Source of the DNA: a virus
Strand: one strand, 5' to 3'
IMG/VR virus record: IMGVR_UViG_3300036795_000111
Coordinates: 1 to 46,291 of that record
DNA: 46,291 nucleotides
Each line of letters opens with the position of its first letter. Positions within the stretch are counted from its first letter, which is position 1. Below are positions 1 through 46,291 of the stretch, piece by piece. The notes beneath the pieces were generated by a model. It was not told where the DNA came from. It saw only the letters and a list, made by a program, of their open reading frames with translations, and ran no database searches. The position numbers and the translations under genes were made by a program.

Positions 1-200
1 AATCCCCGATACAGCGCGCCGAGCGTTGAGCCGCCTTCATCAGATGAGCCTTGTGAGCCTTGTGAGCCTTGTGAGCCTTGTGAGCCTTGTGAGCCTTGTG
101 AGCCTTGTGAGCCTTCAGACGGGGCGCCGTATTTCTGCCAAGGCGCACCCGCCGACGGCTGCTGATATTTCAGCCAGGGGCCGGATTGCTCCTCGGCCAC
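1..200 (-). CDS. Internal virion protein, N-terminal part (runs off window start)
   Basis: Starts at GTG 200..198, one base after the TAG of the upstream lytic transglycosylase gene, with GGGAGAAG about 10 bases upstream as ribosome binding site. The 66 readable codons begin VAEEQSGPWLKYQQ and then PWQKYGAP. PW-x-KY repeats of this kind are common at the N-terminus of phage internal virion or ejection proteins. Seven GSQ tripeptides and a GSS follow, then an acidic DEGG stretch and GALYRG at the edge. The open frame at the right-hand window end probably holds the rest of the same gene. Joined directly, the two ends leave four bases (TT+CC) where a multiple of three is needed, so the frame is off by one. 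Function is inferred from the motif and from position in the late operon. Confidence 0.7.
   Translation of the reverse strand, partial: MAEEQSGPWLKYQQPSAGAPWQKYGAPSEGSQGSQGSQGSQGSQGSQGSQGSSDEGGSTLGALYRG
46..117. repeat. 9-bp tandem repeat encoding GSQ tripeptides
   Basis: Seven perfect copies of GAGCCTTGT start at 46, 55, 64, 73, 82, 91 and 100, followed by a partial eighth copy at 109. On the minus strand they encode Gly-Ser-Gln repeated in frame inside the internal virion protein. The unit is a multiple of three, so slippage would change linker length without breaking the gene. Confidence 0.95.
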
Positions 201-201
201 C

Positions 202-2163
202 CTATTGCTTCTCCCAACTCGCCGGATCGGCTGGATTGCCGCCCTTGAATTTAAAGCCTCCCTCTATGGTCCCCGGAGGCGGGCCGCCGCCCGGCTGAAT
301 GCCGCCCGATGTTGTCTCGCTTGAGGGCGGCGACGCTATTGATGGAGCGGCCGCGCCGCGGCGGAACTCCTCCCGAACCGCGCCGGGAGATTTTGATGCC
401 GCGTCCATCTCGACGAGCAGCTGGTTGATGGCCGTGGCGAATTGGCCTTGCGACCACGCGGCATCGAGGAGTGCATGGGCGCGGCTCTGGGAGCCCTCTG
501 TCGGGGTGCCGGTCGGCGTCACGGCAGCCGCGTAAGCATTCAGGAGAGATTGCGTCGCGACCGCGAGCCTCACCACATTCTCATCGCCGGTTCCCGTCAG
601 GCCAGCTTCGTATAGGCGGTTGAATGCGGGGAATTGCGAGCGGTCGACTTTCTCTGATGCGTTAAGGGCAATAGGCGCGAAGCGCTGCGCTTCATTGATC
701 CGCATCCCAATATTTGCGGTGCGCTGGCTCAGCGTCCTCTCGCCCGCCCTCAGTCCCTGATATTCAGCGGTGCGGGTCGCCAGATCGGATCCGCTCTCGC
801 CACGTTCTTTCAATTTCTTGTTTATGGCAGTCTCCACCGCGACGATCTTCTCGGCGCCCTGCTGACCACGGCCTAGATTTTGTTTCCAAGATTGGTCTCC
901 CGCGACCCCTTGTTCGGCCATCATGTCGACCACGTCGGGAGGCAGTAAGTCACCCACCTTCTGGGCGGCCCCCATCTTGCCCGTTCCCTGCGGGAGCTCG
1001 ACGGGCGCCGTCTCTCCGGTCGCCCGATTGACCCGCATCGTATGGCCGTCCGGCGTCTGCACGATCTGCCAATCAGCGCCCCGTCCGGCTGCGGCTTGCC
1101 CGCGGCGAAGGTCGAGACTTTCCTCCCGATAGGCGCGCGTCGCCTCTCGGTTGGCCTCCACTTCCTGTTGCCGAATATCGAATTCGCGTCCCTTCTCTTG
1201 CTGGCCGACGCCAAACTTTGTCATCTCCCAGGCCTGCTGAAACTGCCGTTGGCCTTCCTGTGACATCAGCGGCAACAGCTCGACGAGTGCCGCGCCCTTA
1301 ACCTCATCCGGCGCGTTCGATCCGGCGATGCGATCAACGAGGCGCGCAAAGACATCGGGACCGCCGCGCCCCATCATCATGGGCGGCAGTGCGCCGGCCG
1401 CCACCACGGCAGTTTGCGACGCCTGTTGCTGATGCTCGGGAGCGAGATCGGCCTTGGCCTTGGCGATGTACTTCTGCGTTTCGGCCGGTAGAACCGATAC
1501 GTTGCGCCCCGAGGCGAGAAATTGATCTGCCCGCTTCGGGCCGGCGTTGTAAGCCGCCAGCGTCGCCTCTGGATCGCCGCCATAGCGCGAGTACATATCG
1601 GCCGCATAGCGCCGCCCAACGTCGAGGTTCGTTTGGGGATCCCGCAACGCAGCTCCGCCGACGCCATACCCGGCGGCTGTCGACGGCATTACCTGCATGG
1701 GACCAACGCCACCCGCGCGACTATCCGGGACGCCGACCATGCGGCCCCCGGACTCCAGCTTCCAGATTTCGTTCTGCAGTCGCGACAGGTCGATGGGCGG
1801 CGTTTGTCCTGGCTGGCCGCCTCCCATCGCAACCGGGCTTGGCATTTGCCCCATCGGCGGCTGCATAGGTGGCTGCGGCTGCGGCTGTGGCTGTGGTGGT
1901 GGCATCATGGAGCCGTTGAGGGTCGTCATACCGCCCGGCCCGCCACCGTATCCGATCGGCGCCCCGTTCGACTGCGGCGGCATCATGGGAGCGGAGCCGC
2001 CTCCGAACATGCCGCTACCCTGCGCCCCGATCAGCCCCAGAACTTGCCGCTGGCGTTGCTCCTGGGCCATCTTCATCAGGAGCTCACGCTGTAGGAGCTG
2101 CTGCCGCTGGAGGTTCGCGTTAGTGTCGATACCCTGCGTGTAAGAATCCCAGAAGCCAGCCAT
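202..2163 (-). CDS. Virion-associated lytic transglycosylase (SLT domain), 653 aa
   Basis: A large protein with a soluble-lytic-transglycosylase-like domain at roughly residues 125-220. It shows the catalytic ESGG (W-K-L-E-S-G-G), the GPMQVMPSTA block and the AAYNAGP block typical of the family, which cleaves the peptidoglycan glycan backbone. The N-terminus is Gln/Pro/Gly-rich with a QPQPQP run. The C-terminal half is helical and charged, as in phage internal virion proteins that carry a murein hydrolase for local wall opening during DNA ejection. The ATG at 2163 follows the stop of the upstream gene at once, and the stop abuts the GTG of the next gene. Likely an ejected virion protein rather than the lysis endolysin, though no other strong endolysin is seen. 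Confidence 0.85.
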   Translation of the reverse strand: MAGFWDSYTQGIDTNANLQRQQLLQRELLMKMAQEQRQRQVLGLIGAQGSGMFGGGSAPMMPPQSNGAPIGYGGGPGGMTTLNGSMMPPPQPQPQPQPPMQPPMGQMPSPVAMGGGQPGQTPPIDLSRLQNEIWKLESGGRMVGVPDSRAGGVGPMQVMPSTAAGYGVGGAALRDPQTNLDVGRRYAADMYSRYGGDPEATLAAYNAGPKRADQFLASGRNVSVLPAETQKYIAKAKADLAPEHQQQASQTAVVAAGALPPMMMGRGGPDVFARLVDRIAGSNAPDEVKGAALVELLPLMSQEGQRQFQQAWEMTKFGVGQQEKGREFDIRQQEVEANREATRAYREESLDLRRGQAAAGRGADWQIVQTPDGHTMRVNRATGETAPVELPQGTGKMGAAQKVGDLLPPDVVDMMAEQGVAGDQSWKQNLGRGQQGAEKIVAVETAINKKLKERGESGSDLATRTAEYQGLRAGERTLSQRTANIGMRINEAQRFAPIALNASEKVDRSQFPAFNRLYEAGLTGTGDENVVRLAVATQSLLNAYAAAVTPTGTPTEGSQSRAHALLDAAWSQGQFATAINQLLVEMDAASKSPGAVREEFRRGAAAPSIASPPSSETTSGGIQPGGGPPPGTIEGGFKFKGGNPADPASWEKQ

Positions 2164-3309
2164 TTAGCCGCTCGACCAATCCCCGCCACCACCGAGCATG
2201 CCCAACAGACCTTGGCCGCCAAACAAGCTCCCGATCCCGCCCGATCCGAACGCGAGCGGCGAAAGGATGTTGCCGAACAGGCCGCCGGCGAAGCCCGCCT
2301 GTTGCTGCTGTTGTTGCATCTGCAGCTGAGCGGCCCGCAGCTGATTTTGTTCGGCGCTCTGCCCAAGGTTGAGATAGCTCATCCAGTCCGACGCGCCCTG
2401 CTGCAACGGCTGCTGTATGCCCTGCTGTGCCGATCCCGTCAGGCCCATAAGCTGGTTGAGGTAATTGTCCCACACGTTCATCGGCATCTGGCCGGCCTGA
2501 TTGACCAGGTTCGCGCCGCCGCCGCCGAGCTGCAGGTTTTCTTGTCCGATCTGCGGCGCCAGACCATAGAGGTTGCCCGCAGATGTGTTGAGATTGCCGG
2601 CCTGGCCCAGCAGGTTGCCGGCCTCCCCGTACAGGTTCCCGGCTTGACCGTAGAGGTTCCCGGCCGCCTGGCCGCCTTGCGTCATGCGCCCGAGCTGCTG
2701 GTTCTGCCAGTTAAGGGCGAGGTTCTGAAGGGCCTGATTCGTCAGGCTCGCCCCGTAGGGCGTTCCCGAAACACCAGCAGCCGCATTGGCGGCGTTCGAC
2801 TGCGCGCCCTGTTGCTGGGCGAGCTGATTATATTGCGCCTGTTGCGGGTCCGCGGCCGCCTGCCAAATCTGGTTCGCCATGCCGGGAATCTGGCCGGCGA
2901 GCTGTGCTACTTGCGGCGCGTATCCGGCGACTTGCTGCGCGTATCCGGCATTCTGGTTGCCAAGGCCGGCCGTCGCCATCGGCAATCCCGAGAGCTGCTG
3001 GGACAGATCGATGGCTTGGTTGCCGACCCCGCCCGCGGCATTGGAGGCACCCTGCGACCAACCAAGGGCCTGACTGAGGTACGGGTTGTTGAAAGCGCCC
3101 GACAGGATCTGGTTGAACTGCGGTGCATAGGCGGAGTTCGGAACACCGCCGCCGAACTGCTGCCCCGAGCCGGGCGTGTAGGCGGCTCCCGTGTAGGGGC
3201 CATAAATGCTCGACACGAGATTGCTGAAGCCCTGGTCTGCCTGCCCCTGGAACTGCGGCTGATATCCTTGTGGGATGTTGACGTTGCCGCCCCCGATTCC
3301 GCCCGGCAT
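2164..3309 (-). CDS. Gln/Gly/Asn-rich virion protein, 381 aa
   Basis: Starts at ATG 3309, which overlaps the TGA of the upstream DUF3309 gene (TGATG). The frame is open further upstream but that part is antisense of the small gene. The sequence is dominated by Q, N, G and A, with tandem AGNLYG-type units around residues 240-290 and many QAxxLA spacers. The C-terminus has a hydrophobic glycine-rich stretch (LLGMLGGGG). No catalytic domain is recognised. Low-complexity proteins of this kind often precede the internal virion or ejection proteins in podovirus late operons, so a structural or ejection role is inferred from position only. Confidence 0.6.
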   Translation of the reverse strand: MPGGIGGGNVNIPQGYQPQFQGQADQGFSNLVSSIYGPYTGAAYTPGSGQQFGGGVPNSAYAPQFNQILSGAFNNPYLSQALGWSQGASNAAGGVGNQAIDLSQQLSGLPMATAGLGNQNAGYAQQVAGYAPQVAQLAGQIPGMANQIWQAAADPQQAQYNQLAQQQGAQSNAANAAAGVSGTPYGASLTNQALQNLALNWQNQQLGRMTQGGQAAGNLYGQAGNLYGEAGNLLGQAGNLNTSAGNLYGLAPQIGQENLQLGGGGANLVNQAGQMPMNVWDNYLNQLMGLTGSAQQGIQQPLQQGASDWMSYLNLGQSAEQNQLRAAQLQMQQQQQQAGFAGGLFGNILSPLAFGSGGIGSLFGGQGLLGMLGGGGDWSSG

Positions 3310-3464
3310 CAGACAACCCCAAACAACAGCAAGATAACGATGATGATCAGTATCAGGCCAAACCCGCCAGCGGGATATGGCCCCCAAGTAACGCTATAAG
3401 GCCACGTCGGGAGCGCCCCGAGGACGAGCACAATCACTAAGATGAGAAGGATCAGGCGTAGCAT
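3309..3464 (-). CDS. DUF3309-like small membrane protein, 51 aa
   Basis: A short gene with TGATG overlaps at both ends: its ATG at 3464 sits in the upstream stop, and its TGA contains the next ATG. The protein begins MLRLILLILVIVLVLGALPTW and continues with WGPYPAGGFGLILIIIV. This matches the DUF3309 layout of two hydrophobic helices around a GALPTWPYS...WGYYPSGG core, widespread in bacterial genomes. The function of the family is unknown. Two transmembrane segments and late-operon position make a holin-like or membrane-perturbing role possible but unproven. Confidence 0.85.
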   Translation of the reverse strand: MLRLILLILVIVLVLGALPTWPYSVTWGPYPAGGFGLILIIIVILLLFGVV

Positions 3465-3937
3465 CAGATCCGTGCCTCAATGAGTGAACCGATGACGCTC
3501 GTCTCGCCAACGTGCCGAAACGCCCGGCAATACGTCTCGTCGTCGTGCAGCAGGTTGACGCCAATGATCCGGTCGTACCCGGCCCGCCTCACGAACTCCC
3601 GCACTCGATCGCCAAGCATGCGCGATAGCAGGCGGCTCTCGCTGTACACGAGCGTCATCTGCGCCGTCATCATGGCTTGGTTCTGCGGAAGCATCACGAC
3701 CGCGACGGCCTCGGCGCCCTTGTGCTCGTCGACGCCAACGAACACGCCCAGCCGATCGCCCGTAATGCCAGCCGCTATCTCATCGTAGAACGCTCGCGGG
3801 GTCGTGCCCGGATACCGCACTGCCTCGACGGCCCGCATCAGGAGCGCACGGAGCCTCGGCTGCGCGATTGTCTCAGGCCGGCGCACCCGCATGACCCGCA
3901 GGGCCGACGCGGGATCAGGGACCGGCAGGGCGGACAT
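3464..3937 (-). CDS. GNAT acetyltransferase-like protein, 157 aa
   Basis: A compact alpha/beta protein with central strands GVFVGVDE and AEAVAVVML, a MTLVYSES segment and a late RIIGVNLL strand followed by a helix and GSLIEARI. The strand order resembles the GNAT N-acetyltransferase fold, in which acetyl-CoA is used to modify an amine. The canonical pyrophosphate-binding Q/RxxGxG/A loop is not obvious, so the call is weak. Phage late operons often carry GNAT-like proteins of unknown target. It overlaps the upstream gene by 23 bases and the downstream DUF3309 gene by a TGATG. Confidence 0.4.
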   Translation of the reverse strand: MSALPVPDPASALRVMRVRRPETIAQPRLRALLMRAVEAVRYPGTTPRAFYDEIAAGITGDRLGVFVGVDEHKGAEAVAVVMLPQNQAMMTAQMTLVYSESRLLSRMLGDRVREFVRRAGYDRIIGVNLLHDDETYCRAFRHVGETSVIGSLIEARI

Positions 3938-4109
3938 CCGGCCACTCGTCCAGCACCACGAAGCTGAAATCGGTGTTCTCTCCGTCTACTCCCTTGGCGA
4001 TCAGCACCTTGCCGGTATTCCGATACCAAACATCGATGCGCTGATCATCGGGAGCGTCTGCGATGGCAACCCGAAGATCGCGTATCGTTTGGACAATCAT
4101 CTCGGCCAT
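3915..4109 (-). CDS. Hypothetical protein, 64 aa
   Basis: A small acidic protein beginning MAEMIVQTIRDLRVAIADAP and containing IDVWYRNTGKVLIAKGVDGE. Not recognised. Its ATG overlaps the last base of the upstream gene, and its 3' end overlaps the GNAT-like gene by 23 bases, fitting the tightly packed late operon. Confidence 0.6.
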   Translation of the reverse strand: MAEMIVQTIRDLRVAIADAPDDQRIDVWYRNTGKVLIAKGVDGENTDFSFVVLDEWPDVRPAGP

Positions 4110-4447
4110 TACGCAAACTCCATTGCAAATTCACACTCGGCGAGCGTCGGATACGGGCCGCTGGCCTTCCACGAATAGGATGAGTTCGGCCCATTGGCCC
4201 GCAACAGCGTGAGGGCATTGTAATCTTGATCAACCGGTGGCGCGTCTTTGGCGCGCGAGTAGGCCGTTCCTACGCTGCTCGCCTTGGCGACGGCAGTCCA
4301 TGTGCCATCGATGAACTGGTAAGCGCCAGAGGCCGTCGAGACCATGTTGGTGGCCGTGTAGTTATTGGAGCTCTCCCGCATGCGAATCAGCGCCAGCAGG
4401 AAAGCCTCGGCGGCGGTCGGCGCGAATGACGGCGGCGTCCCGCTCAC
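4109..4447 (-). CDS. Small transglycosylase/lysozyme-like protein, 112 aa
   Basis: Starts at GTG 4447 overlapping the TGA of the lipoprotein gene (GTGA). The core reads LIRMRESSNNY, then GAYQFIDGTWTAVA, a pattern seen in compact transglycosylase-type and resuscitation-promoting-factor-like folds: a glutamate before SxNxY, followed by GxYQF and a TW. The candidate catalytic residue is the Glu of MRESS at about residue 25. There is no signal peptide or other domain. It could act in the virion or as part of the lysis system, since a lipoprotein and small membrane genes lie next to it. Confidence 0.6.
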   Translation of the reverse strand: MSGTPPSFAPTAAEAFLLALIRMRESSNNYTATNMVSTASGAYQFIDGTWTAVAKASSVGTAYSRAKDAPPVDQDYNALTLLRANGPNSSYSWKASGPYPTLAECEFAMEFA

Positions 4448-4773
4448 GGGACCGTCGGAACAGGTTTAGGCGCCTGGATGGGCGCCGGCATCACTACCAC
4501 GGGGCTTCCCCCCGAGGGCGCGGGAGTCGGCGTCATGACGGGTTGCGGCGGCGTCGCGACTGGCGCCGGGGTCGCAACCACAGTCGTGGCCGTCGGCTGG
4601 CTCCCCATCGTGAGGGTTCCGTGCGCCTGGTCGATTACGAGAGTGAGAGTGGCCCCAGCGCTGCCATTTCCGCCGGTCGCACCAAGCAATCCCTCGAGGG
4701 GTGCGATTGCGGCCGTGGCGCCGCACCCCGACAGCGCGAGCGGCAACAGCGCCATCGCGATCCAGCGTGTCAT
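4444..4773 (-). CDS. Secreted lipoprotein, 109 aa
   Basis: The N-terminus MTRWIAMALLPLALSGCGAT has a charged start, a hydrophobic core and a clear lipobox (LSGC), so it should be lipidated and anchored in the outer or inner membrane. The rest is low complexity with Gly/Ala/Thr first and many Pro residues at the C-terminus (TPTPAPSGG, PKPVPTVP). A short Pro-rich lipoprotein next to a murein-degrading enzyme recalls an outer-membrane spanin subunit (Rz1-like), but no inner-membrane partner overlaps it, so that is only a possibility. Confidence 0.65.
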   Translation of the reverse strand: MTRWIAMALLPLALSGCGATAAIAPLEGLLGATGGNGSAGATLTLVIDQAHGTLTMGSQPTATTVVATPAPVATPPQPVMTPTPAPSGGSPVVVMPAPIQAPKPVPTVP

Positions 4774-5006
4774 CTGCGGATGATCCTGAAGCCGTCGGGG
4801 CCGAAACTCTTGTCTTCGGACTTATCGACGACCACCAACGCGCATTCCCCCGTCACGACGTTCGCCGAAACAATGTCGCCCGGCACAGAGGCGCAATTGT
4901 CGCGCCTCACGATCCCGTACCGGCGTTTCTTGTCCATCGGGGTAAATGATTCGATCTTTACCGGAAGGCCATTCCGCCACTCTATGCCCGGCACGTCCTC
5001 GGTCAT
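4770..5006 (-). CDS. Hypothetical protein, 78 aa
   Basis: Begins MTEDVPGIEWRNGLPVKIES at ATG 5006; an in-frame TTG at 5018 is possible but has no ribosome binding site. Contains MDKKRRYGIVRRDNC and ends DGFRIIRR. Not recognised; probably a small beta-rich cytoplasmic protein. Its last bases overlap the lipoprotein start (ATGA). Confidence 0.6.
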   Translation of the reverse strand: MTEDVPGIEWRNGLPVKIESFTPMDKKRRYGIVRRDNCASVPGDIVSANVVTGECALVVVDKSEDKSFGPDGFRIIRR

Positions 5007-5025
5007 GGCGCCCCACAAGATCTAG

Positions 5026-5049
5026 TCGCGAAAAATCTCTTGACATCTA
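5026..5049 (+). promoter_or_regulatory. Intergenic motif with TTGACA, copy 1
   Basis: The stretch TCGCGA, then AAAATCTCTTGACA, then CTA recurs almost unchanged on the minus strand at 24.62-24.645 kb. Here it points rightwards, against the late genes, and has no good -10 box 17 bases downstream. It may be a shared regulator site rather than a promoter. Confidence 0.35.
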
Positions 5050-5760
5050 CCTATATGGGAGAACGGCCGTCAGCGCAAGCCTTGCTGGGGCACGCCACAC
5101 CCAGCGAGAGTAGAGGAAATGGACGAAGCCGAGGCCGCAGCGCAGGCCAATCAGCACGGGGACGGACCACACTACAGTGCACACCGGTAGGTCTCCAGCA
5201 CACGGGTGCGTCCCGACCGCCTTCCAGAGGAAGCCCACGAGCCCAACCACTAGGATCGCCGGGAGGAAGGCCCACCAGCGCCGTCGCATGACACGCGTGG
5301 ATAGACCTATGTCGGTCGTCCAGTGCGCAAAGTTGATGGCCTCGGCAAAGACGAGCGGTCCCCAGCCGCCTGCGGGGACGAGCATCACGACCATCGTCGG
5401 CCACACAATCAAGGACATGTGGTCTGGCGTCCTGCCGCCCCGCCAGCCGGCGAGGCTCGCTACGCCGTAATGTTGCGACCCGAAGTGCCAGGCATTCCAG
5501 ACGATGTACACCGTCACAAGTGCCCGGTAGACGCCATTGCCGGGGGCGAGGCGATTGGGGCCAGATGCCGCTAGGCCGACGAGCACGGAGGCAGCCACCA
5601 GGGCGACGGGCAGGAGCAGGTACCACTCCCACTGTCTCAGCATCAATGCACGAAAACGTGGCTTACTCCACGCGAGAGCGACGGGGCTGGCGAGGTGCGC
5701 GTGGTCGAGCACGATGGCGACGAAGAAATATCCGTAGAGAGCCGCCAGTGGCAGGCTCAC
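5047..5760 (-). CDS. Histidine-rich polytopic membrane protein, 237 aa
   Basis: Starts at GTG 5760, overlapping the TGA of the upstream hydrolase gene (GTGA); the longer open frame upstream is antisense of that gene. About six hydrophobic helices are visible. Histidines sit in repeated membrane-proximal motifs: DHAH near residue 20, WHFGSQHYG near 105, FAHWTTD near 155 and VHFLYSRW near 220. The paired-His pattern is like membrane metalloenzymes such as Brp/Blh dioxygenases or di-iron enzymes, but no family can be assigned by eye. It is unusual for a phage late operon, directly downstream of secreted hydrolases, and may be a cargo gene altering the host envelope. Confidence 0.7.
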   Translation of the reverse strand: MSLPLAALYGYFFVAIVLDHAHLASPVALAWSKPRFRALMLRQWEWYLLLPVALVAASVLVGLAASGPNRLAPGNGVYRALVTVYIVWNAWHFGSQHYGVASLAGWRGGRTPDHMSLIVWPTMVVMLVPAGGWGPLVFAEAINFAHWTTDIGLSTRVMRRRWWAFLPAILVVGLVGFLWKAVGTHPCAGDLPVCTVVWSVPVLIGLRCGLGFVHFLYSRWVWRAPARLALTAVLPYR

Positions 5761-7487
5761 TGAGGCGCCCCGAGCGGCGAGCACGTGTAGGGCTGCCCGG
5801 TATAGCAGTAGCCGGGACCCCGAATGGCGAGGCCCATCTGATCGTGCCCCAGAAAGGCGGTGTCGGAGTGCACGCAGTCGCTCCGCGACGGCAGGCACGC
5901 CTTCCACCACTCGGCACCCCTGAACTCCGGCGGGATGCACGCGCCGTGCACGGCCGCCCTTCCGTCGGGACAAACCCACGTCTGGCCGAATGGCCTGTCG
6001 AACCCGTCGGCCCTAGCCGGTGTCACGAGCAGTGCCCTGAGATAATCGCCGATCCTGCCCAACCACGCGAAGTGCCGGGGTTTCGTCTCTTCATTCATGC
6101 TCGTTATCAGGGAGCCCGTGCACGGGCCATTCCACGGCGTGGAGCACGTCCAACCCTGGATGTCCCGGATGTACATGTGGGAGTTAGTCGTTATGCAGTT
6201 GTGGTTGGGGTCGCTCGGGTCGCAGAACCCCACCCAGTTGGTGAGGGAATTGGCGAACTGAGCCGAGTAGTCCGAATTGGAGATCGAGAATGGGCCAGAG
6301 CACCCCACTGGGGTCGCCGTCGCGATGCCCCCGTCCAGGTAGCCGCACATCGCCCTCGCGGAGCCATTGAACGTCATCAAAACGCCATAGGTGTGGTACT
6401 GGTTGTCCGTGGCGTCGACGGCCGCATCAGCGAATGGATTGGAGGAATTCTGGGCGTCGTTCGTCATGAGGTGGTAGTTGTTGCCGCTGTTGAAGGCCGG
6501 CTGGAGCTCGAAGAAGTCGGCCTCTATGTCGACCGGCTGGGCAGTCGACTGCTCCATCCACCAGTCGCTCATGATCCCGGATCCGGGATACGACAGGACG
6601 GCGGACGGGTACCTGAACGTGATCTGGTAGTATCCAGCCTGCCACAGACCGTTGCCGACCGGGCCGCCGTGGGGGCCGCCTGGGCTGTACGTCGTCGGCC
6701 AGTGCAGGGCCGTGAGCAGCGGCCCAGAGTGACCGGGGCAGCACCCAGGAAACCCCGAGTTGTCGCCGGTGAGGAAGCTCTGGTCCAGGGCGGTCGTGCC
6801 GGTTACAGGGTCCGTGACGATCTGTGCCCGCGAGCACGGGGTCGTGTCGAAATACCCGTACGGTGAGACGAACCACCCGAGGGTCCACACGGTGTCGTCG
6901 CTCGTGGGCGACGCGCCGCAGTTCACGATGTAGGTGGCCGTATTGCTGTAATTGGTGCCGAAGGAGTCAGTGGTACTCGACTGGAAGTCTGCGTTCAGGA
7001 GGCACGTATTGAACCCGGCGTGGGACGCGGGGGCAGGGGCGGACGACGCGTTTGGCCCATGCATACATGCAACGCTCGAATTAGCGCTGATCGCCAGAGC
7101 GAATGGTATCTGCAGGCAGTTGCCCCCTTGGCATGCGCGAATGCCAAAATTATGCGTCCCGTCATCCGTTCCGACGAAGTTTCGAGCAGCCACGAGGTTA
7201 TAGCCGCTCATCTGCGTTAGGCCGGATCCGTCAAGGTCCGCGATGGTGCCCGTGAAGGTGCTGGCATCAGACATCGTGACAACAAACCCAGCCAGCGTTG
7301 TGCCAGATAGCGTTGTGTCATTGGCGGATGCGTTAACCGGGGAGATAGAAATCGGGTGTGGCGGTATGACGATTTTTGAGGCCGCGCCAAAAATGCTGTG
7401 CCGCCATTGAGCCTGGGCGATTCCCCCGATGGCCCCGCCGGCAAACAGCAGCAGCGCCACAATCGCCGCAAACCTAATCACCACCAC
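5757..7487 (-). CDS. Secreted GH16/lectin-like protein with shared N-terminal module, about 575 aa
   Basis: Three consecutive GTG codons (7487, 7484, 7481) can start it; the paralogue next door favours 7481. A signal peptide (IRFAAIVALLLFAGG...AQA) is followed by a cadherin/Ig-like module (ISPVNASAN...GTIADLDGSGL) of about 130 residues, nearly identical to that of the next gene. The C-terminal half looks like a concanavalin-A/GH16 fold: GIMSDWWMEQS, then VDIEADFFELQP, which resembles the family ExDxxxxE active-site strand, then YHTYGVLMTFNG. A Cys-rich tail (CSRAQIV, CVHSD, CYTGQPYTC) fits periplasmic or extracellular folding. Likely a polysaccharide-binding or -cleaving protein; activity is inferred. 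Confidence 0.7.
   Translation of the reverse strand: MVVIRFAAIVALLLFAGGAIGGIAQAQWRHSIFGAASKIVIPPHPISISPVNASANDTTLSGTTLAGFVVTMSDASTFTGTIADLDGSGLTQMSGYNLVAARNFVGTDDGTHNFGIRACQGGNCLQIPFALAISANSSVACMHGPNASSAPAPASHAGFNTCLLNADFQSSTTDSFGTNYSNTATYIVNCGASPTSDDTVWTLGWFVSPYGYFDTTPCSRAQIVTDPVTGTTALDQSFLTGDNSGFPGCCPGHSGPLLTALHWPTTYSPGGPHGGPVGNGLWQAGYYQITFRYPSAVLSYPGSGIMSDWWMEQSTAQPVDIEADFFELQPAFNSGNNYHLMTNDAQNSSNPFADAAVDATDNQYHTYGVLMTFNGSARAMCGYLDGGIATATPVGCSGPFSISNSDYSAQFANSLTNWVGFCDPSDPNHNCITTNSHMYIRDIQGWTCSTPWNGPCTGSLITSMNEETKPRHFAWLGRIGDYLRALLVTPARADGFDRPFGQTWVCPDGRAAVHGACIPPEFRGAEWWKACLPSRSDCVHSDTAFLGHDQMGLAIRGPGYCYTGQPYTCSPLGAPQ
7080..7481 (-). repeat. Long direct repeat, copy A (signal peptide plus Ig-like module)
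   Basis: Aligns without gaps to 8440..8841 at a constant offset of 1360 bases. Bases 7201..7280 are identical to 8561..8640. Similarity stops abruptly at about 7080, where the two proteins switch to unrelated C-terminal domains. Confidence 0.9.
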
Positions 7488-7494
7488 GTGATCT

Positions 7495-8841
7495 TCATTG
7501 CCACGTACCAGGTATCGGGCTCGGCAGCGCCTTTAATGTAAATGTGGTGCCAGCATAGTGCGTGCCGCCAAACGCATTGACCATCGCGTTCTTCACATTC
7601 GCCAGATCACTCGGGGCGCACGTCGTAGTGATTCCCGACACCTCTTGATTCCAATGCTGCGACGAAAGAACGTGATTGGCCTGCATCCAATGAACAATAA
7701 GATACGTTCCGTAATCAGTGCCGTCCGGCGACGCGGTGTCGTTGTACGCCGAGCACCACTCGTCCACTGTCAGTGGCTTCCCCATCGACGCGGCGTACGC
7801 CGTGATGCGGCCCAGGACGCTGTTGGGATCGCACACGACCGAGGGGACCCCGGCATACGAGGGGCCCCCGCAGTAGCGCGCCTCGGCCCAGTCTCCCTCG
7901 GCCGTTCGGCCAGGAATGTTATCGCCGTATATGTAGATGTGAGTCTCCAAGAAATCGTAATGGCAGCTGCCGGACGGGTCGTAAGCGCGTTCTGCATCAG
8001 TGACGGGCGCGTAGAACGTCCGCCTCATCCCAGGAAATTGTGCGTCCATTGCAGCGTACATCGTGCAGACGTGCGAGATCCACGTCGAGGGCGACACGGT
8101 CGGCGACTGGCTCTCGTCGCACCCCGGCACATTGACCCAGGGGTTGTCTATGTTGCCGCAGAGAAACCACTCGTTCTGAGTTCGTATATAATAGATTGAA
8201 CTGGGGCAGCCGGAGACGTCGGACAGCTCGGCCGGATAATTCGGCGTCGCCACAGCCGGGTAGTCGATCCCAGCCACGATCGGCATCCCCTGGTCCTGTG
8301 TGCACATATTCTGACCAATGAAGTTGCCCGTCCAGTCGAGATTTCTGCCGAAGGTAGAGAGCACGGTGCCCGCGCCGTTTCCGACGAACATGGCCCAGAG
8401 CATGCAGAGATTGGTGCCGGAGTCAGTACAGCCGCCGGCATTAGCGCTGATCGACAGGGTGAAGGTTATCTGAAGGCAGTTGCCGCCTTGGCATGCGCGA
8501 ATGTCAAAATTGTGCGTCCCGTCATCCGTTCCGGCGAAGTTCCGAGCCGCCACCAGGTTGTAGCCGCTCATCTGCGTTAGGCCGGATCCGTCAAGGTCCG
8601 CGATGGTGCCCGTGAAGGTGCTGGCATCAGACATCGTGACGACAAACCCAGCCAGCGTTGCGCCCGACATCGTTGTGTCCTGGGCGGATGCGTTAACCGG
8701 AGAGATCGCAATCGGGCGCGGCGGTACGCGAACTCTCGCGGCTGCGCCGAGAATGCTGTGCCGCCATTGAGCTTGGGCGATTCCCCCGATGGCCCCGCCG
8801 GCAAACAGCAGAAGTGCCACAATCGCCGCAAACCTAATCAC
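7495..8841 (-). CDS. Secreted glycoside-hydrolase-like protein with shared N-terminal module, 448 aa
   Basis: Starts at GTG 8841 inside the TGA of the upstream gene (GTGA); the longer frame to 9240 is antisense-like and rejected. The first 130 residues (signal peptide plus Ig-like module) are a near copy of the neighbouring hydrolase. The remainder looks like a TIM-barrel glycoside hydrolase: FGRNLDWTGNF, FLETHIYIYGDN, then PLTVDEWCSAYND, where the Glu of DEW is a good nucleophile candidate at the end of a strand, and SSQHWNQE. Several Cys residues suggest disulfides. It would be exported and attack a surface or matrix polysaccharide. The exact GH family cannot be fixed by eye. Confidence 0.65.
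   Translation of the reverse strand: MIRFAAIVALLLFAGGAIGGIAQAQWRHSILGAAARVRVPPRPIAISPVNASAQDTTMSGATLAGFVVTMSDASTFTGTIADLDGSGLTQMSGYNLVAARNFAGTDDGTHNFDIRACQGGNCLQITFTLSISANAGGCTDSGTNLCMLWAMFVGNGAGTVLSTFGRNLDWTGNFIGQNMCTQDQGMPIVAGIDYPAVATPNYPAELSDVSGCPSSIYYIRTQNEWFLCGNIDNPWVNVPGCDESQSPTVSPSTWISHVCTMYAAMDAQFPGMRRTFYAPVTDAERAYDPSGSCHYDFLETHIYIYGDNIPGRTAEGDWAEARYCGGPSYAGVPSVVCDPNSVLGRITAYAASMGKPLTVDEWCSAYNDTASPDGTDYGTYLIVHWMQANHVLSSQHWNQEVSGITTTCAPSDLANVKNAMVNAFGGTHYAGTTFTLKALPSPIPGTWQ
8440..8841 (-). repeat. Long direct repeat, copy B
   Basis: Partner of 7080..7481. It covers the GTG start, the signal peptide and the Ig-like module of the 448-aa hydrolase. The two copies are substrates for homologous recombination that would delete 1360 bases and fuse either C-terminal domain to one N-terminus. 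Confidence 0.9.
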
Positions 8842-10058
8842 TGGTGTGCAAAGACCGCGGTCGAAATCGCATACGGGACCGAGCTCGTCAGGCCGACGGT
8901 GGCGGTCGCGGTGCCGGTCGACAGCAGCCGATACTCGTCCGCGCTGGGGTTGCTGCCTTGCGCCTGGGTGTCGAGCAACGTAAAGCCAGCGCCGGCCGAA
9001 ATGGTGCCGCCTCCGTCTGCCTTCGCCATCGCAAAGACAAGCTGAAACGGTTGCGTGTCCGCCCCCGTAGCCGTGACGGTCGGCGTCGTCGACGTTCCGT
9101 TGCCCCCGTTCCCAACGCCAATGTCTGGACTTCCGGCCCCCCCGACGAACTCGGCAAAATGCACTGCGGTAAACAGCTCCGTCGGCGTCCATGTTACGGT
9201 CCAGACATCGCCGCTCGCGACGCTGTTCGTGACGGGGCAATAGGCGACCGAAGTCGCGCGGGCGCCGCCCGCATAGGTCTTGAATGTCCCGGTTGCCCTA
9301 GTGCAGGAATTGCCGTGGGCGTCCGCTGCCGAGACAAAATTGCCGCTTGCCGGGTTGCTCGCAGACCCGGATTCCATCAGCCCTAAAACCACCAAATCTC
9401 CGGCAACGACGTTGGATACCGTTATCGTGCAGGTCGTGCTACTTGAGCATGACGCCGAGGCATGGTTGTTGCGGAGCTGAAGCCCGTAACCGATCTGGTT
9501 CTGCTGGGTGCCGCACCAGATGGACTCAAGCCCGGAGGCCGCCAGCACGGCGCATCCGACCATGTCCTTGGCCCCATCCGTGTCGGCAGTCAGCAATGGC
9601 GGCTGATGGTTCGGGAACCCATAACAGGTGTCCCAGGTCGGCTGAAATCCGCCCGAGCCGCTGCCCGTACCTTGCGTAAAATAAAAGACGGGCTTTTGCC
9701 CCGCCGTCTGCCCGGCGCTCGGGCACGCGATGAAACTGTTTTGACCAAGCGTCAGCGTCAGGTCCACGGACCCGGCAAACGTAGGCGTGACGGTGGCACC
9801 TGGCGTGAGGGCGAGCGGCGTAGTGGCGTTGCTGCCCGTCCAGACGTGATTGCCGGCCGCCATCTTGCCCTCGATGTACGTGTACATCTGAGTGCCCGTC
9901 GCCGATTTGGCGTTGCTGGCAGCGCCACATCCCTGACAGTCCGGGAAAATATCGGAGTCCGTTATCGACCCGACGCCCGTCAGCTGGTCGATTCGCAGCT
10001 GAGCGAATGCCGGGCTCGTCGACAACAGCAAAAAGAGCAGAAATCCGAGCCGCTTCAT
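8838..10058 (-). CDS. Secreted fibre-like protein, 406 aa
   Basis: N-terminus MKRLGFLLFLLLSTSPAFAQ is a clean Sec signal peptide with an AFA-Q cleavage site. The mature part begins LRIDQLTGVGSITDSDIF, a start often seen in phage tail-fibre or baseplate proteins (TGxxxITDxDxF), and then has beta-rich domains with many Ser/Thr/Gly and Cys pairs (DCQGCG, CSSSTTC). The C-terminal half resembles a jelly-roll or Ig-like carbohydrate-binding domain (VVAGDLVVLGLME...FAEFVGG). A virion fibre would normally have no signal peptide, which makes this odd. ATGA-type overlaps join it to both neighbours. Confidence 0.65.
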   Translation of the reverse strand: MKRLGFLLFLLLSTSPAFAQLRIDQLTGVGSITDSDIFPDCQGCGAASNAKSATGTQMYTYIEGKMAAGNHVWTGSNATTPLALTPGATVTPTFAGSVDLTLTLGQNSFIACPSAGQTAGQKPVFYFTQGTGSGSGGFQPTWDTCYGFPNHQPPLLTADTDGAKDMVGCAVLAASGLESIWCGTQQNQIGYGLQLRNNHASASCSSSTTCTITVSNVVAGDLVVLGLMESGSASNPASGNFVSAADAHGNSCTRATGTFKTYAGGARATSVAYCPVTNSVASGDVWTVTWTPTELFTAVHFAEFVGGAGSPDIGVGNGGNGTSTTPTVTATGADTQPFQLVFAMAKADGGGTISAGAGFTLLDTQAQGSNPSADEYRLLSTGTATATVGLTSSVPYAISTAVFAHQ

Positions 10059-10255
10059 TGCACGTAATTGATCGCCGTCGAGTCGGTCGTGCCGACATAC
10101 AGGAGGCAGTTGGTGGTCGTGCCTGCGACTAGGATGCAGTGCCCGGTGGGAGGCGGGGTATTGACGGGAGCCGCCAGCTTTAGGACCGCGGCCAGCGCCG
10201 AGCCCGCCACAAGAACCGAGAGCAAACCCGCCATGAGGGCGATCCGGCTCAACAC
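10055..10255 (-). CDS. Small secreted protein, 66 aa
   Basis: A signal peptide (MLSRIALMAGLLSVLVAGSALA) is followed by a mature peptide of about 44 residues with two Cys (HCILVAG, NCLLYVG) that could pair. It overlaps both neighbouring genes by a few bases. Not recognised. The short beta-type mature part could be a subunit or chaperone for the flanking fibre-like proteins. Confidence 0.6.
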   Translation of the reverse strand: MLSRIALMAGLLSVLVAGSALAAVLKLAAPVNTPPPTGHCILVAGTTTNCLLYVGTTDSTAINYVQ

Positions 10256-11331
10256 CCTACCCCCATAAGGGTGCGGGTGCAGCCGCCCGTGCTTGTGCTC
10301 GTATAGGTGATCGCGACGATGCCCTGGCCGCCATTGGCGCCATTGGCAGGAAAATAACCGGCCCCGCCGCCGCCGCCGCCATAAAGCCCACCAGCCGCAC
10401 CGGCCCCCGCGCTTACCCCCGACGCCGTGCCGCCGCCGCCGCCGCCGCCGCCGCCGCTGCCATGTGATGCGTCAAAATCAACACCGGCGCCGCCTTGCCC
10501 GCCAACAAAACCAGGGCCGCCATTTACACCCGAACCTCCGCCGCCGCCCGATCCATGAGATCCCGCCCCGCCCGCGCCACTTACGCCCCCGGCGCCGCCG
10601 GCTGTGGCGTCCTGAGCCGTACCTCCGGCCCCCCCATTGCTGCCGCCGGCACTTGGATTCCCCCCAAAAGTAGTTGAGCCGCCGCCGTTTCCGCCGCCGC
10701 CTGAGCCGCCGTAAACCACGCCACTCGCGTCGGCATTGCCGCCCCCGCTTCCGTCGCCATTCGGCCCCGCGGCGCCTCCGCCGCCACCGCCGCCGGCGCC
10801 GGATGAAGATCCTGCGGGGCCGCCGTTCCCGCCCAGGTGACTCGTGGCCCCAACGCCACCGGTATTGCCCGTCTGACCGCCCCCTTGACCCGCGGAAGTA
10901 AAACCGCTTCCACCTTTGCCGCCCTTTCCCCCAACGACAACGGCCGTGCCGGCAATGGACGCGCAGTTGGATGAGCTATTGCAGAAATACGTATCACCGC
11001 CCGCCCCGGCCGGGTTTCCGCGCGTGCCTGCGGCACCGATCGCATAAGCGACGGTGCCCGACAGCGTAACGTTGGTCGCTTTCCTGTATCCGCCGCCGCC
11101 GCCGCCCTGACCTTCGTTGCTGACGTCTTGGTCTGAGCCGCCGCCGCCAGCGCCGATGGCCTCGATCGCATTCGCGGCATTATTCCAGTCTGCCGGGACC
11201 GCAAAGCTGGTGCCGGACGTGAGGAAGCCCCGACACTGGCCGCCGCCAATCGAGCTGCCAAACCCGCACGCAGCCTGCGCCGGGACGGCGAGCGCCATTA
11301 AGGCGAGGCTGAGGAGGACTCGGCGAAACAC
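10249..11331 (-). CDS. Secreted glycine-rich adhesin-like protein, 360 aa
   Basis: Signal peptide MFRRVLLSLALMALAVPAQA, then CGFGSSIGGGQCRG. A jelly-roll-like segment (FAVPADWNNAANAIEAIGAGG) is typical of phage glycine-rich fibres. Roughly residues 60-340 are runs of GGGGSGG interrupted by short motifs, the pattern of polyglycine-II sandwich adhesins such as those at phage fibre tips. The C-terminus IVAITYTSTS is the common ending of such glycine-rich domains in phage tail proteins. Again it carries a Sec signal. Confidence 0.7.
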   Translation of the reverse strand: MFRRVLLSLALMALAVPAQAACGFGSSIGGGQCRGFLTSGTSFAVPADWNNAANAIEAIGAGGGGSDQDVSNEGQGGGGGGYRKATNVTLSGTVAYAIGAAGTRGNPAGAGGDTYFCNSSSNCASIAGTAVVVGGKGGKGGSGFTSAGQGGGQTGNTGGVGATSHLGGNGGPAGSSSGAGGGGGGGAAGPNGDGSGGGNADASGVVYGGSGGGGNGGGSTTFGGNPSAGGSNGGAGGTAQDATAGGAGGVSGAGGAGSHGSGGGGGSGVNGGPGFVGGQGGAGVDFDASHGSGGGGGGGGGTASGVSAGAGAAGGLYGGGGGGAGYFPANGANGGQGIVAITYTSTSTGGCTRTLMGVGC

Positions 11332-11337
11332 GGGGGC

Positions 11338-11724
11338 TTATGTCGTGGTGGTGGTCGTGGTCTGCGTAGTCGAGTTTAAGAAAAACGTCGACCAATCAGC
11401 CACTAACGCAGCCGTCAGGTGCGGGTCCGTGACGAGCGCACCTTGCGCCGCGACATTGGCCCCAGTAAGCGGAACCGTCCCGCCCACAGTGGCATCGGTG
11501 ATGACCGTCGTGTTGGCCGCAATAGTCCGCGCGAAAAGGGGCGCGAAAGTGGCCGGGCTGTTGACGACATTCGACGCGAACCGGATCGCAGCGGCGCTCG
11601 ACGCGCTATTACCGGCTACCGCAATGGCGTTCGTCACGAGCGCAATTTCGATCCGGCCCTGAAACGTTGCGTCTCCGGCCAGCACATGGGAGTCGGCAAG
11701 ATTAGGCGACGGCGTTGCGACCAT
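11338..11724 (-). CDS. Hypothetical structural protein, 128 aa
   Basis: Begins MVATPSPNLADSHVLAGDAT and has no signal peptide. Ala/Val/Thr-rich (FASNVVNSPATFAPLFAR) and ends in a poly-Thr tail (TTQTTTTTTT). Similar short Ala/Thr-rich proteins accompany capsid or tail structural genes. Not recognised. About 11 bases separate it from the upstream fibre gene. Confidence 0.55.
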   Translation of the reverse strand: MVATPSPNLADSHVLAGDATFQGRIEIALVTNAIAVAGNSASSAAAIRFASNVVNSPATFAPLFARTIAANTTVITDATVGGTVPLTGANVAAQGALVTDPHLTAALVADWSTFFLNSTTQTTTTTTT

Positions 11725-11735
11725 TCGTTATATCC

Positions 11736-13628
11736 TTACGAAGCATCTTGGTATGTGATGACGCCCGAGACATTCCCGGTGCTGGACTGCAGGACGCAGA
11801 GATGCTGCGCCGTCGTGGTGGTCTTGAGCCACGGCGTACCGGCAACGGAGCTAATGCCGCCATTGGCCGCGAAGGCCATGCTGGCCGTTGTGCCGCCCAT
11901 CAGGGCCACGCCGCTCGTGGCGCACACCGACCCTGTGCCCTGCACAATGCTGACGTTCTGCGCCGTCGCCGACACGAGTACGACCGAGCAAATATATCCG
12001 TTATTCGTCAGCGTCTTAACGTCCGTCGACGTCGTTTGGTTGATCGCGATGACGCTGCTGCACTGCGGCGTCGGCGTCGACGTCGACGTGACGTTGACGG
12101 GATTCGCCGAAGTGCCGATCTCAGTCCCGGATGAATTCCGCAGATTGGTGAAAAGAGCCCGCTGCGCCGTGGTCTGAAAGGTGCCGAACTGGCCGTTCGT
12201 CAGGGCATTGCTGGTCGCGGTCGTCTGAAAGAAGCCGCCGACATTCAGGAACCCCGAAGTTCCGGCCGTGAAGGCGCCTTCGTCCGTTGGCGTCACCAGG
12301 CAGTTTGAGCAATTCTCATTCAGCGCATTGGAGGTCGAGTTGATGGCGTTCCCGGACCCGTCCGTCAGCCCAACTTTTTGGATGCCCGAGGCAGCGGTCG
12401 CCACGCTGTTGCCGGCGATCTTCGTCAGGTTGTTCGCCTGGGCGTTGACGTTCAGGAATTTGCTCGCGTCGACCTGCAGTTGATCCCACGTCGTACCGTT
12501 GAACCCATACATCCAAGCGATGGTTTGCCCGTTTGTCGAGCTGGTCGCGACCCCGCTCGTGGCGTTGCTGGCCGAGCCGCCCGAACAGCCAACCTGGCAA
12601 TTTACGTCGAGGAAATGTGAGGCGTCGACCAGGCCCCAATCGAGGTTCCCGCTGGCGTTCTTGAACCCAACCGCCGTGCCGGTCGACGGAAAAGCGCTAC
12701 TAAAGGTAGCGCCCGGCGTTACGCCGCCCGTCACGTTGACATTGAGGGAGGTTCCGGTCGCCGCCAATGTGGGAGGAAGATTCGTAATTCCAAAGCCCGC
12801 GCTGCCGGGCACCACATTCAGCACCCCGGATGACGAACGAAGCTGGTCCCACGTCGTACCGTTGAACCCATACAGCCACGAAACGCTCTGCCCATTTGTC
12901 GAGCTGGTCGCGACCCCGCTCGATGCGTTGCTGGCCGAGCCGCCCGAACAGCCAACCTGGCAATTCACATCAAGGAAATGCGAGGCATCGACGAGACCCC
13001 AATCAAGATTGCCGCCGGCGTTCTTGAACCCAACCGCCGTGCCGGTCGCGGGGAACGCGCTCCCAAAGCTAGAGCCCGTCGTAACGCCGCCCGTCACGTT
13101 GACATTGAGGGAGGTCCCGGTCGCGGCCAACGTGGCGGGAAGATTCGTGATCCCAAAGCCTGCGCTGCCAGGCACCACATTCAGCGCACCGGATGTTGAA
13201 AGAAGCCGGTCCCACGTCGTACCGTTGAATCCGTATAGCCACGCCAGGGTTTGCCCGTTCGTCGAGCTCGTGGCGACCCCGCTCGACGCGTTGCTGGCCG
13301 AGCCGCCCGCGCAGCCGACTTGGCAGTTTACGTCGAGGAAATGCGACGCATCGACGAGCCCAAAATCAAAGTTTCCGGCGCCGTTCTTGAACCCAATGGC
13401 CGTGCCGGTTGACGGAAAGGGGCTCCCAAAGCTGGAGCCAGACGAGCCCCCGGCATTGGTGCAAAGTAACCCCGACGCGGTTTGCGAGACGGGCTGCACG
13501 GACCCGAGCGGCCATCCGCTCACCGGCCCAGCGGCGCCGCACGAACTCACCACCGTCGCTTGACTCTGTGCGTGCGCATGGCCCGCCGCCATCACGAGCG
13601 CAGCAAACACGAGGGCGAGCCAGCGCAT
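11736..13628 (-). CDS. Secreted repeat-containing fibre-like protein, 630 aa
   Basis: Starts at ATG 13628 within the TGA of the upstream gene (TGATG). Signal peptide MRWLALVFAALVMAAGHAHA. Residues about 65-400 hold three repeats of roughly 120 aa, each with GTAxGFKNxxGNxDxGLVD, ASHFLDVNCQVGC, TSSTNGQ, YGFNGTTWD and GFGITNLP. The third copy is shorter. The C-terminal 200 residues contain VSATAQNVSIVQGTG and WLKTTTTAQHLCVLQSS, like beta-propeller or head-fibre tips. The paired Cys in each repeat suggest disulfides. Probably an exported or surface fibre. Confidence 0.7.
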   Translation of the reverse strand: MRWLALVFAALVMAAGHAHAQSQATVVSSCGAAGPVSGWPLGSVQPVSQTASGLLCTNAGGSSGSSFGSPFPSTGTAIGFKNGAGNFDFGLVDASHFLDVNCQVGCAGGSASNASSGVATSSTNGQTLAWLYGFNGTTWDRLLSTSGALNVVPGSAGFGITNLPATLAATGTSLNVNVTGGVTTGSSFGSAFPATGTAVGFKNAGGNLDWGLVDASHFLDVNCQVGCSGGSASNASSGVATSSTNGQSVSWLYGFNGTTWDQLRSSSGVLNVVPGSAGFGITNLPPTLAATGTSLNVNVTGGVTPGATFSSAFPSTGTAVGFKNASGNLDWGLVDASHFLDVNCQVGCSGGSASNATSGVATSSTNGQTIAWMYGFNGTTWDQLQVDASKFLNVNAQANNLTKIAGNSVATAASGIQKVGLTDGSGNAINSTSNALNENCSNCLVTPTDEGAFTAGTSGFLNVGGFFQTTATSNALTNGQFGTFQTTAQRALFTNLRNSSGTEIGTSANPVNVTSTSTPTPQCSSVIAINQTTSTDVKTLTNNGYICSVVLVSATAQNVSIVQGTGSVCATSGVALMGGTTASMAFAANGGISSVAGTPWLKTTTTAQHLCVLQSSTGNVSGVITYQDAS

Positions 13629-13879
13629 CACTGCCCCGACTGCGGAACCGGATCGGGTTTAGGGGGCGCGGCGGCGGCCTTTTGCTGCTCGATCATCTGC
13701 CGCTGAAGGTCGGCAATGATTTCGGCAACCTGATCATATGGCGCCTGCCCGAGCGCGTGGCCGATCGTCGCCATGTTCTGCGGCGTGATCCTGATCGTGT
13801 ACTCGGTAATGCCCGCCGCCTCGGCCCGCGATGCCAGCAGGAAGAACGCCACCATTGCCGGGAATGCGAGCCTCGTCAT
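13628..13879 (-). CDS. Small secreted protein, 83 aa
   Basis: Signal peptide MTRLAFPAMVAFFLLASRAEA, then an amphipathic helix with GQAPYDQVAEIIADLQRQM and a Pro-rich end (PPKPDPVPQSGQ). Its start overlaps the coiled-coil gene (ATGA) and its stop overlaps the repeat fibre start. It could be a periplasmic partner of the fibre-like proteins; otherwise unrecognised. Confidence 0.6.
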   Translation of the reverse strand: MTRLAFPAMVAFFLLASRAEAAGITEYTIRITPQNMATIGHALGQAPYDQVAEIIADLQRQMIEQQKAAAAPPKPDPVPQSGQ

Positions 13880-14403
13880 TGCTCAACCAAGTTCTCTTGT
13901 AAGACTTCGCGTAGACGCTTGTGCTTGGCCCAATAGGTGTCGTGCAGCGTCCGCGCGGCCTTCTCATGCTCGGCCAAATCGTCAGAGCGCCGGTTGATGT
14001 CCCCGACCGCCGCCGCGAGGCTCTTTGCCTTCTCGGCCAATTCCTCGGCCTTGGCCTTCTGTCCTGCCTCGACCCTCTGCCTGACGGCTTCCCATGCCGC
14101 CTTTTCGGCATTGATGGCGGCCAATGCTTCGCCCATCGTTTTCTCGCGCGCATCAAGCTCGCGGCTGCGCGCCTCTGCGTTGGCGGCCATCGTCGCTGCC
14201 TCGCTGAGCTTGGCCTGCGCGACGCGGATAGACTGCTCATTGACCTGCTGCTGCACTTGCAGGCGCTTCAGTGCGTTATCGTGCTCTTCCTGCGCCGCCC
14301 GCATCGCGGCGATGCGCTTTTTCGACTCGTCATCAGTCAGGATTGCCGAAAGGACAGCGAGCTGTCTGGCCTCCCCTTCGCTCAGAAGATCGGGGGTATC
14401 CAT
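13876..14403 (-). CDS. Coiled-coil protein, 175 aa
   Basis: A strongly helical, charged protein. Heptad-like patterns run from about residue 25 to 165 (QEEHDNALKRLQVQQ, KAKAEELAEKAKSLA). No signal peptide and no known domain. It may be a trimeric or dimeric stalk or assembly factor for the adjacent fibre genes. Its ATG lies in the TGA of a 22-codon micro-ORF, implying translational coupling. Confidence 0.65.
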   Translation of the reverse strand: MDTPDLLSEGEARQLAVLSAILTDDESKKRIAAMRAAQEEHDNALKRLQVQQQVNEQSIRVAQAKLSEAATMAANAEARSRELDAREKTMGEALAAINAEKAAWEAVRQRVEAGQKAKAEELAEKAKSLAAAVGDINRRSDDLAEHEKAARTLHDTYWAKHKRLREVLQENLVEQ

Positions 14404-14471
14404 CAGCCCTGCTGACCCCCGCCCCTGCTGCGCCGCTTAGCAATGTCGCAAACTCCTACTCCTACGCCCAT
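14403..14471 (-). CDS. Micro-ORF, 22 aa, coupled to coiled-coil gene
   Basis: ATG 14471 is preceded by GGAGG five bases upstream, an ideal ribosome binding site formed by the last codons of the spike-base gene. It encodes MGVGVGVCDIAKRRSRGGG and ends in a TGA that contains the ATG of the coiled-coil gene. It may be a real microprotein or a leader that delivers ribosomes to the next gene. Confidence 0.4.
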   Translation of the reverse strand: MGVGVGVCDIAKRRSRGGGQQG

Positions 14472-14473
14472 TT

Positions 14474-14755
14474 TTACCTCCAAAGAGCCACGATGCCGGT
14501 GGCGTTGGTTCCGGTCGCCATAACCCTAGTTACCCTGAGCGGCACGAAGCCGGTAAAAGCGGCGACAAATGTAAAGAGGATGCCAGTCTCGCCGCCGAGC
14601 ATAATGACCGTGAGCGTCTGTCCCGCCGTCGCGTTGAGAAACAAGGCGGTCGACGCGTTGGTGAGGTCGACGGTATCGCTCGGCGTGACAGCGGCGGCAT
14701 GCACCGCCGGGTCGGCGGAATGAGCATCGTAATGTGAGCCGATGGATGCGGCCAT
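14474..14755 (-). CDS. Spike base protein, RCAP_Rcc01079-like, 93 aa
   Basis: Contains AVTPSDTVDLTNASTALFL, then AGQTLTVIMLGGETGI, then VPLRVTRVMATGTNATGIVA. This is the conserved pattern of the spike-base family named after the Rhodobacter capsulatus gene-transfer-agent head-spike gene: a small beta-barrel with VTPSDT, a central Gly turn and a C-terminal RVxRVxATGTxAxxIVAL. In gene transfer agents the product forms the base of head spikes that bind capsule. Its position upstream of the fibre-like genes suits a base for receptor-binding fibres. Confidence 0.75.
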   Translation of the reverse strand: MAASIGSHYDAHSADPAVHAAAVTPSDTVDLTNASTALFLNATAGQTLTVIMLGGETGILFTFVAAFTGFVPLRVTRVMATGTNATGIVALWR

Positions 14756-14859
14756 TCACGCAATACCCCTATGGGACGCAACGCCTTGGATATACCACAT
14801 CTTGCGTCTCGTCACGTCTTTATGGCTCCCTAGCATGCCGCTACCTGAACAACCATGTT

Positions 14860-14885
14860 GCCGCCTTCGGGCTGCCTCTTTTTTA
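14860..14885 (+). terminator. Rho-independent-like terminator facing right
   Basis: GCCGCC-TTCG-GGCTGC forms a stem with one mismatch and a UUCG tetraloop, followed by CTCTTTTTT. It reads on the plus strand, opposite to the late genes, so it would stop antisense transcripts. The surrounding 14756..14882 stretch holds no gene. Confidence 0.5.
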
Positions 14886-15947
14886 GTGCTGCACCCAAGT
14901 AGAGCCGTTGCAGAACGCGAGCGTTACGTTGCTGCCGCCGCCGGTCAGTGCCCCCCCAAAAGACACCGCGGTATTGTTATCGCTCACTCCCGCGAGCTGA
15001 TATTTCGCCGCCGCGTTGCAGGTCGGCAGCGACGCGACCGGATAGAAGCTGTACTGGATTGGACCGTTGCTGAAGAGGTAGACGGAGCTCGCGGGGGGGC
15101 CGGTGAACTCGAATTTCTGCGCGGCGTTGATCCGCTGCGCGTAGGTAACGGGCGCGCCCGCCCCATCGAGCGCATTGAACGCGACAAACTGGCTCGGCAC
15201 ATTGGCCCCGCTTATCGCGTTGGCGCCCACCACAAGAGCGTTGATCGCGGTGCCGGAATCGCTTGAAAAGCAGTTCGTCCACATGATTCCGGTGCCAAGC
15301 GGTCGGCAGCGAAAGCCTTGCGCCAGAGCCGGCTGGGACAGCGAAGCCCCGGCGACGAAGAGGCCGTTTACCGTGGTGTTCGGACTGGTAACGTTAAAGT
15401 CGAATTCGTTCTGTAGAAACTTGCCAGTACCGGCGGTTACAACTTGCGACGTGTTGTCGGTCAGGTTCGTGTTGATACCCCACTCGGCGGCATTATTGAC
15501 CGCGGCAACGCCCATGCCGAAGTAGAGCACGCCGGCACCGGACGTGGCGCCCGCACCCAGCGGGTTGTTGTTGAGCTGATAGGCGGCGTACTGGTTGACG
15601 TTGGTCACCGTGGTCCCGGCAACATCGACACCGACCGAGCGGTGGGTGTCGAAATTGTTGACCAGCGCCGATGTTGCCATGCGGTAGATCGCATTCGCGG
15701 TCGGCGAAGTGACTGAGGAAATCTGCTGCTGAAACGAGTCGACCGTGAGCGGCGACGTGACGCTGCCGGTCACCCCCGCGGCCAGCGCATTCAGCGAGCT
15801 GGCCGGAATGGGGCAGCCGTTGACAAACGCCCCGCTGAGGGTGCCGGTGAACAGGTTCGGGTTCGGCACGCACCCGACTTGCGCATGCGCCGCACCCGCC
15901 ATCAGCATCAACAAAAGGCCAGCCAGAAGCCTATGGACCAAGACCAT
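14883..15947 (-). CDS. Secreted fibre-like protein, 354 aa
   Basis: Starts at ATG 15947 with GGGGGGA upstream; the frame extends further but overlaps the nozzle gene. Signal peptide MVLVHRLLAGLLLMLMAGAAHA, then QVGCVPNPNLFTGTLSGAFV. The mature part is a beta-rich domain of the kind found in phage tail fibres and head spikes (YRMATSALVNNF, WGINTNLTDNTSQ, YFGMGVAAVNNAAEW). It ends in a short module with a Cys pair (CNAAAKYQLAGVSDN, FCNGSTWVQH) typical of C-terminal tail-fibre tags. Upstream of the spike-base gene, it may be one of its fibres. Confidence 0.65.
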   Translation of the reverse strand: MVLVHRLLAGLLLMLMAGAAHAQVGCVPNPNLFTGTLSGAFVNGCPIPASSLNALAAGVTGSVTSPLTVDSFQQQISSVTSPTANAIYRMATSALVNNFDTHRSVGVDVAGTTVTNVNQYAAYQLNNNPLGAGATSGAGVLYFGMGVAAVNNAAEWGINTNLTDNTSQVVTAGTGKFLQNEFDFNVTSPNTTVNGLFVAGASLSQPALAQGFRCRPLGTGIMWTNCFSSDSGTAINALVVGANAISGANVPSQFVAFNALDGAGAPVTYAQRINAAQKFEFTGPPASSVYLFSNGPIQYSFYPVASLPTCNAAAKYQLAGVSDNNTAVSFGGALTGGGSNVTLAFCNGSTWVQH

Positions 15948-18447
15948 CCGTCCCCCCAAGGATGCTTTGGCCAAGAACGAATTCCGGCACGGGCCGGTAC
16001 GTGATGGGATATCCGAGTTTCTGGTAACGCAGTCCAATGTTGCCGATCAGGGTCTGGGGTTCTGAATTTCCCTCCACCTGAAAGGCCATCTGTCGGAACA
16101 CAATGGGGTTCTGCCAATAGATCGGGAGCTGCGATTGCGTCACGTCCGGCCCGAGCCACACATAGGTTTGATCCAAGGTCACGCCCTGGTCGTCGATGGC
16201 ACTCGCCAGCCACTGCGTCGCGGCCGACATGGAGGCGAAGACCGACCCTTCCACCAAGGAGTTCGCATTCAGGCTTTCGTCATCGGGTTGCAGTACGGTG
16301 CGGAGCGTGAACCCGAGGAGAGAGCCGTTTTCGGCGTAGGCCGAAGCGACCGATTGATACGTGTCGGAACGCCACAGCCGGCCCTCGCCGCCCGATAGGT
16401 CGCCAATGAACGAGTTATTGGCCTGCCATGCCTCGATCTGATTCGTCGTTGACGTGTGCGGACCCGAGAACTTGCCGATATCGAGATGGAACCAGAATTC
16501 GTCCGTGCGCTGCGCCGACCCGTAGATGAGCCGCAGGAGCGGCGCCGGCTGCCACGTGATGGTGATGCGGTAGACATTCTCGTTATAGGCCGCACTCATG
16601 CGGCTGCTCGCGACGGCATTGGCGAACGGCGTTACCACCCCCATGCCGCGGACACCGATCGGATCCGAGACCCGCGCATCGAAGTCGATGAGCCGCAACC
16701 CGTCGGGAGCCGCGAACAATACCCCTTTGGGCGTTGGCGTGAGGCTGTTAGGCGCCAACGTGCCGGTAGCGGTCAGGAGCGAATTCGCCCCCCATGTGCC
16801 GAGCGCTGGGTCGCCCGTGATCTGGCGGATATTAGAAGCGCCCTGGAACACCATCAGGGACTGGATGATGCCGCCCAGCTGATTGAACAGCGCCAATCCG
16901 ATGGCGGCCGTAACCGGGATCGTATCCGCAAACGTCAGCGTCTGCCCCCCCAGGAATGTTACCTGACAGGCAAGCGTAGGGTCCGACGCCACGACGGCGC
17001 TCGTGGGCGGGTCCGTCGTGTTGACGCCGAAATAGGACCGATTGCCGAACTGACGGGCAAATACCGGGACGTTGGGCAGCGGGTTTATGTTCGTATCGCC
17101 CGCGCCCCAGAGGGGATTGGCCGAGCTCCCGCCCGCGATCGTGACGCTGACGCCCATTGCCGTAGCGGTGGCGGCCTGCGACAGCGTCATGATGGCGCCC
17201 GCAAACGTCAGGGTCACCGGGCTCGTCCCGGTGATGTCCTGGTTCAGCGTGACGGTCGACCCGCTTACGTCCGTGACCGTTGTCCCCAACAGGACGCCCG
17301 CGCCGCCCACCGTCATGCCGGCAAAGATGCCCGCATTGCCCGGCGTCCCGACGACGGTGACTTGACTCTGACCGGACGTGAACGAGCAGCTTGCCTGTAC
17401 GACCGTCAAGTCAGACCCCAGAACCAGCGTGTTGGCGGGGATGCTGGCGCCCGTGATGGTCATGCCGGGCTGAACGCCCGTGATGGTCGGATTGCCGGAA
17501 AGTGCAGGTATGCCGTTTGCGGTATTGGCCTGCGTCGCCAGGGAGAAATTCGAGACGTCGAGCCAGCCAAATTTAAAAGACATCGCCGATACGGCGGTGA
17601 TCGCCACTCCGTTCGCTGTCGCGGACGCATTCGCCGACATCGTAACGACAGCCCCGAAGAATGTGACGAGCGTCGACGAAAGGTTCGCGAGCAGCGTCCC
17701 ACTGATTGTGATCGTCGTGCCGACGATATTCGTGATGAAGCTGAGCCCCAATCCTGGGCCAAGCGCTAATTGTCCAATCGAAAGGCCTGTCGCATTCGTC
17801 ACCGTAAAGTGATTGTCCCCCGCCGTCCCCGTAGCGGCGACCGTCACGGAGGGCGCAGAGACGCTGGCGATCGTCGCATTGCTCGGGATGCCAGGACCGA
17901 ATAACTGCATCCCGGTATCGAGAAAATCGACCGCGGATGAGGGGATGCCCGTGATCTGCGGTTGGCCGTTCGTCGTATTGCCCGTAAGGACGTTGTAATA
18001 GGGCGCGTTGCTGTCGCCGCCAGCGAACCCCGGATGCGTAAAGACGATCCGGGTCGCGATCTGGTCCGCCGTCGGCGGCGTCCAGTCGCCCGTTTGGGGT
18101 TGGGAGGTCGGCAGATTGGCGCTCGTCATGCCGGCAATTGGCAGGAATGCGCCCGTCGCCATGTTGTAGGCGAATGGCCGGTCCTTGCCCGCGAACGCCA
18201 AGGACACATACATGCCGTAAGCCATGTTGCCGATCGTCGCCAAGCACGTCAGGGGGCCGCCGCCATAGTCCGGCAGTGTCGCGACCTCTTGCGCGGCCGG
18301 CCGCGCAATGAACATGCCGCCCTGGTTCTGCGCCGGCATGAGGTTTTGGAGCAGCGAGCATGCGCCGGGGAAATCGGCCGTCCCGTCCAGTGCATCCGAC
18401 AGCCCGGCGGGCGGCCAGATGACAGATTTTGTCCTCCGCTGCGCCAT
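15931..18447 (-). CDS. Tail nozzle-like structural protein with Ig-like inserts, 838 aa
   Basis: Starts at ATG 18447 in the upstream TGA (TGATG). The N-terminus (WPPAGLSDALDGTADFPGA) and the C-terminal half (RQITGDPALGTWG, VLFAAPDGLRLIDFDA, MSAAYNENVYRITI) look like podovirus tail-nozzle proteins (T7 gp12/P22 gp10-like beta-propellers). Between about residues 170 and 480 there are four copies of a module of about 50 aa with GMxxxGxxIPxxTxVxxV and TVTL strands. One related module occurs in the neighbouring adaptor-like gene. It probably closes the tail tube. Assignment rests on propeller-like motifs and gene order. Confidence 0.65.
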   Translation of the reverse strand: MAQRRTKSVIWPPAGLSDALDGTADFPGACSLLQNLMPAQNQGGMFIARPAAQEVATLPDYGGGPLTCLATIGNMAYGMYVSLAFAGKDRPFAYNMATGAFLPIAGMTSANLPTSQPQTGDWTPPTADQIATRIVFTHPGFAGGDSNAPYYNVLTGNTTNGQPQITGIPSSAVDFLDTGMQLFGPGIPSNATIASVSAPSVTVAATGTAGDNHFTVTNATGLSIGQLALGPGLGLSFITNIVGTTITISGTLLANLSSTLVTFFGAVVTMSANASATANGVAITAVSAMSFKFGWLDVSNFSLATQANTANGIPALSGNPTITGVQPGMTITGASIPANTLVLGSDLTVVQASCSFTSGQSQVTVVGTPGNAGIFAGMTVGGAGVLLGTTVTDVSGSTVTLNQDITGTSPVTLTFAGAIMTLSQAATATAMGVSVTIAGGSSANPLWGAGDTNINPLPNVPVFARQFGNRSYFGVNTTDPPTSAVVASDPTLACQVTFLGGQTLTFADTIPVTAAIGLALFNQLGGIIQSLMVFQGASNIRQITGDPALGTWGANSLLTATGTLAPNSLTPTPKGVLFAAPDGLRLIDFDARVSDPIGVRGMGVVTPFANAVASSRMSAAYNENVYRITITWQPAPLLRLIYGSAQRTDEFWFHLDIGKFSGPHTSTTNQIEAWQANNSFIGDLSGGEGRLWRSDTYQSVASAYAENGSLLGFTLRTVLQPDDESLNANSLVEGSVFASMSAATQWLASAIDDQGVTLDQTYVWLGPDVTQSQLPIYWQNPIVFRQMAFQVEGNSEPQTLIGNIGLRYQKLGYPITYRPVPEFVLGQSILGGTDGLGP

Positions 18448-18803
18448 CACAAATGCGCGAAAACCGGCAAGTGACTAATGGCCCAGCCGGCCACGACGGC
18501 GAGACTGGCAATGACGCCACCCAGCATCCACCGCATCGTGACCAGATATGCCTTCTGCATGTTGGCGATTTCTTCGGCGAGCGTCTTGATGGCCGCTTGA
18601 TTTTGAGCGTGCATGTTCGCCACATTGCCGAGGAACTGCTCGCGCATTCCCCTTATTTCCTCCCGTATTTCGACGCGCACCTCATTGATGGCCTCACGGA
18701 AAACGCGGCGCTGAATGGCGCAATCATTCAGATGATCGGCGACAATCCGGCGCCACCCGAAGAGGCCAAGCCGCTGAACCGGCGTGTCCTCTGAATATCT
18801 CAC
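18447..18803 (-). CDS. Coiled-coil protein with C-terminal membrane anchor, about 118 aa
   Basis: Start is ambiguous: GTG 18803, two bases after the upstream stop, or GTG 18845, which overlaps the upstream gene by 40 bases. A charged helix (EINEVRVEIREEIRGMREQ-type) is followed by one hydrophobic helix near the C-terminus (WMLGGVIASLAVVAGWAI). The layout recalls phage holin-like or XhlA-type haemolysin proteins: a coiled coil plus one C-terminal membrane span. A role in lysis or tail-membrane contact is possible. Confidence 0.55.
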   Translation of the reverse strand: MRYSEDTPVQRLGLFGWRRIVADHLNDCAIQRRVFREAINEVRVEIREEIRGMREQFLGNVANMHAQNQAAIKTLAEEIANMQKAYLVTMRWMLGGVIASLAVVAGWAISHLPVFAHL

Positions 18804-18805
18804 CG

Positions 18806-19801
18806 CTACCAGCCAATTGTTTTCGTCGACGGCAACGACGGCCACGCCTGCCCGAAGGTGCGACGGTCGAGCTCGACGCGCTTCGGCCGGTTGGCGTCAT
18901 CGTCCTTTGCCGCCAGGTATGCGGACAATTTCTGGTCCGGCGAGCCAGGCACATCGGGGCCGCCAAGCAATTGCGGCGCCCGATCGTCATCAACGAGCTG
19001 ACACAACCGCCCCGTCAGCTTTTCGATCAGGTAGCCGTCATTGGGAAACCACGGATAGGTCGTAAAATCCGTGATCGGTGGCATCAATGCCTGATACCGA
19101 ATCGACGCTTGCTGAGCCGATGACGGCGGCGGATATACCCATGTCGTCGGCGCGTATCCGAATATCAGTGACGCTTGGGGAATCGTCAGGATGGCGCTCT
19201 GCGACAGAACGGCGCTTTGCGTTCCGGTATTGACCGATAGAAGTGTCGTGCCCGGCACGATGCCCTGACCCGCAACACCGAGACCCGGCGCCAGTCGAAC
19301 CATGTTCGCGATATTGGCGACCGCGGTAGAATTTGCCGTCACGTCGCCGGTCGTCGCCTGCTGGATGCGATCACTGATCGGTGACGACATATCGGTAGCC
19401 TCGAGCCACACGTAAGAATTCAGCCCCGGTTGCTGGACCTGAAGGTCGAATTCCGCGAGGTCGACGGGGATGACCGGATACGGAACGCCGTTCAGCCACC
19501 AGATGAATGATTTCTGCGAGCCCGATGAGCCGCTGCTGCCGGACATCCGCAGATAGTCGAGCGGCAGCTGATAGGGGCCGGACCCGAAACTGGACGGCGG
19601 CGTTGCGGGCAACAACCCGGACGAGATGACGCCGGGCGCGAAGGTGAAGACGAACTGGCGCCGCGCCAGTGCGAAATCGCGTTCCTGCGCCAGATCCGAC
19701 AGGATGGCATTGAGGAGAAGCTGCGCCTGCGCTTGCTTGTTCGGACAGTGCGCCGCCTCAGTCGCAATCGCTATGATCTGGCCAGCCGTCAGGGCGCTCA
19801 T
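18806..19801 (-). CDS. Head-tail adaptor/tail tubular A-like protein, 331 aa
   Basis: The N-terminal helical segment (AGQIIAIATEAAHCPNKQAQAQLLLNA, shown in part) with AQERDFALARRQFVFT and the later YQLPLDYLRM resemble podovirus tail tubular protein A or adaptor proteins (T7 gp11/N4-like), in which YxLPxDxLR is typical. An inserted Ig-like module (LAPGLGVAGQGIVPGTTLLSV) sits in the middle. The C-terminal helices (LIEKLTGRLCQLV, LSAYLAAKDDDAN) fit the family. Position between head genes and nozzle supports the call. Confidence 0.6.
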   Translation of the reverse strand: MSALTAGQIIAIATEAAHCPNKQAQAQLLLNAILSDLAQERDFALARRQFVFTFAPGVISSGLLPATPPSSFGSGPYQLPLDYLRMSGSSGSSGSQKSFIWWLNGVPYPVIPVDLAEFDLQVQQPGLNSYVWLEATDMSSPISDRIQQATTGDVTANSTAVANIANMVRLAPGLGVAGQGIVPGTTLLSVNTGTQSAVLSQSAILTIPQASLIFGYAPTTWVYPPPSSAQQASIRYQALMPPITDFTTYPWFPNDGYLIEKLTGRLCQLVDDDRAPQLLGGPDVPGSPDQKLSAYLAAKDDDANRPKRVELDRRTFGQAWPSLPSTKTIGW

Positions 19802-20368
19802 TCACGCCGCAGCCGAGCGACTGCCCCTCACGGCATCGAGCCGTTCCGCAATCTGATCAGACAGCACCTGGAATGGATCATCGCCATCCAGGACGCGCCG
19901 GCATTCCGAGATTGCCTTTTGGGTCTCTTCGATCTTGTCGAAGCAATCCTTGATGGCGGTGCGGTGCTGTTTGAGGTTGCTGGACTGCGCGTCCGTCAAG
20001 ATGATGGGAGTGCGCCGATTACGATTCGCCGCAGCATTATTTGCCTCATACTCGACCGTCTCTTCGGCCAGCCGCTTGCGGGCCTGCTCGATGAGGGCGA
20101 TGTTGTTGAGGATGCGCCCGTAATGGCCCGAGAGGTCGACTTTCGCCTTCAGGCGATCCGCAGCCGCCTCGACGCGCTCCAGCATGGCGTAGATTTCCTT
20201 GGCGTCCGCCGTCTCGTCGATGACGGCCTCGAAGACAATGGCGCCCTCGCCAACCTGGCGCTGAAAGACGAGCTTCTGCATCCGCGCCGCCGTGACGCCC
20301 CGCGCCCGCTCAGCTGCGGAGAACTCCTCCAGGACGGCCGCTACCTCGACGGCAAGGTTCTCGGTCAT
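19802..20368 (-). CDS. Coiled-coil structural protein, 188 aa
   Basis: Entirely helical and charged (VEAAADRLKAKVDLSG, IEQARKRLAEETVEYEANN, DKIEETQKAISECRRVL). No domain recognised. It lies one base from the adaptor-like gene and overlaps the upstream gene by four bases (ATGA). Likely an assembly or ejection component. Confidence 0.55.
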   Translation of the reverse strand: MTENLAVEVAAVLEEFSAAERARGVTAARMQKLVFQRQVGEGAIVFEAVIDETADAKEIYAMLERVEAAADRLKAKVDLSGHYGRILNNIALIEQARKRLAEETVEYEANNAAANRNRRTPIILTDAQSSNLKQHRTAIKDCFDKIEETQKAISECRRVLDGDDPFQVLSDQIAERLDAVRGSRSAAA

Positions 20369-21030
20369 GCCGGCCTCCGATGGATGGCGTCAAACCCGAA
20401 CCCCGCACTGCCGCCGCCGCTCGCGAGCCCGCCCGGATAGACCATCGTGCCGAGCTGTTCGTTGTAATAGGTGCGTGATCGGCCATCGACCTGGGCGACG
20501 TGCATCCACGCCTTGCCCATCAGATCAGCGAGATAGAGGCGCTGCGCGAGCGTGATGTTCTGGTAAGTGCGGCCGTGTACGAACACCCGTTGGTCAATGA
20601 TAATGGGGTCCGGCGGGCACTCGCGGCCATTGGCGAGCCGCAGTCGCGGCAGGTTGATGCGGATATCGCCCAGCTCCGCCATCTCCCGTTCAAATGCCTC
20701 ATCGACCGGGACAAGGCCCAATTCGCGCCGGGCTTCGTCCGTCGCCAGGTCCATCAGCAGGCGCGCGCGCTTCTGCCTCCGCTCCTTCGCGACCTGCTCC
20801 CGCGCCTTGGCCTTGATGGCCTCGATTTCCTCATTCGTCAGGATATCGTCCAGCCGGAAATCGTCCTCGGGCTCAGCGGCCAACCCGAGGGAGGCCAGCG
20901 TCGGCGGCTCCTCGACCGCCGGGGCCGCCTCTGCGGCAGCAGCCGCTTCGGCCTTTTTGCGGTCGCGCGTTGCCTGCCCCTTGGCGCGTGCGGCAATGCG
21001 CTGTTCGGGCGTCATGTCTGCAAAGCTCAT
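20365..21030 (-). CDS. Hypothetical virion-associated protein, 221 aa
   Basis: Starts at ATG 21030 overlapping the upstream TGA (ATGA). The N-terminal third is Lys/Ala/Glu-rich (MTPEQRIAARAKGQATRD, AIKAKAREQVAKERRQ). The C-terminal part has RINLPRLRLANGRECPPDP and VHGRTYQNITLAQRLYLADLMG, and ends SAGFGFDAIHRR. A similar combination is common downstream of N4-type capsid genes in Rhizobiales phages, but no function is known to me. Confidence 0.6.
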   Translation of the reverse strand: MSFADMTPEQRIAARAKGQATRDRKKAEAAAAAEAAPAVEEPPTLASLGLAAEPEDDFRLDDILTNEEIEAIKAKAREQVAKERRQKRARLLMDLATDEARRELGLVPVDEAFEREMAELGDIRINLPRLRLANGRECPPDPIIIDQRVFVHGRTYQNITLAQRLYLADLMGKAWMHVAQVDGRSRTYYNEQLGTMVYPGGLASGGGSAGFGFDAIHRRPA

Positions 21031-21329
21031 ACGAAATGCCACTGGCTAGAGCCGCTGGCGATGGCCGCGGCGGATACGATGATGGGGAAGCCCGTTGCGG
21101 GGTCGAACGCAATGACATCGCCGGGAAAGATCTTGATCATGCCGCGGCGCGGGATCATCAGCAGGCCGTTGTAATCGACGAACGAATTCGGCGATTTGGA
21201 CAGCGGATTGATGTCATCGACGATCCCCGCCTTGAGGGTAGCCATATTGGCCGGCGTCAGGACGTTCGGCGACTGGTTGAACGTGAATGCCGTCAGTGAC
21301 GTAGTGGCGTTCGTGCCGAGGGTCGCCAT
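21027..21329 (-). CDS. Hypothetical capsid-proximal protein, 100 aa
   Basis: Begins MATLGTNATTSLTAF; central SFVDYNGLLMIPRRGMIK, then FPGDVIAFDPATGFPIIVS. A small beta protein, possibly a decoration or connector component given its place in the head-gene cluster. Its start overlaps the micro-gene upstream (TAATG). Confidence 0.55.
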   Translation of the reverse strand: MATLGTNATTSLTAFTFNQSPNVLTPANMATLKAGIVDDINPLSKSPNSFVDYNGLLMIPRRGMIKIFPGDVIAFDPATGFPIIVSAAAIASGSSQWHFV

Positions 21330-21439
21330 TACGATTTTCCCTTGCGCTTCGTCTTGGGCTTCGGCATGCCGCCGCCCTTCGCGGCCCGCATGGCCTTCAG
21401 GCCCTTGGACATGCTCTTGCCCTTGGGCTTCTTCTCCAT
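21329..21439 (-). CDS. Very basic microprotein, 36 aa
   Basis: ATG 21439 with GGAG about ten bases upstream; an in-frame GTG at 21454 is an alternative. MEKKPKGKSMSKGLKAMRAA is followed by a GGG hinge and KPKTKRKGKS. More than a third of residues are Lys/Arg, as in nucleic-acid-binding peptides. TAATG overlap with the next gene. Possibly packaged with DNA or acting in assembly. Confidence 0.6.
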   Translation of the reverse strand: MEKKPKGKSMSKGLKAMRAAKGGGMPKPKTKRKGKS

Positions 21440-21455
21440 TTCGTCGCGCTCCACG

Positions 21456-21989
21456 TCACTGCTCCGCGACGCTGACTGACACGTTGGTTACGTTTATGGT
21501 GCTGGTGCTCGATCCCATCACCAAGTCGAACCAGTACCCGGTATTGAGGACGAGCCCCGTCACGACGCACTGCACCGAAAAATTCTGCGTCAGGACACCC
21601 GTCAGGCTGACGTTCGCCAGCTGATTTCCGCAAGCGGAGCCGGTTGAGGCGGCGTTGTTTGCGGGAGCCGTCCCGGTGCCGTAGCGAATTCCAAGGATCG
21701 CCGTAGCGCCCGTCGCGCCGAATACCTCATTGCCAGAGATCGTAACCAGCGCAACGCCGTCATAATGTGGAGTAAACGAGTTGGTCTGGCCGATCCCGGC
21801 CATGACGCCGGTCGTTGAGGTCTGCGCCGTCGCATTGGGCGGCGTGTTCTGGTATGTGTTGGCCGGTATGCCCGCGGCCTTCGCCACACTGATGGATGGA
21901 TCGATCGCGCCGCCAATAAGCCCGAAGCCCGGCGTCAGGAAGTCGAGTGCCACCGCCAGAACGGCGGCGATTTTGAGCCAGCGTTTCAT
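21456..21989 (-). CDS. Secreted beta-rich protein, 177 aa
   Basis: Starts at ATG 21989 in the upstream TGA; the longer frame is antisense-like. Signal peptide MKRWLKIAAVLAVALDFLTP. The mature part has NTYQNTPPNATAQTSTTG, YDGVALVTISGNEVFG and WFDLVMGSSTSTINVTNVSV, resembling jelly-roll domains of head-fibre or decoration proteins. It lies directly between head genes, where an exported product is unexpected. Confidence 0.6.
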   Translation of the reverse strand: MKRWLKIAAVLAVALDFLTPGFGLIGGAIDPSISVAKAAGIPANTYQNTPPNATAQTSTTGVMAGIGQTNSFTPHYDGVALVTISGNEVFGATGATAILGIRYGTGTAPANNAASTGSACGNQLANVSLTGVLTQNFSVQCVVTGLVLNTGYWFDLVMGSSTSTINVTNVSVSVAEQ

Positions 21990-22306
21990 CATGGGCCGCC
22001 CGTCTGCCAAGCGAGAATAGCCGCGAGGTTGGGGGTCTGCTGCAGAAACGTCGTCAGGTCGGTGCCGAGCTGTGCGGCCGCCGTGCCGAGATTGGTCGAC
22101 AGCGTACCGGAGGTAATGCCCGTGATGCCCGTTACGGGCTCCCCGACCTGAAACCGCAGCGTCTGCGCGTTCGGAGCCGGACCCGGTGCCGCCGCGGCCC
22201 CATAGCCGGGCTCGTTGCCGAGCCCGCCGGACGGCATAACCGTGACGCCGCCCGTACCCTCTGGAACCCAACAGACATCCACGTACCCTCTAAGCATCCA
22301 AGCCAT
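21989..22306 (-). CDS. Hypothetical capsid-adjacent protein, 105 aa
   Basis: MAWMLRGYVDVCWVPEG, with GGAG upstream of the ATG. Contains TLRFQVGEPVTGITG and a C-terminal helix (LGTDLTTFLQQTPNLAAI). Immediately downstream of the major capsid gene, where several phages place a small protein with WVPxGxG; possibly a head completion or decoration protein. Confidence 0.6.
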   Translation of the reverse strand: MAWMLRGYVDVCWVPEGTGGVTVMPSGGLGNEPGYGAAAAPGPAPNAQTLRFQVGEPVTGITGITSGTLSTNLGTAAAQLGTDLTTFLQQTPNLAAILAWQTGGP

Positions 22307-22322
22307 TTCTACTCCTTTACGA

Positions 22323-23696
22323 TCAACCGAAGGCGCCAGTGCTGGACGCAGAACTTTCTATTGCGGCGCCAAACTGTTGGTTTAAAATCACCATGCCGTC
22401 CCATCCCTTCCACCCCATGATGCGGAGTTGGTTCATGGGGTCGGACTTATCGGGGCTCAGCAACTTGATCCATTCGATGCGGGCCAGCTCCAGGGCGGCG
22501 AAGTAGTTTTCGCCAAACACATAGGAGCGGAACACCGTGACGCCGCTCGCGGGCGCCGCTGGCGGCACCTGCATGACGCCAATGCCCGTAATCGTTACGG
22601 TCGTGGCGGGCGGCAGTTGCACGGCTTGACCCGCATAGGGTCCGACCGTTGGACCCTGCGAGCACACCCCCAGGGCCTGCGGGTTGGCGCCCGTGCCGAC
22701 GCCGATGTAAACCGAATACGTGAAGCCCACAGTGCTGGGCGTCAGGACTTGGATGGAGCCGTTCGGCCCCGTCACGGATTGGGCGCCCGACTTCGCGTAA
22801 ATCTGGCTCTCGTACTGGTTCTGCGTATCCGAACCCGTGACGATGATGAAATAGTTGGCGTTGGTCGCGAGATTGCCGCCCGACGATTGGGGCGTGTACG
22901 TGACGCCGTTGGCGTTGTTGGCGAAGCCCGTCCAGCTCGGGACCAAGTTGCTTTCGCAGAAGTGCAGGCCCCGCCACTGGCCGACCTCATTGATGTACAG
23001 TTTGTTGATATCGCTGTACGACCAGGCGAGCTGGACCGTCGCATTGTTGGCGAAGTCATTCAGCACCAGGGGGTGCGCGACGCTGACATAGTGTTCGTGG
23101 CTCCGCGGATTGGCCGTCGCCTTCCGGGGGCCTTCCTCGATGTCCTTCTGCACATCCTCGCCCGTCGGGCCGTTCATCATGTAGGCGCCGAGCGTCTTCA
23201 GGTTCGCGACCGTGCGGTTGACGGTCGTCGGGTCCAGGAGGTCGCCGGCCGCGAGGGCGCCCCGGCTGCCGCGCGTATTGACGAAATTGACCTGCGTCGC
23301 GGAGGTCAGTTGCACGAGCATGTTGCGTTCGTACGTTTCCGATACCTGCATGCGCAGCAGTCGAGAGGCCTGGCTCAGCACATCGTAAAGGGGCGTCAAT
23401 TCCGACACGTCCGTCAGGTTGACGCGATCCCCCCACTGGTTCATGACGCCGGTAACCTGAGAGATCGTCGGCGCCTGCCCGACGGGCGGCACGCCTTCGT
23501 TCAGGGGCGCATACGGCAGGGTGAGGCGGTTGAACCGTGTGGCCGTGTACGTAAGGCCCATCCGCTCCGGCAGCTTGATCTTCTGCGCAAATTGCCGGAC
23601 CACGAGATGCCGCTGCGCGACCGGCAGGACGGTTTTGTCGAGATAGCGCTGGGTTGCGCCTTGATAGCTGATTGACGTACCCAGAGATGCGACCAT
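22323..23696 (-). CDS. Major capsid protein, N4-gp56 family-like, 457 aa
   Basis: The N-terminal half fits the N4-gp56 capsid family: QRYLDKTVLPVAQRHLV near residue 17, RFNRLTLPYAPLNEGVPP near 55, then MNQWGDRVNLTDVSELTP and YERNMLVQLTSATQV. After about residue 270 an Ig/FN3-like insertion is visible (NANYFIIVTGSD...YSVYIGVGTG...TTVTITGIG) before the family C-terminus (YVFGENYFAALELARIEW, WDGMVILNQQFG). It forms the icosahedral shell. The scaffold gene is immediately upstream and the portal further up, the expected head-gene order. Confidence 0.85.
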   Translation of the reverse strand: MVASLGTSISYQGATQRYLDKTVLPVAQRHLVVRQFAQKIKLPERMGLTYTATRFNRLTLPYAPLNEGVPPVGQAPTISQVTGVMNQWGDRVNLTDVSELTPLYDVLSQASRLLRMQVSETYERNMLVQLTSATQVNFVNTRGSRGALAAGDLLDPTTVNRTVANLKTLGAYMMNGPTGEDVQKDIEEGPRKATANPRSHEHYVSVAHPLVLNDFANNATVQLAWSYSDINKLYINEVGQWRGLHFCESNLVPSWTGFANNANGVTYTPQSSGGNLATNANYFIIVTGSDTQNQYESQIYAKSGAQSVTGPNGSIQVLTPSTVGFTYSVYIGVGTGANPQALGVCSQGPTVGPYAGQAVQLPPATTVTITGIGVMQVPPAAPASGVTVFRSYVFGENYFAALELARIEWIKLLSPDKSDPMNQLRIMGWKGWDGMVILNQQFGAAIESSASSTGAFG

Positions 23697-23710
23697 TCCT
23701 CACCCTCTTC

Positions 23711-23731
23711 CCCGGCCCCCGCTCGGCCGGG
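23711..23731 (-). other. Perfect 7-bp GC hairpin 5' of capsid gene
   Basis: CCCGGCC, a 7-base loop and GGCCGGG lie between the scaffold stop and the capsid ATG, with the ribosome binding site just downstream. There is no U-run, so it is more likely an mRNA processing or stability element than a terminator. Confidence 0.5.
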
Positions 23732-23742
23732 AGGGCGAGCGA

Positions 23743-24531
23743 TCAGGCGCCTTGCAAAAACTCGCCGACCGTGATGCCGCGTAGCAGCGCATCATCGTCG
23801 GCGTCCTGGTTCTGGTTGCGGCGCCCACCCTGCACCGCCGCCGTCGACCGCGTCCCGCTCGGGCGGGTCGTCTGGCTGGCGATGCGGCGACGGCCGCGGA
23901 CCCGCTGCTGATCGGATGCCCGCGCGTGCTTGGCCCGCACTTCGGCGCCGATCATCCGGTCCAAAATCTCTTCCCGCGATGGGTTGCGGCCCTGGGTGCG
24001 CTCCGTGATCAGCGTCGATTCGACCTGATCTTTGAACTTTCGCGCCACCGGATCGGCCCGCGCCAAATTATCGAAAGCTTGCTTGTCCAACAGATCCGCG
24101 CCCTGCAGTCGCGTCATCAAGATTTCGCGCTGGAAGCGATCCGATAGGCGGCGCTCCGTGTATTGCTGCTGTTGGAATGGATCCATCAGCAGAAAATTCT
24201 CGCGCTCTTGCTGCTCGATCTGCGCTTGGCGGAGAGGGTCTGGCTGCGGCGGCTGATACGGCGGAGGCGCCGCGGGTTGCCGCGTCAGCAGCGACCGAAG
24301 TTCCTTGACTTCCTGGCTGAGCGACCGGATGCGGCGCTCGGCTCGGGACGGCTGCGGGCGCTGCGGCTGCGTTTGCTCCGGCGGCTCTTCGTCGCCGCCA
24401 TCCGCATCCGCATCATCGCCGAGGTCGAGCTCTTCGCCCTCGCCCGGCTCTTCGCCCTCTACATCATCATCAAGGAGTTGGTCGAGTTCGTCCGCCTCGA
24501 CGGGCTGTGGCCCGGCGCGTTCTTCCGACAT
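23743..24531 (-). CDS. Scaffolding-like protein, 262 aa
   Basis: A strongly acidic N-terminus (DELDQLLDDDVEGEEPGEG) is followed by a coiled coil (RRIRSLSQEVKELRSLL), a Gln-rich helix (FLLMDPFQQQQYTERR) and a basic C-terminal region (VRGRRRIASQ). An acidic start, central helix and basic end, immediately upstream of the capsid gene, are hallmarks of phage scaffolding proteins that template procapsid assembly. AGGAGAAATC before the ATG is a good ribosome binding site. Confidence 0.75.
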   Translation of the reverse strand: MSEERAGPQPVEADELDQLLDDDVEGEEPGEGEELDLGDDADADGGDEEPPEQTQPQRPQPSRAERRIRSLSQEVKELRSLLTRQPAAPPPYQPPQPDPLRQAQIEQQERENFLLMDPFQQQQYTERRLSDRFQREILMTRLQGADLLDKQAFDNLARADPVARKFKDQVESTLITERTQGRNPSREEILDRMIGAEVRAKHARASDQQRVRGRRRIASQTTRPSGTRSTAAVQGGRRNQNQDADDDALLRGITVGEFLQGA

Positions 24532-24600
24532 GATTTCTCCTGCAGGTTACGCCCGCAACGCGATCAGTGGGGTTACGGCCACTAGACGTTGTGCATGTGG

Positions 24601-24645
24601 CGTATGGCGACGCAAAATCTAGTTGTCAAGAGATTTTATCGCGAG
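24601..24645 (-). promoter_or_regulatory. Probable promoter for scaffold/capsid genes, with shared motif copy 2
   Basis: TTGACA (24629..24624), 17-bp spacer and CATACG (24606..24601), reading CTTGAC...CCATAC like the alphaproteobacterial consensus. Just upstream TCGCGA-TAAAATCTC repeats the motif at 5.03 kb. It follows the portal stop and lies about 70 bases before the scaffold ATG. The rest of 24532..24646 holds no gene. Confidence 0.45.
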
Positions 24646-24646
24646 C

Positions 24647-26779
24647 CTATGTCTTCCGCGGCGCCCCAACGGCTCCGGCAGCCGGCATTTGATCGGGGTG
24701 TATGGCTCCGTTCGGGCCGCGCAGCATCTTTGGCCCCGCGGGCTGCGATCCCGGCTGCGGTTGACCGCCCGGAGGCCCGCCCGGTTGCGGCATGCCGCCG
24801 CCCCGCTGCTGCATCATGGCCGCGGCCTTCATCTGCATTTGCGCCATGTGGCGCTGAATGTGATCCCGGAACAGACCGTGCTCGTCCCCCAGCCCCTGCA
24901 TGGCCTGCATGTGGGATTGGATGTGCTTCGGATCCTCATCGAGCGGATGCACATAGACGGGCATCCCTTCGGCCATGATGGCGTTCTCCTGGTTCGGGTC
25001 CATCGCCATCGCCTGCCGGATGTCCCGGATCACTTGCCGGCCCATCCGCCACCCAAACAGATTGCCGGCCGCGTGTTCCAACAGGGGCGCCGGATCCAAG
25101 ATATAGCCGGCCTGTTTCAGGGCCGACTCCATGCCCTTCGCAACATTCAGGAACGCGATCTGCTGCTGCATCTGCTGCGCATTCCTGGCCTGCTCGACGC
25201 CGAACCACGTAAAGTTGAGGCGCTGGCGGTTCTGCTGCGGCGGCACGCGCTCCATCTTGGCCGCTGCCCCGAACTCCCCGAACTCCCGGATCATGACTTC
25301 GTCGTCCCGGAACTGGTGATCGAGGTCGACCATCTGCTCCGCGGCCGGCGTCATGATGCCTTCCTCAAGGACCGAACATCCGACGGCCGTCGTCAGGAGG
25401 TCGACCTGGATCTCCATCGCGATCTCGGCCTGGTTCCGCTTGGCGCCCGGCCGCCCGGTCTGTTGGGGCAACATCGACGGATTGACGCCCCAAGCCTGAA
25501 AGATCATCTGCATGTCGGACTGCACGCCCTGGATGGCGTGCTGCCAGAGCTGCGGAAACTCCGCGAACTTCGTAGAATTCGGGTCGACCTCCCAAATGGC
25601 CGCCAGGTTGAGGATCATCGTCGAGGTCCGGGGGTTCTTCGCCGGATCCGTCATGATGATCGGCAGCATCGAGTACGTCATGGAGTCCGCGCCCTGCTGC
25701 GCCACCTGATTGGCGTGGTATTGGAGGCTGTCGACGCCTTTCCCCATCCGGGGGGCGCCCTTGAAGGAACCGGCAACCTTCGTCTGGGGCGCCGACAACA
25801 GCGGGCAGCGGTCATTCCACCATTTGATCCGCTTGGCCGACAGGATGAGATCGCCGCCACCGTAAATGACCGAGCACAGCCGATCGCCCTCATCGGTCGG
25901 CAATACCTTGTACATCTCATGGCTTTGAATGAACCGGCCGCCTTCCTTGATGCCGGCGGCGTCCAGGATGTCTTTGTACGGGTCTTTGTTGTCTCCGCCT
26001 TCCCCAAAGGCTCGACGCATCTCCAGCAGCTCGCGGCCAGGTCTCTCCATAACCTCGCCATCTTCGATTAGCTTTTCGAGTGTTTCCTTCGTCCAGCGCC
26101 GCTTGATCGTCACTTGGCCGCCCTGCCGGAGCGCATCGTCAATGGATTTCGCCGTTACGGGCTGGACCAGCACGTCGGCATCCAATAGGACCTCCAGACA
26201 CGGCCCCTCATCGACCATCAGTTCCTCGACCATGTCGACAACGACATCGTCGCTATCGATTTGAGCCGAGAGGCCCGGAACGCCAACCTTCGGGCCACTC
26301 GTCTCACGTGAAACGACGTGACGTTCGTACCGATTCCAGTCGACGAACAGGTGATAGTGGCCCTCGACCTCGCCGGCCCTGATGAGGCCCGGCAGGACTT
26401 CGGTCTTGAGCTTCGCGCGGCGAATGTAGTGCTCCAGCAGCGCCACCATCGCGTGCGGCACACCCAGATCCGTCGACGTCGCGTCGATGTAGCGGCCCGA
26501 TTGCGGGAAAATCTGGTTGACGAACCGTGTCACGATGGCCTCGATGGCCGAATAGACGATCGGGACAAAAATATTCGAGTTACCGTTGTAAAAATTGTGA
26601 TGGTTCAGGACGCAGTCGTAGATGTCCCAATAATCCAGGATATCGTCAGACCGTTTTCCTTGGTCCTGAAACCCCCTCCGAACATTACCGAACGTTTCGA
26701 CCAGTTCCTTGTGCAGCGCAGAGTTGCGGCGACCCGCCAGCTCTTTGTCGCGCTGCGGCAGATCGCCATCTTTCGGCAT
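24647..26779 (-). CDS. Portal protein, 710 aa
   Basis: Long portal of the podovirus N4-like type. Helical N-terminus with DYWDIYDCVLNHHNFYNG and SNIFVPIVYSAIEAIVTRF, the central QYHANQVAQQGADSMTYSM helix region, then TMILNLAAIWEVDPN, and a C-terminal helical part ending in a Gln/Met/Pro/Gly-rich tail (MQQRGGGMPQPGGPP). It forms the dodecameric ring through which DNA is packaged and ejected. Length and order (terminase, portal, scaffold, capsid) agree. A SAKRIKWWNDRCPL segment is also typical. Confidence 0.8.
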   Translation of the reverse strand: MPKDGDLPQRDKELAGRRNSALHKELVETFGNVRRGFQDQGKRSDDILDYWDIYDCVLNHHNFYNGNSNIFVPIVYSAIEAIVTRFVNQIFPQSGRYIDATSTDLGVPHAMVALLEHYIRRAKLKTEVLPGLIRAGEVEGHYHLFVDWNRYERHVVSRETSGPKVGVPGLSAQIDSDDVVVDMVEELMVDEGPCLEVLLDADVLVQPVTAKSIDDALRQGGQVTIKRRWTKETLEKLIEDGEVMERPGRELLEMRRAFGEGGDNKDPYKDILDAAGIKEGGRFIQSHEMYKVLPTDEGDRLCSVIYGGGDLILSAKRIKWWNDRCPLLSAPQTKVAGSFKGAPRMGKGVDSLQYHANQVAQQGADSMTYSMLPIIMTDPAKNPRTSTMILNLAAIWEVDPNSTKFAEFPQLWQHAIQGVQSDMQMIFQAWGVNPSMLPQQTGRPGAKRNQAEIAMEIQVDLLTTAVGCSVLEEGIMTPAAEQMVDLDHQFRDDEVMIREFGEFGAAAKMERVPPQQNRQRLNFTWFGVEQARNAQQMQQQIAFLNVAKGMESALKQAGYILDPAPLLEHAAGNLFGWRMGRQVIRDIRQAMAMDPNQENAIMAEGMPVYVHPLDEDPKHIQSHMQAMQGLGDEHGLFRDHIQRHMAQMQMKAAAMMQQRGGGMPQPGGPPGGQPQPGSQPAGPKMLRGPNGAIHPDQMPAAGAVGAPRKT

Positions 26780-26785
26780 CTCAGA

Positions 26786-26995
26786 TCACCAGCACTTCCC
26801 CGGATGCCAATAGCACCAATCCCCGTGATGGTGATCCTCCCGCCACTCCTCGCGGCGATGTTCCGTCCAGCCCGGATGGTCGTGCCGACACTCCCACGCG
26901 TGCCCGGTCCACCAGCAATCCCGCGGTTCTGCCGCCAGGGCAGAGGACGCCAGCACAACGCTCGCCAATATGGCCGAAATGGCAAATTTCATCAT
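26786..26995 (-). CDS. Small secreted His/Trp/Cys-rich protein, 69 aa
   Basis: Signal peptide MMKFAISAILASVVLASSALA, then a 47-residue mature part with seven His, seven Trp and four Cys (CWWTGHAWECRHDHPGW, HHHGDWCYWHPGKCW). Such composition suggests metal or haem binding and disulfides in the periplasm. ATGA overlap with the upstream gene. A secreted protein between terminase and portal is unusual. Confidence 0.65.
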   Translation of the reverse strand: MMKFAISAILASVVLASSALAAEPRDCWWTGHAWECRHDHPGWTEHRREEWREDHHHGDWCYWHPGKCW

Positions 26996-27252
26996 TGTGG
27001 CGTATACCCTTCCTCAAAGGCTTTCTTTGGGCTGACGGATTTGAAGCCGTCATCGTAGATCACGGCATAGCCGCCAACTTCGGCGCGATCGGCCATCGCT
27101 GGCTCAGTTGGCGCAAAGGTCTCACACACGCCATCGCCATTCGGCTCGACCACGAGGACGCGAACCGTGCCCGGACTCGTCTTCTCGCCAATTGAGACAA
27201 TGGGCGCAGCCTGAACGACCTTGTGCGAAACGAACTTCGGCCAGTCCGTCAT
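26992..27252 (-). CDS. Conserved phage hypothetical protein, 86 aa
   Basis: MTDWPKFVSHKVVQAAPIVS and, near the end, AMADRAEVGGYAVIYDDGF then SPKKAFEEGYT. This WPKFVSHKVVxA...ADxAxVGGYAxxYxDGFxSxSPxxAFExGYT pattern is a recurrent small phage protein family of unknown role, usually near packaging genes. Confidence 0.7.
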   Translation of the reverse strand: MTDWPKFVSHKVVQAAPIVSIGEKTSPGTVRVLVVEPNGDGVCETFAPTEPAMADRAEVGGYAVIYDDGFKSVSPKKAFEEGYTPQ

Positions 27253-27548
27253 GGCGCCGGCACCTTGACGTCCGCAACGGCCTGTTGGACGGCCGCCGGG
27301 GAGGGCTTGTCCGAGAGCGCGGCGTGGAGGTCCGCGACCGCCATCTCAAGCGCGGTAAGCCGGTCTTCGCCATCATGCGCCGGCTGGCTGCTATCCACCA
27401 TATGTTGCATGTCCGCCACCATCTTGCGCAGCTGTGCCGTTTGGGGCGGCACCGTCATCGTCGAACCGGCCTGGCCCGACGCCTCGAGAGCCGCGATGAT
27501 GCGCTCCAGGATCGGCAGGAGCGCCTGAATGATCGCCAAGTACTGCAT
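27249..27548 (-). CDS. Hypothetical helical protein, 99 aa
   Basis: MQYLAIIQALLPILERIIAAL is a hydrophobic N-terminal helix, followed by QLRKMVADMQHMVDS and RLTALEMAVADLHAAL helices. It could be a membrane-associated coiled-coil such as a holin or spanin relative, but the first helix is more amphipathic than transmembrane. Overlaps the next gene by four bases. Confidence 0.5.
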   Translation of the reverse strand: MQYLAIIQALLPILERIIAALEASGQAGSTMTVPPQTAQLRKMVADMQHMVDSSQPAHDGEDRLTALEMAVADLHAALSDKPSPAAVQQAVADVKVPAP

Positions 27549-27549
27549 T

Positions 27550-27861
27550 TCAGCCCTCCAGCAGAAAAGTCATGTACGTGCGGGCCGCCGTGACGTGAGA
27601 GCTCCAATCCGTCGCCTGCGCGGTGCCGCGGCTCATTTCCAGTGCCACCCGGAGGGCGTGCTCGCGCAGGTAGTTGAGATGCCGCTCGCGGAGTTGCTCG
27701 GGCGTTTCCTGAATATGACCAGGCTGCCCGATAGCGGCGCCGATACAAGGAACCCCGACGTTACCGAAGTTATAAGCTTGCTGTGAAACGGTTCGTTGGT
27801 ATTCCAGCTCTTTCTGACGCAGCTCAGCGGCACCATAATTTTCCGCCACTTCTTTCATCAT
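27550..27861 (-). CDS. Hypothetical protein, 103 aa
   Basis: ATG 27861 overlaps the terminase TGA (ATGA). MMKEVAENYGAAELRQKELEY and a second helical part LRERHLNYLREHALRVALEMS flank a Gly/Pro stretch with PCIGAAIGQPG. Not recognised; possibly a packaging accessory because of its coupling to the large terminase gene. Confidence 0.5.
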   Translation of the reverse strand: MMKEVAENYGAAELRQKELEYQRTVSQQAYNFGNVGVPCIGAAIGQPGHIQETPEQLRERHLNYLREHALRVALEMSRGTAQATDWSSHVTAARTYMTFLLEG

Positions 27862-29837
27862 TGCCTCATCTGCATGCGCGCCGGCATTGCCGTCCGATAG
27901 CGGCGCCCGTCCGGCGCATATGCGAAATTCGCCGCCTCGTCGTCATCGTCCTCCAGCCCAAACGCCATCAGGCCGCAGAACGCCTCCAGGCCCTCGAACA
28001 ACAGCCTGTAGTGGTTATCATCCGCCTCGGGCGCAAGGTTTGCGTCCCGGAGCGGTCGCGAGTACCCGCCCGCGAACCCGTTCAGGGTCCAGCGCGCAGC
28101 CGGAGCGACGCAGAAGAGTTGGCCCGACGGACCGGATCGGCCCAGCTCTTTCCGTATCAGCTCACGGCCGCGCGCCGGATCTCCACCGGGCCGGACCTCC
28201 AGCCCCAATGACCGGGCCGCCTGAACGAGCCCGACATTCCCGTACTGCTCCCAATGCTGCCGGCCAGCGATCAATGTCAGCTTGCTCCCGGAGGCGGCGA
28301 GCGATGCCTCGCGGACAATTCCCTCCAAAACCTCGGAAGCATCTCCCTCGGCAACCCAATCGGAGATGACGGCCATTCTCCCGTCCGCCATCTGGCATAG
28401 AGCGGCGGAAACCACTGACCGCGTCGCGTTGACGGCAACGTATAGGGGCCGCGCCCACATCGGCGTGATGGCTTCAATGTGCGCATTCGGGTTCCATGCT
28501 TCGTAAATGAGCCGCCCCGGCTTCAGCTGGAGGGCGTACGCAAGGGCGTTGGGGGCGTCGATGCGTCCCGTTGGGAAACCCAATAACTGTTCTTGCAGAT
28601 CAGGCATGGGAGCCGCAAAGGAGACTTCCCCGGCGGCAAAAAAAGGCTGAAGCCCGCGGATGAAATCGATCTTCCCGCGAGGAGCGCGAACGCCCCGATA
28701 CGGGATAACGCCTTCCTTAAGCATGCGTACGCGGATGGGTTGCAGCAGCCACTCATTCAGCCCGTCCTCCTCGACCCCGATCTCGACCGGCCCAAACCGC
28801 CGGCTCATCTCGAAAATGTGGTCTATGATCTCGTCCGGCAGCATGTGCTTGGCGCCGCACTCCCACACGATCAGCCGGTTCTTCACCCATGACCAGAAGG
28901 CCCACCCGGTCGTGGCCGATGTGCGCCGTACCGTGCGGGCCGGGTCGTACATGCCGTAGACGGCCTGCCACGTCCGCGGCACGGCCTCGACCTTGAAATG
29001 CTCGGCCCGGAACGTCCGGTCGGACTGCGTCTCCGCATTGCACATATATTCGCGCTCCCAGATGTCGAGCTCGCCCAGGCGGGCGTAAAGGCCACGTTCT
29101 TGCGCCAGCCACTCCCGCGTCATCGTGGGATGACCGGGCCAACTCGGCTGCTCGACGCCTTCGGCATCCAGGTACGACACCGGAATGAACCGCGCCGGCC
29201 AGCCATGCCGGTGCAGCATCATCGGCACACTCTCGGGATCCCGGACGGTGTCGTAGATCCGCACCTTGCGGCGGCTCCGATCACAGGCCGGCAACAGGAC
29301 TTTCAGAACCCAGCGGAGCGTCCGCCGCCGTCCCTCTGGCGACAAGACCTCCTCATCGTCCTCAAAATCGTTGATAACCACAAGGTCAGGTCGCCAGTCG
29401 CGATGTTTCGTTCCGCGCAGGCTCTGATCTCGTCCCACCGCCTGGATGCAGTGTCCGCTTCGGAGCGTGATCTTGGTTTGCGTCCAAGTATCGCCTCGCA
29501 AATCTCCGTAGAGTCCCAAGATTGCGTCATTGTTCTCCAACTCCACCTTGACGTTCGTCAGCAACTCGGCCGCCAGGCTCTCCTTCGCGCAAACGATGAC
29601 GCAGTTCCGAAACCCGCCCTCGCAAGCCGCGACCGTGATCGCCTCCTCGACCAGCGTCGTCTTCCCACACTCCCGAAACCCAAGGTCGATGTAAAAAGCT
29701 TCGCCACACCAGAAATCCGCAATCAAGTCCCGGTGAAAGGGCGCAAACGCATACTCGTGACGATGTGCGAACAAAACCGAATGGGCCCGGAACCGATCCC
29801 GCCGGATGATCTCCCGTAACGCATCGGCCCCGCGCAT
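27858..29837 (-). CDS. terL: Terminase large subunit, 659 aa
   Basis: ATG 29837 has AGGG upstream; TTG 29867 in frame is a weaker start. Walker A is GFRECGKT near residue 54, Walker B is DLVVINDFED near 131, and the CAKESLAAELL region fits the coupling part of the ATPase. The C-terminal nuclease half shows AVYGMYDPART (first acidic motif) and later VNATRSVVSAALCQ and ALIDA-like segments. The protein is long for the family (about 450-600), with an extra C-terminal domain after the nuclease. It drives ATP-dependent DNA packaging through the portal. Confidence 0.85.
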   Translation of the reverse strand: MRGADALREIIRRDRFRAHSVLFAHRHEYAFAPFHRDLIADFWCGEAFYIDLGFRECGKTTLVEEAITVAACEGGFRNCVIVCAKESLAAELLTNVKVELENNDAILGLYGDLRGDTWTQTKITLRSGHCIQAVGRDQSLRGTKHRDWRPDLVVINDFEDDEEVLSPEGRRRTLRWVLKVLLPACDRSRRKVRIYDTVRDPESVPMMLHRHGWPARFIPVSYLDAEGVEQPSWPGHPTMTREWLAQERGLYARLGELDIWEREYMCNAETQSDRTFRAEHFKVEAVPRTWQAVYGMYDPARTVRRTSATTGWAFWSWVKNRLIVWECGAKHMLPDEIIDHIFEMSRRFGPVEIGVEEDGLNEWLLQPIRVRMLKEGVIPYRGVRAPRGKIDFIRGLQPFFAAGEVSFAAPMPDLQEQLLGFPTGRIDAPNALAYALQLKPGRLIYEAWNPNAHIEAITPMWARPLYVAVNATRSVVSAALCQMADGRMAVISDWVAEGDASEVLEGIVREASLAASGSKLTLIAGRQHWEQYGNVGLVQAARSLGLEVRPGGDPARGRELIRKELGRSGPSGQLFCVAPAARWTLNGFAGGYSRPLRDANLAPEADDNHYRLLFEGLEAFCGLMAFGLEDDDDEAANFAYAPDGRRYRTAMPARMQMRQ

Positions 29838-29876
29838 GCCGCACCCTACCGGTTGTGTCCACGTCAATGCAATGCC

Positions 29877-30188
29877 CTAGGCCTGGTAGCGCTCCTCCAG
29901 CAACCGCACCATCTCGCGCGCCCTCTCCAGTAGCTCCGCCAGCGTGTCGCGCGCCCCAGCGACGCTGGCCGCATGCTCATACGTCGTCGTGCGGATCAGA
30001 CATTCGGTATTCATGCACTGCCGCCGCCGCTTTATGCCGCCAGCAACGCCTCGGCTATCCGTGACAACCGTCACGCCCCCACAGCCGGGGCACGGAAATG
30101 ACCCCGATCCGATACGGCCCCGAGCCACCTTCGGAACCGGACCAACCCGGCCACGGTGCATAACCTCCTGCGTCGCCCGATACGTCAT
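29877..30188 (-). CDS. Zinc-ribbon protein, NrdR-like, in small-terminase position, 103 aa
   Basis: The central part FPCPGCGG-x-TxVTDSRGV-x-GGIKRRRQC-x-NTEC matches the N-terminal zinc ribbon of NrdR-type regulators: CxxC, then D-S-R, G-I-R/K-R-R-R and CxxxC. The C-terminal helix (DTLAELLERAREMVRLLEE) could mediate oligomers. The NrdR ATP-cone is absent. First gene of the late block, just before terL, so it may be a small terminase, a DNA-binding packaging factor or a late-gene regulator. AGAGGA lies nine bases before the ATG. Confidence 0.65.
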   Translation of the reverse strand: MTYRATQEVMHRGRVGPVPKVARGRIGSGSFPCPGCGGVTVVTDSRGVAGGIKRRRQCMNTECLIRTTTYEHAASVAGARDTLAELLERAREMVRLLEERYQA

Positions 30189-30240
30189 CGCGAATCATCC
30201 TCTCGCAAAATGCGGTGCCAGTCCCGATTCGCCCAAAACG

Positions 30241-30279
30241 TGTCAACCCCCCTTGATGTAAGCAATATCAATAACTTAC
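30241..30279 (-). promoter_or_regulatory. TTGACA box with nested inverted repeats before late operon
   Basis: TTGACA (30246..30241) lies 53 bases before the zinc-ribbon ATG, but no good -10 follows at 17 bases. Immediately upstream are inverted repeats TTGAT/ATCAA (30253..30271) and GTAAG/CTTAC (30258..30279). A regulated late promoter with an activator or repressor site is plausible. Confidence 0.35.
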
Positions 30280-30308
30280 GGGTCTGTTACAAAAAACCCG
30301 TGCTATAC

Positions 30309-30330
30309 AGAAAAACCTCGCGCGGGGTTC
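30309..30330 (-). terminator. Terminator-like hairpin ending early leftward transcription
   Basis: On the minus strand AACCCC-GCGC-GAGGTT (one mismatch) is followed by a run of T. It lies downstream of the last early gene (30623) and upstream of the late operon. Confidence 0.45.
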
Positions 30331-30622
30331 TGGACCACAGAAAACTCAAATTCGCCCGCAGTTTCCGAGGGGGAAGGCGAAATCTCAGGCCCCTCCCCCG
30401 CCCCCCGGTTCTCCCCGTACATGCCCCCACCCCAGAGGCACTGCCTCCAGAGGGCAGAGGTCGAGACACGTAAGTCCTTGATATCATTGTGTGATCAGCC
30501 GTCACGTCAGCGCTGGTGCTGCCGTGGTGCAGAAAGGCGCGGCACCGAGGCCGCGTCTGAGCGCGAGTCGGTCCCTTAGCGTTCCGCACCAGCTCGAGCC
30601 TCCGGGCGTTGTTCATGTACGG

Positions 30623-30937
30623 TCACAAGCGCCCAAACCGCAACGACGCGCCGGAGTTTGCCGCGTCTGAGCTCACGAGGTTGCGGCTCTCTTGCTGGGG
30701 CTGCGCAGAAAGCACCGATAAAATCGTACAGGCAAGAGCATGGGCGGCGATACGCGGGATCCTTAACTCGGTAACGACCTCATCGCCGATTACGGCGCGG
30801 ACGACAATTACTGGCCCATCGCTACTCACCCGATATTCGCCAGCCCCAAGATTCACTAGGTCAGATTTCACTAATTCCACTCCATTGGATATTTCATGGA
30901 AGCGCCTAACCGCCGCCATTCCGGTCATTTGGGTCAT
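30623..30937 (-). CDS. Hypothetical early protein, 104 aa
   Basis: MTQMTGMAAVRRFHEISNG, then a beta-rich middle (YRVSSDGPVIVVRAVIGDE) and helix IPRIAAHALACTILSVLSA. The start is uncertain because there are three in-frame ATG codons and no clear ribosome binding site. Last gene of the leftward early operon; unrecognised. Confidence 0.5.
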   Translation of the reverse strand: MTQMTGMAAVRRFHEISNGVELVKSDLVNLGAGEYRVSSDGPVIVVRAVIGDEVVTELRIPRIAAHALACTILSVLSAQPQQESRNLVSSDAANSGASLRFGRL

Positions 30938-31247
30938 CGAGGAGCTGTGTGGTGAGGCGTTCGAGGGCTTCTAAGCGGGCTTGCTCGCGGGCGGCGGCGA
31001 GGCCGAAGCGGGCGCCGATCATGAGCATGCAGCGGACGGCTTCTTTCTGGGCTGCGAGCATGTGTGGGTTGCAGCGCTCTGGGGGCCACGAGAGGTAGTC
31101 GACGGCGCGGTCGAGGCTGCATCCGAAGGCGTATTCGAGGCGTTCGGCGAGGCTGCGGGCGGCCCAATCGCCGGGCTTGGGGGCGGCGGGGAAGCTGGGC
31201 GCCAGATCGGTGACGCTGCGCTGCTTTTTCATCGGGCGGGCGACCAT
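30906..31247 (-). CDS. Hypothetical early protein, 113 aa
   Basis: ATG 31247 lies in the upstream TGA. MVARPMKKQRSVTDLAPSFP, then helices LAERLEYAFGCSLDRAVDYL and MLAAQKEAVRCMLMIGARF. Possibly DNA-binding or terminase-small-like, but no clear HTH signature. Overlaps the next gene by 32 bases. Confidence 0.5.
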   Translation of the reverse strand: MVARPMKKQRSVTDLAPSFPAAPKPGDWAARSLAERLEYAFGCSLDRAVDYLSWPPERCNPHMLAAQKEAVRCMLMIGARFGLAAAREQARLEALERLTTQLLDDPNDRNGGG

Positions 31248-31444
31248 CAAGCGGCCTCTCGGCTTTGGCGTTCCAACATCTGCTGCACGGCGTCCATTGC
31301 GGTGTCCAGGTCACGGAGCGGGCCGCGGACGCGATTGCGGGCACGGGCGAACCAATGGCCGCCGACCCGGACGCATGCGCCATTGCGGGTCACGTAATGG
31401 TCTGGGGTGCGGGCGAACCAGTGCATGCAGGCCGGCGGTGTCAT
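31247..31444 (-). CDS. Hypothetical early protein, 65 aa
   Basis: ATG 31444 overlaps the GcrA-like stop (ATGA). MTPPACMHWFARTPDHYVTR contains a duplicated short motif, HWFARTPDHYV then HWFARARNRVR, with Cys between. Ends in a helix (AMDAVQQMLERQSRE). Not recognised. Confidence 0.55.
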   Translation of the reverse strand: MTPPACMHWFARTPDHYVTRNGACVRVGGHWFARARNRVRGPLRDLDTAMDAVQQMLERQSREAA

Positions 31445-31947
31445 GCGGCCTCTGCAGGCGCCGCGGTTTTGCGATACAGCAGACCTGCGCGCCGTTGTTG
31501 GCCGCACTGCAACAGGACGGCGTCCAGCCGCTCATGCAGGACATCGAGGCGCTGCATCGTCGTCGGACCCGCGTAGTCATCGGGTATGCGTTCGAGAGCG
31601 GCGTCGAACTCGGCCAATTCGGATGAGCATCGATGGCGCTCAATCCACTGCAGGGAGCTGCGAGGGATCGCGCGCCGCAATTGCCGCCGTGTCTTTCGGT
31701 TGCTGATCTCTGGCATTTTCCGACACATCCCTGAGCGCCTCATCCTCCCGATCACTTGACCGAGGCTCAAGCCTAGGGCTCGCGATGTCGCAAGCACAGT
31801 CAGACCTTGGGATTGATATTCAAGCATTCGTGCGTGCAGCTCTGATGTCCAGACGGATCCTGGCTGAGAGCTTGGCCGATGCTGAACCGCGCATGGCCAG
31901 CAGCGCAGACCACGCACGGAGGCGCCGCAATCGATGCAGGAACGCAT
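31441..31947 (-). CDS. GcrA-like transcription regulator with N-terminal zinc ribbon, 168 aa
   Basis: ATG 31947 sits in the upstream TGA. The N-terminus MRSCIDCGASVRGLRCWPC is a four-Cys zinc ribbon. Residues about 30-75 (GSVWTSELHARMLEY, LATSRALGLSLGQVIGRMRR) match the GcrA DNA-binding domain: W-x5-L-x2-L-x3-G-x-T/S and LGxxxxAVIGRxxRxG. GcrA is an alphaproteobacterial sigma70 cofactor that reads adenine methylation. The GcrA sigma-binding C-terminus is replaced by a charged helical domain. As one of the last genes of the early operon it is a good candidate for switching on late genes. Confidence 0.7.
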   Translation of the reverse strand: MRSCIDCGASVRGLRCWPCAVQHRPSSQPGSVWTSELHARMLEYQSQGLTVLATSRALGLSLGQVIGRMRRSGMCRKMPEISNRKTRRQLRRAIPRSSLQWIERHRCSSELAEFDAALERIPDDYAGPTTMQRLDVLHERLDAVLLQCGQQRRAGLLYRKTAAPAEAA

Positions 31948-32255
31948 CACGGCGCCTCCATGACATTGCACTGTCGCAAGAACTCCCGACGGCGCTGCGG
32001 GCCTTCAGGCGCCGGTCCCCACTGCTCAGCAAGCCACCACGGCCAATCATCACCAGCAGGCGCCCGGCGTGCCTGCGCGGCTGCAGCGAGGGTGCGGATG
32101 TCATGTGGGGTTGGCCGCACGCGGCTACACCGCCGCCACTCCGTGCATGCAGCCTGTATGGCCTCCGTGGAAAATTCAACCAGATCCTCGATCCAATCCT
32201 CCAGCTGCGCTTGCCGCGTCGCCTCCGGGTCGTCAGCAGTCCAGTAGTGGCTCAT
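31947..32255 (-). CDS. Replication accessory (helicase-loader-like) protein, 102 aa
   Basis: ATG 32255, with GCGAGG upstream, overlaps the DnaT-like gene end by 23 bases. MSHYWTADDPEATRQAQLED, then DLVEFSTEAIQAACTEWRR and RPTPHDIRTLAAA. The pattern W-x-R-x5-RPTPxDIxxL is frequent in small proteins encoded right after phage replication initiators. A role in loading the host helicase is inferred. Confidence 0.55.
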   Translation of the reverse strand: MSHYWTADDPEATRQAQLEDWIEDLVEFSTEAIQAACTEWRRCSRVRPTPHDIRTLAAAAQARRAPAGDDWPWWLAEQWGPAPEGPQRRREFLRQCNVMEAP

Positions 32256-32871
32256 CAGCCTCGCCACGATCGCGCTGACGTGCGTCGAATGCGAGTGCTG
32301 CCCGGTAGGCGCCTGCGTAGAGCTTTTCGACGGGGCTCTTCCGGTGTCGGAAGCCGTTAACGCGCGGTTCGGCGGTAAGCGTACGGCATCGGTTGCGGAA
32401 CGTTGCCGACCAGTCGGCATGGGGCTGCCCGCATCCGAGCCAGTAGTCTCGGAACTCTTCTGCGGTGGTATCCGGGTCAAGCCCGCATTCAAGCGCGAAT
32501 TCACAATCTCGCTCGCTAGGCTGCCAATCGGGCGAAATCCGCCGTCGTGGTTTTGCTCGTCCATTGCTCGCCTCTGGTTTCGTGGATTCATGCTCCCAAA
32601 CCTCGCGCGCGCCCGCGTCGTACGATGAGGATTCGGAAGAATCCGATTGGGAGGATAAAGGAGGGGGGTTAGATATATACTCATTGGGGGGCACCATTAA
32701 GGAGGGCGGCGTTACGTAACGACGCGCCATTTCGTTACGTAACGATGCCAGTTCCTCCTTTATTTCCAGCAACATAGTCGTAATGCCCGTTACGTAACGC
32801 TGGGTTTCCGTTACGTAACGCTGCCACTTCTCGCGGTGCGCCTTTTGGCGCTCGGAGTTTGACTTAGCCAT
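32233..32871 (-). CDS. DnaT-like replication initiator, 212 aa
   Basis: TAGATG joins it to the DnaA-like gene. The N-terminal part (SERQKAHREKWQRYVTETQ) is helical. The C-terminal domain DWQPSERDCEFALECGLD, then EFRDYWLGCGQPHADW and SATFRNRCR, matches the DNA-binding domain of DnaT-like primosomal proteins and phage replisome organisers (FRxYW...DWxxxxRNWxR). Four CGTTACGTAACG palindromes lie in its first 55 codons, the lambda-O-like arrangement of an origin inside the initiator gene. Confidence 0.75.
   Translation of the reverse strand: MAKSNSERQKAHREKWQRYVTETQRYVTGITTMLLEIKEELASLRNEMARRYVTPPSLMVPPNEYISNPPPLSSQSDSSESSSYDAGAREVWEHESTKPEASNGRAKPRRRISPDWQPSERDCEFALECGLDPDTTAEEFRDYWLGCGQPHADWSATFRNRCRTLTAEPRVNGFRHRKSPVEKLYAGAYRAALAFDARQRDRGEADEPLLDC
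32710..32820. repeat. Candidate replication origin: four 12-bp palindromic iterons
   Basis: CGTTACGTAACG occurs at 32710..32721, 32733..32744, 32788..32799 and 32809..32820, in pairs spaced 23 and 21 bases (about two helical turns). Three copies encode Arg-Tyr-Val-Thr; the copy at 32733 is read in another frame (Leu-Arg-Asn), so the DNA rather than the peptide is conserved. An A/T-richer stretch at about 32640..32700 lies on one side. The layout resembles the lambda origin within gene O. Confidence 0.75.
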
Positions 32872-33288
32872 CTATGCCGCCAGCGACAGCCGCAGCCTCG
32901 CGATCGTGGCCGCAACATCGCCACCAGCTGATTTGAGCCGATGGTGCGCCTCGTAGGCGGTCGAATAGTCGCGGTTGAACGCGGTGGCGATGATGCCGAA
33001 ACTGCGATTGGTGATTTCGCGCGCCAAAAAGATGGCGATCTGACGGGGACGCGACACATGCCGGTCCACGCGGTCGGACAGCATCTCGGAGCGCGTGATG
33101 GCGAATTCCTCGCACACGGCCGCCTGGATGTCCGCAATGCTCGGGTCGCCAAGACACCCGGCAGTCGGCAACGGCATGGCCCGCAACTCCTCGATCGGCA
33201 TCGTGGCGATGCGGCGAAGATGGTCCGCAATCGCGGGACAGATCTCGTTCCACGGAGCAGGCGCTTGGCTCCAATCCGTTGACATCAT
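32872..33288 (-). CDS. Stand-alone DnaA domain IV-like protein, 138 aa
   Basis: Residues about 55-120 read IADIQAAVCEEFAITRSEML, then VSRPRQIAIFLAREITNRS, IIATAFNRDYSTAYEAHH, which is the DnaA domain IV helix-turn-helix with the RQIAxxLAR basic loop and the xNRDYSTxxxA signature (RDHTTV in DnaA). The ATPase domains are missing. The protein may bind DnaA-box-like sites for origin control or act as a regulator. AGAGGA precedes the start, which overlaps the nuclease stop (ATGA). Confidence 0.75.
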   Translation of the reverse strand: MMSTDWSQAPAPWNEICPAIADHLRRIATMPIEELRAMPLPTAGCLGDPSIADIQAAVCEEFAITRSEMLSDRVDRHVSRPRQIAIFLAREITNRSFGIIATAFNRDYSTAYEAHHRLKSAGGDVAATIARLRLSLAA

Positions 33289-33647
33289 AGCAATTTCCTC
33301 TTAGTCATCCTAAGGAAACGATCCCACACCCGCCACGGGATCACGACCAGCGGTTCGGGTGCGGGCTGGCCGACCGCCTCCTGATCACGCTGCAAAAACA
33401 ATACATCGTGATCGCCCAACCATGCTTCTATAGTCTTGAAGCCCTCGCCGTTTTCTCTTGCCTTTACTTCGCAGAGGAGCGGAGCGGCGTCTGGGCCAAA
33501 CGGGTAAATGTCGACGTCGGCGCCATTGCCCCGATAGCGCGACGCCCCCGACAACGGCACGCGCTCGGCCTTAACGCCGATATTGCGATGCCTTGCCACA
33601 ATGGCAATTTCGCGACGCGCGCCCTTATCGCGACTGGCCTTGCCCAT
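33285..33647 (-). CDS. Holliday junction resolvase/PDDEXK nuclease-like protein, 120 aa
   Basis: ATG 33647 overlaps the upstream TAA (TAATG). MGKASRDKGARREIAIVARH, then LSGASRYRGNGADVDIYPFG and PLLCEVKARENGEGF: Glu near the N-terminus, Asp in the DVD strand and E-x-K in CEVKAR form the classic archaeal-Hjc-like nuclease site. The end is LVVIPWRVWDRFLRM. Likely resolves branched DNA during replication and recombination. Confidence 0.75.
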   Translation of the reverse strand: MGKASRDKGARREIAIVARHRNIGVKAERVPLSGASRYRGNGADVDIYPFGPDAAPLLCEVKARENGEGFKTIEAWLGDHDVLFLQRDQEAVGQPAPEPLVVIPWRVWDRFLRMTKRKLL

Positions 33648-33853
33648 TAGGGCAGATCCCGGTACGTAATCCGATGCCGGATTTTCCACACGGTCGGGAT
33701 CGATACATTAAGCTCCCGAGCCATAGCGGAAAGGGTTGACGGCGGATTCTCGCGGATCTTCGCCACCTGTTCGGCCGATAGACGGCGCGTTGCCTGGTGG
33801 CCTTTTTGCTCGTGGCCTTTGAGCCCCGCCAGATACCGCTCCAGTGGCGTCAT
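33647..33853 (-). CDS. Small HTH protein, 68 aa
   Basis: ATG 33853 overlaps the upstream TGA (ATGA). MTPLERYLAGLKGHEQKGHQ, then the HTH RRLSAEQVAKIRENP...SAMARELNVSIPTVWKIRH. This is the tail module typical of homing-endonuclease-associated or NUMOD-like DNA-binding domains (LSxEQVxxIR...IAxxxxVSxxTVxxIxxxxxY). Probably a regulator or a remnant of an HNH enzyme. Confidence 0.6.
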   Translation of the reverse strand: MTPLERYLAGLKGHEQKGHQATRRLSAEQVAKIRENPPSTLSAMARELNVSIPTVWKIRHRITYRDLP

Positions 33854-34020
33854 ACGGGCAAGCCGAGCGACAGGACTGCAGTGATCATCACGCGGATCAT
33901 GCGCACCAGCAGCGCGAAGACGCCGATGGAGAGAATCCACGACCCGACAACGGCCGCCGCGGCGATCGCGAGGGCGCGACGGAGCGGCATATCGCGCCCT
34001 CCTTTGTGGAGCTCAGTCAT
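33850..34020 (-). CDS. Small membrane protein, 56 aa
   Basis: ATG 34020 overlaps the upstream TGA. MTELHKGGRDMPLRRALAIA followed by one long or two short hydrophobic helices (AVVGSWILSIGVFALLV, MITAVLSLGLPV). An early, membrane-bound microprotein; superinfection exclusion is one possibility. Confidence 0.55.
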   Translation of the reverse strand: MTELHKGGRDMPLRRALAIAAAAVVGSWILSIGVFALLVRMIRVMITAVLSLGLPV

Positions 34021-34262
34021 ACTACGGCGTCCGTATTGCGCGGTGCCGCGAGCGGCCACGGCAGATCCTCGGGCCAGTGCTGGTCGAACCAGCGCGAAGC
34101 CTGCTGGGCCGTCGTGGTGTTGCAGCCGCAGCCAGCACGCAAGCGCGTGAAGAGCTTGTCGTGCGAGCGGCCAAAAATCTTGATCGATATCGTCGAAAGG
34201 GCGCGGCCCTTGGCGGCGGCGTAAGCCTCGGCCAGCCGCACTAGCTCATCCGGTTCATACAT
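34017..34262 (-). CDS. Early regulator-like protein, 81 aa
   Basis: First gene of the leftward early operon. MYEPDELVRLAEAYAAAKGR, then STISIKIFGRSHDKLFTRLR, looks like a small HTH DNA-binding domain in which the second helix pair would contact DNA. The rest is WFDQHWPEDLPWPL. Similar short proteins head early operons of Rhizobiales prophages. Diverges from the plus-strand gene at 34394. Confidence 0.55.
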   Translation of the reverse strand: MYEPDELVRLAEAYAAAKGRALSTISIKIFGRSHDKLFTRLRAGCGCNTTTAQQASRWFDQHWPEDLPWPLAAPRNTDAVV

Positions 34263-34393
34263 ACCGGGTTAGGTGAAGAAAATTTCCTATTCCGTCAAGT
34301 GTCTAAATTTTTCTGCACACCCGCGGTTAGGTTCCCTATATATCTCGCGATTCACGTGTCAAAAAAACGTGAGACGGGAGGCAATGAAGCGCT
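34263..34393. promoter_or_regulatory. Divergent early control region with leftward promoter
   Basis: The minus strand carries TTGACA (34362..34357), a 16-bp spacer and TATAGG (34340..34335), a good leftward promoter for the operon starting at 34262. The -35 overlaps an inverted repeat TCACGT...ACGTGA (34352..34372). GGTTAGGT occurs twice as a direct repeat, near 34267 and 34324. A TATATA box could also serve rightward transcription. Confidence 0.5.
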
Positions 34394-34741
34394 ATGCCGT
34401 GGAATGACCAAATTTTTCGGGATGCGGTCGAGGAAGGAGCGGCAAAGATGGGGAAGAGCCGCACCGCCGCCCTGAAGGAAGCGGGTCTATCGGGCGACAC
34501 CTTCACGCACCCGCCGGAGAATGGCCGGAGGGTTGATGTTTTCGAGCGTCTGATGCCGGTGCTGGGCTGGGAGCCGCGCACCGTCCTCGACCTGATCGCC
34601 CGCTGTTTTGAATGGCCGATCAACACCGAGTTGCTGTTGCCGAGCGCCGTGCACATCGAGCTCCGCAACGTCGATGTGCGTATCGTCAGCTCCAGCTTGG
34701 GGTTTTCGGAAGCGGGCGCCAGGCGGTTGGAGTCACGATGA
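34394..34741 (+). CDS. HTH repressor-like protein, 115 aa
   Basis: MPWNDQIFRDAVEEGAAKMG, then RTAALKEAGLSGDTF is an XRE/CI-like HTH (alanine-rich helix, then AGLSxDxF as recognition part), followed by VFERLMPVLGWEPRTVLDLI. The C-terminal 45 residues are a short beta-type part. Faces the leftward early operon, as a cI or cro gene would. A 7-codon ORF with GGGAGG starts ten bases earlier and overlaps its start, which may couple translation. The 3' end overlaps a convergent minus-strand gene by 56 bases. Confidence 0.6.
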   Translation: MPWNDQIFRDAVEEGAAKMGKSRTAALKEAGLSGDTFTHPPENGRRVDVFERLMPVLGWEPRTVLDLIARCFEWPINTELLLPSAVHIELRNVDVRIVSSSLGFSEAGARRLESR

Positions 34742-34958
34742 TGCCGGTCGCGACCTGATACCAGGCCTCGCCGTCCCACTTTCCGACTAACCAGCCGGTC
34801 CAATGCGGCGGCACATATAGGAGAACGGGGCCATAGGGCTCGCCGAGCTCGGCTGGCGCCGCCTCCATCCGCAACGGCTCCGCGCCTACAAAACTCGCGC
34901 TGGCAAGCCCCGGCGCCTCGCCGCTTGGCTCCATAAGGACGACATTCGTCTCGGGCAT
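34686..34958 (-). CDS. DUF551-like small protein, 90 aa
   Basis: Starts at MPETNVVLMEPSG. The C-terminal region GPVLLYVPPHWTGWLVGKWD, then WYQVATGIIVTPTAWRPLP, follows the DUF551 pattern (PVLxxxP...G...W...PTHWRPLP), a small phage family of unknown function. Transcribed towards the repressor-like gene and overlaps its 3' end. Confidence 0.6.
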   Translation of the reverse strand: MPETNVVLMEPSGEAPGLASASFVGAEPLRMEAAPAELGEPYGPVLLYVPPHWTGWLVGKWDGEAWYQVATGIIVTPTAWRPLPKTPSWS

Positions 34959-35014
34959 CTTTTGAGCTGATCTCCTGGGCGCCAAGGCCTGTAGAGTGTT
35001 AACAAATCTGTCAT

Positions 35015-35050
35015 GGATTGAACAATCCTAGTACATCACGAAATCGTGAT
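35015..35050. promoter_or_regulatory. Two adjacent perfect palindromes (candidate operators)
   Basis: GGATTG-AA-CAATCC (35015..35028) and ATCACGA-AA-TCGTGAT (35035..35050) both have a two-base AA centre. They lie between the minus-strand DUF551-like gene and the rightward early promoter. Dimeric HTH repressors of the phage could bind here. Confidence 0.6.
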
Positions 35051-35116
35051 CCTTGGAGGTGTGGCAAAAAGATTGCCCGATCTTTGGCGCTGTAGAGAAT
35101 TTTCTGCAAATGGCGA

Positions 35117-35145
35117 TTGACACCTAGAAAAGTTTCTTCTATCTT
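35117..35145 (+). promoter_or_regulatory. Rightward early promoter
   Basis: TTGACA (35117..35122), exactly 17 bases, TATCTT (35140..35145). Transcription would start near 35152 and read the recombination operon ending with the integrase. The 5' region from 34986 holds no gene apart from operators. Confidence 0.7.
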
Positions 35146-35184
35146 CCCTCCCATGATCGCTGCACGCTAAAAATGGAGGGGGCG

Positions 35185-35433
35185 ATGGGGTTGCGAGACG
35201 ACTGCGAGGCATCCGAAAAAATCGGCGGGGTTTGGGGGCCACCAAAGCCGGCGCCGTTCGTAACCGTCGATACGAGCATCTGGAGCGAGCTCTGTGACGG
35301 CCAGATCCGGCAGGCCAATCGGATCGGCCGCGCCCGCTGCGCCGTCGAGATGGCGCTCATTGCAGTGCGGGACAACGGCAGCAAGACTTTCGTGCTGCGG
35401 CAGCTACAGGATGCGATGGAGGCGCTGCAATGA
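35185..35433 (+). CDS. Hypothetical early protein, 82 aa
   Basis: ATG 35185 follows GGAGGGGG; ATG 35173 in frame is the alternative. MGLRDDCEASEKIGGVWGP, then TVDTSIWSELCDGQIRQANR and FVLRQLQDAMEAL. First gene of the rightward recombination operon; unrecognised. Confidence 0.6.
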   Translation: MGLRDDCEASEKIGGVWGPPKPAPFVTVDTSIWSELCDGQIRQANRIGRARCAVEMALIAVRDNGSKTFVLRQLQDAMEALQ

Positions 35434-35621
35434 GCCTCATTGTCACCAAACACACGCGGCTAGTGGATCACGTGCTCCGCGAGTTCGTCTATTACGACAT
35501 CCCAGCCGACGTTGCGAGCTGGGACGAGAACATAGACCAGCTCTCGCGCGAATTCGGGCGCGATGCCCTTAGCCTGCATGTGATGCTGATGGGCGTGTTC
35601 CCGGAGATTTACGGGCCATGA
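35430..35621 (+). CDS. Hypothetical early protein, 63 aa
   Basis: ATGA overlaps join it to both neighbours. MSLIVTKHTRLVDHVLREFV, then YDIPADVASWDENIDQLSRE. Acidic and helical, directly before the exonuclease; possibly its partner or an inhibitor. Unrecognised. Confidence 0.55.
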   Translation: MSLIVTKHTRLVDHVLREFVYYDIPADVASWDENIDQLSREFGRDALSLHVMLMGVFPEIYGP

Positions 35622-36460
35622 AGCTGGGACTGACGCCGGAGCAGCACGCGCAGCGCCGCAACTGGATCGGCGGCAGCGATGCGGGCGCCATCGTGGCGGG
35701 CGGCGATGAATGGCAGCATCTCTGGCTCATCAAGACGGGGCGCCTTTTGCCGGACGACCTCAGTGACGTGCTGGCGGTTCAGATGGGGCTCTTCACGGAG
35801 CCGCTGAATATTCACTGGTACGAGCGCACTACGGGGCGGGCCGTCGAACGGCGGGGCCAACAGGCCAGGCATCCCACCATCCCGCATCTGGGCTGTACGC
35901 TTGACGGCCTCACGCGCACGTCTGGCGGCGACCTCGCCACCTTTCAGGCGAAGCACGTCGGGCGCGCGGGCGAGCAGCTTGTGCTCCGCTACACGGCGCA
36001 ATGTACGCACGAAGCCCTCTGTCTCGGGTGCGACTGGTTCGTCATGTCGACCTTCGTCGGCAACAGCAAGTGGGAGCTGACGGAGCAAGAGGTCGATCCG
36101 TTTTTCGCGCAGGATTACGTCCAAAAGTGCGCCGAGTTCTGGCGGTACGTCGAGCGCGACGAATCTCCGCCCGACGCCGTTGCCTTGCCGGTGCCGCCGC
36201 CAAAGCGGCTCCGCACGGTGCTGCTGGACGATCTATCGGTTGCGGATTGGCCCAATTGGGGCGGCGAGATGGTGCGGCACTTCGGGTCTTTCGCCAATAC
36301 GCTGTCGGCCCACCAGGCGCACGAAATCGCTAAGCGGAACATTAAAGATCTGATGCCGGACGACGTAGGTCTCATAACGCGCGGCCTCATCAAGGCGGCG
36401 CGCTACAAGGCCGGCGCGGTGCGGATCAGTCTCAGTAAGGAGAAGGGCGATGGCTGTTGA
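35618..36460 (+). CDS. YqaJ-like viral exonuclease, 280 aa
   Basis: N-terminal RRNWIGGSDAGAIVAGG is the YqaJ signature (xxxIGGSDxxxI), followed by VQMGLFTEPLNIHWYER (MxxGxxxEPxxxxxY) and LGCTLDG with the metal-binding Asp. The next motif reads LATFQAKHVG where relatives have E-A/x-K, so the catalytic Glu of E-x-K appears to be Gln. The enzyme would resect double-stranded ends for the adjacent Erf annealing protein. The substitution may reduce nuclease activity or be compensated elsewhere. Confidence 0.75.
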   Translation: MKLGLTPEQHAQRRNWIGGSDAGAIVAGGDEWQHLWLIKTGRLLPDDLSDVLAVQMGLFTEPLNIHWYERTTGRAVERRGQQARHPTIPHLGCTLDGLTRTSGGDLATFQAKHVGRAGEQLVLRYTAQCTHEALCLGCDWFVMSTFVGNSKWELTEQEVDPFFAQDYVQKCAEFWRYVERDESPPDAVALPVPPPKRLRTVLLDDLSVADWPNWGGEMVRHFGSFANTLSAHQAHEIAKRNIKDLMPDDVGLITRGLIKAARYKAGAVRISLSKEKGDGC

Positions 36461-37157
36461 TTTCGATCGCCAGACCGGCGAGATAGCGGCCCTCTACAAC
36501 CGCAGTTCCGAGCTGCATGAGCTGTTCGCCGCGCTGGCGAAAGCGCAGGCTGTGTTTGAGAATGCCGAGAAGGCAAAGCTCAATCTGGCCTACAAGACAA
36601 AATATGCAACGCTGGAATCAGTGTTGGACGCGACCCGCAAAGGCCGAGAGGAGAACGCCCTAGCGGTGGTGCAGATGCCGGGCAATGCGGGCCCCAACAT
36701 CGCCGTTACGACGATCCTCGGCCACTCCTCGGGGCAATGGATTGAGAGCACATTCGCCGTCGCGCCAACAAAGTATGATGCGCAGGGGGCCGGCTCGGTC
36801 GTCACGTATCTGAGACGCTACGCCCTTATGTCGATCCTCGGTATCGCGCCAGAAGATGATGACGGCAACGCCGCCGTATCTCAGCCCGCCCCGATAGCCA
36901 CAAGGGTGAACCCCGCGGTCGCGAAGCCATCACCTGACGCAGACGTGGCCCGCGCCGCCGTGCAGCGGATCCGAAAGGAAATCTCGTCCTGCATGTTCAT
37001 CGAGCAACTGAACGAGCGGGGCCTAAATGGCCCCAGCGCCGCCGATGACGAGAGCCACATCAGGGCGCAGTCAGGCGGAGACCGGGTGTGGGCCGATCTG
37101 GTTCAGCGCGACGCCGACAAGCGCCTGGAATTGGCGCAGCACACCGAAGCGTCGTGA
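36450..37157 (+). CDS. Erf-family single-strand annealing protein, 235 aa
   Basis: ATG 36450 with GGAGAAGG upstream, overlapping the exonuclease end. Helical start (ELHELFAALAKAQAVFENA), YKTKYATLESVLDATRK, then VTTILGHSSGQWIEST and the diagnostic GSVVTYLRRYALMSILGIA followed by EDDDGN. Erf proteins form rings that anneal complementary single strands in phage recombination and genome circularisation. Pairing with a YqaJ exonuclease is the usual two-gene recombinase module. Confidence 0.85.
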   Translation: MAVDFDRQTGEIAALYNRSSELHELFAALAKAQAVFENAEKAKLNLAYKTKYATLESVLDATRKGREENALAVVQMPGNAGPNIAVTTILGHSSGQWIESTFAVAPTKYDAQGAGSVVTYLRRYALMSILGIAPEDDDGNAAVSQPAPIATRVNPAVAKPSPDADVARAAVQRIRKEISSCMFIEQLNERGLNGPSAADDESHIRAQSGGDRVWADLVQRDADKRLELAQHTEAS

Positions 37158-37159
37158 CG

Positions 37160-37528
37160 ATGCCCGGCAGCAAGCGCACCCTTGAGGAAGTGGCGGAGGA
37201 GTTCCGGGTCTCGCCGCGATGGCTGCGCGAGACCGTGACGGCCCTCCACATCGCCGTGTTGCGGCGCGGTCGCCTGCTGCTGTTTGATGACATCGCCGTA
37301 AGCTCATTGGAGGAGGCCCTACGATGCCACTCAGGGTCATCAAGCGGAAGGATCGGGGCAACGCGCTCACGATCGTTGGCACGGTCAACGGCGAAGTCGT
37401 ACGACGACGCGCTGCGTCTAACGTCCCCGCCACGGCGCGAGAGGAGGCGGCCCTCATCGAGACCGAAATCATCCGGCGCCAGCACCTCGGCGAACGTCCT
37501 AACGTTCATACCTTCGCCGAGGCCGTAA
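37160..37528 (+). CDS. Excisionase-like HTH protein, up to 122 aa
   Basis: MPGSKRTLEEVAEEFRVSPR, then WLRETVTALHIAVLRRGRLLLFDDIAVSSLEEAL, shown in parts: a MerR/Xis-type winged HTH as used by phage excisionases to direct integrase towards excision. The last 60 codons overlap the integrase start in another frame, a common arrangement in alphaproteobacterial prophages. The functional part may end near 37330. Begins three bases after the Erf stop. Confidence 0.65.
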   Translation: MPGSKRTLEEVAEEFRVSPRWLRETVTALHIAVLRRGRLLLFDDIAVSSLEEALRCHSGSSSGRIGATRSRSLARSTAKSYDDALRLTSPPRRERRRPSSRPKSSGASTSANVLTFIPSPRP

Positions 37529-38355
37529 AGAGTTATGTCGGAGCCGACCGCCGATCTGTCAGCACGCTTGCCGGGCTGCATCGCATCCTTCGAGCCTTGG
37601 GTGATGTGCCCCTGCGCGGCGTTGATCAGGATGCGGTCGAGAGGGTTTCTCGGGCTGTTCTTGCCCCCGGAGCTTCGCCGGCGACTGTTCGGCGGTGGGT
37701 CATCGTGCCTCTTCGCGCCGTCCTCAACCACGCCGCCGACCTCGGATGGTGCGACGCACCCCGGTTCAAATCACCCCGACAGCCGGAAGGCCGAACCCGC
37801 TTCCTGATTCCCGATGAGGTCGACCGCCTCATCGCCGCCAGCGCGCCGCACATTCGCCCGCTGGTAGTCTTCCTCGTCGGGACCGGGGCGAGGATGAGCG
37901 AGGCGCTGGAATTGGAGTGGCGCGACGTGGATCTGGCGGGCGGGCGCGCAATCTTTTGGAGAACCAAGAATGGTACTCGGAGAGTGGTTTTGCTTCCTCA
38001 AAGGATCGTTATGCACCTGGCCGGACTGCAAAGCGGGCCCGAAGGGCGCGTGTTTAACGCTGCCTCTGGGCAACCCTACGCCGACACCGAGCGCCAATAC
38101 GGCGGACAGATCAAAACCGCCTGGCGGGGCGCCCTCCGGCGAGCCGGCCTAGACCCGGAGCTGACGCCGCATGATCTGCGCCATACTTGGGCGACGTGGC
38201 ACTACGCGGTGCACAAGGATATGCTGCGGCTGAGGCAGGAAGGTGGCTGGTCAAGCGTGACGCTGGTCGAGCGGTACGCGCATCTGATGCACGAAGGGCA
38301 GCAAGGCAAAATCAGAGACTGGCTCCTTACTGCGGATGGCCGGGCCGTCGCGTAA
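37324..38355 (+). CDS. int: Tyrosine integrase, 343 aa
   Basis: Core-binding domain at about residues 60-140 (VHTFAEAVKSYVGADRRS) and catalytic domain at about 155-340. Catalytic residues are visible as Arg in GTGARMSEALEL, Lys in FWRTKNGTRR, HDLRH in PHDLRHTWATWH, His/Trp in GGWSSV and Tyr in VERYAHL. Complete by these motifs. The att core at 41.9 kb, 3' half of tRNA-Arg(CCG), is the likely attP, 3.5 kb away rather than next to the gene. Confidence 0.9.
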   Translation: MPLRVIKRKDRGNALTIVGTVNGEVVRRRAASNVPATAREEAALIETEIIRRQHLGERPNVHTFAEAVKSYVGADRRSVSTLAGLHRILRALGDVPLRGVDQDAVERVSRAVLAPGASPATVRRWVIVPLRAVLNHAADLGWCDAPRFKSPRQPEGRTRFLIPDEVDRLIAASAPHIRPLVVFLVGTGARMSEALELEWRDVDLAGGRAIFWRTKNGTRRVVLLPQRIVMHLAGLQSGPEGRVFNAASGQPYADTERQYGGQIKTAWRGALRRAGLDPELTPHDLRHTWATWHYAVHKDMLRLRQEGGWSSVTLVERYAHLMHEGQQGKIRDWLLTADGRAVA

Positions 38356-38367
38356 AAGTGCCGAGTG

Positions 38368-38676
38368 TCAGGCGGCATGCCGCTTGAAAAGCTTATCGAG
38401 ATCGGCGCCGATTTCCTCAATCACTTGAGGGTCAAATTTCTTTTCGCCAGAACCGCCGTGCGCACGCTGCTGATGGTCGAGGAATTCCTTTTTGATGAAA
38501 TCCAACGCCTCGCGGCATTTTCGCTGAAAGTCGGACGATTGCGAGTCAGTCATTCTTGCGGGTCGCGCGGAGAACGGCTGATCACACTTGCCGCATGTGT
38601 ATTCGGCCAGCAGAGGTTGAGGCTGCTCCGTTATGTCGCCACAGTGTGGGCAGGTGATGCTTTGCTCATCGCTCAT
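38368..38676 (-). CDS. Zinc-ribbon protein, 102 aa
   Basis: MSDEQSITCPHCGDITEQPQ, then YTCGKCDQPFSARP forms a CxxC...CxxC zinc ribbon at residues 9-36. The C-terminal part is a helix (CREALDFIKKEFLDHQQR). Last gene of the leftward accessory operon, convergent with the integrase with only 12 bases between. Unknown function. Confidence 0.6.
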   Translation of the reverse strand: MSDEQSITCPHCGDITEQPQPLLAEYTCGKCDQPFSARPARMTDSQSSDFQRKCREALDFIKKEFLDHQQRAHGGSGEKKFDPQVIEEIGADLDKLFKRHAA

Positions 38677-38948
38677 TCTGGCATTTCCTTAGACTCCATC
38701 GCTCGGATGGTAGAGGCATATTGCCGAGAAAGTGGGTTGCGGTTCTGCCACTCCTGGAAGCGATGCATCCAATTATCCGGGTGTAACCCCGTGACGCCTA
38801 GATGAAGCATGTAATTGCAGAATATTCTCACCTGATCCGCCAGTTCTTCGCGGGCGTGATCCAGCGGCATGCTCACGGGCGTTTCCGGGGCGTTATTCTT
38901 CATCTGCACACTCGCGTGCTCGGTTGGCGATAAAGTGCCTTCCGTCAT
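38673..38948 (-). CDS. Hypothetical early protein, 91 aa
   Basis: ATG 38948 has a strong GGAGGTGGAG site, although it overlaps the upstream gene by 56 bases; ATG 38903 would shorten the overlap to 11 bases. LDHAREELADQVRIFCNYML and MHRFQEWQNRNPLSRQYAS are helical. Unrecognised. Confidence 0.5.
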   Translation of the reverse strand: MTEGTLSPTEHASVQMKNNAPETPVSMPLDHAREELADQVRIFCNYMLHLGVTGLHPDNWMHRFQEWQNRNPLSRQYASTIRAMESKEMPE

Positions 38949-39171
38949 GCTCCACCTCCGCGTCGGGGCCATATGGATCTGGCACAAGGGAGATTTTCTT
39001 TTCGGGACCGCAGTGTCGCGTCATTGCCTCGGCCTCTAGGCGCGTCCATTTGCCAGCCTGCCCGAGAAAACTGACATAGCCCGCGCCGAGCCCGCCCTTG
39101 CCGCGTCGCCACCAGGCGCGATGCTCGCCCGACCAAATGTGCCAGCAGGCGGCCGTTTCCTTGCTCACCAT
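38893..39171 (-). CDS. Hypothetical early protein, 92 aa
   Basis: MVSKETAACWHIWSGEHRAW, then GAGYVSFLGQAGKWTRLEAE and HDGRHFIANRARECAD. The WSxEHxAWWRxxxxGYxxxxxxAGxW pattern recurs in small phage proteins of unknown role (often KWxxxEAE). Overlaps the upstream stop by seven bases. Confidence 0.55.
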   Translation of the reverse strand: MVSKETAACWHIWSGEHRAWWRRGKGGLGAGYVSFLGQAGKWTRLEAEAMTRHCGPEKKISLVPDPYGPDAEVEHDGRHFIANRARECADEE

Positions 39172-39389
39172 GTCGCTTCAATCCGCTTCTCTAATGTGGC
39201 CGCCGGTCGCCAACCGACATGCTCGTTCCAAGCTGGCCGCCATGCCCCGCAATCGGCGCACACTATGGTGCAGCCCGATCCGTAGACTCGCGGGATAGTC
39301 GGACCCGGCAGGATGCTGGCGTGAGCGCAGACGGCCGTGTTCCGAGAGCGCTCCACGGCAAGTTGCCGCTTTGGGGGCGTGTCAGTCAT
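39165..39389 (-). CDS. Hypothetical Cys-containing protein, 74 aa
   Basis: ATG 39389 overlaps the upstream TGA (ATGA). MTDTPPKRQLAVERSRNTAV, then GSGCTIVCADCGAWRPAWNE, a C-x3-C-x2-C cluster that may bind zinc, and ATLEKRIEATW. Unrecognised. Confidence 0.5.
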   Translation of the reverse strand: MTDTPPKRQLAVERSRNTAVCAHASILPGPTIPRVYGSGCTIVCADCGAWRPAWNEHVGWRPAATLEKRIEATW

Positions 39390-39634
39390 TCTGGCATTTC
39401 CTTCACCATTTTGATCAGGCGTTCGAGACGGGCAATGCCCTCTGTCGTCACTTGATGCATAAAGCCGGTCTTGCGATGGAGCCGACCAACAGCTTGCCGA
39501 CGATGCTCCCGCAGATCCCGGAGCAACCAAGCCTTATCATTCCGCCGCTCCAGACGAGCTTGTGTTTCGAGCCCGGCAATCCAGGCGGCCATCTCCGCCT
39601 CTTCGAATGTTTCCGTCTGAGAATCGCTTTTCAT
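39386..39634 (-). CDS. Hypothetical helical protein, 82 aa
   Basis: ATG 39634 has GTGAGG five bases upstream; ATG 39646 is in frame but less well placed. EEAEMAAWIAGLETQARLER and KAWLLRDLREHRRQAVGRLH are charged helices. Unrecognised early protein. Confidence 0.5.
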   Translation of the reverse strand: MKSDSQTETFEEAEMAAWIAGLETQARLERRNDKAWLLRDLREHRRQAVGRLHRKTGFMHQVTTEGIARLERLIKMVKEMPE

Positions 39635-39638
39635 TGCC

Positions 39639-40112
39639 TCACACATCCCACAAGCCGCGAGGCCGTTCTTTGGAACGGCGGGTTTTCCGATTTTCTAGAT
39701 CGGCCTTCTTCAGAAGCCAATTCCGCCGTTGCATATTAACAGACATCAAAGCATCAAATTCATCGCGGTGCGCTGCAATTAAGGCGGCTATGGCAAAAAG
39801 TTCATCCCTCAGCCGGAATCCGCGATCGTCACGGTTGCACCAATAAGATCCGCCGCACTCCCAGGCGATTTCTCTGTCAAGCGCGCGGCCGGGATCGTCA
39901 TCCCACGCGCCCCATCGCTTGGCCGTATCGGCGCACGTCATGCACGTAAATAGAGCAGCCCGCTGCTGGCCCATGTCCTGCAGCCGTTGAAAATACTTCT
40001 CCCGCGTGAGTGTCTTCACCTTCGCGGCGTCATAACCACATTCAGTAATTGCCCCATCGCCCTGCCGCCAGGGCAGTTGCGGGCGGAGAATATGATCAAC
40101 TGGCTCTTTCAT
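39639..40112 (-). CDS. Hypothetical Cys/His-containing protein, 157 aa
   Basis: MKEPVDHILRPQLPWRQGDG, then ITECGYDAAKVKTLTREKY, LFTCMTCADTAKRWGAWDDD and WECGGSYWCNRDDRGF. Three CxxC-like or Cys-pair positions suggest a zinc site and perhaps a nuclease-like or structural role. The C-terminal 45 residues are helical and basic. A possible 16-codon ORF (40146..40096) overlaps its start. Confidence 0.55.
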   Translation of the reverse strand: MKEPVDHILRPQLPWRQGDGAITECGYDAAKVKTLTREKYFQRLQDMGQQRAALFTCMTCADTAKRWGAWDDDPGRALDREIAWECGGSYWCNRDDRGFRLRDELFAIAALIAAHRDEFDALMSVNMQRRNWLLKKADLENRKTRRSKERPRGLWDV

Positions 40113-40142
40113 TGCTCATCTGATCCGCCAGTGGCTTCTCGC

Positions 40143-40316
40143 TCATGCACAATCTCCGATGAACCCCAATAGGTGCCGGGCGGCGATCCCGATCACTTTC
40201 TCGTCCTCATCGCTAATCTCGCGACCAGAGAGGCAATTCGTTTCAATCGTCACGATCTCCTCGCCGTTCCGCCAGACCGTGACAGCCCAATGTTGGGTTG
40301 TCTGCGGGTCGCTCAT
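40143..40316 (-). CDS. Hypothetical early protein, 57 aa
   Basis: ATG 40316 overlaps the upstream TGA. MSDPQTTQHWAVTVWRNGEE, then IVTIETNCLSGREISDEDEKV and IGIAARHLLGFIGD. The pattern of a short beta hairpin plus helix is common in phage accessory operons. Unrecognised. Confidence 0.55.
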   Translation of the reverse strand: MSDPQTTQHWAVTVWRNGEEIVTIETNCLSGREISDEDEKVIGIAARHLLGFIGDCA

Positions 40317-40510
40317 TCTGCCCAATCTCCATCAAGATCTGATGTTTCGGCAGGTCTAAGATGCCGGCACTCTCCAGTTGAAACGTCGATTGGAGCTACG
40401 AGCCAGGCCGTTTGCCACGGCGTAAACCCGACCCGTTCAGCCTCTTCGCCCAGCCAGAAATAGAGATCGGCGACCTCGAATCGGGTCGTTTTCGATGCAT
40501 TATCCGGCAT
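40313..40510 (-). CDS. Hypothetical early protein, 65 aa
   Basis: ATG 40510 with GGAGGGAAAG upstream, overlapping the end of the preceding frame by 11 bases. MPDNASKTTRFEVADLYFWL, then PWQTAWLVAPIDVSTGE. Unrecognised. Confidence 0.55.
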   Translation of the reverse strand: MPDNASKTTRFEVADLYFWLGEEAERVGFTPWQTAWLVAPIDVSTGECRHLRPAETSDLDGDWAE

Positions 40511-40692
40511 CTTCTTTCCCTCCGCCTAGATCGTCCTGCCACGAATGCTCGCCCAGAAGCGCGTCGATCAAAGCAATAAACATTGGTGCCGATATATGGA
40601 TCGTGCCGTCCCGGATGAAGCGCAAATAACGACTGCGCCTTAGCGCGGATCTTCTTTAGTCTTTCCGTCGTCTCAGGAGTGTCTTTTACCAT
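40500..40692 (-). pseudogene. Small early gene with apparent one-base frameshift
   Basis: From ATG 40692 (GAGG upstream) the frame reads MVKDTPETTERLKKIRAKAQ then SLFA, after which it becomes an Arg-rich nonsense-like tail. In the +1 frame from about 40625 a natural-looking protein follows: FIRDGTIHISAPMFIALIDA, then LLGEHSWQDDLGGGKED, ending at TAA 40502..40500 just inside the next gene. One extra base near 40620-40630 explains both halves. Alternatively two genes are present, the second starting at TTG 40625. Confidence 0.5.
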
Positions 40693-40710
40693 GTGCGGCA
40701 TCCTCTTGGG

Positions 40711-40923
40711 CTAACGTTCTCTGCGGCAGCGTTTGCTCCTGCGATAGGTAACGACACGCTCTAGGCTGAGTGCTTCTAGGAGCTTCGGGCCTGGTGCGCG
40801 CTGTCCTCGCAATACCTCATTTACATAGGTTACTGAGATCCCATGTTGCCGCGCCCATTTTGTTTGCGAGCGGGCTTCGTCGCATGCCTGTCGTAGAAAC
40901 TTAATAACATCCGCCAATTCCAT
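40711..40923 (-). CDS. XRE-family repressor-like protein, 70 aa
   Basis: MELADVIKFLRQACDEARSQ, then TKWARQHGISVTYVNEVLRG is a clear HTH (Q-x2-WA-x2-HGIS-x2-YV-x2-VLRG), followed by PGPKLLEALSLERVVTYRR. Typical of short prophage repressors in alphaproteobacteria. Its promoter places the start of transcription at or next to the ATG, so the mRNA may be leaderless. Heads the leftward operon and faces the rightward gene at 41005. Confidence 0.7.
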   Translation of the reverse strand: MELADVIKFLRQACDEARSQTKWARQHGISVTYVNEVLRGQRAPGPKLLEALSLERVVTYRRSKRCRRER

Positions 40924-40930
40924 GCGCACA

Positions 40931-40991
40931 CATATAAGCGCAATAGGGGTTGACATCAAGAGCCAAGATGCTTACCTTGATTCTTGTCAAG
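40931..40991. promoter_or_regulatory. Divergent switch: overlapping back-to-back promoters with operator repeats
   Basis: Leftward: TTGATG (40959..40954), 17 bases, TATATG (40936..40931). Rightward: TTGACA (40950..40955), 17 bases, TACCTT (40973..40978). The two -35 boxes overlap, so binding is mutually exclusive. TCAAGAGC is repeated at 40956 and 40987, and CTTGA/TCAAG forms an inverted repeat at 40976..40991. A repressor bound here would control both directions. Confidence 0.65.
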
Positions 40992-41004
40992 AGCGGAGGA
41001 ACCG

Positions 41005-41304
41005 ATGACCGACCAGGGCCCAATGACTTACACGATCGTGATCGACACTGCGGCAGACCTTTTGGCGGCATGTGTTCCAGACGGCGATCAGGACGCTATC
41101 AGCCGCGAACTTGGCGAGTATCGTGACCAAAGCTCTCCTGGCCACGAGCCGGATTTCGAGGTGATCAACGGATTGATCCTTACTGACGCCGAGCCCGACG
41201 ATGACCGCAGGATCAAATGGCGTGGTCACGATCGCGGCTGGCTCACGGATAAGGCCGACACGACATTCAAATTTGCCGTCAGGCCGCTTTATAAAGACAG
41301 ATGA
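41005..41304 (+). CDS. Hypothetical protein, 99 aa
   Basis: ATG 41005 with GGAGGA five bases upstream. MTDQGPMTYTIVIDTAADLL, then ACVPDGDQDAISRELGEYRD and NGLILTDAEPDDDRRIKWRG. Acidic, no HTH, so not an obvious Cro. First gene right of the divergent switch. Confidence 0.6.
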   Translation: MTDQGPMTYTIVIDTAADLLAACVPDGDQDAISRELGEYRDQSSPGHEPDFEVINGLILTDAEPDDDRRIKWRGHDRGWLTDKADTTFKFAVRPLYKDR

Positions 41305-41426
41305 GAGTTAAACTCCCAATGAGAATCACGGACGACATGCTATCCGACTGGCTTCTGATGTTGTACGGCTACACCTACCCACATTGGAACGCGACGCCGG
41401 CTCGGCGAAGCCAATATCGGATTTAA
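41301..41426 (+). CDS. Small hypothetical protein, 41 aa
   Basis: Its ATG overlaps the upstream TGA (ATGA). MRVKLPMRITDDMLSDWLLM, then LYGYTYPHWNATPARRSQY. Short, with a Trp/Tyr-rich middle. Likely translated by coupling. Confidence 0.5.
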   Translation: MRVKLPMRITDDMLSDWLLMLYGYTYPHWNATPARRSQYRI

Positions 41427-41447
41427 ACGGAAACCCCGGTTAGTACG

Positions 41448-41804
41448 ATGGAAGACCAAGGCATCGCACGGTCAACAATGTCACGGCAGGAAGAGGCTGA
41501 ACTCAGGAGCGCCCTGGAGCAGTCGGTTCGCTTGCAAAGCCATTACGCTGGCCTGCTGAATGTCTACGATGGCGGGAGGCGTCTTCAATTCGCGACGGCT
41601 GGCGAATGGATGACGCGGCTCTCCTCTCTCAAGGCCCCCCCAATGAAAATTAGAACCGAATTCGTCTACCCTCCCATTCCTGATCGTCGATGGGATTGGA
41701 GCGCAGTTGACGACGATACCTACGGCGGCCCCGGCTCCCCGATCGGCATGGGGCCGACTGAGGAGGCGGCTATCGCCGACCTCATGGAACAGATCGAAAG
41801 CTAA
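41448..41804 (+). CDS. Conserved hypothetical protein, 118 aa
   Basis: Contains two blocks each resembling separate small Rhizobiales phage families: VRLQSHYAGLLNVYDGGRR with EWMTRLSSL (QSHYAxLLNxxDGGxR...EWxxRL), then MKIRTEFVYPPIPDRRWDWS, VDDDTYGG and a C-terminal helix TEEAAIADLMEQI. It may be a fusion of the two. The ribosome binding site of ATG 41448 is weak; ATG 41478 is an alternative. Function unknown. Confidence 0.6.
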   Translation: MEDQGIARSTMSRQEEAELRSALEQSVRLQSHYAGLLNVYDGGRRLQFATAGEWMTRLSSLKAPPMKIRTEFVYPPIPDRRWDWSAVDDDTYGGPGSPIGMGPTEEAAIADLMEQIES

Positions 41805-41886
41805 CGCCCGCATCTGCACCTGGGGCGCACCGCTTCTGCCGCAAGGCTCTCAAGAGGTTGATAATAAATGACATTTCGTTGTGCGC

Positions 41887-41938
41887 CGCTGCCCTCCGAA
41901 GGCAGAGGTCGTGAGTTCGAATCTCGCCGGGTGCGCCA
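41887..41938 (+). other. attP core: 3' half of tRNA-Arg(CCG)
   Basis: Anticodon arm CTGCC-CTCCGAA-GGCAG (41889..41905, anticodon CCG at 41896..41898), variable AGGTC, T-arm GTGAG-TTCGAAT-CTCGC (41911..41927), acceptor strand CGGGTGC, G and CCA to 41938. The D-arm and 5' acceptor strand are missing, so it is not a working tRNA. Phage attP sites commonly copy the 3' end of the tRNA used as attB, restoring it on integration. 41805..42052 holds no gene otherwise. Confidence 0.8.
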
Positions 41939-42052
41939 GCATTTGGGCCAATCTGTCAGAGATTTGTGGCCTGGGGGCCGGATTGCAAGTGACGCAAACC
42001 GACGTGAACCGACCGAGAACTTACGCACCAGGGAAGCACCAGGACGGGCGAG

Positions 42053-42539
42053 ATGTTCCGCCGCCGTTCTCGGCTTCGCGGTCTGCGCGTCGCTGGCGGG
42101 AGCCGCACAGGCGATGCCGCAGAACTTGCCATCGAAGAATTTTTATGCTTCGGGCGTCTGCAATGGGCGCGATGGCCTAGATCCATCTAACCCCGCGATG
42201 AACCCGGATAACATCTATCCGGCATCGGCGATCGCGAATGGTCCGGTGATGATTCTGGGGGTCGAGATCACGCTGCATTTCGATGGCGCTCAGACCGTTG
42301 ATCTGCAGCAGGCATTCGCAGGCAACAGTGACCCGATCGGCGGCGATATCATGCTGATGATGGGACCGGGAGAAACGCGCTCAAGCGTCATGTACCCGCC
42401 AGGCTACGGGAAATTGCTAAGTCCTGGACAGCACATAGATTACCACGTTGCTTGCACGGCCTTTGATGAGAAGGGAAATTATGTTTCGACTGGCACGTAC
42501 CAAGGCATCGAGACCGTCTATTATGTGACGGCGCAATGA
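42053..42539 (+). pseudogene. Secreted protein gene with probable one-base insertion in signal peptide
   Basis: No start codon in the main frame gives a sensible N-terminus. ATG 42053 has GGACGGGCGAG upstream; removing one C from CCGCCGCCG (42058..42066) yields MFRRVLGFAVCASLAGAAQA, a perfect signal peptide joined to MPQNLPSKNFYASGVCNGRD. The mature part (VMILGVEITLHFDGAQTVD, MLMMGPGETRSSVMYPPGY) is a beta-sandwich-like secreted protein of unknown function. First gene right of attP. Its TGA overlaps the next ATG. Confidence 0.55.
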
Positions 42540-42973
42540 AAGCCGCGGCCGCGGCGCTTGTCGCCGCCTTGCTCGCAGCCGGCGCGAATGCAGATGAGAG
42601 CCACCACATGATTTTTGAGGCGAAGTCCATCCCGCATGAGTCTCAGAGATACGACACGGTAGGCGATTGGCGTATTAAGTCGGGGCAGATCAGCATCTTG
42701 GTCTCTTCTTTGCCCGACGAGCGTTACGAATTCCTGGTCGCCCTGCACGAGCTCGTCGAGGCATATCTTTGCAAACAGGGCGGTATCAGCGAAGAGACCG
42801 TTACGGCGTTCGACACCGGCCCCGGCAAGGAACTCGACGAGCCCGGCGACGATCCGCGCGCCCCGTACCACGCCGAACACGTGTTCGCGTCAAAGATTGA
42901 GCGCATGATGGCCGACGAGCTCGGGGTCGATTGGGAGAAGTACGAAACTGCAATTGAGGAGCTTGGCAAATGA
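42536..42973 (+). CDS. Phage HELVE-motif protein with signal peptide, 145 aa
   Basis: ATGA overlap with the previous gene. Signal-like MKAAAAALVAALLAAGANA, then IPHESQRYDTVGDWRIKSGQ, RYEFLVALHELVEAYLCKQG and YHAEHVFASKIERMMADELG, VDWEKYE. The IPHxxQRYDTxGDW...VALHExxEAxLC...APYxxEHxxA pattern is a recurrent phage family. The HELVE and EH positions resemble a metal site. Known relatives as I recall them are cytoplasmic, so the signal peptide is notable. Confidence 0.65.
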   Translation: MKAAAAALVAALLAAGANADESHHMIFEAKSIPHESQRYDTVGDWRIKSGQISILVSSLPDERYEFLVALHELVEAYLCKQGGISEETVTAFDTGPGKELDEPGDDPRAPYHAEHVFASKIERMMADELGVDWEKYETAIEELGK

Positions 42974-43257
42974 ACAACCGCAAACTCCGCATCACGTTTC
43001 GCAATGGCGACTTCCGCATGTGCGACATGCCGCCCGGCCGATCGCTGCCCGAGCTCTGGACGTACTTTAAGCGCGACGGCGCGATCGTCGGGGATGGCTG
43101 GTGCTGTCAATTCGATTTCGTGGCCCTGATCGAGGTCGTCGAAATCTCGGCCGCTCAGCATCGGCCGGAGGAGGATCGGCCCGAGAGCGCGGAGTCGCAG
43201 ATTGCGCGGCTGTCGAACCACATCGCCGCCGGTGGGTGGCGGCCGCCAGAGGCGTGA
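42970..43257 (+). CDS. Hypothetical protein, 95 aa
   Basis: ATGA overlap with the upstream gene. MNNRKLRITFRNGDFRMCDM, then LWTYFKRDGAIVGDGWCCQF and FVALIEVVEISA. The final 30 residues are charged and helical. Unrecognised; part of the right-of-attP gene string. Confidence 0.55.
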   Translation: MNNRKLRITFRNGDFRMCDMPPGRSLPELWTYFKRDGAIVGDGWCCQFDFVALIEVVEISAAQHRPEEDRPESAESQIARLSNHIAAGGWRPPEA

Positions 43258-43430
43258 TGGCGCTCCTCCGCACCAGCAAAGAGGTTTTCGAGAAGACGCA
43301 AACGGTGCTGCGGGCGCTGCAGGACTTGCCGCACCAGAAGCAGCTGGCCGTGTTGGCGGCGGCGCAGATGATGGTGAACTTCGAGAACGGCCTGAAGCAG
43401 CTGCAAGAGCAGGAGGTCGAGGACGAATGA
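43257..43430 (+). CDS. Hypothetical helical protein, 57 aa
   Basis: ATG 43257 lies in the upstream TGA (TGATG). MALLRTSKEVFEKTQTVLRA, then LPHQKQLAVLAAAQMMVNFE and GLKQLQEQEVEDE. All helical. Unrecognised. Confidence 0.55.
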   Translation: MALLRTSKEVFEKTQTVLRALQDLPHQKQLAVLAAAQMMVNFENGLKQLQEQEVEDE

Positions 43431-43642
43431 GTTTGTCCCGCAAAGAGGCATGCCAAGTCAGCAAACGAGGGCTGACGTGGCTAAAGACGCATCAGTGCGG
43501 CTGGTGCGACCAAAATGCTCTCCATGCGATTATGTATGGATGTTGCTCCATTTATGGGCCGCGATGCGATCCTGCTAAGAGGTTCAGTAAACCATCCCAG
43601 CAGCAAACCCATGCTCCTGAAGACCAGGAATATCGTGACTGA
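43427..43642 (+). CDS. Small Cys-rich protein, 71 aa
   Basis: ATGA overlap. MSLSRKEACQVSKRGLTWLK, then HQCGWCDQNALHAIMYGCC and YGPRCDPAKRFS. A CxxC and further Cys suggest zinc or redox chemistry. Its 3' end overlaps the convergent ATP-grasp gene by 59 bases, so the C-terminus may differ. Confidence 0.45.
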   Translation: MSLSRKEACQVSKRGLTWLKTHQCGWCDQNALHAIMYGCCSIYGPRCDPAKRFSKPSQQQTHAPEDQEYRD

Positions 43643-44870
43643 GCCGCTTTCCGATGTCATTGCGCCAGAAGGGGCTTGCGGGCATGTGGATTTTGTCCAG
43701 CGCGCGGTAAGCGCCTTTCGCCGCCTCTCTAACGCTATCGCCGACCCCCGTGACTACACCCACGTAGCCACCAGCGCTGACGATCTCGCCGCCTTGATCG
43801 CCGCCCTGTATCTCGCAAGGGTGCCAATGGTTTCCGATCTCACCGTAGAGGGGAACGCCGACGATGTCCTCGTAATCACGTGGCGGGTTCGGATAGGGCG
43901 GGAGCGCCAGCACGACGCCGCAAGCGACCCTGTTCATGACGTGAGCCCCACGAGCGTCGCCGCCCTCGGCGAGGGCCATGAAATATTCGATCGGGTCCAC
44001 ATCGATCAAACTGAGCTCGATGTTGAAGGCGGGCCACCCGAACCGCATCGTGAACTCTAGGGGCCACGGATGACCGTCCTCATCGACGATGCAGTTGACA
44101 TCGACGTTACCGACATAATCGAGGCGAGCAAGCTGTTCCTCGATGGGCTTGAGAACCTTATCGGCGAGCTTGCTGCGCTTAACGTAGCGCATTACCGTCC
44201 CTGCCTCACCGCAGTTGGGGCCGAGGTCGCCGGCATGCACCTTCTTGTGCTCGAAATTCTCTTCAAAGCCATCAGCGAAGCCCGATGGACCAAACCAGGC
44301 GCCGACGGCGAACTCTACCCCGGCAATAGACTCCTGCAGTAGGAATGGGCAGGGCGGGCGACCGTGTTTCTTTTTCCACTTGCGCAGCATCCACGCCGGA
44401 TCCTCGGCAACGCCGGTCTTCGCCGACAGGCTTTTGTCGGCGGTGTCACTGCACGGTTTCGAGTAAAACGGCTCCCCCTTGCGCTCGACGAAGGCAATGG
44501 CCTCTGCGTAGTCGGTAAAGACCCGGAATGGCGGTATGGGGATGCCGGCTTTTCGGAAGACCCGCATCCCTTGCTCGCGATCGAGCTCCCATGCGGCGCT
44601 TTCCGGCGTCCCGCCGATCACGGCCTTGCCGCGGCGCCGCCACAGCTCGGCCTCGAGCATGTACTTGCCGTTGCTTTCGAGGATGACGAGATCGGCCCAA
44701 TCGACGGCAAGCCGATAGTCCGTGATGAGATCGATCAGCCCCTTGCCGATCGGGCGCTTTACCGGATCGTAAGTGGCGAGGTACATCCTCACCTGATGCC
44801 CTGCGGCCTTGGCGCGCATCCCAAGGTCGAGGAGTCCATCACCGGCTGCGCAGATGAGGAGCACTCTCAT
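43584..44870 (-). CDS. ATP-grasp enzyme, PurD (GARS)-like, 428 aa
   Basis: The N-terminal Rossmann-like part MRVLLICAAGDGLLDLGMRA and the ATP-grasp core QGMRVFRKAGIPIPPF, FYSKPCSDTADKSL, LLQESIAGVEFAVGAWFG and LDYVGNVDVNCIVDEDG, WPLEFTMRFGWP follow phosphoribosylamine-glycine ligase, in which the NxRFGxPE strand binds metal-ATP. Here MRFGWPAFN replaces NxRFGDPE and the Gly-rich loop is altered, so the substrate may not be phosphoribosylamine. ATP-grasp ligases join a carboxylate to an amine; some phages use them in DNA base modification. It lies at the end of the late operon. Confidence 0.7.
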   Translation of the reverse strand: MRVLLICAAGDGLLDLGMRAKAAGHQVRMYLATYDPVKRPIGKGLIDLITDYRLAVDWADLVILESNGKYMLEAELWRRRGKAVIGGTPESAAWELDREQGMRVFRKAGIPIPPFRVFTDYAEAIAFVERKGEPFYSKPCSDTADKSLSAKTGVAEDPAWMLRKWKKKHGRPPCPFLLQESIAGVEFAVGAWFGPSGFADGFEENFEHKKVHAGDLGPNCGEAGTVMRYVKRSKLADKVLKPIEEQLARLDYVGNVDVNCIVDEDGHPWPLEFTMRFGWPAFNIELSLIDVDPIEYFMALAEGGDARGAHVMNRVACGVVLALPPYPNPPRDYEDIVGVPLYGEIGNHWHPCEIQGGDQGGEIVSAGGYVGVVTGVGDSVREAAKGAYRALDKIHMPASPFWRNDIGKRLSHDIPGLQEHGFAAGMVY

Positions 44871-44961
44871 GTCGACAACGTCTGATTACGTGATCGGAAT
44901 CATAGTCTTGATTGTCGCAGCCTTCGCCCTGCGGGAATTCGTCCATTTTCTCATTTATTGA
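44869..44961 (+). CDS. Antisense membrane microprotein, 30 aa
   Basis: ATG 44869 has AGGAG about eight bases upstream, and 31 codons end at TGA 44961. MSTTSDYVIGIIVLIVAAFA then LREFVHFLIY is one clear transmembrane helix. It lies on the opposite strand in the gap between the internal virion protein and the ATP-grasp gene. It could be a small toxin, holin-like or antisense peptide, or a chance ORF. Confidence 0.35.
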   Translation: MSTTSDYVIGIIVLIVAAFALREFVHFLIY

Positions 44962-46291
44962 GCGGGCGCGATCTTCCGGTATTCGCCGTGCGCCTCCGCG
45001 AGGTCGCCCGTAAGTTTCTGCGCCTCCGCGAGGTCACCACGCCGCTTGGCGGCGTAGAGGTCGCGCTGAATGTCCCCGACCTTCCGGGCAGCCTTCATGC
45101 GATCGGCGGCCTTTGATTGCGTCGCCTCCGCCGCAGCACGGCCCGCCAGCGGGGCCGTAAGGGGCGCAGAGCCCTTGATGGCTCGTCCGGCCGGATAGAC
45201 CCCTCCCCGCACCGCAGCGCGGCCCGCAGCCGCTACGACGCCGCCGCCCGGATGGAAGGCATGGAGGATATCGAGCGGCCCGAGCCGGGCCCCCTTCAGA
45301 TGTTTCTCGCCCAGCGCCGCATAGGCCTGCAGGACGCTCCGGCCGTTCGGCAATGCGGGGCCGCCGGCCGTAGCGCGGCCAAGAGAATAGGCGTGGGGGT
45401 TCTTTTCCTGCTGCCGAATCGCCCCCTGCAAATCCGAGGGAGTGAATTTTCCATCAGCCGACTTACCGCTCGCCGCCTTACTCATGCGATAAAACATGGC
45501 GTATGACTCGTTGATGCGGCTGAGTTCCGGCGCCTGCGCGGGATTCTGCTTCATGAGCGCATCCCGGAAGAGGTCGCGAGCCTCGCTGAAGGCGTCACCC
45601 AGCTCCGCATTATTGGTGCCGTATAGCTGGTTGACCCGCTTCGTGAGGTCGTGCTCGGCGGCCTTGAAGGCGTCGCCATCCATGACGCCGTTCTTGTCAA
45701 ATCGATTTGTGATCCGGTTGCGGACGAAAGTGTCGAATGACTTTTGCCAGCCCTCTTCCGAGAGCTCGCCGCGGATCCGCTGTAACTCCGGTTCAAATGT
45801 CCGCCATGCGCCAGCCCCCATATTCTGATTGAGCGACAGGCTAGGCTTGATCGCATCGTAAGCGCGGTCGAGCTGATCATAGGCGTGATCAATCAGGCCA
45901 TGACCGGCCTTCATGTTACGCGGCACGTCGCCCGCGATCGGTTCCAAGACTTGGCGCGCTACCGATCGGTTGAAGCCATCAACGGTGCGTTCTTCGGTCC
46001 CGCCGATGAATCTGGAAAGGCTCGGAAACTTCTGCATGACGCTGCTGGCAAACTCAGCGACGTTCGGCATTGCCGGCGCAAGCGCGGCACCGGCGAGCGG
46101 AATGGCTCCGCCGACACCGGCCCCTATGGCGGTACCGGGCGCACCGCCTCCCGGCGTCATGGCGCCTGCCGCGGCCCCCCGCATGGCACCCAAACCGACG
46201 CGGGCCGGCAGGCCTACGCCCGCACCGCCTCCCATGAGAGGCGCCGTCGCCGCTACGTTGCCAGCGACCCGACCCGCCGTTGAGGCTATGG
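44955..46291 (-). CDS. Internal virion protein, C-terminal part (runs off window end)
   Basis: An open frame reaches the window edge; the edge reads ...IASTAGRVAGNVAATAPLMG, then long Gly/Ala-rich hydrophobic stretches (GAAAGAMTPGGGAPGTAIGA, GGAIPLAGAALAPAM), and then a helical domain (LIDHAYDQLDRAYDAIKPS, AFKAAEHDLTKRVNQLYG, ALMKQNPAQAPELSRINES). The end is LAEAQKLTGDLAEAHGEYR. Gly/Ala-rich membrane-like segments plus long helices are typical of podovirus ejection proteins that form the trans-envelope channel. It probably continues from the fragment at 1..200. No in-window start codon is needed. Confidence 0.65.
   Translation of the reverse strand, partial: IASTAGRVAGNVAATAPLMGGGAGVGLPARVGLGAMRGAAAGAMTPGGGAPGTAIGAGVGGAIPLAGAALAPAMPNVAEFASSVMQKFPSLSRFIGGTEERTVDGFNRSVARQVLEPIAGDVPRNMKAGHGLIDHAYDQLDRAYDAIKPSLSLNQNMGAGAWRTFEPELQRIRGELSEEGWQKSFDTFVRNRITNRFDKNGVMDGDAFKAAEHDLTKRVNQLYGTNNAELGDAFSEARDLFRDALMKQNPAQAPELSRINESYAMFYRMSKAASGKSADGKFTPSDLQGAIRQQEKNPHAYSLGRATAGGPALPNGRSVLQAYAALGEKHLKGARLGPLDILHAFHPGGGVVAAAGRAAVRGGVYPAGRAIKGSAPLTAPLAGRAAAEATQSKAADRMKAARKVGDIQRDLYAAKRRGDLAEAQKLTGDLAEAHGEYRKIAPAQ

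Follow-up and report, generated by a model that had tools for sequence, protein, structure and literature searches.

The 46,291-nucleotide stretch of viral DNA analysed here (the window; IMG/VR record IMGVR_UViG_3300036795_000111) carries four copies of the palindrome CGTTACGTAACG inside the gene for its own replication initiator. These palindromes are probably the binding sites of that same initiator, read by a bZIP-like helix, and would form an origin within the gene in the manner of lambda O. The analysis establishes the sites, their conservation as DNA, the tight association of a basic region with them across unrelated phage genes, and the prediction of an unbroken helix that keeps the bZIP register. 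It is this association and this register, together with the likeness of the sites to the targets of the fungal regulators Pap1 and Yap1, that make the palindromes most likely the initiator's own sites.

The initiator locus

On the minus strand, the gene order is a DnaA domain IV gene, the DnaT-domain initiator gene, and a helicase-loader-like gene that overlaps the initiator's end (Table 1; the start codon of the last gene was assigned by eye). The first of these encodes DnaA domain IV and nothing more, just as the earlier note on this DNA had read it.

Table 1. Features of the initiator locus, in window coordinates
Feature	Position	Strand	Remarks
Stand-alone DnaA domain IV protein	32872..33288	-	Bac_DnaA_C, E 2.6e-17; upstream of initiator gene
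Replication initiator gene, 212 aa	32233..32871	-	Basic helix plus coiled coil, disordered linker, C-terminal DnaT domain
Basic region, residues 5-15, NSERQKAHREK (N-x-x-R-Q-x-x-H-R)	32827..32859	-	Putative GTTAC half-site reader
Coiled-coil part of N-terminal helix, residues 16-53	32713..32826	-	bZIP register from Asn5
Palindrome 1, CGTTACGTAACG	32809..32820	.	Codons 18-21, RYVT
Palindrome 2	32788..32799	.	Codons 25-28, RYVT
Palindrome 3	32733..32744	.	Codons 43-47, other frame, SLRN
Palindrome 4	32710..32721	.	Codons 51-54, RYVT
Short A+T-rich stretch adjoining palindromes	32669..32685	.	Possible unwinding element, suggested by sequence
DnaT domain, residues 111-166	32374..32541	-	Pfam
Possible helicase loader	31947..32255	-	PHROG 2289 "helicase loader", E 0.0047 (weak); overlaps 3' end of initiator gene

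The four perfect copies of CGTTACGTAACG are the only ones in the window, where an order-1 Markov model predicts 0.0008, and allowing up to two mismatches adds a single match, at 40742. All four fall within codons 18 to 54 of the initiator gene, early in the gene as had been noted, and translation bears out that three encode RYVT, the other being read as (S)LRN. The third reading frame of the palindrome has a stop codon; both usable frames occur in the initiator gene. An earlier comparison with the lambda O-gene origin rested on paired spacing and an A/T-rich flank. The spacing stands, with start-to-start distances of 23, 55, and 21 bp making a 21-bp and a 23-bp pair, while the flank is present yet modest: A+T is 48% in the 100-bp block at 32701-32800 versus 38% in the window. 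The stretch TAGATATATACTCATT lies immediately beyond the last palindrome, in the direction of the initiator gene. GC skew across the window gave no clear origin signal. At the start of the window, positions 45-110 hold a perfect 9-bp tandem repeat (TGAGCCTTG).

The initiator itself is recognizable at its C-terminal part, where the DnaT domain scores 27.2 bits against a Pfam cut-off of 25, and it matches the PHROG "replication initiation protein" family at E 5.7e-8. Domain scans gave no family match for an N-terminal winged-helix domain, and the protein begins with a basic helix instead. Its N-terminal sequence, MAKSNSERQKAHREK, carries the sole occurrence in the window of the basic-region signature (NSERQKAHR). 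AlphaFold2, run on a single chain from a single sequence without an alignment, so that dimer and DNA contacts lie outside the model, predicts one helix spanning residues 5-53 with a pLDDT of about 93, followed by disorder and a poorly modelled C-terminal part. The predicted coiled-coil part of this helix and the palindromes are encoded by the same DNA. Searches of viral contigs found no close relatives of the initiator, and no close relative of the phage was found.

What accompanies the palindromes

Which protein travels with these sites? A DNA-only scan of public contigs, in which the peptide was disregarded and two copies of CGTTACGTAACG had to lie 5-35 bp apart, returned 34 loci, 22 of them viral and 12 in bacterial genomes, mostly of Alphaproteobacteria; about 30 of the loci are distinct. 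A phmmer search of the 22 viral palindrome stretches found no relatives of the window's initiator. The pair sits either inside a replication initiator gene (of replisome organiser or "replication initiation protein" families) or just ahead of a small gene, and in both types of location the DNA beside it encodes N-x-x-R-Q-x-x-[H/Y/W/F]-R. This strict peptide lies within 250 bp of the palindromes at 23 of the 34 loci. Its density near the sites, 23 occurrences in 21 kb, is about a hundredfold higher than elsewhere in the same contigs, where there are 3 in 273 kb. Close variants occur at six more loci (L008, L012, L015, L142, L145, and L147); with 5 of the 34 judged near-duplicates by inspection, about 24 of 29 retain the peptide or a close variant. 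The protein that tracks with the sites, which the earlier note missed, is the initiator's own N-terminal basic region. At one of the variant loci, the initiator (L008:4926-6113) has an HNH nuclease-like stretch between its N-terminal domain and the palindromes, with the variant basic region adjoining.

The converse scan searched viral contigs for NAERQ-x-R-x-R by codon pattern, disregarding the palindrome, and its counts refer to the matches listed. "Credible" genes, for which the criteria included H, Y, W, or F at N+7, numbered 59 among those matches. Around them, among the matches listed, CGTTAC occurs 185 times versus 7.3 expected and CGTAAC 132 times versus 6.3. For the 51 non-redundant genes among the matches listed, 201 GTTAC/GTAAC half-sites lie within about 400 bp, a 13-fold enrichment (null mean, 15.5; largest of 500, 28), and at least three half-sites are found at 32 of these 51 loci, versus a null mean of 0.4. 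The residue at N+7 matters: among the matches listed, at least three half-sites accompany 36 of 66 cases with H/Y/W/F and 1 of 43 with other residues (p=1.6e-9), most of the 43 probably not being genes. Convergent half-sites are likewise in excess among the matches listed (GTTA-N1-TAAC, 12 versus 0.25 expected; GTTA-N2-TAAC, 15 versus 0.17), and direct repeats occur there at 10-12, 21, and 24 bp, approximately one or two helical turns. Some peptide carriers have no GTTAC/GTAAC sites.

Across 36 aligned basic-region sequences, Asn, Arg (N+3), Gln, and Arg (N+8) are invariant; N+7 is His in the window and aromatic in many relatives. A related basic region, SNERVNKWRE, appears with GTAAC repeats 12 bp apart in an initiator whose locus was found via a DnaA pattern that took no account of these sites (L203). 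The variant ARVRRHRE, set aside as a candidate, has few real genes, which also have GTAAC repeats, the site being unchanged despite the replacement of Gln by Val. The carriers are of several kinds: the basic region occurs in many phage replication initiators, which have the sites within their own gene; in small, possibly autoregulatory proteins, in which paired sites precede the start codon; and in terminase small subunits. The last (PHROG 1496) start with a NAERQ-type basic region (L126:7573-8115, L093:5804-6289, L104:1780-2370, and L077:3-665), and GTTAC/GTAAC half-sites lie near their genes, mostly within them.

Might the peptide encoded by the palindrome, rather than the DNA, be what selection preserves? 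In the linkers that follow the basic region, 77 of 91 VT dipeptides use GTA or GTT for the valine, whereas other long ORFs on these contigs do so for 146 of 609. The same linkers encode 103 of 220 Asn residues as AAC preceded by a T, compared with 218 of 3,697 elsewhere. Conservation of RYVT as the cause is ruled out by the use of both open frames, by the upstream positions, and by this biased codon choice. Because unrelated genes retain the palindrome whether it is read in one open frame or the other or stands ahead of the start codon, what is conserved is the DNA, as the earlier note had argued; on whether relatives keep RYVT without the palindrome, the outcome also goes its way, since it is the palindrome DNA that is kept.

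Likeness to fungal bZIP regulators

The fungal regulator Pap1 contacts a TTAC half-site through the signature NxxAQxxFR; its preferred site is TTACGTAA, and that of Yap1 is TTACTAA (PMC7261193). These are the two forms of the Yap/Pap1 element (PMC7261193; PMC3111461). Both are enriched beside the phage genes, whose products may bind them. The phage signature, NxxRQxx[HYWF]R, has the Asn, Gln, and Arg in common with the fungal one; the Ala at N+3 is replaced by Arg, and the place of the Phe is taken by an aromatic residue or His. The window initiator shows the bZIP spacing N-x7-R, with Asn5, Gln9, His12, and Arg13. While Pap1 and Yap1 are fungal regulators, the phage basic region is found in replication, packaging, and small regulatory proteins.

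The likeness extends to the coiled coil. The core of the initiator's helix (V20, T23, V27, I30, L34, I37, L41, L44, and M48) lies at N+15, 18, 22, 25, 29, 32, 36, 39, and 43 from Asn5, which is the register of GCN4 and Pap1. In this register, eight of nine core positions are L, I, V, or M, versus at most four of nine in any other phase. The Pap1 sequence for this test was checked against 1GD2, and the distance from Asn to the coiled-coil core is equal in the two proteins. Across the family, the bZIP register is preferred slightly, with an Erythrobacter protein (L140) off by one. A small Erythrobacter family protein has one predicted helix, at residues 5-49 (AlphaFold2).

Should the initiator then be filed as a bZIP protein? 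When hhalign aligns the phage and Pap1-type profiles, it matches the Asn and the Gln of one to those of the other without prompting, at a weak probability of 50%, and no Pfam bZIP model was matched with E allowed up to 1 or 10. For these reasons, the initiator is likened to the Pap1 type and not counted as a member. Sequence comparison turned up no solved structure related to the basic region. The bZIP class has been described as exclusive to eukaryotes (PMC4046829), and the open-access literature yielded no description of the phage basic-region peptide and nothing pertinent to prokaryotic bZIP proteins or to GTTACGTAAC in connection with phage. The wider proposition, that phages carry bZIP-like helices with the Pap1/Yap1 signature and target and use them to place origins, operators, and perhaps packaging sites, seems to us evenly balanced between true and false.

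Proposed mechanism

How would the initiator use its sites? The basic part, NSERQKAHR, would insert into the major groove at a GTTAC half-site, with the coiled coil holding a pair of subunits together over each palindrome (GTTAC|GTAAC). Dimers bound at both site pairs would then assemble a nucleoprotein origin, as lambda O does on ori-lambda, and the C-terminal DnaT domain, together with the product of the next gene, would recruit the host helicase. We infer physical binding, dimer formation, origin activity, and helicase loading by the initiator from the features described above. Since many initiators of the family have direct repeats of the half-site and no coiled coil, the dimer picture fits the window better than it fits the family.

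Alternative roles for the sites

An origin within the initiator gene, which the earlier note had proposed, is the likeliest use of the palindromes as judged from sequence. What else could they be? One alternative is that they are operators, through which the initiator represses its own transcription or translation, and that the origin lies elsewhere. This draws on the small proteins with the same N-terminal peptide, whose paired sites lie some 30-60 bp ahead of the codons for the basic region, where autoregulatory sites are typically found, and a regulatory role for paired sites ahead of these start codons is possible. For the window, however, it is unlikely: the sites lie 50-160 bp inside the gene, beyond the start codon, as in many replication initiators, and operator and origin roles can coexist.

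Less probable still is that the sites serve partition, as a centromere-like element, or some other phage function, packaging for example. The peptide and nearby half-sites at the terminase small subunits of some phages speak for it, and the half-sites there could mark packaging sites, but the carrier in the window is a replication initiator by domain and gene order, and no ParA/ParB pair was noted beside it among those window genes scanned.

The earlier note had instead looked to the neighbouring DnaA domain IV protein as reader of the palindromes. It is a DNA-binding domain encoded by the next gene upstream, and a few other phages (L204 and L210) also have a DnaA domain IV gene close to an initiator gene. 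DnaA domain IV, however, reads a non-palindromic 9-mer, and no DnaA box with up to one mismatch was found near the palindromes. Among the 22 viral palindrome loci, scanned at the protein level, one DnaA domain IV relative turned up, 7 kb away; no close relatives of the window's protein were found in viral contigs. L204 has the window's gene order, with a DnaA domain IV gene directly upstream of a DUF1376-DnaT-like initiator, yet has other repeats and no GTTAC sites. DnaA domain IV thus does not track with the palindromes across loci, and its being their reader is very hard to credit. Just as implausible is that the basic region is an arginine-rich RNA-binding motif, of a length comparable to the helices of lambdoid N proteins, and the repeats its RNA sites, given that the palindrome has no loop for a stable hairpin, that many relatives have unpaired direct GTAAC repeats, and that sites also precede genes and occur in either orientation.

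Comparison with other phage initiators

The preferred reading, of palindromes bound by the initiator whose gene contains them, recalls lambda in several respects. In both, four repeated sites with inner symmetry lie inside the initiator gene beside an A+T-rich flank, the C-terminal part of the initiator is expected to meet the helicase-loading machinery, and a helicase-loader gene (in the window, a possible one) comes next. The differences are as clear. In lambda, O recognises its iterons through a winged-helix domain at the N terminus, whereas in the window initiator no winged helix was found and the apparent reader is one basic helix continued by a coiled coil; the lambda site also differs in sequence from CGTTACGTAACG.

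Repeats within the initiator gene, found in the window, form the same layout in other initiators. Mycobacteriophage Giles gp63 (L198:3010-4089; Giles 45667-46746), hypothetical in the reference record, has NAERQKRHRER followed, within the gene as in the window, by two GTAAC pairs 12 bp apart. It matches a PHROG replication initiation protein at E 3.8e-30 and groups with the "RepA-like replication initiators" of actinobacterial phages, and it is predicted to be a replication initiator with a nested origin. Unlike the window initiator, it has an extra N-terminal domain, direct repeats in place of palindromes, and no apparent coiled coil beyond the basic region. Gene 64, which follows gene 63, is essential and has been implicated in DNA replication (PMC5705681).

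DnaT-domain relatives that do not have the peptide (phiAX1, Bbif-1, and Huffy) have different repeats in the part of their initiator gene that encodes the linker. Initiators of the DUF1376-DnaT type (Acetobacter phage phiAX1 and L204) have a C-terminal DnaT-type domain and repeats in the linker-coding DNA, as in the window; they differ in their N-terminal DUF1376 (by Pfam in phiAX1, by resemblance in L204), another basic region, other repeats, and no GTTAC sites. The phiAX1 linker repeats are TGCAAATGCA, and those of Bifidobacterium Bbif-1 contain GTGCAAACAG. In Gordonia phage Huffy (L154:1910-2758), near-perfect GGACCGGCG repeats recur every 11 bp in the initiator gene after the basic stretch AARERMRRRRRES, and the two are possibly another pairing of a basic region with a repeat. 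Because relatives carry other repeats in the same place, the lambda-like plan of nesting the origin within the initiator's gene is the common one; the window's variant lacks the N-terminal domain and would read its sites through a bZIP-like helix.

Implications

If this reading is right, a short peptide and a short DNA word would explain the positions of origins in many uncharacterised phages, including the cultivable Giles, and phage origins would become predictable from sequence. That an initiator's helix should be encoded by its own putative binding sites is an unusual double use of DNA. A class described as confined to eukaryotes would have a prokaryotic viral counterpart, whether by convergence or by descent, and the fungal bZIP way of reading TTACGTAA would have arisen twice or be much older than thought.
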